IMG/VR virus record: IMGVR_UViG_3300039098_000167
Coordinates: 1-34,119 of that record
Source: a virus
Direction: 5' to 3' (one strand)
DNA length: 34,119 bases
Below the pieces are notes generated by a model, which was not told where the DNA came from, ran no database searches, and saw only the letters and a program-made list of their open reading frames with translations. Numbering within the stretch: the stretch's first letter is position 1; each line of letters begins with the position of its first letter. Of this stretch, positions 1-34,119 are shown piece after piece. The position numbers were made by a program, and so were the translations under genes.

Positions 1-46
1 TTAAAATTTTAGGATCGGCTGGAATAATGGAATTCGAGAGGCGAAA

Positions 47-481
47 ATGACGGAGATTCAGGGGGTTGCAGAAATTGAGGAAGCGGCGGCCCGGCTGACC
101 TGGTTGCCAGGGGAGGTTGCCGGGCTGCTTTCGGACCGGTTCTTTGACGCCGAAACCTGCGCGGACTGGTTCCTGGCGCGCTGCTATCCGGACGGCCCGG
201 CCTGTCCGCGCTGCGGCGGGGCGATCACCGGAGAGCGGGCCCTGGCGCGCTGGCGGCGGATGCAGCGCCTGACCTGTCCGCACTGCCAGCGCAAGGTCAA
301 GGCCTCCACCGGTACCCTGCTGCAGGAGTCCCACCTGGATCCCCGCGGCCTGTTCGTTTTGCTGTCGCTGCTCGGGCTTGGCGTCGATCCGAGCGATGTC
401 GCCCAAGTGCTCGGCGTCACTGCCGCGACGGTGCTCACCTGGCGCGACAAGGTCATCGCCCTGGCGGAGGTGCCAGTATGA
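47..481 (+). CDS. IS1595-type zinc-ribbon plus helix-turn-helix protein without a transposase catalytic domain
   Basis: 144 aa. Two Cys pairs (CPRC near residues 53-56, CPHC near 77-80) form a zinc ribbon. They are followed by STGTLLQESHLDPRGLF and a C-terminal helix-turn-helix (DVAQVLGVTAATVLTWRDKV). This order, zinc ribbon, 'TGT...SHLP' segment, then HTH, is that of the N-terminal DNA-binding half of IS1595-family transposases. The protein stops before any DDE domain and no transposase remnant follows, so it is more likely a domesticated DNA-binding regulator than an active transposase. The start is supported by GAGAGG upstream. Its stop overlaps the start of the next gene, so it leads the replication operon. 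The specific role is unknown. Confidence 0.7.
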   Translation: MTEIQGVAEIEEAAARLTWLPGEVAGLLSDRFFDAETCADWFLARCYPDGPACPRCGGAITGERALARWRRMQRLTCPHCQRKVKASTGTLLQESHLDPRGLFVLLSLLGLGVDPSDVAQVLGVTAATVLTWRDKVIALAEVPV

Positions 482-804
482 GCGGCCTCAACCAGCTCGA
501 TCTCGATATGTTCGACACCCCGGCTAACCGCCGGCCGGAGCCGTCACCCGCTCCGGCCGCCCAGGACTTCGTTGTCAAGATCGCCCACACCAAGGCCGGC
601 TATCCGATCCTCGTCTGCACCGCCGATCCACTGCCCGCCGAAGTCATCGCCCAGGGCCAGCGGGACAATATTCCCGCCTTTTCCGGTCGCGAGATCCAGC
701 TCCTGCGCGATTGCGATGCCGACCTGGTGCGACACATCCTCGCCGTCAAGCGCGAATTCCCCGGCGCCAGCGTTCAGGAAGTCATCAACGAGGGCCGCCT
801 ATGA
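478..804 (+). CDS. Small conserved-looking phage protein of unknown function
   Basis: 108 aa, not recognised. The N-terminal 30 residues are Pro/Ala rich and probably disordered. The rest looks compact, with a mixed strand/helix segment (residues 31-60) and a C-terminal amphipathic helix (SGREIQLLRDCDADLVRHIL). Its start overlaps the stop of the zinc-ribbon gene by 4 nt, and its stop overlaps the start of the primase gene by 4 nt. It is therefore translationally coupled on both sides and is probably an accessory factor for replication; that role is inferred from position only. Confidence 0.7.
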   Translation: MSGLNQLDLDMFDTPANRRPEPSPAPAAQDFVVKIAHTKAGYPILVCTADPLPAEVIAQGQRDNIPAFSGREIQLLRDCDADLVRHILAVKREFPGASVQEVINEGRL

Positions 805-3143
805 GCTTCGCTCTCGATAATCTCAGCGCCGACGAGCGCCTCGCCATCGCCAAAGACTGCTTTCAGGTCACCGAACAGCGCGGCCACGAACTTCACGGCC
901 TCTGCCCCTTCCACGCCGAGAAGCAACCCTCCTTTTCCTACAACGTCGAGAAGGATCTCTGCAACTGCTTCAGCTGCGGCGAAAGCGGCGACCTGGTCAC
1001 CCTGTGGGGACAGGCCCGCGGCTACGGCGACAACAAGGACGCATTTCTCGCCTTTCGCGAGCAGCACGCCCCGCCGGACACACCTGGTAAGCCAGCGAGC
1101 AAGTCCAGGAGCGGCGGCGCCCGCTCCGCAACCCGGGGGGACGGGGGAGCCGCCGAAGTTACCAAGATCATCCCCGAGGCCGACTATGAAAAACTCGCGC
1201 CACTTCCCGAAGGTTGGCGCCAGCGCTGCCGCGACCAGTTCACCTGGACCGAGGCCGCTATCGAGGGCGCCGGCCTGCGGCTGTGGAAATCAGTCAACGG
1301 CGACGAACGCATCGCCATCCCCATCCGGCGAGACGACGGCGCTCTGGTCAACATTCGTCTCTACAAGCCCGGTGCCGTAGACAACAAAGTCACCAGCTGG
1401 GGCAAAGGATTCGGCAAAAGCAAACTCACTCCCGCGCCCAGCACCTGGTCCAAAAGCCCCATCCTCATCACCGAAGGGGAAAAAGACCGCATCACCGCCT
1501 TATCGCATGGCTTCAACGCCTGCACCCAGACCGCCGGTGCCAATTCCTGGGACGACAAATTCACCCGCTTTTTCAGCGGCCGCGATGCCATCATTGCCTA
1601 CGACGCCGACGAAAAAGGTGCCGAAGGCGCGCAAAAGGTCGCCAAAAAACTGCTCGAAGTCGCCAAAACAGTGCGCATCCTCACCTGGCCCGACTACATG
1701 GGCATGGGCGAAAGCCACGGCCAGGATCTCACTGACTTTTTCGCCGTCCACCACAAAACCGCCCAGGACCTCAAAGACCTCATCGCCACCAGCAAGCCAC
1801 TCAAAAAAGCCGACAACCAGCGCCTCGAGGCCATCCCCGAAGACATCCAGCGCTTCTTCGGCGGCAGCCGCGGCACCCAGTTCAAACCCCGCCTGGTGTC
1901 CGACGAAATCCTAAGCTGGCGCCGCCTCATTCACGATCCCCGCACCGGGCAGATCCACACCTGGAACGATCGCCACTGGGAAGATTACGACCCCTCTAAC
2001 ATCAGGAGGCAAATCTTGACACTACTCGACATCGAAGGCAGCACCCCACGCTGCAACGACGTGCTCGGCATCGTCCGCGATCTCGCCGTCATGCCCCACG
2101 GCCGGCAGCTCAACGACCAGGCCGACATGATCCCGCTAGAAAACGGCATGTTCTGCCTCGAATCCGCCCAGGTGCAGCCTCACGATCCAGGCCACCTCAA
2201 CAGCTACGTGCTCGATATTACCCTGCAGCTCGGCGGCAAGTTGCCCGACTGCCCAACCTGGCGGCAGTTCCTCGGCCAGTCCGTCGGCGATCCCGACACC
2301 ATCCGCGAGCTGCAAAAGTTCTTCGGTTATTGCTTCACCCGCGAAACCCGCTACGAAAAAGCCCTGCTGCTCATCGGCCCCGGCGGCGACGGCAAAGGCA
2401 CCATCCTCAAGGTGCTGCAAAGCCTGCTCGGCGACATCAACGTCTCCAACGTCTCCATGAGCGGCCTGCAGGATCAGTTTCACCGCGTCATGCTCGTCGA
2501 CAAGCTGCTCAACGTCGCCACCGAGATCGAGGCCGGCCTGCTGCAGTCCGATATATTCAAAACCATCGTCTCCGGCGAGGCCGTCACCGCCGCCTACAAA
2601 CACAAAAACGCCTTTTCCTTTGCCCCGGTCTGCAAGCTCGCCTTCTCCGCCAACAAACACCCGAAGCTGCAAGACACCAGCGAGGGCCTCTACCGCCGGC
2701 TGCTGCTCATCGAGATGGAAAAGCAATTCGTCAAAGCCGGCCAGGCTGACATCTACCTGCTCGACAAGCTCATGGCCGAGCGCGACGGCATCTTCCTCTG
2801 GGGCCTGCGCGGTCTCCAGTTGCTCCGCGAAGAAGGCTTCAAGCCCTCCGATCACATGGCCGGCTGCCTCGACCGTTTTCAAGAGCTCAACAATCCCGTG
2901 CTCGCCTTCGTGCGCACCCATATCGACGAAGATCCCGACCGGAGGGTCTGCATCATGAAGGTTTATGCCAAATATAAAAAATTCTGCGAAAAACGCGGCT
3001 ACAAACCCCTCGGCGAATCCAGCTTCGGCGTCGAGCTGCGCAAAGTCTGCCCTTCCGTCAAAAGAAGGCGCGAATCCACCGGCAAGCGGCGATGGGGCTA
3101 CCAGGGCATCAACCTGGTCGACGACTACGATGGACTCGTATAA
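801..3143 (+). CDS. Phage primase-helicase (CHC2 zinc finger, Toprim, SF3/D5 helicase)
   Basis: 780 aa, replicative primase fused to a helicase. The CHC2-type zinc finger uses C35, H38, C56 and C59 (CPFH ... CFSCGESGD). A Toprim-like segment (ILITEGEKDRITAL, then IIAYDADEKGAEGA) lies at roughly residues 220-300. A D5/SF3 helicase follows, with Walker A GPGGDGKGT near residue 525, a downstream TEIE acidic motif and the family's SANKHPK segment. The last ~60 residues look like a winged-helix DNA-binding domain. The ATG at 801 is preferred over a longer in-frame extension because it overlaps the preceding stop. It would synthesise primers and unwind DNA at the phage origin, and the symmetric repeat array begins 4 nt after its stop codon. 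An in-frame ATG at 2955 has GGAGGG 8 nt upstream and could yield the C-terminal domain alone. Confidence 0.93.
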   Translation: MSFALDNLSADERLAIAKDCFQVTEQRGHELHGLCPFHAEKQPSFSYNVEKDLCNCFSCGESGDLVTLWGQARGYGDNKDAFLAFREQHAPPDTPGKPASKSRSGGARSATRGDGGAAEVTKIIPEADYEKLAPLPEGWRQRCRDQFTWTEAAIEGAGLRLWKSVNGDERIAIPIRRDDGALVNIRLYKPGAVDNKVTSWGKGFGKSKLTPAPSTWSKSPILITEGEKDRITALSHGFNACTQTAGANSWDDKFTRFFSGRDAIIAYDADEKGAEGAQKVAKKLLEVAKTVRILTWPDYMGMGESHGQDLTDFFAVHHKTAQDLKDLIATSKPLKKADNQRLEAIPEDIQRFFGGSRGTQFKPRLVSDEILSWRRLIHDPRTGQIHTWNDRHWEDYDPSNIRRQILTLLDIEGSTPRCNDVLGIVRDLAVMPHGRQLNDQADMIPLENGMFCLESAQVQPHDPGHLNSYVLDITLQLGGKLPDCPTWRQFLGQSVGDPDTIRELQKFFGYCFTRETRYEKALLLIGPGGDGKGTILKVLQSLLGDINVSNVSMSGLQDQFHRVMLVDKLLNVATEIEAGLLQSDIFKTIVSGEAVTAAYKHKNAFSFAPVCKLAFSANKHPKLQDTSEGLYRRLLLIEMEKQFVKAGQADIYLLDKLMAERDGIFLWGLRGLQLLREEGFKPSDHMAGCLDRFQELNNPVLAFVRTHIDEDPDRRVCIMKVYAKYKKFCEKRGYKPLGESSFGVELRKVCPSVKRRRESTGKRRWGYQGINLVDDYDGLV

Positions 3144-3146
3144 CCG

Positions 3147-3408
3147 AATCCGTCCTAGACGTCCTAGACAGCCAAATTTACTAGGACGGAAAAAGCGCAA
3201 CAAAAACAAACACATGTCCTATCGTCCTACCCGTCCTAGTAAAAAGCACACGCGCATACACGCGTAGGATCAAAAAAACACAAAGTCTTATTTCTTAAAG
3301 AGAAGGTCAAAATAACTAGGACAAGTAGGACGATAGGACATGTAGTTGAAAGTATTAAAGAAAATCCGTCCTACTAGAAAAAATCGACTAGGACGTCTAG
3401 GACGGATT
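3147..3408. repeat. Symmetric iteron array with nested inverted repeats; candidate replication origin
   Basis: Non-coding AT-rich interval containing twelve copies of the hexamer GTCCTA or its complement TAGGAC, starting at 3152, 3161, 3182, 3216, 3224, 3233, 3317, 3326, 3334, 3368, 3389 and 3398. Local spacing is 8-9 bp where clustered. The copies form three inverted-repeat pairs sharing one centre between 3277 and 3278. The outer pair, 3147-3167 with 3388-3408, is perfect over 21 bp. The pair 3179-3190 with 3365-3376 has one mismatch. The inner pair, 3212-3240 with 3315-3343, matches 27 of 29 bp. The DNA between these blocks is not symmetric. Iteron-like repeats next to a primase-helicase are typical of initiator-bound origins; origin function here is inferred. 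Confidence 0.8.
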
Positions 3409-3422
3409 TGAAAGGACCGCCC

Positions 3423-4094
3423 ATGTGCCTGAAACGCTTCAACCTGACCCGCTGCCCCAACTGCGGCGGCCACCTAGCCAGCATCGACCACGGCCTGCGG
3501 GAGTGCGAGCAATGCGGGCGTATCCAAGGAGCCAACCCCATGACCAACCCCGCCGCCACACCCCAGCCCATGCCCACCGTCGGCAAACAAGACGTGCTGC
3601 CCGAGGTCATCGCCGACCTGCAGGCCCGCACCGCCGTCGGCGTGGTCAAGTACGGCACGCCCCTGCAAAGCCACAACGGCCGCGACTGCCTGACCGATGC
3701 CTATCAAGAGGCTCTCGACCTGGCGCAGTACCTTAAACAAGCTCTGCTCGAGCGCGACAACCCGGCACCAGAATACAACTGGCCCGAGGTGAAATTCGCC
3801 CGGAGCAACAGCCTCGCCGAGCAGCTCGCCCACATCCTCAGCGAGGTCGACGAAATAACCGAACTCGGCCCTCCGATCACGCCGCTGGTGCACTTGGAGC
3901 TGGCCGATCTGCACCACAACTTAGAGACCTTCTGGCGGATCCTTGCCAAGCTGGCCGGTGACGACTACGTCGCCGCCTTGTTCCAGGGCACAGAAGACAA
4001 AAACCGCGCCCGCGGCTACTACGACCTGGACGGCGATGCAGCCCCCGTCGACCGCCTCGAGGGCCACTTCGGAGAGATGCCCTATGTCGGCTGA
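3423..4094 (+). CDS. Zinc-ribbon plus MazG-like nucleotide pyrophosphohydrolase-type protein
   Basis: 223 aa. Residues ~9-36 hold two Cys pairs (CPNCGG and CEQCG), a small zinc ribbon. Then comes an all-helical region with MazG-like acidic patterns: YGTPLQSHNGRD followed by DAYQEALDLAQYLKQAL, and later LSEVDEITELG with LELADLHHNLET. MazG-like enzymes hydrolyse (d)NTPs to monophosphates, and phages use them to adjust nucleotide pools; the exact substrate here is unknown. The ATG at 3423 follows AAAGGA. A second in-frame ATG at 3540 has AAGGAG 8 nt upstream, so a short form without the zinc ribbon is plausible. It is the first gene after the putative origin and overlaps the next gene by 11 nt. 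Confidence 0.75.
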   Translation: MCLKRFNLTRCPNCGGHLASIDHGLRECEQCGRIQGANPMTNPAATPQPMPTVGKQDVLPEVIADLQARTAVGVVKYGTPLQSHNGRDCLTDAYQEALDLAQYLKQALLERDNPAPEYNWPEVKFARSNSLAEQLAHILSEVDEITELGPPITPLVHLELADLHHNLETFWRILAKLAGDDYVAALFQGTEDKNRARGYYDLDGDAAPVDRLEGHFGEMPYVG

Positions 4095-4602
4095 GTCCGA
4101 TCACTATTTCAAGGACAAGGCCAGCGCCTTTGCCTGGTACGTCGAGCAGGGCGGACAGCGGGCCAAATCCAGCTTCTACGCCAACGTGCCCGCCGACGGC
4201 AAGCGGGTCAGCCGCTTCGCGGTCTCCGAGATGCTGCGCAAAGAGCGGTCCGAGTCCGGCGCTTCGACGAATCTCGCCACCCGCAAAGAAGAGCTCGAGG
4301 TGCAGCGCCTCGAGCAGCAGGTCAAAAAGGGCGAGCTGGAAAACCGCAAAGAGGATCACAGGTGGATTTACAAAGAAGACTCCGAGATCGAGACCGCCGC
4401 CCTGGTCGGCCTGCTGCAGGACACCCTCAGCCACCGCCTGCATCTCGACCAGGGCAAACTGCTGCATGCCGCCGGTGGTGATCCCGCCCGCGCGGCCGAG
4501 TTTGCCCAGGCGCTAGAGGATGTGGTGGCCGCGGCGTTTAATGAGCTGGCGGATGGTAAGCGGTTTGATGTGGGGATAGAGGAAGAAGAGGAAGCCGTTT
4601 AA
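4084..4602 (+). CDS. Putative terminase small subunit (Nu1-like)
   Basis: 172 aa. The N-terminus (HYFKDKASAFAWYVEQGGQ ... SSFYANVP) resembles the winged-helix DNA-recognition region of Nu1-type packaging proteins. A charged helical stretch follows (RKEELEVQRLEQQVKKGELE) and is probably coiled coil. The C-terminal helical half ends in an acidic tail. Small terminase subunits bind the packaging site and recruit the large subunit. This call rests on general pattern plus position upstream of a lambda GpA-type large subunit, with one small HTH gene between them. The start overlaps the end of the MazG-like gene. Confidence 0.6.
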   Translation: MSAESDHYFKDKASAFAWYVEQGGQRAKSSFYANVPADGKRVSRFAVSEMLRKERSESGASTNLATRKEELEVQRLEQQVKKGELENRKEDHRWIYKEDSEIETAALVGLLQDTLSHRLHLDQGKLLHAAGGDPARAAEFAQALEDVVAAAFNELADGKRFDVGIEEEEEAV

Positions 4603-4625
4603 CTCTGGCGTGTGGGGTATTGGCT

Positions 4626-4826
4626 ATGGCTTTAAGACCATCATGGAAAAGATATCATCGCATTGGCGAGGAAGTGGCTAGGGAGTTGGATGCGAACTAC
4701 ACCTATCAGCAGATCGGCGACTCTCTCGGGATTTCCAAGCAGAAGGCATATCACGAAACCATGGTCGCACTTGGGAAACTAGCATATCAGTTCAGGGCTA
4801 ATCTGGGAGATGGCACCTTAATATGA
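4626..4826 (+). CDS. Small helix-turn-helix protein
   Basis: 66 aa from the ATG at 4626; a TTG two codons upstream is also possible. The core YTYQQIGDSLGISKQKAYHETMVALGKL is a sigma-70 region-4-like helix-turn-helix. It sits between the putative small and large terminase genes, and its stop overlaps the start of the large terminase (ATGA). It may be a late-gene regulator or a DNA-binding packaging accessory; position alone cannot decide. Confidence 0.6.
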   Translation: MALRPSWKRYHRIGEEVARELDANYTYQQIGDSLGISKQKAYHETMVALGKLAYQFRANLGDGTLI

Positions 4827-6793
4827 CCCAACCCGCCACCACCATAGAGCCCACCCTGCTCCCCGACCGCATCCTGCGCCGCGCCACCGTCGCCCGCTAC
4901 CTGCCGCCCGATCTGGCCGAGAGGATCCCCGAGCGCGTCACCGTGCGCCTCACCGCCGCCCTGCGCCACCGGCTGCGGCGGCCCGAGCGGATCGCCGTGG
5001 CCGACCATGCCGAAAAATATCGGCGGGTCACCGCCGTCGATGCCCACCCCGGCCCCTGGCGCCATGAGTTCGCGCCCCACTGCGTGCAGATCATGAACAC
5101 CTTTGGCCTGCCCTGGGTGCGCGAGGTGTGGTTCTGCGGCGTGGAGCAGAGCGGCAAGACCAACACCATGCTCAACTGCCTCGGCTGGACCATCGACCGC
5201 GACCCCGGCAACGCCTACTATCTCATGCCCACCGAAGATGCCAGCGGCAAGCTGGTCGGCCGCAAGCTCATCCCCATGCTGCAGGAATCAAAGGCCCTGG
5301 CCAAATATCTCAGCAAGCGGGCCGACGATACCACCCGCGGGCTCATCGTGTTCAAGCACGGCGTCTCGCTGTTTCCCGCCCATGCCAACAGCGCCACCAG
5401 CATGGCCACTTTTTCGGCCAAGTACGGTTTCGGCGATGAGGTCGACAAATACCCGGCCATGGTCGGCAAAGAAGCCAGTCCTATCGACCTGATCCGCAAA
5501 CGGGCCCGCCAACATCGCGGCCGACACAAGTTCTTTTTTGCCAGCACCCCTGCCGGCCAGTTCGTGCAAAAGGGGCTGGAGTCTTGCCACCAGATCTGGG
5601 AGTTTGCCTGCCGCTGCCCCGACTGCAGCGAGTATGTGCGGCCCGATGCCGAGCACCTCGATCTGCCCGAGGGCGCCACGCCCGAAAGCGTCGAGCGCGA
5701 CCCGGCCAGCATCGGCCTGGCCTGCCCCGAGTGCGGATCGATCTGGACCGAAGTCGACCGCGAGACCGCCATCCGTGCCGGTCGCTGGCAGGCCCGCAAG
5801 GGCGGCGAGCTGGCCCGCCCCGCCAAGGTCGGCTTTCATCACCGCAGCTGGGAGTGCCTCGACGTGCCCCTGCACGAAATCGCCGCCGCGTATCTCAAGA
5901 GCCAGACCGGCGACCTGGCCGCCAAGATCGCCTGGGCCAACGGCTACGAAGCCATCGACTACCAGTCTGAGCACAAAGACCGCGAAGAGGACGCCATCCT
6001 GCGCCTGCGCGACGGCCGCCCCGCCGGAGTGGTACCCACCGAGGCCGACGCCCTCAGCATCCACATCGACACCCAGGATAAAGGATTCTGGTACGAGATC
6101 CGCGCCTGGCGCTACGGCCTCGACCTCAAAAGCTGGCTGGTCAAAGCCGGCTACGTGCCCAGCGCCAACGCCGCCGATTTCTCATCTCTCGACGCCCTGC
6201 TGGCCGCTGAGTATCCCGACACCAACGGCGAGCCGCACCGCATCATGGCCGGCATCATCGACAGCGCCGGCCACCGCACCAGCGAGGTCTATGCCTGGTG
6301 CCGCACCAGCGGCGTGCTGCCCTCCAGGGGCGCCCAGGGCCGCAAGACCCAGCCCGTCACCATCAGCCGCATCGACAAGTTCCCCGGCAGCAACAAACCG
6401 ATCCCCGGCGGACTCAACCTCTATCACCTCGACACCCATTTCCACAAAGATCTGCTCGCCAACAAGCTGCAGATCGACCCCACCGACAACGGCGCCTGGG
6501 TGCTGCACAGCGGCTACACCGTCGATCAGTTGGCGGCCCTGCAGCAGAACCCCGGCTCGCCACAGGTCCACAACCTGGAGGAATACGCCCGCCAGATGTG
6601 CGCCGAATATCGGGATGAGCGCAACTTGTGGCAGTGCCCCAACGGCAAGGCCAATCACTTATGGGACTGCGCCCAGATGGGGCTGGCCCTGGTCATGTAC
6701 CTCGGCTGGCAGCACGCCGTCAGCGAAAAGAATGAAAATATGCCATCCGCGCCCCAGCGGCGCGTCTATTCCAAAGGAGTCGCCCGTGACTGA
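4823..6793 (+). CDS. Terminase large subunit, lambda GpA family
   Basis: 656 aa, the usual size for GpA-type terminases. The ATPase part carries a Walker A-like GVEQSGKTNTML near residues 105-116 and the acidic motif FGDEVDKYP near 203-212, characteristic of this family. A zinc-ribbon-like insert follows (CRCPDC near 263-268, CPEC near 302-305), and then the nuclease half (IHIDTQDKGFWYEI, IIDSAGHRTSEVYAW). It is the motor and endonuclease that cuts concatemers and pumps DNA into procapsids through the portal. GpA-type enzymes are associated with cos packaging, although no cos site is recognised here. Its 3' end overlaps the next gene by 8 nt. Confidence 0.95.
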   Translation: MTQPATTIEPTLLPDRILRRATVARYLPPDLAERIPERVTVRLTAALRHRLRRPERIAVADHAEKYRRVTAVDAHPGPWRHEFAPHCVQIMNTFGLPWVREVWFCGVEQSGKTNTMLNCLGWTIDRDPGNAYYLMPTEDASGKLVGRKLIPMLQESKALAKYLSKRADDTTRGLIVFKHGVSLFPAHANSATSMATFSAKYGFGDEVDKYPAMVGKEASPIDLIRKRARQHRGRHKFFFASTPAGQFVQKGLESCHQIWEFACRCPDCSEYVRPDAEHLDLPEGATPESVERDPASIGLACPECGSIWTEVDRETAIRAGRWQARKGGELARPAKVGFHHRSWECLDVPLHEIAAAYLKSQTGDLAAKIAWANGYEAIDYQSEHKDREEDAILRLRDGRPAGVVPTEADALSIHIDTQDKGFWYEIRAWRYGLDLKSWLVKAGYVPSANAADFSSLDALLAAEYPDTNGEPHRIMAGIIDSAGHRTSEVYAWCRTSGVLPSRGAQGRKTQPVTISRIDKFPGSNKPIPGGLNLYHLDTHFHKDLLANKLQIDPTDNGAWVLHSGYTVDQLAALQQNPGSPQVHNLEEYARQMCAEYRDERNLWQCPNGKANHLWDCAQMGLALVMYLGWQHAVSEKNENMPSAPQRRVYSKGVARD

Positions 6794-7058
6794 AACCATC
6801 AGCCGTGCCGAGATCGACCGCGCCAAGCGCGAGTTCATTCTGGAGAACACCCTGCTCACGCCGGTCAAGGTGGCCGAGTTGCTCAGCTACTCGGTCCGCA
6901 AGATCTACTATCTGATCGAGTCCGGTGAGCTGATCGCCGCCAACGACACCCCGGCCCGGCAGGGGCTGCGCATTACCGCCCGGTCGGTGGAGCAGTACCG
7001 GCTGCGCTGCGTGGCGCGGGCGGCAGGCCTGGCGGTGGTCGTCGGGCTGATGCGGTAG
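6786..7058 (+). CDS. Small helix-turn-helix (excisionase/MerR-like) protein
   Basis: 90 aa from the GTG at 6786, with AAAGGAG upstream inside the terminase gene. Residues ~20-60 (LLTPVKVAELLSYSVRKIYY, then LIESGELIAA) match the winged-helix pattern of excisionase and HTH_17 proteins: a 'kvAelLgvs.rtvyrli.sGel.a' segment followed by RITARSVEQYR. Despite that similarity it lies inside the packaging operon, far from the integrase. A packaging or late regulatory role is therefore as likely as excision. It is the last gene before a 126-nt break in the late operon. Confidence 0.7.
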   Translation: MTETISRAEIDRAKREFILENTLLTPVKVAELLSYSVRKIYYLIESGELIAANDTPARQGLRITARSVEQYRLRCVARAAGLAVVVGLMR

Positions 7059-7184
7059 TTTTTTCATAAAAGCACAACATCTTGTGCAATAGCCTGCAAT
7101 AGCCCCTCCCTATAGTGCTTTCTATTCTTTAAAATATCCGCGACCTTAGAGCTTTGCTTTTTTCTCTAGCTGCGGAGTCTCACC
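7059..7184 (+). promoter_or_regulatory. Non-coding gap inside the late operon with a small hairpin and a tandem repeat
   Basis: This AT-rich spacer separates packaging genes from head genes in an otherwise tightly overlapping operon. It holds an inverted repeat, GCACAA at 7072-7077 with TTGTGC at 7082-7087, and a perfect tandem repeat TGCAATAGCC at 7085-7094 and 7095-7104, followed by TATAGT and TTTAAAATAT stretches. This could be a late promoter or binding site for a late activator. No complete sigma-70 promoter with proper spacing is evident. Confidence 0.35.
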
Positions 7185-7415
7185 TTGTCAGGTATCACCC
7201 TCGAACACGCCGAAGCCCAGCTCGCCCTGTGGCTGGACGCCGACCAGGCGGTGAGCAGCAACCAGTCCTACACCCAGTCGATCGGCGGGAGCAGCCGCAC
7301 CCTCACCCGCGCAGACGCCGCCGAAATCCGCAACAACATCGACTATTGGGACAACTGGTGCCGCCGGCTGTCCCGTGAAACCGGCATCACCGCCATCGGG
7401 GTGATTACTCGATGA
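7185..7415 (+). CDS. Small head protein, DUF6148/GpW-like
   Basis: 76 aa from the TTG at 7185 with GGAG upstream. The sequence (GITLEHAEAQLALWLDADQA, then GSSRTLTRADAAEIRNNIDY) matches the pattern of small helical proteins found just upstream of lambda-type portal genes. These are annotated as DUF6148 or head-tail joining (GpW-like) proteins. In lambda, GpW stabilises the filled head before connector assembly. It overlaps the portal start by 4 nt, as expected for that order. Confidence 0.75.
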   Translation: MSGITLEHAEAQLALWLDADQAVSSNQSYTQSIGGSSRTLTRADAAEIRNNIDYWDNWCRRLSRETGITAIGVITR

Positions 7416-8965
7416 GCCTGCCCGAGATCAAAACCACCCTGCTCGACAAAGCCATCGGCTATTTTGCCCCGGTCAAGGGAGCGCAGCGTCTGCAAGCCCG
7501 CATGGCCATGGCCATCGCCGGCGGCTACACCGGCGCCCGTACCGACCGGCGCCAGACCTACAACTGGGGCCTGCGCGACAGCGACGCCGACAGCGCGATC
7601 CTCGGCGACCTGCCCACCTTGCGCGCCCGCTCCAGAGATCTGGAACGCAACGCGCCGTTGGCAGCCGGCGCAATCAACACCAAAGTCACCAGTATCGTTG
7701 GCACCGGCCTCAAGCCAAGGGCCGCCATCGACCGCGACATCCTCAAGGGTCTGACCGAAGAGCAGGCCGACGCCTGGGAGCGGGCCGCCGAACGCGAGTT
7801 CAAGCTGGCCACCAGCTCTGCCGACTTCGACATCGAGCGCGGCCACGGCTTTCTGGCCAGCCAGGCCCTGGTGCTGCGTGGCGTGCTCAGCGCCGGCGAC
7901 ATCTTCGTCAACCTGCCCCGCAAGGCCCGCCCCGGCAACCCCTACAACCTGCGGATCAACTTCATTGAGGCCGACCGGGTCTGCAACCCCGACGGCAAGC
8001 CCGACACAGCCACCCTGGTGGCCGGCATCGACAAGGACGCCGACGGCGCCCCGGTGCGCTGCCACGTTACCAAACACCACCCCGGCAATCTGCGCAACGC
8101 CAAAAAGCGCCAATGGACCCCCCTTGAGTTTTACAACAAGTCCGGCCGCTGCCAGGTGCTGCACATCTACCGCAAGCTGCGCCCCGGCCAGACCCGCGGC
8201 GTGCCCGACCTGGCGCCGGTCATCGAGCTGCTCAAGCAATATTCCAAATACACCGACCACGAGGTCCAGGCCGCGGTGGTCAGCTCGCTGTTCACCGTCT
8301 TTGTGCGCAACGCCACCGGCAGCCCGCAGATCTCCATGCCGGCCGTCGGCGGCACCAGCCAGACTCAGGACCAGATCGACACCGAAGGCATGGAGCTGGG
8401 TGCCGGCTCCGTGGTCGGCCTGCTGCCCGGCGAAGACATCACCATCGCCGACCCCAACCGGCCCAACACCGCCGCCGAGGCCTTTCTCAACGCCATGGCG
8501 CAGCAGATCGGGGTAGCCATCGAGCTGCCTGTCGAGCTGCTGGTCAAGCATTTCACCAGCAGCTACAGCGCCAGCCGCGCCGCCCTGTTAGAAGCCTGGC
8601 GCTTCTTTATGACCGCCCGCACCTGGCTGGCCGACCAATACTGCCAGCCCATCTGGGAGACCGTCATCACCGAAGCCGTCGCCCGCGGGCGCCTGGCTGC
8701 GCCGGGCTTCTTTACCGACCCGCTGGTGCGCATGGCCTACCTCGGCTGCGAGTGGACCGGCGACGCCATGGGTCAGCTCAACCCCGTGCAGGAAGTCAAC
8801 GCCGCCAAAATCAAGATCGAGACCGGGCTCAGTACCAAATCCCGCGAAACGGCCGCTCTCAACGGCGGCGACTGGGAGCGGGACGAAAAGCAGCGGGCCA
8901 AGGAGCAGAAGGTTGAGGCCGCCAGACTGCCGGCTGAACCGACAACCGAAGGGAATGCGTCATGA
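7412..8965 (+). CDS. Portal protein, lambda GpB family
   Basis: 517 aa. Typical lambda-type portal features are visible: an N-terminal RLQARMAMAIAGGYTGA segment; LRARSRDLERNAPLAAGAINTKVTSIVGTG, which introduces the portal core; the RINFIEADRVCNP strand; LAPVIELLKQYSKYTDHEVQAA; and a C-terminal EWTGDAMGQLNPVQEVNAA segment. It forms the dodecameric ring for DNA entry and exit at one capsid vertex. It overlaps both neighbours by 4 nt, consistent with coordinated head assembly. Confidence 0.95.
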   Translation: MSLPEIKTTLLDKAIGYFAPVKGAQRLQARMAMAIAGGYTGARTDRRQTYNWGLRDSDADSAILGDLPTLRARSRDLERNAPLAAGAINTKVTSIVGTGLKPRAAIDRDILKGLTEEQADAWERAAEREFKLATSSADFDIERGHGFLASQALVLRGVLSAGDIFVNLPRKARPGNPYNLRINFIEADRVCNPDGKPDTATLVAGIDKDADGAPVRCHVTKHHPGNLRNAKKRQWTPLEFYNKSGRCQVLHIYRKLRPGQTRGVPDLAPVIELLKQYSKYTDHEVQAAVVSSLFTVFVRNATGSPQISMPAVGGTSQTQDQIDTEGMELGAGSVVGLLPGEDITIADPNRPNTAAEAFLNAMAQQIGVAIELPVELLVKHFTSSYSASRAALLEAWRFFMTARTWLADQYCQPIWETVITEAVARGRLAAPGFFTDPLVRMAYLGCEWTGDAMGQLNPVQEVNAAKIKIETGLSTKSRETAALNGGDWERDEKQRAKEQKVEAARLPAEPTTEGNAS

Positions 8966-10275
8966 AACTGATCGACATCGTCAACGGCCCCTGGGCCATC
9001 ACCCCCGAGATGCTCGGCGAGATCCAGCAGATCTACCACGCCCACGTGCGCGGGCCAAAGATCGACATCGCCGAAGTCGAAGCGCGTCTTGGCCGGCCGC
9101 TGAAAAACGAGGCGAAGAGCTACGAGGTGACCGACAACGTGGCGGTGTTGGCGGTGGACGGCCCGATCAGCAAGCGGATGAATCTCTTTTCGCAGATTTC
9201 CGGCGGCGTCTCCAGCGAGCTGCTCAAGCGTGATCTGGCCCAGGCCTTGGAGGACCCCACCGTCAAGGGGGTCATCCTCGCCATCGACAGCCCCGGCGGC
9301 ACCGTCGACGGCACCGCCGAGCTGGCCCAGTTCATCCGCGAGGCCAGGGGCAACAAGCCCATCTACGCCTGGACCGACGGCATGATGGCCAGCGCCGCCT
9401 ACTGGCTCGGCTCGGCCGCTGACAAGGTGTTTATCAGCAGCGGCACCACCATGGTCGGCAGCATCGGCGTGGTGGCCAAGCATGTCGACGTCAGCCAGGC
9501 CGAAGGAAAAAACGGTGTCAAGACCACCGAGATCACCGCTGGCCGCTACAAGCGCGTCTCCAGCCAGTACGAACCCCTCACCACCGAGGGCCGCGCCGAC
9601 ATTCAAGGCAAGATCGACGTCATCTATTCCGAATTCGTCAACGACGTGGCCGCCCACCGCGGCGTCACCGCTGATGAGGTTATTAACCGCATGGCCGACG
9701 GACGCGTGTTCGTCGGCCGCCAGGCGATCGAGGCCGGGCTGGTGGACGGTGTTTCCACCCTCGAGGCGCTGATCGCCGATATCAACCAACAGCAGGCCCC
9801 GGCCGGTGTCGCCCGGGCCGCAAACCAGAAAGGAACCAAGATCATGACTCTTGATCAACTGAGAGCCGATCATCCCGAACTGGTCGCGGCAATCGTTGCC
9901 GAGGCCACCGAGGGCATGACCGCCGCCGCCGACCTGCAGCAGCAGCTCGCCACAGCCAAGGCCGAAGGTGCCGCCGGTGAACTGGCCCGCATTCAGGCCG
10001 TCGAAGATCAGCTGATCCCCGGCCACGAAGCCCTGATCGGCCAGCTCAAGGCCGACGGCAAGACCACCGGCCCCGAAGCTGCCCAGCAGGTGTTGGCCGC
10101 CGAAAAAGGCGCCCGGGCCAAAGCCCTGGCCGATCTCGAAGAGGACGGCAACGCGGTTGTGGCTGCCGCCGAGGGCGGAGCCGGCCAGCAGGCCATGAAG
10201 CGCGCCGAGTTCAATGCGCTGGGGCACGCCGATCAGCGCGTCTTTGTGCAAGGCGGCGGCAAAGTCACCGACTGA
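8962..10275 (+). CDS. Head maturation protease (S49/ClpP-type, lambda GpC-like) with C-terminal scaffold domain
   Basis: 437 aa. Residues ~50-270 are a SppA-like S49 serine protease: AVLAVDGPISKRMN, then AIDSPGGTVDGTAELA, then MMASAAYWLGSAADKVF with the probable catalytic serine, then VGSIGVVAKHVD. The remaining ~145 residues are Ala/Gln/Glu-rich, helical and scaffold-like. As in lambda C/Nu3, the scaffold portion appears able to start independently at the ATG at 9844. The protease is expected to process scaffold and other head proteins inside the procapsid. The start overlaps the portal stop. Confidence 0.92.
   Translation: MKLIDIVNGPWAITPEMLGEIQQIYHAHVRGPKIDIAEVEARLGRPLKNEAKSYEVTDNVAVLAVDGPISKRMNLFSQISGGVSSELLKRDLAQALEDPTVKGVILAIDSPGGTVDGTAELAQFIREARGNKPIYAWTDGMMASAAYWLGSAADKVFISSGTTMVGSIGVVAKHVDVSQAEGKNGVKTTEITAGRYKRVSSQYEPLTTEGRADIQGKIDVIYSEFVNDVAAHRGVTADEVINRMADGRVFVGRQAIEAGLVDGVSTLEALIADINQQQAPAGVARAANQKGTKIMTLDQLRADHPELVAAIVAEATEGMTAAADLQQQLATAKAEGAAGELARIQAVEDQLIPGHEALIGQLKADGKTTGPEAAQQVLAAEKGARAKALADLEEDGNAVVAAAEGGAGQQAMKRAEFNALGHADQRVFVQGGGKVTD
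9844..10275 (+). CDS. Internal in-frame scaffold protein (Nu3-like)
   Basis: 143 aa, produced from an in-frame start inside the protease gene. The ATG at 9844 follows AGAAAGGA (9827-9834) with a 9-nt spacer, a good ribosome-binding site. The product (MTLDQLRADHPELVAAIVAE, then a long Ala/Gln/Glu helix) is independent of the protease fold. Lambda uses the same nested arrangement for GpC and GpNu3. The scaffold would guide coat assembly and be removed before packaging. That it is made separately is inferred. Confidence 0.7.
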   Translation: MTLDQLRADHPELVAAIVAEATEGMTAAADLQQQLATAKAEGAAGELARIQAVEDQLIPGHEALIGQLKADGKTTGPEAAQQVLAAEKGARAKALADLEEDGNAVVAAAEGGAGQQAMKRAEFNALGHADQRVFVQGGGKVTD

Positions 10276-10309
10276 CCCTTAACCATTTAAGCCATAAAGG
10301 AGCAGCATC

Positions 10310-11452
10310 ATGGCAAACACTCTCACTGGACTCCTCCAGTATGTCTACGACACCGTGGACGTGGTCAGCCGCGAAATGGTCGGCCTGATCCCGTCCGTCT
10401 ACAAAAACACCAAAGCCGAAGAGGTCGCCAAGGACCAGAGCATCAGCTACGACATCGTGCCTGACGCTACCGCCTACGATGTCACCCCGTCCAACGCCAT
10501 CCCGGCCCTCGACGCCACCACCGTTGGGGCCGGCACCATGAGCATCAGCAAGGTGCGAGGTGTCAAGTTCCATTGGACCGGCGAAGACGAAACCGCCATC
10601 GGCCGCGAGGCCAAAGAGGGCATCCAGAACAACAAGTTCGCCCAGGCCTTCCGCACCCTGGCCAACGAGATGGAAGCTGATCTGGCTGCGCTCTACGCCA
10701 AGTCGGCCCGCGCCTACGGCACCGCCGGAACCACGCCCTTTGCCACCGCCGGAAACTTCACCGACGCCGCCGAGGTGGCCCGCATCCTCAAGGACAACGG
10801 CGCGCCGCAGTCCGAACTGCGGCTGGTCATCAACAGCGCCGCCGGGGCCAAGATGCTCGGCATGCAGAGCCAGGTACACATGGTCGGCAGCGGCGACCCG
10901 CTGCGCCAGGGCGTGCTGCTCGACGTGCACGGCATGCAGATCCGCGAGTCGGCGCAGATCAAGAGCCACACCAAGGGTACCGGTGCCAGTTACGACACCG
11001 ACCTGGGCGAATCCCTGGCCGCCGGTGATACCACCGTGCATGTCGACACCGGCACCGGCACCATCCTGGCCGGCGACGTGGTGACCTTTGCAGGCGACAC
11101 CAACAAGTACCTCGTCACCACCGGCTTTGCCGGCGACGGCGACGGCGATGTTGTGCTGGCCGCGCCCGGCCTGCGCGGGGCCCTGGCCGACGGCGTGGAC
11201 GTGGCCATCGGCAACAGCTACGCCGCCAACATGGCCTTTGCTCGCAGCGCCATCCACCTGCTCAACCGCCTGCCCAAAATGCCCGAGGGCGGCGACGCCG
11301 CCGACGACGTGATGATCGTGCAGGATCCGGTCAGCGGCCTGTTCTTCCAGGTGGCCCTCTATCGCGCCTACCGCTCGGTGCTCATCGAGGTGGCCAGCGC
11401 ATGGGGTGTCAAAGCTGCCAAGCCCGATCACATGGCTCTGCTGCTCGGCTAA
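10310..11452 (+). CDS. Major capsid (coat) protein, probably HK97-fold of the P22-coat type
   Basis: 380 aa, next after protease and scaffold, with AAAGGAG before the ATG. The N-terminus (GLLQYVYDTVDVVSREMVGLIP) and the AQAFRTLANEMEADLAALYA helix resemble P22-type coat proteins. Around residues 225-275 a Gly/Asp/Thr-rich segment (LAAGDTTVHVDTGTGTILAG, DVVTFAG) looks like a beta-barrel insertion. No separate GpD-like decoration gene lies between scaffold and coat, so the insertion may help stabilise the shell. Family assignment is by pattern; the coat role is well supported by position and size. Confidence 0.85.
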   Translation: MANTLTGLLQYVYDTVDVVSREMVGLIPSVYKNTKAEEVAKDQSISYDIVPDATAYDVTPSNAIPALDATTVGAGTMSISKVRGVKFHWTGEDETAIGREAKEGIQNNKFAQAFRTLANEMEADLAALYAKSARAYGTAGTTPFATAGNFTDAAEVARILKDNGAPQSELRLVINSAAGAKMLGMQSQVHMVGSGDPLRQGVLLDVHGMQIRESAQIKSHTKGTGASYDTDLGESLAAGDTTVHVDTGTGTILAGDVVTFAGDTNKYLVTTGFAGDGDGDVVLAAPGLRGALADGVDVAIGNSYAANMAFARSAIHLLNRLPKMPEGGDAADDVMIVQDPVSGLFFQVALYRAYRSVLIEVASAWGVKAAKPDHMALLLG

Positions 11453-11468
11453 CCCTAACCTCTAACCC

Positions 11469-11504
11469 GCGCGGGGCCTCACTCCCAGGCCAGAGGCCCC
11501 GCGC
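11469..11504 (+). promoter_or_regulatory. Strong GC-rich RNA stem-loop after the coat gene
   Basis: A perfect 12-bp inverted repeat (GCGCGGGGCCTC with GAGGCCCCGCGC) with a 12-nt loop. It lies 16 nt after the coat stop and 15 nt before the next start codon. It lacks a following T tract, so it is not a standard intrinsic terminator. It could stabilise coat mRNA or lower expression of the lysis genes downstream. Confidence 0.6.
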
Positions 11505-11519
11505 ACCCTTCGAGGGACC

Positions 11520-11837
11520 ATGCCCGCTGTCTGCAAACAGGAACCCCAGCTGCGCAGCCTCAACGAGCGCTGGGGCTCCCTGGACAAAAAGATGGACCGC
11601 ATGGTCGAGGCCCTCGAGGCGCTGGCCGCGCAGAGGGTGGAGATCGAGCATCTCACTCAGCAGCAGCACGAAGACCGGGTCTGGCTCAAGGACCACGAGA
11701 CTCGCATCCAGTCCCTCGAGCGAGCGCCCGGCAGCAGCGCCAGCAAGTTTTTGTGGATACTGATCGGCGCCTCGGTGACCGTTGCGCCGGGGATCGCCAC
11801 CGCCATACTCGTCTATTGGATGCGGGGAGCGCCATGA
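11520..11837 (+). CDS. Holin-like protein: coiled coil plus one C-terminal membrane segment
   Basis: 105 aa. Residues ~10-75 are charged and helical with heptad character (LDKKMDRMVEALEALAAQRV, then a Gln/His/Glu-rich stretch). Residues ~80-100 are a single hydrophobic span (FLWILIGASVTVAPGIATAI) followed by a short Arg-containing tail. This is the architecture of XhlA-type holin or holin-accessory proteins. Its stop overlaps the start of a muralytic enzyme gene, which supports a lysis role. A structural tail role cannot be excluded. Confidence 0.6.
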   Translation: MPAVCKQEPQLRSLNERWGSLDKKMDRMVEALEALAAQRVEIEHLTQQQHEDRVWLKDHETRIQSLERAPGSSASKFLWILIGASVTVAPGIATAILVYWMRGAP

Positions 11838-12457
11838 CCACCTACGACCCCATCTTGCGCAAGACAGTCGAGGAACACTTCCCCGAGCTGCTCGAACACT
11901 TCGGCCCCATCGGCTGGCTGTGGATCAAGGCCCAGTGCTGGGTCGAATCGCGGCTCGACCCGAAGGCCGTTTCGCCTGTCGGCGCCGCCGGACTGATGCA
12001 GTTGATGCCGGCCACCGACCTTGAGATCGACGGCGAGATCGACGGCACCCGCGACCCCGAGGGCAACATCCGCGACGGGGTGCGCTACCTGGCGCTGCAA
12101 TACCGCCGCCTGGCCGAGGTCACCCCCCACGGCTCGCGGCTGCGGCTGGCCCTGGCCAGCTACAACGGCGGCCGCGGCTACGTCAACATGGCCCTGGCCC
12201 TGGCCCGCCAGGACGAAGGACTGCCCTTCGGTTACAGCGCCTGGCGCGAGGCCGGATCCCCGGCCGGATACTGGCAGACCTGGGAGCAGGCCAGCCGGTT
12301 TTTGCAGCACCCCTGCTGCCTGGTGCGCGGCCGCCTGCCCGACTACCGGCAGATCCTCGATTACGTCGAGCGCATCGATGAGCGGGCCCAGCAGTATCTG
12401 AAAGAGGTGACCGCATGTCCGAACCCGCCACAGGGGGCCGCTGCACCAACAGCCTGA
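11834..12457 (+). CDS. Lytic transglycosylase (SLT family), probable endolysin
   Basis: 207 aa. The transglycosylase core is clear: CWVESRLDPKAVSPVGAAGL then MQLMPAT, with Glu38 as the expected catalytic acid, later NIRDGVRYLALQYRRLAE, and ALASYNGGRGYV. Such enzymes cleave the MurNAc-GlcNAc bond with 1,6-anhydro product formation. No signal peptide is seen, which fits release through the holin-like product of the overlapping upstream gene. A virion-associated wall-digesting role is an alternative because the gene sits among head and connector genes. Confidence 0.88.
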   Translation: MTTYDPILRKTVEEHFPELLEHFGPIGWLWIKAQCWVESRLDPKAVSPVGAAGLMQLMPATDLEIDGEIDGTRDPEGNIRDGVRYLALQYRRLAEVTPHGSRLRLALASYNGGRGYVNMALALARQDEGLPFGYSAWREAGSPAGYWQTWEQASRFLQHPCCLVRGRLPDYRQILDYVERIDERAQQYLKEVTACPNPPQGAAAPTA

Positions 12458-12579
12458 CCGGCCGCTGCACCGCCGCCGGCAAGGGCGCCCTGCGCTGCGC
12501 CGCTATCTGCTGCCCGGGCCACAAAGAGGAAAACGACCATGACCCTTGCCGAACTGAAAAAACGCGCCCGATCCGGTGA
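12415..12579 (+). CDS. Small cysteine-rich protein of unknown function
   Basis: 54 aa, beginning inside the 3' end of the transglycosylase gene and ending inside the 5' end of the next enzyme gene. It has six cysteines (residues 10, 18, 28, 32, 33 and 45) in a Gly/Ala-rich sequence, with NSLTGRCTAAGKGALRCAA at its core. AAAGAGG precedes its ATG. It bridges a gap that would otherwise be the only sizeable non-coding space between these genes. The cysteines suggest metal binding or disulfides. No family is recognised. Confidence 0.5.
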   Translation: MSEPATGGRCTNSLTGRCTAAGKGALRCAAICCPGHKEENDHDPCRTEKTRPIR

Positions 12580-13069
12580 CGTGCTGCTGGTCAAGAGCGA
12601 GAAGCCCGTCGGGGTGCTGATCCGCGTGCTGACCGGCGAGAGTACCAGCCATGTGGCCACGGTGGTCTGGGCGCTCGCCGACACTTGCCGCGAGCTGGTG
12701 GTCTACGAATTCGTCGAGGGGGTCGGCCACCAGGTCGTCAACCTCGACAAGTGGCTGGCCGACCGCCAGGGGCAAAAGGTCGAATATGGCGTCGCTCCGG
12801 TCGAAGTCCACGCCCGGCCGCACCGGGTCGCTGCCGCCGCTGAGTCCTACACCGACGCCGGGCGTCTCAAGCGCGGCTACGGCTACCTGTCGCTGATCAA
12901 GGTCTGGCTCAGCCAGCTGCTGCGCTGCCGGATCCCGGTGAGACAGAAGGTCTGCAGCACTTATGTGCAGGAGATCTGGCGCAGCGCCGGCTACGACCAG
13001 ATCGGCCGCACCGCCGACCCCGGCGATATTGCCGAGCACTGCCAGGCCCGCTTTCCTTTGTGGAGGTGA
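12539..13069 (+). CDS. YiiX-like permuted papain-fold (NlpC/P60-type) enzyme
   Basis: 176 aa. Motifs follow the permuted NlpC/P60 (YiiX/YebB-type) order: GDVLLVKSEKPVG, then SHVATVVW carrying the His, YEFVEGVGHQV, YGYLSLI, and late in the protein VCSTYVQEIWRSAGY carrying the probable nucleophilic Cys, followed by DPGDI. These enzymes are thiol hydrolases or acyltransferases, sometimes acting on peptidoglycan peptides or lipids. Next to a transglycosylase it could cleave peptide cross-links or act during DNA entry. Substrate is unknown and no membrane segment is seen. Confidence 0.72.
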   Translation: MTLAELKKRARSGDVLLVKSEKPVGVLIRVLTGESTSHVATVVWALADTCRELVVYEFVEGVGHQVVNLDKWLADRQGQKVEYGVAPVEVHARPHRVAAAAESYTDAGRLKRGYGYLSLIKVWLSQLLRCRIPVRQKVCSTYVQEIWRSAGYDQIGRTADPGDIAEHCQARFPLWR

Positions 13070-13071
13070 CG

Positions 13072-13359
13072 ATGACCATCGACCCCGGCGAAATATTCGC
13101 CAGCGCTCTGGCCGACTTCGGCGGGCCGGTCACCATCGGCATCACCGAGCTCAGCGGCCTCTGGCAGGAGCCCATGGCCGCCCAGACCCTCGACGGCCGG
13201 GTGGAGATGACCGCCCCGGCGCTGCTGGTGGTAACCAGTGAGCTGCCGGCCGGCACCGTCCACGGCAGCGAGGTGGTGCGCGGTGCGGTCACCTACTACG
13301 TGCGGGGCATGGAGCCGGACGGGCTGGGCGCCACCCTGCTGATTTTGAGCGAGGACTGA
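13072..13359 (+). CDS. Head-tail joining protein, FII-like
   Basis: 95 aa from the ATG at 13072, preceded by GGAGG; an upstream GTG is less likely. The N-terminus IDPGEIFASALADFGGPVTI, the strands through WQEP...RVEMTAPALLVV, and the C-terminal YYVRGMEPDGLGATLLIL end match the small beta-barrel connector proteins of lambda FII type. These join the filled head to the tail. The following genes fit a tail terminator and tail tube, which supports the call. Confidence 0.65.
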   Translation: MTIDPGEIFASALADFGGPVTIGITELSGLWQEPMAAQTLDGRVEMTAPALLVVTSELPAGTVHGSEVVRGAVTYYVRGMEPDGLGATLLILSED

Positions 13360-13360
13360 G

Positions 13361-13783
13361 ATGGCCGTTGACCAGCAGATATTCGACGCGGTGTGCAGCG
13401 CCCTGGGTGCGGTCGGCACCGTGCATAAGTGGCGGCCGAGCAACCTGGCGCAGAGCGAGTTGCCGGCCCTGGTGGTGCGCGACCCTTCGTGCCCGGTGAA
13501 TGCCGCCGCCGAGATCGGCCGCTTCAGCCACAGCCTGAGCATCGAGATCGAGGGCATGGTCAAGGCCAGCGGCAGCCCGGCGCCGGCCAAGGCGGCCGAG
13601 GCGGCTCGAGCCCTGGTGGCATCCATCGTCGCCGCCATGGGCAGCGACCCGACCTGGGGAGGGCTGGCCGTGCGCACCACCTACAGCGGCCGCGACCTCG
13701 AGGTCGGCCAGGCCGAGGTGTCCGTCAGCGAGTGTACCGTCAATTTTATTATCGAGTATCGCACCGCAGCCTTTGCGACCTAA
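13361..13783 (+). CDS. Putative tail terminator / minor tail protein (GpU-like position)
   Basis: 140 aa. It begins with a helix typical of tail terminator proteins (DQQIFDAVCSALGAVGTV), has strands including FSHSLSIEIEG, a long central helix (PAKAAEAARALVASIVAAMG) and a C-terminal strand pair (ECTVNFIIEYRT). Position directly before the tail tube gene fits the protein that caps the tail tube and fixes its length. The family call is by fold-like pattern and gene order, not by a diagnostic motif. Confidence 0.6.
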   Translation: MAVDQQIFDAVCSALGAVGTVHKWRPSNLAQSELPALVVRDPSCPVNAAAEIGRFSHSLSIEIEGMVKASGSPAPAKAAEAARALVASIVAAMGSDPTWGGLAVRTTYSGRDLEVGQAEVSVSECTVNFIIEYRTAAFAT

Positions 13784-13795
13784 GGGAGACCATCT

Positions 13796-14950
13796 ATGTC
13801 TGACAGCAACCGCACGCAACTTTATTACGTCGAAGAGTCGACCTGGGGCACCACCCCGGCCTCGGCTCTGCAGGAACTGCGCTTCACCGGCGAGAGCCTG
13901 GGCATGAACCTGGCCAGCGTCAGCAGCAACGAGATCCGCGACGACCGCCAGATCAGCGACCTGGTGCTCACCGACAAGGACCCGTCCGGCGAGATCAACT
14001 TCGAGCTCTCCGCCGCGCTCCTCGACGACCTGCTCGAAGGCGCCCTGTTTGGCGACTTCAGCACCGCGGTGGCGATCTCGGCCACCGACCTCAGCGCCGC
14101 CAACGCCGACAACAGCTTCAACTCGACGACCACCGATTTCACCGCTGAAAATATCAGCGCCGGCCAGTGGATCAAGGTGGCCGGCTTTACCGACGCGGCC
14201 AACAACGGCTTCTGCCGGGTCACCTCGGTGGCGGCCAGTAAGCTGGTGGTGACCGGTCTGACCCTGGCCGATGAGGCGGCCGGCGATACGGTGACCATGG
14301 CCGGCAGCATGCTGCGCAACGGCACCACCAAAAAATCTTACACGCTGGAAAAGAAGTTCGCCGACATCACCCAGTTCATCAGCTACACCGGCATGATCGT
14401 CAGCGAGCTCAACCTGTCCGTCGAGGCCGGGGCCATCGTCACCGGCTCCCTCGGCTTCATGGGCAAGGACGGCGCCATCGCCCAGGCCACCGTCGGCACC
14501 GGCGACCCCACCGCCGCGCCCACCGGCACGCCCTGCAACGCGGTGAGCAACGTGGCCAACCTGCGCGAAGGCGGTGCAGCGATCAGCGGCACCTATGCCA
14601 AGAGCCTGTCCCTGGCCCTCTCCAACGCCCTGCGCGGTCAGAAGGCCATCGGCGTGCTCGGCAACGCCGGCATCGGGGTCGGCCGCTGCGAGGTGACCGG
14701 CTCGATCTCTCTTTATTTCGAGGACGAGACCCTTTACGAGAAGTTCATCGATAACACCGAGACCAGCATCGACTTTCGGGTCATCGACGCCAGCGGCAAC
14801 GGCTATATCTTCACATTACCAAGGGTCAAGTACAGCAGCAGCAACGACGCCGAGGTCTCCGGCGGCGACCAGGATGTGATGCTCGACCTGCAGTTCCAGG
14901 CCATCCGCCACGCCACTTACGACTGCACCCTGCAGGTGGATAAGTTTTAA
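13796..14950 (+). CDS. Major tail tube protein
   Basis: 384 aa. The start LYYVEESTWGTTPASALQEL and the following RDDRQISDLVLTDKDPSGEI are typical of siphophage tail tube proteins. A middle insertion (roughly residues 90-165, with ENISAGQWIKVAGF and VTSVAASKLVVTGL) looks like an extra beta domain that may project from the tube. The C-terminal part returns to tube-type strands (DVMLDLQFQAIRH). AAGGGAG precedes the ATG. It precedes the tail chaperone genes, as in lambda and HK97. Confidence 0.85.
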   Translation: MSDSNRTQLYYVEESTWGTTPASALQELRFTGESLGMNLASVSSNEIRDDRQISDLVLTDKDPSGEINFELSAALLDDLLEGALFGDFSTAVAISATDLSAANADNSFNSTTTDFTAENISAGQWIKVAGFTDAANNGFCRVTSVAASKLVVTGLTLADEAAGDTVTMAGSMLRNGTTKKSYTLEKKFADITQFISYTGMIVSELNLSVEAGAIVTGSLGFMGKDGAIAQATVGTGDPTAAPTGTPCNAVSNVANLREGGAAISGTYAKSLSLALSNALRGQKAIGVLGNAGIGVGRCEVTGSISLYFEDETLYEKFIDNTETSIDFRVIDASGNGYIFTLPRVKYSSSNDAEVSGGDQDVMLDLQFQAIRHATYDCTLQVDKF

Positions 14951-15021
14951 AGGCTGTAACGAGTGATGAGTAACCAGTGATGGGTGAACACCGAAAGCCC
15001 ATTCGATAAAGGAGCATGAAC

Positions 15022-15423
15022 ATGATCACCAACCTGCACCAGCTTTTCGCCACCGATGCCGCCGCCGAAACCGAGGGGGTGTGGATCCCCGTTTGCGAAA
15101 ACATCGAGGTCAAGATCGCCCGCATGGGCAACGACAAGTTTCAAAAAGCCTACCGGCGCCTGTGCAAGCCCCACCGCAACCTGATCCGCCAGGGGCTGCT
15201 CGACAGTGCCACCGAAAAGCGCCTGCTCAAAGAGGCCCTGGCCGAGGGGGTGCTGCTCGACTGGCGGGGCCTGAAACAAGACGGCGCGCCGCTGGCCTAC
15301 AGCCGCGAGGCGGCGCTCAAGCTGCTGACCGAGCTGAAGGATTTTGCCGATTTCGTCGCCGATGAAGCGCGGCGCCTCGACAACTTTCGTGAGCGGGACC
15401 TGGAGGGCGCAGGAAAAAACTGA
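15022..15423 (+). CDS. Tail assembly chaperone, G-like upstream product
   Basis: 133 aa from the ATG at 15022. This start is preferred over the ATG at 15016 because the AAAGGAG site is then about 7 nt away instead of about 1 nt. The protein is small and helical (ARMGNDKFQKAYRRLCKPHR, later EAALKLLTELKDFADFVADE). It lies between tail tube and tape measure, the standard place for the G/T chaperone pair that holds the tape measure during tail assembly. It ends at a TGA that directly follows a slippery heptamer. Confidence 0.8.
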   Translation: MITNLHQLFATDAAAETEGVWIPVCENIEVKIARMGNDKFQKAYRRLCKPHRNLIRQGLLDSATEKRLLKEALAEGVLLDWRGLKQDGAPLAYSREAALKLLTELKDFADFVADEARRLDNFRERDLEGAGKN

Positions 15424-15767
15424 TCGGGGCCCTGGCCTGGGCCCTCAAGTGGGGCGACAAGGTCGAGTGGCTGGAGCAGCTCGTCGAGGACACCGGCAAG
15501 CTGCCCGTGGCCCTGCAAGAGCGGCCAGAGGTGTGGGATGAGCTGGTGCCGGTGTGGGATGCCTTCCACGCCCTGAGCCGCAGCCGGCCGGTCGGCTGCG
15601 GGCCCGGGGCGATCCTGATCAGCGAGATCCTGGCCTGGGCCGGTGCCTTTCCACCCGACGATCTGCCGGGCTTCATTCAACTGATTCAGACGCTGGACGA
15701 AGCCTGGCTCGAACACCAACGGAGCAAGGATGGACAAAAAGGTCAACATCCGGATCACCGCCAATGA
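15022..15767 (+). CDS. Tail assembly chaperone G-T fusion made by -1 frameshifting
   Basis: At 15414-15420 the sequence is A AAA AAC in the correct phase (codons GGA AAA AAC, then TGA). Slippage by -1 moves reading into a frame that continues from CTG at 15420 to a stop at 15767 (LIGALAWALKWGDKVEWLEQ, then LVEDTGKLPV and onward). This adds about 115 residues, giving about 248 aa. The downstream frame has no good independent start near its beginning. This is the conserved G/GT strategy of long-tailed phages, in which the fusion is the minor product. The 3' end overlaps the tape measure gene by 38 nt. Confidence 0.85.
15414..15420 (+). promoter_or_regulatory. Slippery heptamer A AAA AAC for -1 ribosomal frameshift
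   Basis: The heptamer fits X XXY YYZ in the zero frame and is followed immediately by TGA. Tail chaperone genes commonly use GGGAAAG-like sites; A AAA AAC is another classical efficient site. GC-rich sequence downstream (GGGGCCCTGGCCTGGGCCC) can form a stimulatory hairpin. Confidence 0.85.
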
Positions 15768-17712
15768 TCGCCAGGCGCAGAGCACCTTCAAGCGCGTGGA
15801 GAAGGGCTTTACCGGGCTGCAGCGCCAGGTCAAGGGCCTGCAGGGCATGCTCGGCTTTTTCGGCGGCGGCCTCGGCGCCTATGCCGGCTTTGAAGGGCTG
15901 CGGCGCTTCCTGACCGCCAGCATCGATGCGGCCCGCGCCGCCGAAGTCTCGCAGCGGCGCCTGGAGGCGGTGCTCAAGGCCACCGGCCATGCCGCTGGGC
16001 TCACCGCCGGCAACATCGAGGACCTGGCGCAGAAATACGCCCGGCTCACCGTGCTCAGCGATGAGCAGGTGCGGGACGCCGCCGGCACCCTGCTGACCTT
16101 CCGCAACGTCTCCGGCCAGGTCTTCGAGGAGGCCCTGGCCCTGTCCATCGACCTGTCGCAGACCATGGGTCAGGACCTCAAGTCGTCCATCGTGCAGGTG
16201 GGCAAGGCCCTCAACGACCCGGTGGCCGGCATCTCGGCCCTCTCGCGGGTGGGCATCACCTTCAGCGCCCAGCAAAAAGAGCAGATCAAGAACTTCGTCG
16301 AGATGGGCCGCCAGGCCGAGGCCATGCAGGTCATCCTCGAGGAGCTGCGCGGCGAGTTCGGCGGCACCGCCGAGGCCATGAACACCGGTCTCAACAAGGC
16401 CACCAGCGACCTGAGCAAGGAGTGGGGCAACCTGCTCGAGGCCTTCGGTCGCTCGGAAGGCATGACCACGGTGGTGGAGACCGTGCTGGGCGGCCTGGCG
16501 GAAAAGATGCGCGAGTTGACCGAGGCGATCGAGAACAGCCAGACGCCCCTCGAACTGTATCTGCGCACCGTGGCCAAGCTCGACCCGGGCCTGATCGGTA
16601 TGGCCGCCCGGGCCGGTCTGGGCGATCTGCTGTATTCGCGGCAGGAGCAGCACGGCGCCAGCGGCTCCTGGGGCCCGGCAGAAGGGACCGGCACCGGCGG
16701 CACAACCGATCCGCCGCCTGTAGACCAGAAGGCCCTTGACAAGATTCAGGCGGTGATCGACCGGCTGCGCTTCGAGCAGCAGCAGCTCGACCGCACCGCC
16801 ACCGAGCAGAAGGTCTACAACGAGCTCAAGCGCGCCGGGGTCTCGCTCAACAGCCAGGCCGGGCAGACCATCGCCGGCCTGGTGCGCGGCCTCGAGGCCG
16901 AAAAAACAGCGCAGAAGGCCGCCGCCGAAGCCGCCCGCGAGCACGCCGCGGCGCTGGAGAAGCAGCGCACCGACAGCCAGCTGCTGGCCGAACGCGGCGC
17001 GGAGCTCTACCAGGCCACCCGCAGCCCCTTCGAGCAGGTCAAGGAGCAGATCGCGGAGCTGGAGTTTTTACGCGGCGAGTGGATCGACGAGGCCACCTAC
17101 CAGCGCGCCTACAAAAAACTGCTGCAGGACTACATCGACACCACCGACGAGATCAAGGTCGAGACCGAGGAGCTGTCGGAGGTCTGGCTGGAGGCGTTTC
17201 GCTCCATGCAGAACGTTGCCTCGGATTTCTTCTTCGACGTGCTCGAGGGCAACTTCAGCGACCTGGGCGATTCTTTTCGGGACATGGTCAACCGCATGCT
17301 CGCCGACTGGGCGTCGGTCAAGGCCATGGAGGGCCTGTTCGGCTCCAGCTTCGCCAGCAGCGGCGAGCTCGGCGGCCTGCTCGGTGCCGGGCTGGGGATT
17401 CTCGGCGGGGCGTTTTCCGGCGGGTCAACGGCGGTAACCGGAGCCAACCCCTCTGCGGGCGGGACCTTCGCCATCGATCCCTTTCCCAAAAGGGCTGGCG
17501 GCGGCGCGGTCTTCCCCGGTCAGTCCTATCTGGTCGGCGAGCGGCGACCGGAGATCTTCACCCCGCAGATGCCCGGCACCATCCTGCCCAACGCCGCCGG
17601 CGCCAGCATCAGTGTGCCGGTAACGGTGACCAACGGCAACCCGGCCCTGGCCGCCGAACTGCAGAGCCGCATCGAAAGCACGGTAGTCGACGTGCTGCGG
17701 AGGCATAGCTGA
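15730..17712 (+). CDS. Tail tape measure protein
   Basis: 660 aa, short for the family. It has a helical N-terminus (ANDRQAQSTFKRVEKGFTGL), tape-measure-like central repeats with FGGTAEAMNTGLNKATSDLS and long Ala/Glu/Gln-rich coiled segments (residues ~340-460). A Gly-rich hydrophobic stretch lies near residues 545-570 (LGGLLGAGLGILGGAFSGG). The C-terminus carries FAIDPFPKRAGGGAVFPGQS and a GERRPEIFTPQ motif typical of lambda GpH-type C-termini. It would set tail length and exit first during DNA injection. Its ATG lies inside the end of the frameshifted chaperone frame. Confidence 0.92.
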   Translation: MDKKVNIRITANDRQAQSTFKRVEKGFTGLQRQVKGLQGMLGFFGGGLGAYAGFEGLRRFLTASIDAARAAEVSQRRLEAVLKATGHAAGLTAGNIEDLAQKYARLTVLSDEQVRDAAGTLLTFRNVSGQVFEEALALSIDLSQTMGQDLKSSIVQVGKALNDPVAGISALSRVGITFSAQQKEQIKNFVEMGRQAEAMQVILEELRGEFGGTAEAMNTGLNKATSDLSKEWGNLLEAFGRSEGMTTVVETVLGGLAEKMRELTEAIENSQTPLELYLRTVAKLDPGLIGMAARAGLGDLLYSRQEQHGASGSWGPAEGTGTGGTTDPPPVDQKALDKIQAVIDRLRFEQQQLDRTATEQKVYNELKRAGVSLNSQAGQTIAGLVRGLEAEKTAQKAAAEAAREHAAALEKQRTDSQLLAERGAELYQATRSPFEQVKEQIAELEFLRGEWIDEATYQRAYKKLLQDYIDTTDEIKVETEELSEVWLEAFRSMQNVASDFFFDVLEGNFSDLGDSFRDMVNRMLADWASVKAMEGLFGSSFASSGELGGLLGAGLGILGGAFSGGSTAVTGANPSAGGTFAIDPFPKRAGGGAVFPGQSYLVGERRPEIFTPQMPGTILPNAAGASISVPVTVTNGNPALAAELQSRIESTVVDVLRRHS

Positions 17713-18089
17713 TGGCCAACATGAGTCTGGGCGGCACCACCTTCGCCAGCAACCCGTCGAAAATCAACCCGGTGATCGGGCCCGAGCGCAAGGTCGCCAA
17801 GGTGGCCACCTACAGCTCGGTGGCCTTTTTCTCCTGGGGCGCGAGCATCGTCGGCCGGGTCATCACCCTGAGCTGGGAGCTGATGCCTACCGCCCAGTAT
17901 GCCGCGCTGCAAACCCTGTATGCCGCCGACGCGGCGGTGGTGTGGGATCCGCAGGACGGCAGCGGCAAAACCTACAACGTGGAGATCCTCGACTTGACCG
18001 GCGACTATTTCGTGATGCTGGCCGACGCGGCCGACAACCACCGCCAGAATGTGACCTTGCCGCTGCTCATCCTCAGCGAGGTTTCCTGA
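17712..18089 (+). CDS. Minor tail protein, probably distal tail component
   Basis: 125 aa. Beta-rich, with a Trp/Phe core (VAFFSWGASIVGRVITLSWE) and a C-terminal strand pair (TYNVEILDLTGDYFVMLADA). It lies between the tape measure and the large hub protein and overlaps both by 1 nt. This is where lambda GpM-type and distal tail proteins are encoded, joining tube to baseplate. No specific family motif is recognised. Confidence 0.65.
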   Translation: MANMSLGGTTFASNPSKINPVIGPERKVAKVATYSSVAFFSWGASIVGRVITLSWELMPTAQYAALQTLYAADAAVVWDPQDGSGKTYNVEILDLTGDYFVMLADAADNHRQNVTLPLLILSEVS

Positions 18090-21000
18090 TGGCGCTGACC
18101 CTCGACGCGACATTACAGACCGCCCAGGACGGCGACAACCACCGCCCGATTGTGGATCTGACCGTCAGCAAGTCGGTTGAGGACTACCCCCTCACCGGCA
18201 ATTACCTGACCCACGACAACGACCAGGACTGCTCGCAGCCGCTGCTGCTCAGTGACGGGCGGCTGGCGATAGTCCATAGCGGAGCAGGGGGGAACGGCGA
18301 CAACAAAGAGCTGCGGGTGGTCTTCTCCGATACGGAACAGACCACCTTCGACGCCTTTGTGGCGGTGGATGATGAGGCCTACGAAGTCATTGAAAACCTT
18401 GACGCTGTGGTGCTGGACGACTCCGATACCATCGGCGTGATCTGTACCCGGCGCAACAGCAGCGACTTAGACATCCGCTCGTACAAGGTAGGCAGCACTG
18501 GCACCAAGCTGTCCGACAATCTGGTTAGCGACTCGGACACGACCTATTTCAGTTCCGGTGTTGCGGCGCTGAAAAAAGGCACTGACGACTTCGCCGCCTT
18601 CTGGCCGGAGGCGACGGACGGCACCAACTGGTATCTCTATATGTCGGCGTCTACGGACTTCTCGACCTGGGGCAGTCCCGCCGCCCTGTCCATCGGCGGG
18701 CTGACCAGCACCCGCATCATCAAAGACCCGAAGATCCTCAAGCTGGCCGACAATTCGTACTTCATGGTGTTCAGCTACGAAAGCACCAAGAACGATTCCG
18801 GCTCTATCTATAACCTCTACTACACCACAAGCTCCGACCTTTCCACCTGGGCCGATGCCGTCGCCATCACGACCAACACCAACATGAGCAAGGATTTCAG
18901 CCGGCCAGACTTGGTGCAAAAGTCCGATGGCACTCTGTTCGCTTCGGTGCTGGAGCAGAACGCCTCCATGTACCTGGATGATACAGATATCCCAGGTGTC
19001 AGCCGATTCAATCTTGGCTCCTGTTGGTATTCATCCTCTGCGGGCAAGTTGTACTTTGCTGGAGGCAGTGTCAGTGGCAACCACGCCTTTGGTGCTGTAA
19101 TCGACCTCGCCACCTTTGTTATCGAGAAATATTACACCAATACAACCACTCCTGCTATTCCTGATTACTTCTGGGAGGCGGCGCATGGCACCTCGAACAG
19201 CTTGGGCGAAGAACATCTTATCGTTCTCGTTGCCAGCGAGGGCGTCTGCATTATCGACACCGATGCGGACACCATTACACCCTATTATTTTACGGACCTA
19301 TCTGCAACGTATGGCGCAGGAGCGGCTTTAAATGTAAATATTGATCGACCCACTGACGGGTGGTACGGCACTTTCCCCAGTAATATTGCTTTTGCACAGG
19401 TGGATGCAACGGCCAATCGCCTTTATGTGTGCCTAAGCTCAGCCTATTATTACAACCATGAACTCTTGTTTGGGTATATTGACCTGACCGACACTACCCC
19501 GCCCCATGATTATGTTATGCAGGTTGAGGATTATTCCGGCACAAATGGTCGTACTGGATTTACAAGGGCCAAATTCTACCCTGATGATGATTTGTTTGTT
19601 GCTGCTCGTGCTAGTAGTGGTGCGAGTGGTGCAGGCTATTTGAAGCTGTGGACACCATCTGAAGGTGTATTGTTGAAGCAGTATGAGCGCACAAGCTATC
19701 CAGAATTCCCACACGGAGGGTTCTATGATGCTACCTACGCTAATGGGAAAGTATGGGCCTTGGTCAACTGGGATGATGGTTATGCTGCTGATGAGTATAA
19801 AAAGGGCCTGGCAGAAATTGATTTGGACACAGATCAAATCATTTACCATGAGCCAACTTGGTTTGATGCTGCTAGTGACGGGCTTAGTAAAATGTCCTAC
19901 TGTGCCGATACCACTGAGCTAGTAATGTTTGGCAATGAAGGGCTGGCAGTATTCAATATCACAACCTACACTTGGACTTCTTACCGTGACATATTCGCAG
20001 GCACTTATGGTAGTTGGACTCCTATCTATTACCCAACTGCCGATGTGTTCTTTCTACCCTATCAAACTGGTGGTGGTGTAAACACAGATGGTAAGTTGTA
20101 TATGCTGCCCCGTAATGGCACCTTAGATATTTCAAAATACGCTACAGGTGAATTTACGACCTCTTGGGATTTTGCGGATTTAGAAACATTAGTTTATGGC
20201 TATAATGCTACTGATTTAGCATTAACTATCCAAGGTGATGACTCAATATACTTCACTTGGACAGATGATACCAAGTCTGAATCATGGATTAAATGGGATA
20301 AAACCGGCGCAGAACTCGACTGCCTCGAATACCTGACCGGGGAGTTGAGCGTGACCCACAGCATCGACGGTTCGCCCAACCGGTTGGAGTTCACCCTCAG
20401 TCACGGGCATCTGTTCGACCCGGCCAACACCAACTCAATCCTCAATTTCTACCTACAAAAAGGCAACAAGGCGACCCTGCGAATGGGCGAGACGGTTTCC
20501 AGCGTCAATTACTACGCCAACCAGGGCAGCTTTTTAATCAGCGAGATTTCCACCGGCTACCAGAAGGGCACCTATCCGCTGGCCAAGGTCGTCGCCTATG
20601 ACCGTAGGGTGCTGTGGGACGCCCACGAGGTCGATGTTTCGGCCTTAAGCGAAACCTATCCCGAGGACGCCATCAAAGCCCTTGTCACTGCGGAGATGGG
20701 CGATACCGCCGACGACTATGACCTGCCGACCTTTGATGGGCGCTTTTCGTTTGACGCGCAGTGGATCGACACCCGCCTCAAAGACATTGTGGAGCAGATC
20801 GCCAACCGCTTCGGCTACTTTCTGACGCTGGATGTGGACGACAAGCTCACCGCAAGGTTGATCTCCGACAGCAACAGCGTGGACCACGCCTATACGGCCA
20901 CCACGCAAATTGTCAATTTCACCCCTGACGACACCTTTTCCGATTTCGTCAACCGCCTCGTCGTGACCGGCGAAAGCCTGAACGATACCGAGGTGCTCTA

Positions 21001-21763
21001 CAACGAGGAGCGCATCACCGGCTTGTCGGGGACGGTGGGCTGGTGGGGCTTTAAGAAAGATAAGACGGTCTGGTACAGCGATGACAAGAGCAAACGGGTC
21101 AGGTTCCCGCGCCTGGAGGTCTTGGAGAGTTCGTCGGGCATCCTCTTTCAAATGGCTGGCGATGTGCGCGAGAGCATCGAGGAGATCGACGAAGACGACC
21201 AGTACTGCGTGGTGGAGATTTCAGCACCGAATCTGGTGCCGGTACTCATTGCCTCCATCGCCATGTACTTTGCCGGAAACAAGATTGGCGATGTGACGGT
21301 CGGCATCGGTGGCGGCTACACCATCCCCTTTGGCCGCATCGTGGAAGGCACCGGCCTCTATCTTGCCCTGATGGTCCTCGGCTCGGTGGGCAATTATCAA
21401 TATGAAATCTACGGCAGACCTGTGGGTTATGTGCGCCGCTCCGTTTCAGGGCAGGCCGACGACCTGGACCTGCAACAGCGGATAGGTGTGGTGGTCGCCA
21501 ACAAGATCGAAGGGTTTTTGACCGACACCGCCGCCCGCTGTACTGAGGTGGCCGATTTTGAACTGATGCTGGCAAGACTGCAACGCAGCCGCGCCAAGCT
21601 GATCAAGACCGCCCATTTGCAGGACCAGGAAGGCGACACCATCACCTTTCCCCACCCGCACACCGGCAACACGGTCACGATGTTTATTACCGACATCAAG
21701 CGGCGCTATCAGCCGACCAAGGACGGGCACTTTCTCGACGACATCGAAGGGTGGGTGCTGTAA
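18089..21763 (+). CDS. Large tail hub protein with propeller-like N-terminal modules
   Basis: 1224 aa from the ATG at 18089, which overlaps the preceding stop. Residues ~55-290 contain sialidase-like propeller strands (DPKILKLADNSYFMVFSYES, YYTTSSDLSTWADAV, SRPDLVQKSDGTLFASVLEQ). Residues ~290-735 look like a second propeller of repeated Tyr/Trp-rich strands ending in Asp/Gly turns. The remainder resembles a tail hub (LSVTHSIDGSPNRLEFTLSH, then FVNRLVVTGESLNDTEVLYN). About 18960-20300 is clearly AT-richer than its flanks: for example, 25 of 60 bases from 19801 are G/C versus 43 of 60 from 9301. This suggests an exchanged surface-binding module inside a conserved structural protein. Confidence 0.8.
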   Translation: MALTLDATLQTAQDGDNHRPIVDLTVSKSVEDYPLTGNYLTHDNDQDCSQPLLLSDGRLAIVHSGAGGNGDNKELRVVFSDTEQTTFDAFVAVDDEAYEVIENLDAVVLDDSDTIGVICTRRNSSDLDIRSYKVGSTGTKLSDNLVSDSDTTYFSSGVAALKKGTDDFAAFWPEATDGTNWYLYMSASTDFSTWGSPAALSIGGLTSTRIIKDPKILKLADNSYFMVFSYESTKNDSGSIYNLYYTTSSDLSTWADAVAITTNTNMSKDFSRPDLVQKSDGTLFASVLEQNASMYLDDTDIPGVSRFNLGSCWYSSSAGKLYFAGGSVSGNHAFGAVIDLATFVIEKYYTNTTTPAIPDYFWEAAHGTSNSLGEEHLIVLVASEGVCIIDTDADTITPYYFTDLSATYGAGAALNVNIDRPTDGWYGTFPSNIAFAQVDATANRLYVCLSSAYYYNHELLFGYIDLTDTTPPHDYVMQVEDYSGTNGRTGFTRAKFYPDDDLFVAARASSGASGAGYLKLWTPSEGVLLKQYERTSYPEFPHGGFYDATYANGKVWALVNWDDGYAADEYKKGLAEIDLDTDQIIYHEPTWFDAASDGLSKMSYCADTTELVMFGNEGLAVFNITTYTWTSYRDIFAGTYGSWTPIYYPTADVFFLPYQTGGGVNTDGKLYMLPRNGTLDISKYATGEFTTSWDFADLETLVYGYNATDLALTIQGDDSIYFTWTDDTKSESWIKWDKTGAELDCLEYLTGELSVTHSIDGSPNRLEFTLSHGHLFDPANTNSILNFYLQKGNKATLRMGETVSSVNYYANQGSFLISEISTGYQKGTYPLAKVVAYDRRVLWDAHEVDVSALSETYPEDAIKALVTAEMGDTADDYDLPTFDGRFSFDAQWIDTRLKDIVEQIANRFGYFLTLDVDDKLTARLISDSNSVDHAYTATTQIVNFTPDDTFSDFVNRLVVTGESLNDTEVLYNEERITGLSGTVGWWGFKKDKTVWYSDDKSKRVRFPRLEVLESSSGILFQMAGDVRESIEEIDEDDQYCVVEISAPNLVPVLIASIAMYFAGNKIGDVTVGIGGGYTIPFGRIVEGTGLYLALMVLGSVGNYQYEIYGRPVGYVRRSVSGQADDLDLQQRIGVVVANKIEGFLTDTAARCTEVADFELMLARLQRSRAKLIKTAHLQDQEGDTITFPHPHTGNTVTMFITDIKRRYQPTKDGHFLDDIEGWVL

Positions 21764-22824
21764 TGCTGCACCAGTACGGTAAAAGATTTCTGCGGCAGAA
21801 GACCCAGCGCGAAACCGCCAAGCGCATCGAGACGCGGGACGCGATTCTGTGGGACATCTTCCCCGACGACAAATACTGCCGGGTCAAGATCCAGGGCAGC
21901 AACACGCTGATAAAAGCCCAATACCCCGAAAACTGGCAGCAGACCCCGACTTACCTCAAACCGGGCAACGCGGTCAGAATCCAGCATGTCGGCGGCAATC
22001 GCAACCGGGTGGTCATCGTCGGCAACGGCGCAACCATTCCGACCCCCACCGGGGCGAGCATGTTCCCCACCGCCAGCGCAGGGCCGGATGCGGTGCTGGC
22101 GGGGTGCAAGGTTAAGGCGACGGACGCGGGGATGTACGTCTATATCGAAACCGGCACCTACCGTATCGACGGAACGACTTATACCCTGTCGGCAATGACA
22201 GCGGCAGAAAGCAATATTGCAACCGCCGCCATGGGCGTGCCGATTGACGCCACACACTGCGTCAAGGCCATCGACGCGGCAAGCTCGACCCTCTATCGCT
22301 TCGATCTGCTGGCGGTCGGCACGGACGGCACCGTGGACCTTATCAAGGGTACCAGCGCAGCTACCCCAGTGATGCCCGACACGCCCACAGACCATGTGGC
22401 GCTCGGCTGGGTATTTATTCCACCGGACACCACCGACATCACCGACGCCTTAATCAATCGCCCCTTTGCCGAGCCGGTCGCCTCGACCCTCGATGTCACG
22501 GTGGCCGACGACGATCTGGCGTGGGCCGAAACCTCGACCACCATCACCGTCGCAGTCTTGGACCAGTACGAAAGGGCCATCACCGGCACCAACTGGGGCA
22601 TCCTCGGTGAGTTCGTGGACGGCAACGGCACCCTGGACGGGAACAGCACGGAAACCAACTACACCGGCACCGGCAGCAACAGCACCACCTTTACCTATGC
22701 GAGGGGGCTTAACGATCCAGGCGACGAAAGCCCTCGGCTGAAATTCAGCCTGACCCAGAACCCCGATGTGCAGATGCAGACCGTTATTCTGCTACGCGAT
22801 GCCAGCGGCGACATCATGATTTAG
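21763..22824 (+). CDS. Baseplate/tail protein with OB-like N-terminus and Ig-like C-terminus
   Basis: 353 aa from the ATG at 21763, overlapping the hub stop (TAATG). Residues ~25-90 look like a small beta-barrel: AILWDIFPDDKYCRVKIQGS, then LKPGNAVRIQHVGGNRNRVV, similar to OB-type spike/baseplate domains. A middle beta domain follows. The C-terminal ~110 residues have a bacterial Ig-like pattern (VADDDLAWAETSTTITVAVL, DQYERAI, then DGNGTLDGNSTETNYTG). Such domains occur on phage surfaces and may bind host polysaccharide. GC-rich like the hub ends, unlike the fibres that follow. Confidence 0.65.
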   Translation: MLHQYGKRFLRQKTQRETAKRIETRDAILWDIFPDDKYCRVKIQGSNTLIKAQYPENWQQTPTYLKPGNAVRIQHVGGNRNRVVIVGNGATIPTPTGASMFPTASAGPDAVLAGCKVKATDAGMYVYIETGTYRIDGTTYTLSAMTAAESNIATAAMGVPIDATHCVKAIDAASSTLYRFDLLAVGTDGTVDLIKGTSAATPVMPDTPTDHVALGWVFIPPDTTDITDALINRPFAEPVASTLDVTVADDDLAWAETSTTITVAVLDQYERAITGTNWGILGEFVDGNGTLDGNSTETNYTGTGSNSTTFTYARGLNDPGDESPRLKFSLTQNPDVQMQTVILLRDASGDIMI

Positions 22825-22831
22825 GAGGCAC

Positions 22832-23002
22832 ATGGAAACACTACTTGAGCAGATATTGGCCGAGCTGAAAGAACTCAACCGGCAGGTGGCAGCGACCAAT
22901 CAAGCAGGGCAGACGAAAATGGGCGAGGCCGATGCGCTGATGAAGAACCTGTTTGCCTCCCTGCCTGCCAGTTTGGTGAAAGGGGTGAACGGTGGCGACT
23001 AA
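22832..23002 (+). CDS. Small coiled-coil protein in the fibre operon
   Basis: 56 aa with AGGAGG directly upstream. It starts with a leucine-heptad helix (METLLEQILAELKELNRQVA), then a short second helix (ADALMKNLFASLPASLV). It overlaps the following fibre gene by 11 nt. This size and helical pattern fit a small trimerisation or fibre-assembly helper; function is not known. Confidence 0.65.
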   Translation: METLLEQILAELKELNRQVAATNQAGQTKMGEADALMKNLFASLPASLVKGVNGGD

Positions 23003-23897
23003 CAATTATACAGAGATTACCACGGCTTACAGGTTCCGTGCCTCGGAGCTTAATGTGCCACTTGGCGAACTGGACAAAGCTATCACCTATGCCAAAAACG
23101 TAATTGTTCATTGTGATGGCTCGGTTACATATAACAGCGGAACTGGACAGTTGGCTTGGTCTGGCACGCTGCGCATCCTCTTTAACAGGGAGGATGGAAA
23201 GGCCATAGAGAACACCGTGGCCACCGGCAATGTGACCCTTTCAGACAATCAGTTTGCCTACGTTGATCTGAATGAGACTGATGCCACTGCCCTGACGGTC
23301 TATGCTGCCTCTGTAACCACTGATGCTGCTTCTAACTTCCTAGCAGTGGGTCGCTTGGTCTTAGGCTATCGGAACACAGCCAGCGACGAATACTTCCCAG
23401 TGGCCCTTTATGTTGGTGGCTCTGGCAGCGGAATCAGTAACGTGGTCGAAGATACTACCCCACAGTTGGGCGGCGATCTCGACCTCAACCAGAAGTGCAT
23501 AGACATCAGCACAGCCCTTGGTACTGACCTGACCGCTGTGGGCCTGATTGATTCTGTGACGGTTGATACCAATGCCACTGGGGTTGGGGCTGCGCTCTAT
23601 ATGGCTGCCGATGGGAATTATGATGAGGCCGACGCTGATGCCGCTGCCACTATGCCGGTCACGACGCTCGCCCTTGAGACAGGGACTGGCACCAAGGAGA
23701 TACTGCTTCAGGGTTATATTAGAAAGGACGCTTGGTCTTGGACCCCTGGAGGCCTGATCTATGCCGATGTAACCACGGGGGCCTTGTCACAGACGGCACC
23801 CAGTGGCTCAGGAGATCAGGTGCAAGTAGTTGGTTGGGCAAAGTCTGCTGACATCCTTTACTTCAACCCATCCTTGGTGTTGGTGGAGGTGGTTTAG
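22992..23897 (+). CDS. Tail fibre / appendage protein
   Basis: 301 aa from the GTG at 22992. The N-terminus is followed by beta-rich sequence typical of fibres. A hinge, NVVEDTTPQLGGDLDLNQK, is seen in many phage fibres and appendages. The C-terminal domain (GALSQTAPSGSGDQVQVVGW, then FNPSLVLVEV) matches a widespread phage appendage C-terminus. Its base composition is AT-richer than the structural genes, as expected of an exchanged host-range module. It probably contacts the cell surface. Confidence 0.75.
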   Translation: MATNNYTEITTAYRFRASELNVPLGELDKAITYAKNVIVHCDGSVTYNSGTGQLAWSGTLRILFNREDGKAIENTVATGNVTLSDNQFAYVDLNETDATALTVYAASVTTDAASNFLAVGRLVLGYRNTASDEYFPVALYVGGSGSGISNVVEDTTPQLGGDLDLNQKCIDISTALGTDLTAVGLIDSVTVDTNATGVGAALYMAADGNYDEADADAAATMPVTTLALETGTGTKEILLQGYIRKDAWSWTPGGLIYADVTTGALSQTAPSGSGDQVQVVGWAKSADILYFNPSLVLVEVV

Positions 23898-23905
23898 GGG
23901 GAATC

Positions 23906-24436
23906 ATGGCAGATACTATTTATCGGTTCTACATCGACAATGTTCAGGGAGGTACGAGCCATAGTAATGTTGCTATGGCTGAAGTTGAATTGCGTTTGTC
24001 AATTGGGGGAGCTGACCAGACAGGGAGCGGGACAGCGGATGCCAGCGGCAATATTGGTTCAGGTTATGTTGCAGCCAAAGCCATTGATGATACTAATTCA
24101 ACCATGTGGAACTCCGGCTTTAGTGCTGGTAATTCATGGTGGCAGGTGGCTTTTCCTACTGATCCCGGCACCATAGCACAGTTAGCTGTTCGAGCCAGAG
24201 AGAGTTTTTTGGATGACACCCCCACTGAGTTCCGTGTAGTTAAATCAACTGACGGCGGCAGCAGTTTTCAGCCTATATGGGAGGACTTTTCAACAACTGC
24301 GGATTGGACAGGATCTGAACTACGCACATTTATTCCTGTTGAACTTCAAGGATGGGCGCACAAGATTGCTGGCATCACCCCAGCCAACGTCAATGGGGTT
24401 GCTGTCGCAAACATTGCCTCCATCAACGGGGTTTAA
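23906..24436 (+). CDS. Fibre protein with discoidin-like (F5/8 type C) domain
   Basis: 176 aa. The pattern GYVAAKAIDDTNSTMWNSGF, then WWQVAF, and later FRVVKSTDGGSSFQPIWE matches discoidin/F5/8 type C modules, which bind carbohydrates or cell surfaces. The last ~20 residues (KIAGITPANVNGVAVANIAS plus a short end) resemble linker repeats found between fibre domains, so the present end may be premature. GGGGAA precedes the ATG. The sequence is AT-rich like the preceding fibre gene. It is the last intact gene of the late operon. Confidence 0.65.
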   Translation: MADTIYRFYIDNVQGGTSHSNVAMAEVELRLSIGGADQTGSGTADASGNIGSGYVAAKAIDDTNSTMWNSGFSAGNSWWQVAFPTDPGTIAQLAVRARESFLDDTPTEFRVVKSTDGGSSFQPIWEDFSTTADWTGSELRTFIPVELQGWAHKIAGITPANVNGVAVANIASINGV

Positions 24437-24441
24437 CTACA

Positions 24442-24510
24442 CTTTCCCCGCCCGAATGCAAGATGCTCTGCGACGGCACCAACATGGTGCAGATGACGCC
24501 CGACTGGTAG
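24442..24510 (+). pseudogene. Remnant of a fibre C-terminus
   Basis: In a frame different from the preceding fibre gene, the sequence reads PPECKMLCDGTNMVQMTPDW and then TAG. The 'mLCDGTNmv' pattern is a common phage fibre C-terminus. There is no start codon or ribosome-binding site. The preceding gene ends in a linker-like repeat just before it, so this is probably the 3' tail of a longer fibre disrupted by frameshift or recombination. Confidence 0.45.
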
Positions 24511-24653
24511 TGTTGGTTACGCTTGACAGGCCCCTGGTTTTGGGCCAAAATGTCCCTGCGCTACAAACCGAATTTCGCATACTTACGCGACGATATGTAG
24601 AGCAAAAAGCAACACTTCCTGTTTAATATCGGCAGGTTGCAGAAATTTTGATT

Positions 24654-24684
24654 GCCGCCCTAGCTCAGCTGGTAGAGCAACTGA
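24654..24684 (+). other. 5' half of a tRNA gene, possible attachment-site core
   Basis: The sequence fits the 7-nt acceptor strand (GCCGCCC), TA, a complete D-arm (GCTCAGCTGGTAGAGC) and the 5' anticodon stem (ACTGA) of a threonine-type tRNA. It then diverges exactly at the anticodon loop. No matching 3' half (T-arm or acceptor complement) follows. A partial tRNA next to an integrase usually marks an att site. Copies of TAGAGCAAAAA flank it at 24598-24608 (plus strand) and 24740-24750 (minus strand). Confidence 0.6.
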
Positions 24685-24703
24685 GCGCAAAAAGTGCTAT
24701 ATG

Positions 24704-24734
24704 ACGCCGAAGCTATTGAAGCTTCGGCGTTTTT
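24704..24734 (+). terminator. Rho-independent terminator of the late operon
   Basis: A perfect 11-bp stem (ACGCCGAAGCT with AGCTTCGGCGT), a 5-nt loop and a following T tract. It is oriented to stop plus-strand transcription coming from the tail fibre genes before it reaches the oppositely oriented integrase. No T tract exists for the opposite direction. Confidence 0.88.
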
Positions 24735-24792
24735 GTTTGTTTTTGCTCTACAGTGGACGCTTTTTAACAATGTCGAAAAGCGGAAAAGCTGT

Positions 24793-26301
24793 TTAATCTC
24801 GGGGCTTTGCAATCTGTAGAGTTGAGCCCTTTTTTTGGGCTATTTTGGTTTTTGCTGGGGGCAGATGGATGCGGGCGAGGCGGTCGCCGTTGGCTTTGCG
24901 CGGGAAGCGGTATTCGATGAGAAGGTAGTTGGCAAAGAATCGGATCGTCTCGACGACGGCAGCGATAAGGTCGCGCTGGTCTTCGAAATCGAGCAGCTCG
25001 AATTCTGCGCGGGTGATGGCAATGGCGCCCCAGTTGGGTGCGCTCCGCCGCTGGCTGGCGAGCTGCTCCCGGCGTTTTTTGAGGCCGCCGAGGGTGGCTT
25101 CGATTTGGCCCCGTTTTTCTTTGGCGTCGGCGAAGTCGATGATGCCTTCAGTGATGGCGGTGACCAGGCGTCGTTTTTGTTCGATGGTGTCGCGCTCCTC
25201 GCGATCGATGTCGGCGAGTTGTTCGTCGGTGGTATCTTCCGCCTGGCTGGCCCGCCACCAAGTGGAGAGGTCATCGCCCAGGGCGAGGGTGCCGAAGATG
25301 TTGACCAGCACACGGTCATCGATCAAGGCCTGGGGGATCATGCGGCTGTTATGGCAGCTTCTTCGGGTGTCTTTGGCCGTGCAGCCATAGTAGTCGATGA
25401 GGCTGCCGTCTTTGCGGGGCCGGGAGGCTTTCCAGGCGCGGGCGGTTTTGCCGCAATAGCCGCAGTAGAAGAGATCGAGGTTGGATAGCAGGCCGGCGGC
25501 GTTACGGCGGCGATAGCCGCTGCCGCTGGTCCCCTTGCGACGGCCGGCGCGGATGCGCTCGGCCTGATCGGCGTCCATGACGGGAGGCCATTGGCCCTGG
25601 ATTAGGTCGCCGTTGTCGGGGTCGCCGCGCAGCCCCTGGTTGAAAAGCAGCCGTCCGTCGGCGATGGCTCGGCGGACAGTAATGACCGGCATGCCGGTCT
25701 GTTCGGAGATGCTGCGGGCGCTGTACTGCTCGGCCAGCTGCCAGACATGCTGCATTTGTTTCAGCAGGTCTGGGTCAACGGTTAGGCCGCCAAGGTTTTT
25801 GTCGTAGACGTAGGGGGCCGGTGGGTTGCCGGAAAGGTATTTGCCTGCGCGGAAGGCTTCGCGCCGGCCTTCGGCCATGCGCCCCTGCAGGACTTTCATC
25901 TCGACGGAAGAGAAACCGCCTTCCATGAGCAGCAGCATCCAGTCGCTGTGCTGCTGAGGGTCGAGCATCCGCGAGGGGGTAGCGAGTTTGACGCCGTGCT
26001 CGACACAGAGATTGAGCCAGGAGAGGTAGTCTTCGAGGGTGTCGTCGCGACTGAGGCGTGAGAGCTCGATGACCAGGATGACCTGCACCCGCCCTGCCCG
26101 CACGTCGGCCTCGAGGCGGGAGCGCTGGCGCAGGTCTTCGGTTTTGCCCTTGGCGGCGCTGGCATGGCCGTCGTCGTAGACCTGGACCCGCCATCCCTGA
26201 GCCCGTGCGTGAGTGGGCAGCTGCTCACGCTGCACGGTGAGGCGGTGTGAGGGTTTGTTTTTGTCTTCGCGGCTTTTTCGGATGTAGACGGCGGCAGTCA
26301 T
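24793..26301 (-). CDS. Large serine recombinase (phage integrase)
   Basis: 502 aa. The catalytic domain begins MTAAVYIRKSREDKN with Ser10 as nucleophile. It continues with TVQREQL, then VILVIELSRLSRDDTLEDY carrying the conserved Arg-rich active-site segment. A recombinase domain follows (MQHVWQLAEQYSARSISEQT, then VRRAIADGRLLFNQGLRGDP). A zinc ribbon (FYCGYCGKTAR with CTAKDTRRSC) and a long coiled-coil segment (roughly residues 370-430) complete the large serine integrase architecture. It catalyses attP x attB integration. Excision would need a directionality factor, for which the HTH proteins here are only candidates. It is convergent with the late operon and adjacent to the truncated tRNA. 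Confidence 0.95.
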   Translation of the reverse strand: MTAAVYIRKSREDKNKPSHRLTVQREQLPTHARAQGWRVQVYDDGHASAAKGKTEDLRQRSRLEADVRAGRVQVILVIELSRLSRDDTLEDYLSWLNLCVEHGVKLATPSRMLDPQQHSDWMLLLMEGGFSSVEMKVLQGRMAEGRREAFRAGKYLSGNPPAPYVYDKNLGGLTVDPDLLKQMQHVWQLAEQYSARSISEQTGMPVITVRRAIADGRLLFNQGLRGDPDNGDLIQGQWPPVMDADQAERIRAGRRKGTSGSGYRRRNAAGLLSNLDLFYCGYCGKTARAWKASRPRKDGSLIDYYGCTAKDTRRSCHNSRMIPQALIDDRVLVNIFGTLALGDDLSTWWRASQAEDTTDEQLADIDREERDTIEQKRRLVTAITEGIIDFADAKEKRGQIEATLGGLKKRREQLASQRRSAPNWGAIAITRAEFELLDFEDQRDLIAAVVETIRFFANYLLIEYRFPRKANGDRLARIHLPPAKTKIAQKKGSTLQIAKPRD

Positions 26302-26363
26302 GGTAACAGCTTAGCAGGTGGTACGGTTATAGAATCTAGACTTTGATGCGCCAGTCTAATGCT

Positions 26364-26798
26364 CTACTTTTTTTCAGCAGATTCCGCTGGGATCAATGAC
26401 TGGGGAAGGAATAGTCCGCTGACTCCCATCTGGCCGAGCATGTCGATCAGATGCTGTCGCACGCTCGGATAAAGCTGGTTGGCATAAATTTCAGTAATGG
26501 GCTCGTAATCTTTCGCTGAAAGCTTGTCGTCGGCCAAAAGGTAGTTTGCAATGAACTTGCAATTGATCTTTATGTCCTCGTTGTCGGGCTCTTCTCCATC
26601 GGCCTTCCCCACCAGGTTGGTATTGGTGCGTATAGCAAAGCCAGGTGGGCCTCCATCAGGATAAGCTGCGAAGTTTACCTCATGCTTTAGCTCAAACTGA
26701 TATTTTGCGGCCTGTTCATTGTGATCGCAGAACTCGCAATCAGTGGACAACAACCTGATTCTGGTCAGCTTTGGGATTGTCGCGACGGATAAATCCAT
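26364..26798 (-). CDS. SecB-like chaperone of a toxin-antitoxin-chaperone system
   Basis: 144 aa, close to the size of SecB. It has an antiparallel-strand pattern (TRIRLLSTDCEFCDHNEQAA, YQFELKHEVNFAAYPDGG, FAIRTNTNLVGKADGEE, IKINCKFIANYLLADD) followed by a C-terminal helix (LYPSVRQHLIDMLGQMGV). This is the SecB fold order. It overlaps the 3' end of the HicB gene by 59 nt and is third in a toxin-antitoxin-chaperone order. In known TAC systems such chaperones fold and protect an antitoxin that carries a chaperone-addiction extension. A start nearer the HicB stop (TTG around 26755) cannot be excluded. Confidence 0.78.
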   Translation of the reverse strand: MDLSVATIPKLTRIRLLSTDCEFCDHNEQAAKYQFELKHEVNFAAYPDGGPPGFAIRTNTNLVGKADGEEPDNEDIKINCKFIANYLLADDKLSAKDYEPITEIYANQLYPSVRQHLIDMLGQMGVSGLFLPQSLIPAESAEKK

Positions 26799-27225
26799 GG
26801 GTTTTCAACTCTCCTACTAGAGACTGCGTATCGACGGGGAATGTCCCTCTGTACTCAAAGATGTGACGGTGCTCCACCACATCTTTGTCGGTTTTTTCTA
26901 CGCGGGTCTTGATTGCCTGCCTGGTGAGCTCATTTAGTGTAATGTCTTCCAAATGGGCCACCTTGGCAGCCTGTTGGTGGAGTTCAGGCCCAACTCGCAC
27001 ATTGAAAGTTCCGCTAAAGGGTTTGTCTGGACTCGCCCCAAGCTCTTCGCAGGTTTCGAGATAGTCGTCGACGGCAGCTGCAAACTCCGCTTCGAGCTGT
27101 TCGTATGTTTCGGCTTCATAGGTAACAAGGTCGTTCACGAATAGGATTTTGCCAAAGAGACATTTGTCTTCCTGGCTAAACTCCATTGATCCGGAATATC
27201 CCTTATATTTGAACACTTTTTTCAT
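26740..27225 (-). CDS. hicB: HicB antitoxin with C-terminal chaperone-addiction-like extension
   Basis: 161 aa. Residues 1-70 form the HicB partial RNase H-like domain (LFGKILFVNDLVTYEAETYE, then AAAVDDYLETCEELG). Residues ~73-112 are a ribbon-helix-helix DNA-binding domain (GTFNVRVGPELHQQAAKVAH, then LNELTRQAIKT). About 45 further residues (HIFEYRGTFPVDTQSLVGEL, GFIRRDNPKA) are not part of an ordinary HicB. With a SecB-like gene next door, this tail is the expected chaperone-addiction segment. HicB neutralises HicA and probably represses its own operon. It overlaps both neighbours. Confidence 0.85.
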   Translation of the reverse strand: MKKVFKYKGYSGSMEFSQEDKCLFGKILFVNDLVTYEAETYEQLEAEFAAAVDDYLETCEELGASPDKPFSGTFNVRVGPELHQQAAKVAHLEDITLNELTRQAIKTRVEKTDKDVVEHRHIFEYRGTFPVDTQSLVGELKTHGFIRRDNPKADQNQVVVH

Positions 27226-27473
27226 GGTGTGACCCCCAACTCTTCTAGGTACTCTATCGTCTGGTCGATAACATAACTTTTTATGGTGCTTTCAGGATGG
27301 GGTTTGTGGAAGCTGAGCTTGCGCCCAATTTCGGGGTGGTAAAACTTGTAACGCACGCTTTTTTTATTGATTGTTTCGAACCCGAGCGAATTTAGCAGCG
27401 TTACCAAATCATCCCATTCGAAATTGCGCGGACGCGTAAAAAGTTTTTCGAGCAGTTTTTCTTTCTTACTCAT
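27222..27473 (-). CDS. hicA: HicA-family mRNA interferase toxin
   Basis: 83 aa. Small dsRBD-like pattern: an N-terminal helix (WDDLVTLLNSLGFETINKKS), strands (VRYKFYHPEIGRKLSFHKPH) with the histidine expected of the HicA active site, then a helix (IKSYVIDQTIEYLEELG). HicA toxins cleave mRNA. The toxin comes first, overlaps HicB by 4 nt and is preceded by a promoter-like sequence whose -10 almost abuts the start codon. The start codon is therefore likely to be translated from a very short leader. Confidence 0.82.
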   Translation of the reverse strand: MSKKEKLLEKLFTRPRNFEWDDLVTLLNSLGFETINKKSVRYKFYHPEIGRKLSFHKPHPESTIKSYVIDQTIEYLEELGVTP

Positions 27474-27475
27474 AT

Positions 27476-27503
27476 CTTATACCAGGCCAGCGGCTATGTG
27501 CAA
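27476..27503 (-). promoter_or_regulatory. Putative promoter of the hicA-hicB-secB operon
   Basis: On the minus strand, TTGCAC (27503-27498), a 16-bp spacer and TATAAG (27481-27476). The -10 lies 2 nt before the hicA ATG, so a transcript from it would be nearly leaderless. The -35 match is weak, and activation or a different promoter is possible. Confidence 0.4.
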
Positions 27504-27532
27504 CCGCGCGTTAGTTGCAGACGTGAAGGTTA

Positions 27533-27544
27533 GTCGATACGGAC
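27533..27544. promoter_or_regulatory. Candidate operator, copy 3 (upstream of hicA)
   Basis: GTCGATACGGAC, an occurrence of GTC-N2-TAC-N-GAC. It lies about 30 bp upstream of the putative hicA -35. It shares GTTA immediately upstream with the copy at 30293. It suggests control of the addiction module by a phage regulator. Confidence 0.45.
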
Positions 27545-27636
27545 GATAGAAGTAAAGTAAAAAATGTCATACATCTCACGGCAGCTGAAACGGCTGACCG
27601 CAGGAATGGCATTTCAGTTGCGGCCTGGCTAAAAAA

Positions 27637-27822
27637 TCAAAGGCCGTTCGGGGTGGTGCCACGGACCAGCAGATCAAAGAGACAGATCAGCGTGACCAGG
27701 ATGGACACCACGGCGAACACCTTGGATACTGGCGGTTCTGATCTTTCGCCAGTGCGCCCCAAAAACGAGACCATGCGAGCGATGATGTAAAAGCCGATCA
27801 TGAGTCCTATGGTGACGAGCAT
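27637..27822 (-). CDS. Small two-segment membrane protein
   Basis: 61 aa with two hydrophobic segments: residues 1-19 (MLVTIGLMIGFYIIARMVSF) and ~33-53 (VFAVVSILVTLICLFDLLV), joined by a charged loop. AGGAGG precedes the ATG. It is a probable inner-membrane protein of the lysogeny (moron) region. No function can be assigned; superinfection exclusion is a usual role for such proteins but is only a guess. Confidence 0.65.
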   Translation of the reverse strand: MLVTIGLMIGFYIIARMVSFLGRTGERSEPPVSKVFAVVSILVTLICLFDLLVRGTTPNGL

Positions 27823-27910
27823 GGGAGGTCCTCCTGTTTTGTGGTGACAGTCTAATTCTTACCTTGAATGCAAGCTGCCATTGCATTAATGGTTTTGTTT
27901 ACGCCCACGA

Positions 27911-28468
27911 TCATCCCGCGGCTCCGAATTTGTCGTCGGCTTTCTCTTGCCAGCGCATCTGCTGGCCTTGGTAGCGGTCTTCTTTTTCAGACCAGGAATC
28001 CTCGAGCGTTTCCAGTCTTTCGTTTAAAGCGTCCAGCTTCTTCTGGGCGGCATCGATTTGTTTGGGCGTGTTTTCTTCCTCGTCGTTTTCAATAATCTCC
28101 TCAAGAGCTTCGATCTGCTCGCTCAGGCTGGCTTCTTTCTGGTAATACTTTTGCTCCTCTTTATCCCATTTGAGATCGCGGAAATATAGCTTGCCCTTTG
28201 CGGAGACAACCACGGCCAGGAGTCTTTTGCAAAAAGGGCAGTCTTGCTCGGTGAGTTTTTTCCAGCCGCCCTCTTCGTAGGCGTCGAGATAAGGTTCGGC
28301 TTCTGGGGTGCCCTCGATCTCGACGGTCAGGTTGATGCCGCACATGGGGCAGTCGGCCGAGGGCCGGCAGACGGAGGGCTGGTGGGCCTTACCCTTTTTC
28401 GGCTGACTCCACGATACGATCAGATAGACCGCCACTGCTCCGGCGAGGATCCAGAAGAACATCTCCAT
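27911..28468 (-). CDS. Membrane-anchored zinc-ribbon coiled-coil protein
   Basis: 185 aa. An N-terminal membrane segment (residues 2-20, MFFWILAGAVAVYLIVSW) is followed by two Cys pairs (CPMC near 41-44, CPFC near 77-80) that form a zinc ribbon. A long charged coiled coil follows (SLSEQIEALEEIIENDEEE, then KKLDALNERLETLEDSW). GAGAGGGG precedes the ATG. Topology suggests a membrane-tethered cytoplasmic protein. Its 5' end overlaps the end of the upstream gene by 80 nt in another frame. Function unknown. Confidence 0.72.
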   Translation of the reverse strand: MEMFFWILAGAVAVYLIVSWSQPKKGKAHQPSVCRPSADCPMCGINLTVEIEGTPEAEPYLDAYEEGGWKKLTEQDCPFCKRLLAVVVSAKGKLYFRDLKWDKEEQKYYQKEASLSEQIEALEEIIENDEEENTPKQIDAAQKKLDALNERLETLEDSWSEKEDRYQGQQMRWQEKADDKFGAAG

Positions 28469-28637
28469 GCTTTTGCCCCTCTCTTTTCAGCGTTTCTCCA
28501 AGTTTTTTCTTGATGAGCCACTTCTCTGCTGCGCGGACCGTTCTGGCCGTGTAGGCAATCCGGTCTCTGCCGCCGCGACTGACGGCCCGCATGCAATAGA
28601 CAACCTCTCGTTCTTGCGCATTTACTGTGATCGTCAT
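28389..28637 (-). CDS. Small basic protein of unknown function
   Basis: 82 aa. GGAGGG lies 6 nt before the ATG, and a good promoter is 48 nt upstream. The sequence is basic, with a strand-rich N-terminus (MTITVNAQEREVVYCMRAVS) and a helix (AAEKWLIKKKLGETLKRE). Its last ~26 codons overlap the next gene out of frame. No family is recognised. It is the first gene of the leftward operon that runs toward the addiction module. Confidence 0.6.
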   Translation of the reverse strand: MTITVNAQEREVVYCMRAVSRGGRDRIAYTARTVRAAEKWLIKKKLGETLKREGQKHGDVLLDPRRSSGGLSDRIVESAEKG

Positions 28638-28684
28638 GTGATGCCCTCCATGTGGAAGAAATGTTATCGCATGAAGGGCACACT

Positions 28685-28713
28685 ATAATAGTTCTTTAAC
28701 TTATTGCAGTCTA
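28685..28713 (-). promoter_or_regulatory. Putative leftward promoter of the lysogeny accessory operon
   Basis: TAGACT (-35, 28713-28708), a 17-bp spacer and TATTAT (-10, 28690-28685). Matches are 4 of 6 and 5 of 6 with ideal spacing, in an AT-rich gap just downstream of the repressor gene. It would drive the small accessory genes independently of the repressor. Confidence 0.55.
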
Positions 28714-28733
28714 TTTAATTATTTTATGCGCCG

Positions 28734-29183
28734 CTACTCTGAGCGTTTTGCCTGTTCTGCGGCCCAGGTGGCGTGGATGAGATAGTCGATGTGCTGACGT
28801 GCTTCTTCGGGGAGGGATCGGATCATGATCTCGCGGGTGATCTCCTGGGGAGTGAGCTCGATGGGGTGGCTGCCGTACTGGTCCTGGACTTCGGCGATCA
28901 CCAGGCGTGACAGGTCGGCGTCCAGGTGCGCGGCTTCTGCTATCTTTTGGTGCGGCTCTCCCTTTCCGGTTTTAAGCCATTCAACTGGCCTCTCAGATAT
29001 CTGAGAGGCTTTTGCTATCGCCCCGTCTGGAACTACCCCCGTTTTTCTCCAGTTGCCAACTAAACCCGTTGATTTGGAACCAAGTTTTCGGCAAAGGCCG
29101 ACATCACTGGTGACGCCAAGAGCCTCCTTCATCCGGGAGATAATTTCCGTTATATCAATTTTCTGAGTGTTTTCCGTTGACAC
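28734..29183 (-). CDS. CI-type phage repressor (helix-turn-helix, no peptidase domain)
   Basis: 149 aa from the GTG at 29183, chosen because AGGA is then 8 nt away; a TTG at 29189 is also open. The N-terminal ~60 residues match the phage CI repressor HTH (ITEIISRMKEALGVTSDVGL, CRKLGSKSTGLVGNWRK, VPDGAIAKASQI, PVEWLKTGKG). The C-terminal part is helical and lacks the Ser/Lys of a LexA-type autoprotease, so induction probably depends on another signal or an antirepressor. It is divergent from the early rightward genes with overlapping promoters between, a classic lysis-lysogeny switch. Confidence 0.85.
   Translation of the reverse strand: MSTENTQKIDITEIISRMKEALGVTSDVGLCRKLGSKSTGLVGNWRKTGVVPDGAIAKASQISERPVEWLKTGKGEPHQKIAEAAHLDADLSRLVIAEVQDQYGSHPIELTPQEITREIMIRSLPEEARQHIDYLIHATWAAEQAKRSE
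28988..29009. repeat. Perfect 22-bp palindrome inside the repressor gene
   Basis: Perfectly self-complementary over 22 bp, centred on CAGATATCTG and flanked by CTCT/AGAG arms. It lies about 175 bp inside the repressor reading frame. It may be an intragenic operator or a site for another dimeric regulator. Chance occurrence of an 11-bp perfect half-site in this length is unlikely. Confidence 0.6.
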
Positions 29184-29205
29184 TATCAAATTCCTGATAT
29201 ATCGT
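29177..29205 (+). promoter_or_regulatory. Rightward early promoter (pR-like)
   Basis: A perfect TTGACA -35 (29177-29182), a 17-bp spacer and TATCGT (-10, 29200-29205, 4 of 6). The -35 abuts the GTG start of the divergent repressor gene. It drives the small early genes from 29257 on. The candidate operator at 29204 overlaps the -10. Confidence 0.65.
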
Positions 29206-29215
29206 CATTACAGAC
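29204..29215. promoter_or_regulatory. Candidate operator, copy 1 (repressor/early promoter region)
   Basis: GTCATTACAGAC, part of the inverted repeat CGTC-N6-GACG. It covers the -10 regions of both divergent promoters and matches GTC-N2-TAC-N-GAC found at 30293 and 27533. Confidence 0.5.
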
Positions 29216-29235
29216 GTTGGAAAAAACCAGGCCAA
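29207..29235 (-). promoter_or_regulatory. Leftward repressor promoter (pRM-like)
   Basis: On the minus strand, TTGGCC (29235-29230), a 17-bp spacer and TGTAAT (29212-29207). The -10 matches 5 of 6. It overlaps the rightward promoter, so the two should interfere, and both -10 elements are covered by the same candidate operator. Confidence 0.5.
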
Positions 29236-29256
29236 CCCTAACCAGGAGGACAAACC

Positions 29257-29568
29257 ATGCGAACCGTTGATTGCCCGCACTGTAAGAACAGGGTCGATTT
29301 GGCAAAGAAGATCCGCCTGAAGCGTTGGGCTCTCAAATCGCTTATGGCTGGTGAATCTTTTGTAGTGACCTGTGGCGAGTGTGATGAGCGGTTTGTTGTC
29401 CGAGCCCAGGTCGCCTTTGAGACTGTGCCTAATCTTTCGCTGGCAGGTGGTAGTACATGTCGATGGCGGCATCATCCGCCGGATTTTCTCGGCACACCTG
29501 GTCTTCGAGCTTTGACCGGAGAGCATCGACGGCCTGCCAGGCATCGGTGGCGAGGCTGGCCAATTTGA
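29257..29568 (+). CDS. Zinc-ribbon early protein, 3' part overlapped by an antisense gene
   Basis: 103 aa, first gene of the rightward early operon with AGGAGG upstream. Residues 1-60 form a clear zinc ribbon (TVDCPHCKNRVDLAKKI, then FVVTCGECDERFVVRAQV). The remaining ~45 residues are Arg/His/Gly-rich, lie opposite a well-supported minus-strand gene and look like readthrough sequence. The functional part is probably the zinc ribbon, with the C-terminus an artefact of the overlap. No specific role can be assigned. Confidence 0.65.
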   Translation: MRTVDCPHCKNRVDLAKKIRLKRWALKSLMAGESFVVTCGECDERFVVRAQVAFETVPNLSLAGGSTCRWRHHPPDFLGTPGLRALTGEHRRPARHRWRGWPI

Positions 29569-29683
29569 GCGGATAGGCCTTGCTCAGGTCTGCGGACAAT
29601 TTGACGAGGCTTTCGCGAATCTGAAACAGCTCTTGGCCGAGTTGGCGATGTTCTTCGATGGTGATCCCGGACTTTTTGGGCAT
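29429..29683 (-). CDS. Small helical protein encoded antisense to the early operon
   Basis: 84 aa with AAGGA before the ATG. All-helical and protein-like throughout: ITIEEHRQLGQELFQIRESL, VKLSADLSKAYPLKLASLAT, DAWQAVDALRSKLEDQV. Its last 47 codons overlap the 3' end of the zinc-ribbon gene in antisense. It looks like a phage-specific small protein; function unknown. No promoter could be identified, and it may come from leftward transcription starting within the early region. Confidence 0.6.
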   Translation of the reverse strand: MPKKSGITIEEHRQLGQELFQIRESLVKLSADLSKAYPLKLASLATDAWQAVDALRSKLEDQVCRENPADDAAIDMYYHLPAKD

Positions 29684-29742
29684 TGGCTGATCCTTTATTT
29701 ACGCTGCGAAAAACGTCTTAACCCTAACCAGGAGGCCAGCCC

Positions 29743-29769
29743 ATGAAAGACGTTTTCCTTCAGGAGTAA
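29743..29769 (+). CDS. Possible 8-codon leader peptide
   Basis: The second leader-motif copy is followed by ATG and the reading MKDVFLQE then TAA. Its last codons contain the CAGGAG that serves the next gene (start 29775), so ribosomes translating it could couple or mask the downstream start. It could equally be a truncated gene copy left by duplication. Confidence 0.35.
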   Translation: MKDVFLQE

Positions 29770-29774
29770 CTTTC

Positions 29775-30029
29775 ATGAAAAAGCCGACGATAACCCTTCA
29801 CTGTGATGCCCGTAAAGCAACGGCGGCGATCGAAGAACTCAAGACCGCCCTAGAGCTCGATTTTGATGTCCTTCGGCATTCTGTCCAGGACTTTTTCGAC
29901 GGACTCGATAGCTTGGGCGACCTGCTTTGCATCAAGCCGGCCGGAACAGAAGGGACAGACGCATTCTACAGCCTTGAACCATCTGACCGTTTTGTTGATT
30001 TTCTTGCCGCAATGAGGGCAAGGCAATGA
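29775..30029 (+). CDS. Small early protein of unknown function
   Basis: 84 aa with CAGGAG 8 nt before the ATG. The N-terminal half (MKKPTITLHCDARKATAAIE, ELKTALELDFDVL) looks like a normal strand-helix small phage protein. The second half lies antisense to a minus-strand zinc-ribbon gene and may be constrained by it. Both strands carry good ribosome-binding sites, so either or both may be expressed. No family is recognised. Confidence 0.45.
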   Translation: MKKPTITLHCDARKATAAIEELKTALELDFDVLRHSVQDFFDGLDSLGDLLCIKPAGTEGTDAFYSLEPSDRFVDFLAAMRARQ

Positions 30030-30050
30030 CATTGGCTCATTTGGTTTCAT
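29850..30050 (-). CDS. Small zinc-ribbon protein antisense to an early gene
   Basis: 66 aa with GAGAGG 8 nt before the ATG. A convincing zinc ribbon (SLPCPHCGKKINKTVRWFKA, then VCPFCSGRLDA) is followed by a helix (QVAQAIESVEKVLDRMPKDI). The Cys pattern is hard to explain by chance, so this strand is the better-supported one of the pair. It overlaps the opposite gene over most of its length. Function unknown. Confidence 0.68.
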   Translation of the reverse strand: MKPNEPMSLPCPHCGKKINKTVRWFKAVECVCPFCSGRLDAKQVAQAIESVEKVLDRMPKDIKIEL

Positions 30051-30098
30051 GACAATAACCTCTCTTGTTTCGGTGAAACCCTAACCCAGGAGGCGGTG

Positions 30099-30260
30099 AT
30101 GGATCAGGTAAAAGAAACACCACGGTGCCCAAACTGTCCCTTTTCCTCAGGCATCAAGATTGAGGTGGTCATGAAGCCTGTGGATTGGCAGGCAGCGGCT
30201 CCTGATCTGATTGCTGGTATTTCACGTGCGGTTTCGCAGGTCTTGCGAGCGTCTCGGTGA
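30099..30260 (+). CDS. Small early protein with one Cys pair
   Basis: 53 aa, after the third leader-motif copy. It contains TPRCPNCPFSSGIKIEVVMK, half of a zinc knuckle, and a helical end (APDLIAGISRAVSQVLRA). It may bind metal as a dimer or be a cut-down relative of the neighbouring zinc-ribbon proteins. Function unknown. Confidence 0.6.
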   Translation: MDQVKETPRCPNCPFSSGIKIEVVMKPVDWQAAAPDLIAGISRAVSQVLRASR

Positions 30261-30292
30261 GATCGGATGGTTTTTAACCCCGCTCCAAGTTA

Positions 30293-30304
30293 GTCAGTAC
30301 CGAC
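30293..30304. promoter_or_regulatory. Candidate operator, copy 2 (upstream of the Cro-like gene)
   Basis: GTCAGTACCGAC, a near-palindrome matching GTC-N2-TAC-N-GAC, 28 bp before the ATG of the HTH gene at 30332 in a 71-nt non-coding gap. It is preceded by GTTA like copy 3. Confidence 0.45.
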
Positions 30305-30331
30305 ATTAACAACAAGTAAGGGTTTTCGCAA

Positions 30332-30553
30332 ATGAAAAATTCACCCCCCGTACACGTCAATTCTGCAGCTACCGCTGAGGCTGTCCGGGCCAAGTATGGC
30401 TCGGTGCAGGAGTTCTGCCGGCAGGCGGCGGTGCATCCGGATACGTTTTACCTCGCGCTGCGCGGGAAGCGCGGCCTGACCCGCAAGAAGAGCCAGGCGG
30501 CGCTGGTTCTCAAGCGGTTGGATTCCGAAGGCCTGCTGGAAAAGGCTTCTTAA
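30332..30553 (+). CDS. Cro-like helix-turn-helix regulator
   Basis: 73 aa. After a short flexible start, the HTH reads AKYGSVQEFCRQAAVHPDTF, then ALRGKRGLTRKKSQA, as in small Cro/YdaS-type DNA-binding proteins. A C-terminal helix follows (LVLKRLDSEGLLEKA). Position in the early operon opposite a CI-type repressor suggests the lytic antagonist. The candidate operator upstream is shared with the repressor promoter region. AAGGG lies upstream of the ATG. Confidence 0.7.
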   Translation: MKNSPPVHVNSAATAEAVRAKYGSVQEFCRQAAVHPDTFYLALRGKRGLTRKKSQAALVLKRLDSEGLLEKAS

Positions 30554-30570
30554 TTTTTTTTACCAAAATT

Positions 30571-30617
30571 CACACAGGAGTACACAGGAGACAATTACCC
30601 CTCTGTACTCCTGTGTG
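30571..30617 (+). promoter_or_regulatory. ACACAGGAG repeats forming a 14-bp inverted repeat
   Basis: ACACAGGAG occurs twice in tandem (30572-30580 and 30582-30590), and its complement occurs at 30608-30616. The outer arms, 30571-30584 and 30604-30617, are perfectly complementary over 14 bp with a 19-nt loop. The hairpin contains GGAG sequences and ends 14 nt before the next start codon. It may be a protein-binding operator or an RNA structure that hides the ribosome-binding site. Confidence 0.65.
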
Positions 30618-30631
30618 GAGATAAGGCCGCG

Positions 30632-31042
30632 ATGTCACAGGGCAGTCTGCCATTTGTCGAGAAAAAAGAAGAGGTGCCGGACGTGACGATCCTCCGTTGC
30701 AGGGACCTTAAGGCGGCGATCCGGCTCTGCTACGAGGTGTCGGGGCTGCCTCTCAAGGAGCTGGCGTTTCACCTGGAGATAGACGAGCGGCATCTGACGC
30801 GGATGATGGCGAACAACCCGAACGATCAACGGCATTTTCCACCAGATGAGATCCAGCGCCTGATGGATGTTTGCCAGAACGAAATCCCGCTGCGCTGGCT
30901 GGCGCTGACGCGGGGGTACGGCCTGCACAAGCTGAAAAGCGAGTTGGAGACGGAGAACGAAGAGTTGCGCTGCCAGCTGGAAGAGCAGCAGAAGGAAATG
31001 GAAACCATCAAAAGGTGGTTGAAGGAAACCCGCGCCGCGTAG
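30632..31042 (+). CDS. Phage regulatory protein: HTH plus C-terminal coiled coil
   Basis: 136 aa. Residues ~28-85 form a helix-turn-helix (LKAAIRLCYEVSGLPLKELA, FHLEIDERHLTRMM, then FPPDEIQRLMDVC), in the style of CII/CP76-type phage regulators. Residues ~100-132 are a coiled coil (LKSELETENEELRCQLEEQQ), presumably for oligomerisation. Preceded by the ACACAGGAG inverted repeat, which may be its own operator. Probably a regulator of the lysis-lysogeny decision or of delayed early genes. Confidence 0.7.
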   Translation: MSQGSLPFVEKKEEVPDVTILRCRDLKAAIRLCYEVSGLPLKELAFHLEIDERHLTRMMANNPNDQRHFPPDEIQRLMDVCQNEIPLRWLALTRGYGLHKLKSELETENEELRCQLEEQQKEMETIKRWLKETRAA

Positions 31043-31056
31043 AAGGAGATGCACTG

Positions 31057-31212
31057 ATGGCTGTTCAGCCTGAAAAACGCAAGCCTCAGATCAAGCGTGA
31101 GTGGCTGACGGATGCGCAGTGGAATCACATGGATCAAGTGTTGTTTCCCTTACTGAAGCGTCTGAAAGCTAAGGCGCAGGCGCGGATGGCGGAACTGGAG
31201 CGGGGGCAGTGA
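31057..31212 (+). CDS. Small basic protein of unknown function
   Basis: 51 aa from the ATG at 31057 with AGAAGGAG upstream. Basic, with EWLTDAQWNHMDQVLFPLLK and a charged C-terminal helix. It overlaps the next start by 1 nt. No family recognised. Confidence 0.6.
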   Translation: MAVQPEKRKPQIKREWLTDAQWNHMDQVLFPLLKRLKAKAQARMAELERGQ

Positions 31213-31799
31213 TGCAAGAAGTCAAAGTCTGGGTTAGCGAAAAGAAGGTTGCGGGAGCGATCCCGTCCGAGGTCGACGGCGTGTTTGCCTCTCTGCAGGC
31301 CGGTCTGGCCGCGATCGAGCAGGAGTTCCGACGTGTAGTGTCTCGGGATAGAGACCGGTGGGAGCAACGGAAGTTGGCGATGGAGAAAATGGCCGCCCTG
31401 GAGCAGATGGCGCTGAGTGTTGTGGCCGGTAGCATCGTTAGCACTGTGGAGTCGATGCGGGCACGGATCCGCCGGATGGAGAAACAGGCCGATTTCGCAG
31501 ACAGCGGTCGCTCGTTGGTCCTTAGCTGTTGGGGCAAGGGCTTAAATGGCCGCGCCTGGATCAGGCGCCGGGAAGACGATTCGATCGTAATTGAACTGTC
31601 CCTGGATGACAAGGAACGTAAATGTCTTGGCGTCAGGCAAGACTACGCAACGGCAAAATCGTTTGATGCCGCTTATGGCCGCACCCTGGAGAAGAAGTCG
31701 GAGATCGATGCTGAGCTTGAGGCGATGATGGCCAGGTATCTCGAAGGGTTGGCGGAAGGAGATTCCTGCGCCACGGACCTTAAAGAGAGTAGCGCTTGA
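31212..31799 (+). CDS. Early protein of unknown function
   Basis: 195 aa. An N-terminal helical and probably coiled-coil region (FASLQAGLAAIEQEFRRVVS, WEQRKLAMEKMAALEQMALS) is followed by a beta-rich middle (LVLSCWGKGLNGRAWIRRRE, SIVIELSLDDKERKCLGV) and a helical acidic end. Translationally coupled to the upstream small gene. No enzymatic motif seen. It could be a recombination or DNA-metabolism accessory by position, but nothing in it proves this. Confidence 0.6.
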   Translation: MQEVKVWVSEKKVAGAIPSEVDGVFASLQAGLAAIEQEFRRVVSRDRDRWEQRKLAMEKMAALEQMALSVVAGSIVSTVESMRARIRRMEKQADFADSGRSLVLSCWGKGLNGRAWIRRREDDSIVIELSLDDKERKCLGVRQDYATAKSFDAAYGRTLEKKSEIDAELEAMMARYLEGLAEGDSCATDLKESSA

Positions 31800-31812
31800 C
31801 GGTCTGACTTGA

Positions 31813-31904
31813 CCCCCGCCGGGCTTGGCGCCTCCCGGATCCGTGACAAAAAGGCGCGCTTGTAACCCGGCGGGGGAGTCGCCCCTCCTGCCTTCCCCGC
31901 CGGG
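31813..31904 (+). promoter_or_regulatory. GC-rich RNA region with mutually exclusive hairpins
   Basis: A 157-nt non-coding gap contains CCCCCGCCGGG (31813-31823), its exact complement CCCGGCGGGGG (31866-31876) and CCCCGCCGGG again (31895-31904). The middle copy can pair with either flanking copy, giving two competing stems. This resembles an attenuator or switch ahead of the gene at 31957. No T tract or known riboswitch motif was recognised. Confidence 0.55.
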
Positions 31905-31956
31905 CGCTGTGATTTTGTGGAGGGGATGCGTTGTATTGACCCGAAGGAGGATTCCC

Positions 31957-32196
31957 ATGAGCAGATATATCTGTATGTGCTGTGAGGCCGACCTGGGCGA
32001 GGCGGACACGCCGGAGGATAGTCACGGCATTTGCCGCCGGTGTTATCGGCAGCGGATGCGCGAGATTCCTCTCTGGCAGCGCATTAAAGCCACGGCAAAG
32101 GTGGACGGCTGGAGTGCGGTGTTCGGCTGGGGCACAATTTACGCGGCGATGGGGCTGTGGGTGCTGGCCCTGGTGCGCGAGGGGTTGTCGATATGA
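31957..32196 (+). CDS. Small zinc-ribbon membrane protein
   Basis: 79 aa from the ATG at 31957 with GAAGGAGG upstream. Two Cys pairs (YICMCCEADLGEAD, then GICRRCYRQRMREI) form a zinc ribbon. A hydrophobic C-terminal segment (VFGWGTIYAAMGLWVLALV) is a probable membrane span. A membrane-linked accessory protein of unknown role, following the competing hairpins. Confidence 0.65.
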   Translation: MSRYICMCCEADLGEADTPEDSHGICRRCYRQRMREIPLWQRIKATAKVDGWSAVFGWGTIYAAMGLWVLALVREGLSI

Positions 32197-32312
32197 GGGC
32201 GCTGCTGGTGATCGCTGCGGTGCTGCTGCTGTATGGGGTGGCGGGTACGCTGGATCTGCGGGATCTGGTGGCGGCTGAGGTGGAGACGCGGTTTGTTCAG
32301 GTGTTGCCATGA
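32193..32312 (+). CDS. Tiny membrane or secreted peptide
   Basis: 39 aa. It starts MRALLVIAAVLLLYGVAGTL, a signal-peptide-like or membrane segment, then a short acidic tail. It overlaps the previous and following genes by 4 nt, which supports real translation. Confidence 0.55.
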   Translation: MRALLVIAAVLLLYGVAGTLDLRDLVAAEVETRFVQVLP

Positions 32313-32494
32313 GCCGGGGTCGCCAGTACAGCCGTTCGCTGATTCATGGGATGGACGATGCCGAGGCGCAGATCCGGGCCGATCTGAGCAGTGGGGTGCG
32401 GACGTTGACGCGGGAGGAGATCGCTGAGCTTGAGGTCTCGCTGACGCCGCCGAAGGAACAGGCGGGCGATTATCGGGAGAGGGCTTATGTCTGA
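32309..32494 (+). CDS. Small early protein of unknown function
   Basis: 61 aa. Basic N-terminus (MSRGRQYSRSLIHGMDDAEA) followed by helices (QIRADLSSGVRTLTREEIAE). Its start overlaps the preceding stop and its stop overlaps the following start. Could be DNA-binding from charge alone; no family recognised. Confidence 0.55.
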   Translation: MSRGRQYSRSLIHGMDDAEAQIRADLSSGVRTLTREEIAELEVSLTPPKEQAGDYRERAYV

Positions 32495-33266
32495 CATCAG
32501 CATGCGGGGTGCGTTGCCGGAGAAGGAAAAGGATCTCCATTGTCCGCTGATGGGCGCGGGGCCGAAGCCGAACTATTGGAAGGCGTCGTGCCAGGAGCGG
32601 TTGCGGGAGAATAACTGCCGGCTGAAGACCTGCCCGGAGCGGAAGGCTTTAAAGCCGAAGAAGGAGGCGAAGGTGGCGCAGAAAAAGATTAAGCGGACCT
32701 GTTCGGTGGAGGGCTGCGACGAGCCGCACCTGGCGAAGGGGTTGTGCAAGAAGCATTACTGGAAAAAGAAGACGGCTGAGCGGGGGAAGCAGGAGAAGAA
32801 GGTTGACCAATGCCTTGAGTGTAAAGAGGTGAAGCCGTTCATTGGCCGGGGGCTGTGCCGCGCTTGTTACGGTCGCTTTAAACGGGCTGGGACGTTGGAC
32901 GACAACTATCCGGTGTTGCGGGGCAAGGAGGCGGCCCGAGCGGTGATGGCGACGCAGGGGAAGAAGCAGGAGCCTGTTGAGGTGCCGGCTGAGTCGGTAG
33001 TCGAAGAGACGCCGGTTGCGCTCGAGGTGAATCCCGAGGCGGCCCCTGAGCCCCAGGAGGAACAACTGGCTGACCCCGCACCCCCGATCGATCCGGCTGA
33101 TGGTCGGGTGGTCTTGACCTTTGGCGAGCGGGATCAGGACTTGTTGTCCGGTCTTCTTGAGTGGGCTGAGGATGAACGCCGCACCCTTGAGCAACAGATC
33201 CTGGCGGTACTGGACCATGCCAACGCCCTGGCGGTGGACGGTCGACTGCCGAGGGCGGCGTCATGA
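32487..33266 (+). CDS. Multi-cysteine, zinc-finger-like protein with acidic tail
   Basis: 259 aa. Three Cys/His clusters are visible: HCPLMGAG with CQERLRENNCRLKTC (residues ~18-50); CSVEGCDEPHLAKGLCKKHY (~72-91); and CLECKEVKPFIGRGLCRACY (~108-127). The last two resemble HNH-nuclease-associated or zinc-knuckle motifs but carry no nuclease residues that can be seen. Residues ~150-205 are Pro/Glu-rich and disordered. A C-terminal helix follows (LLSGLLEWAEDERRTLEQQI). Probably nucleic-acid binding. Overlaps the gene before it and the gene after it. Confidence 0.62.
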   Translation: MSDISMRGALPEKEKDLHCPLMGAGPKPNYWKASCQERLRENNCRLKTCPERKALKPKKEAKVAQKKIKRTCSVEGCDEPHLAKGLCKKHYWKKKTAERGKQEKKVDQCLECKEVKPFIGRGLCRACYGRFKRAGTLDDNYPVLRGKEAARAVMATQGKKQEPVEVPAESVVEETPVALEVNPEAAPEPQEEQLADPAPPIDPADGRVVLTFGERDQDLLSGLLEWAEDERRTLEQQILAVLDHANALAVDGRLPRAAS

Positions 33267-33502
33267 GGTCGGGGATCGTGGTGGAGTGCAAGACTTGTCG
33301 CCAAGCGGGGCGGTGCAGCGATAGGGCGGCCATGCAGCGTGAGAGTTTGTTTGCGTGGGGTCGTCGTGAGCCCGCCCCGTCATGCAGCGATTATGATCCG
33401 CGCTATCACCACGGCATCGAGGGTGTCTTCGCTGACCCCTCCCCGCACCCCTCCCGTCGCTGGAGCGTTGCCAGTATCAATCATGGAGATCGCGCATGTT
33501 AA
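33263..33502 (+). CDS. Small cysteine-containing protein of unknown function
   Basis: 79 aa. Cys at positions 9, 12, 18 and 41 (VECKTCRQAGRCSDRA), aromatic and Pro-rich afterwards (YDPRYHHGIEGVFADPSPHP). Overlaps the preceding stop by 4 nt and the next start by 7 nt, so it is probably part of the operon. Function unknown. Confidence 0.5.
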   Translation: MRSGIVVECKTCRQAGRCSDRAAMQRESLFAWGRREPAPSCSDYDPRYHHGIEGVFADPSPHPSRRWSVASINHGDRAC

Positions 33503-34101
33503 CGGTAAAGCTGGAGGGCATCGAAGAGGCCCGGCGGATGTTCGACCCGAAGGTCGTTAACCGGGCGGCCTACCAGGCGATTAACGAGACGGTGCGGGGT
33601 GTGCGCACCGCGACCGGCAAGGAGATCCGCAAAGAGTGGAATGTCAAGGCCGGGGACCTGAACAAGAAGTTGAGGGCTGTCAAGATGGCAAGGTACGGCG
33701 ACCTGGAGGGGATCGTTGCGGCGCAGAGCGGATCTTTCAGCCTGAGCTACTTCGGTGCCAAGTCCTACAAGGGTAACACAGTGCAGACCCGCACCTCTGG
33801 CAGGAGGATGAAGCGGGCCTCGGGCAAGGGCGGGGTTTACGTCAAGATCAAACGCAGTGGCGGGGTGACGCACATGCCCAATGCTTTCATGGCGGCGGTC
33901 AGGGCCGGCAAGGGCAGCGCCAGCCACATCGGGATATTCCACAGGGTGGGCAAGGGCCGGCTCAAGATCATCGAGCGCCGGGTCATCACCGTGGCCAGCA
34001 TGTTTGGCAAGCCAGCAGTGCAGGCCGCAGCCACGAAGACCATCAACAACACCTTCTCCCGCCGTTTCAACCATCACATCGATCGACTCATGCAGAAATG
34101 A
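33496..34101 (+). CDS. Minor tail protein Z-like (GpZ) in an early-gene position
   Basis: 201 aa. The pattern is that of lambda GpZ-type proteins: AAYQAINETVRGVRTATGKE, IRKEWNVKAGDLNKKLRAVK, then SLSYFGAKSYKGNTVQ, GGVYVKIKRSGGVTHMPNAF and GIFHRVGKGR. GpZ normally sits between FII and U in the tail module and helps finish the tail end that meets the head. Here it closes the early operon, far from its usual neighbours at 13072-13783. GGAGAT precedes the ATG. If the window is circular, the zinc-ribbon gene at 47 follows 64 nt later. Confidence 0.75.
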   Translation: MLTVKLEGIEEARRMFDPKVVNRAAYQAINETVRGVRTATGKEIRKEWNVKAGDLNKKLRAVKMARYGDLEGIVAAQSGSFSLSYFGAKSYKGNTVQTRTSGRRMKRASGKGGVYVKIKRSGGVTHMPNAFMAAVRAGKGSASHIGIFHRVGKGRLKIIERRVITVASMFGKPAVQAAATKTINNTFSRRFNHHIDRLMQK

Positions 34102-34119
34102 TCGCGGGTCCTTCTGGAG

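Follow-up and report, generated by a model that had tools for sequence, protein, structure and literature searches.

A mirror-symmetric iteron array behind a primase-helicase gene, a probable replication origin of the PICI/SaPI type in a temperate phage

Background

In the origins of SV40 and the papillomaviruses, inverted sites position two hexamers of an SF3 helicase, and AT-rich DNA lies adjacent. Origins of the lambda type also have AT-rich DNA, together with repeated sites that are bound by the phage-coded O protein; in lambda itself these sites are direct repeats inside the O gene, and the host DnaB helicase is loaded by P. For the phage satellites of the PICI/SaPI group, SaPI Rep, which has been likened to the SF3 helicases of SV40 and the papillomaviruses, reads the origin directly downstream of its own gene through its C-terminal domain, and Cch2, which is related to SaPI Rep, forms both hexamers and dodecamers (PMC7581432). 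The pri-rep-ori segment of one such element, EcCICFT073 of E. coli, has been shown experimentally to replicate a plasmid (PMC6092414).

The locus considered here lies in a 34,119-nucleotide stretch of viral DNA (IMG/VR virus record IMGVR_UViG_3300039098_000167; the whole stretch is called the window), in which an array of iterons, folded symmetrically around one centre, follows directly on a primase-helicase gene. This array is very probably the theta-type replication origin of the phage and the DNA target of the adjacent upstream primase-helicase, and it is most likely an origin of the PICI/SaPI type that is carried here by a complete temperate phage. Origins of this kind are already known from satellites; what is new is their presence in complete phages, a frozen geometry within which the site word changes in concert, a correspondence between one residue of the helicase and bases of the site, and a conserved asymmetric tract.

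The primase-helicase and the array behind it

The primase-helicase gene (801..3143, plus strand), whose product is the putative initiator, is assigned to DNA primase by PHROGs, and Pfam recognizes in it a CHC2 zinc finger, a TOPRIM domain, an SF3-type helicase (D5_N/DUF5906), and a C-terminal winged helix (Pox_D5/RFX-like). Among PDB structures, the SaPI5 primase-helicase 7ola is its best relative (E=5.7e-25), and RFX5 matches the C-terminal part (E=2.5e-6). The AlphaFold model of the window protein reaches a pLDDT of ~80-90 in the C-terminal domain only; because it is poor elsewhere (mean pLDDT 48), this model was not used for a fold search. The model of a relative, L099 (mean pLDDT 88), is placed by Foldseek with the SaPI-Rep group (7ola, 7om0, and 7pds).

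The dyad array (3147..3408) lies between the stop codon of this gene (3143) and the start of the next (~3423). It consists of twelve TAGGAC/GTCCTA hexamers, each part of an iteron of 9-10 bp, with six copies per half-array in a fixed order and spacing. When GTCCTA is taken as forward, the left half-array (3152..3238) has iterons starting at 3152 (+), 3161 (+), 3182 (-), 3216 (+), 3224 (+), and 3233 (+), and the right half-array (3317..3403) has them in mirror order at 3317 (-), 3326 (-), 3334 (-), 3368 (+), 3389 (-), and 3398 (-). The order is therefore two forward, one reverse, and three forward (++-+++) followed by its mirror image (---+--), with spacings of 9, 21, 34, 8, 9, 84, 9, 8, 34, 21, and 9. 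The first hexamer is 9 bp 3' of the helicase stop codon, a placement that is similar in most relatives. The window as a whole contains 19 matches to the hexamer, against 6.8 expected from dinucleotide shuffles, and 12 of the 19 are concentrated in 252 bp.

The initial annotation had held that the twelve hexamers share a centre at 3277.5 and that the paired blocks are conserved while the DNA between them has diverged, and both statements stand. All six pairs are exactly mirrored about this point, with opposite orientations (the first base of each hexamer and the last base of its partner sum to 6555), and the inverted blocks were verified, with 21 of 21 matches in the outermost (3147-3167 with 3388-3408), 11 of 12 in the second, and a long inner block. 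None of 20,000 permutations of the array's own spacings and orientations gave six exact pairs (the best, five pairs, arose four times). When the array is folded on itself, the hexamer columns match at 36 of 36 positions, versus 18 of 63 in the columns that lie over 4 bp away from any hexamer, which is about the chance level. A degenerate seventh pair (TAGGAT at 3264-3269 with GTCTTA at 3286-3291) is visible and may be due to chance.

The array is followed by a short gene without an assigned function, a gene with a weak match to the terminase small subunit, and genes for the large terminase, a lambda-family portal, the head maturation protease, the major head protein, a minor tail protein, the tape measure, and then a serine integrase. 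The presence of terminase, portal, protease, capsid, tape measure, and integrase argues that the carrier is a temperate phage rather than a satellite. (A HicB-like antitoxin gene, at 26743-27225 on the minus strand, adjoins the serine integrase. At the right end of the window, genes for a tail-completion protein [phrog_27, 33496-34101] and an HNH endonuclease [32487-33266] lie apart from the other virion genes; the sequence could come from a prophage that is rearranged or circularly permuted in this record.)

As in the PICI/SaPI systems, the array lies immediately 3' of the initiator gene, two sets of iterons flank a central region that contains AT-rich DNA, the initiator is homologous to the Rep helicase, and the mirror order is like that of EcCICFT073. 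The layout is not unique to the window phage; in the EcCICFT073 origin region of CFT073, 10 of 11 sites with the word GGTAGA are mirror-paired, in the same order as in the window. The differences are in the carriers, which are satellites without complete morphogenesis genes in the PICI/SaPI case but here a complete temperate phage with a full head/tail set and an integrase, and in the primase half of the protein, which in the window is of the DnaG type (CHC2/TOPRIM), unlike that of PICI/SaPI. The P4 system resembles the window in that ori1 has six type I iterons whose order (---+--) is that of one half-array, and in that crr closely follows the 3' end of the alpha gene. However, the P4 origin is split between ori1 and crr, and crr consists of two 120-bp direct repeats, whereas the window has a single mirror dyad, with neither a separate ori1 and crr nor direct 120-bp repeats. 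The SV40 and papillomavirus initiators differ in that they bind the origin through an N-terminal domain and at far fewer sites, and their origins have no sequence relationship to that of the window; unlike lambda O, the window initiator is itself a helicase.

The array in relatives

Relatives were gathered from viral contigs by array pattern and by helicase alignments, which yielded ~70 further loci. For the window's own primase only one close relative was found, L003, with 68% identity across the portion that the two proteins share; it carries this array at the corresponding position, close to symmetric and with a centre that is 11 bp longer. A scan that assumed no word, but asked for mirror-paired sites of any single 6-mer in a 465-bp region that extends from around the helicase stop codon into the DNA beyond it, found at least six such sites in 51 of 74 helicase loci and twelve in seven of them. 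Among shuffled sequences, 2 of 1,480 reach six paired sites and none goes higher, and the maximum in the upstream control is four. Of 80 loci from bacterial genomes, 44 reach at least six, and most of these come from Alphaproteobacteria; the hosts include Methylobacterium, Bradyrhizobium, Ancylobacter, Roseibium, Xanthobacter, and Magnetospirillum. Three loci that were scored as having no array (L284, L286, and L287) nevertheless carry degenerate arrays with an alternating tract, so the detector undercounts.

The position of the array in related phages, which the initial annotation had proposed to compare, is maintained: the order of two forward, one reverse, three forward, and their mirror image recurs after the helicase gene in ~84 distinct relatives, in the same place and with the same spacings, although in L044 and L083 the array lies farther downstream of the helicase. 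(The comparisons below use a set of 84 arrays with distinct C-terminal domains.) Relatives that have the primase without the repeats, which the initial annotation had counted against its reading, do exist, but these are only distant ones, with ~23-36% identity to the queries and with several lytic phages among them, and the near relative L003 keeps the array. No such array was found after the helicase, in the stretches searched, of the distant-helicase phages Epa5, Ab18, VP5, PaMx11, and RDJL.

A mirror array is present in the cultured Marinobacter phage PS3, 28 bp after the primase gene, and another lies 20 bp after the DUF5906 gene of a 9.7 kb Roseomonas plasmid; the annotated portion of this plasmid that was examined shows no other evident replication gene. 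That the array occurs in complete temperate phages, mostly of Alphaproteobacteria, and that a small plasmid carries a shorter version of it, points to a general origin type of self-loading helicases that extends beyond satellites.

Since the array is intergenic and closely precedes the following gene, and since plasmid iterons often also control rep expression, it might be asked whether the sites form an operator for transcriptional autoregulation, by the primase-helicase or by another regulator, and not an origin. This is highly unlikely. In almost every relative the array lies downstream of the helicase gene, not upstream; an operator would not need as many as twelve sites arranged in a rigid dyad around an asymmetric core; and EcCICFT073 uses the same layout as a working origin.

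Several other sets of repeats were encountered. Matches to the GTCCTA-word pattern in L010, L011, L016, and L024 were discarded as coding repeats with spacings that are multiples of three. Phages with a RepA-like helicase protein (L004, L015, L019, L029, and L030) were set aside; their GTCCTA arrays, which begin within the last codons of the helicase gene (6028-6250 in L004) and lie partly inside it, have a different order (---++++--+++) and would represent another design of array based on a similar word. In prophages of the Pseudomonas type that have a different primase-helicase (L194-L273), a degenerate, mirror-like TGTCC/GTCCTA array with a 14-nt alternating run lies further downstream, ~380-650 bp after the helicase gene.

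The site word and the helicase C-terminus

Between lineages the site word switches in all copies together (GTCCTA, GTCCAA, GGTCCA, and GCCCCA are examples), and the order and spacings persist. The words found among relatives include TGTCCAACCT, TGCCCCACCT, TGTCCGACCT, GGTCCAAGC, GTCATAGGT, GTCTAGGCA, and more.

When columns of the helicase alignment were compared with iteron positions (1,359 tests), one association stood apart. Where the second residue of the recognition helix is a threonine, the iteron 3' half is ACCT, a rule that fits 77 of the 78 loci in the discovery set: ACCT is present in all 34 threonine loci and, in full, in 1 of the 44 others. The phi value for this link is 0.97, compared with 0.64 for the next best of the 1,359 tests and 0.51 for the best column of the helicase core. 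The residue has changed at least 16 times on a tree built from the helicase core only, and in the supported independent pairs the site changes with the residue in 8 of 8 (p 0.008). Among held-out genomes, a small set (n=10) examined for a column that had been picked after the fact, 8 of 10 new arrays fit the rule, the exceptions being L313 and L307. More generally, iteron similarity is related to similarity of the C-terminal domain when the core is controlled for (0.31, Mantel p 0.001), but not to similarity of the core when the C-terminal domain is controlled for (-0.04). A second candidate contact, between P and the 5' G, was rejected; it held in 67 of 74 loci in the raw count, but independent pairs gave 5.0 in the same direction and 0.5 in the opposite one (p 0.22).

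In the L099 model the covarying residue comes second in the recognition helix. The recognition helix of the window protein, ESSFGVELRKV (~3015-3047, plus strand), has a serine at the corresponding position (codon 3018-3020; S372 of the modelled fragment), which is likewise second in its helix in the AlphaFold model. As expected from this serine, the window sites lack ACCT. The covariation thus gives good support to the prediction that the C-terminal winged helix of the helicase (2952..3116, plus strand, placed from the AlphaFold model) is the iteron reader. Because this domain is coded next to the array, a single recombination block could carry both. The rigid geometry, the drifting word, and the nearly one-to-one match of residue to base make initiator specificity, the loading of two helicases, and incompatibility testable by swaps.

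The covariation also bears on a possible role of the array in packaging, as a cos/pac start recognized by the small terminase. The gene with the weak PHROGs match to the terminase small subunit lies ~0.7 kb downstream of the array in the window, the array is likewise upstream of such a gene in L003, and in lambda cos is located upstream of the terminase small-subunit gene. A packaging site is nonetheless extremely unlikely, given that the site word covaries with the C-terminus of the helicase and not with its core, that similar arrays are present on small plasmids, and that the genes downstream vary (tail genes including the tape measure in L012/L020, minor-tail-Z in L032).

The asymmetric centre

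Although the half-arrays mirror each other, the DNA between them does not, a feature that the initial annotation overlooked. On the gene side, just inside the half-array, is a tract of alternating purines and pyrimidines, GCACACGCGCATACACGCGTA (3246..3266), which is predicted to be prone to form Z-DNA; opposite it is AT-rich DNA (3267..3316), a candidate melting region by its composition. Among the relatives, an alternating run of at least 12 nt is present between the half-arrays in 68 of 84 loci but in none of the 168 arms; random 82-bp stretches reach this length in 2% of cases, and the runs average 15.1 in the centres, versus 6.7 after shuffling. These runs are mostly CG and CA/TG, the composition that Z-DNA favours, and usually lie no more than ~25 bp from the gene-side half-array. 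In 75 of 84 arrays the AT-richest 20-mer of the centre is found in its distal half, but the centre as a whole is not AT-rich across the relatives (0.43), AT-richness being confined to the distal part.

The self-complementarity of the central tract is no better than that of shuffles that preserve the alternation (mean z -0.03). This argues that the alternation itself is what is kept, and hairpin formation by the tract was rejected on the same grounds. Cruciform extrusion, which the initial annotation had entertained, or telomere resolution at a tos-like site, which inverted blocks around one common centre bring to mind from the tos site of N15, has next to no probability, as the middle 78 bp of the window array is not palindromic, the centre in relatives is consistently asymmetric with the alternating tract on one side and AT-rich DNA on the other, and no protelomerase gene was recognised among the window ORFs searched.

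The tract is absent from the centres of both EcCICFT073 and P4, and the literature searched contains no description of a Z-prone tract as an origin element; to that extent the conserved tract is an undescribed element of origins. One could speculate that negative supercoiling would flip the tract to the Z-form, such that it senses or focuses torsion. On this basis it is conceivable, though rather doubtful as a whole, that the tract is a working Z-DNA element that gives a symmetric double-hexamer origin its direction or licensing, and that the C-terminal domain and the array together are an exchangeable specificity cassette with a readable code from residue to base.

After the alternating tract, the window has a short GTAGG/TAGGA-like stretch at 3262-3271 (GCGTAGGATC), and similar stretches are seen in L034, L035, and L286. 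This stretch may be one more conserved feature of the centre.

A model for initiation

Taken together, these comparisons leave the array, its conservation, and its tie to the helicase well supported. The functional satellite origin of the same layout, along with the plasmids, suggests that the array would act as an origin in the window phage as well. The initial annotation had proposed an origin-type array bound by the primase-helicase, with a mirror symmetry that would accommodate two initiator complexes facing each other; the relatives, the plasmid, the satellite origin, and the covariation of helicase and site all speak for this proposal, which is probably right. The GC-skew check that was suggested at the same time gave no such sign, as the skew in the window does not switch at the array.

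In the proposed mechanism, the C-terminal winged helices of the helicase would read the iterons of each half-array, and one hexamer would assemble per half-array, with six sites for six subunits. The mirror layout would place the two helicases opposite one another, with the central 78 bp between them. The centre would then melt on its AT-rich distal side, with each ring loading onto one of the strands; the fused TOPRIM primase would make primers, and the host polymerase would carry out synthesis. The stoichiometry of one hexamer per arm, the site of melting, and bidirectional firing are all steps that we infer. One hexamer per half-array is the simplest model because relatives of the helicase are hexamers, but the rule of six sites per hexamer is not strict, since the number of exactly matching sites per array ranges from 7 to 14 among the relatives.
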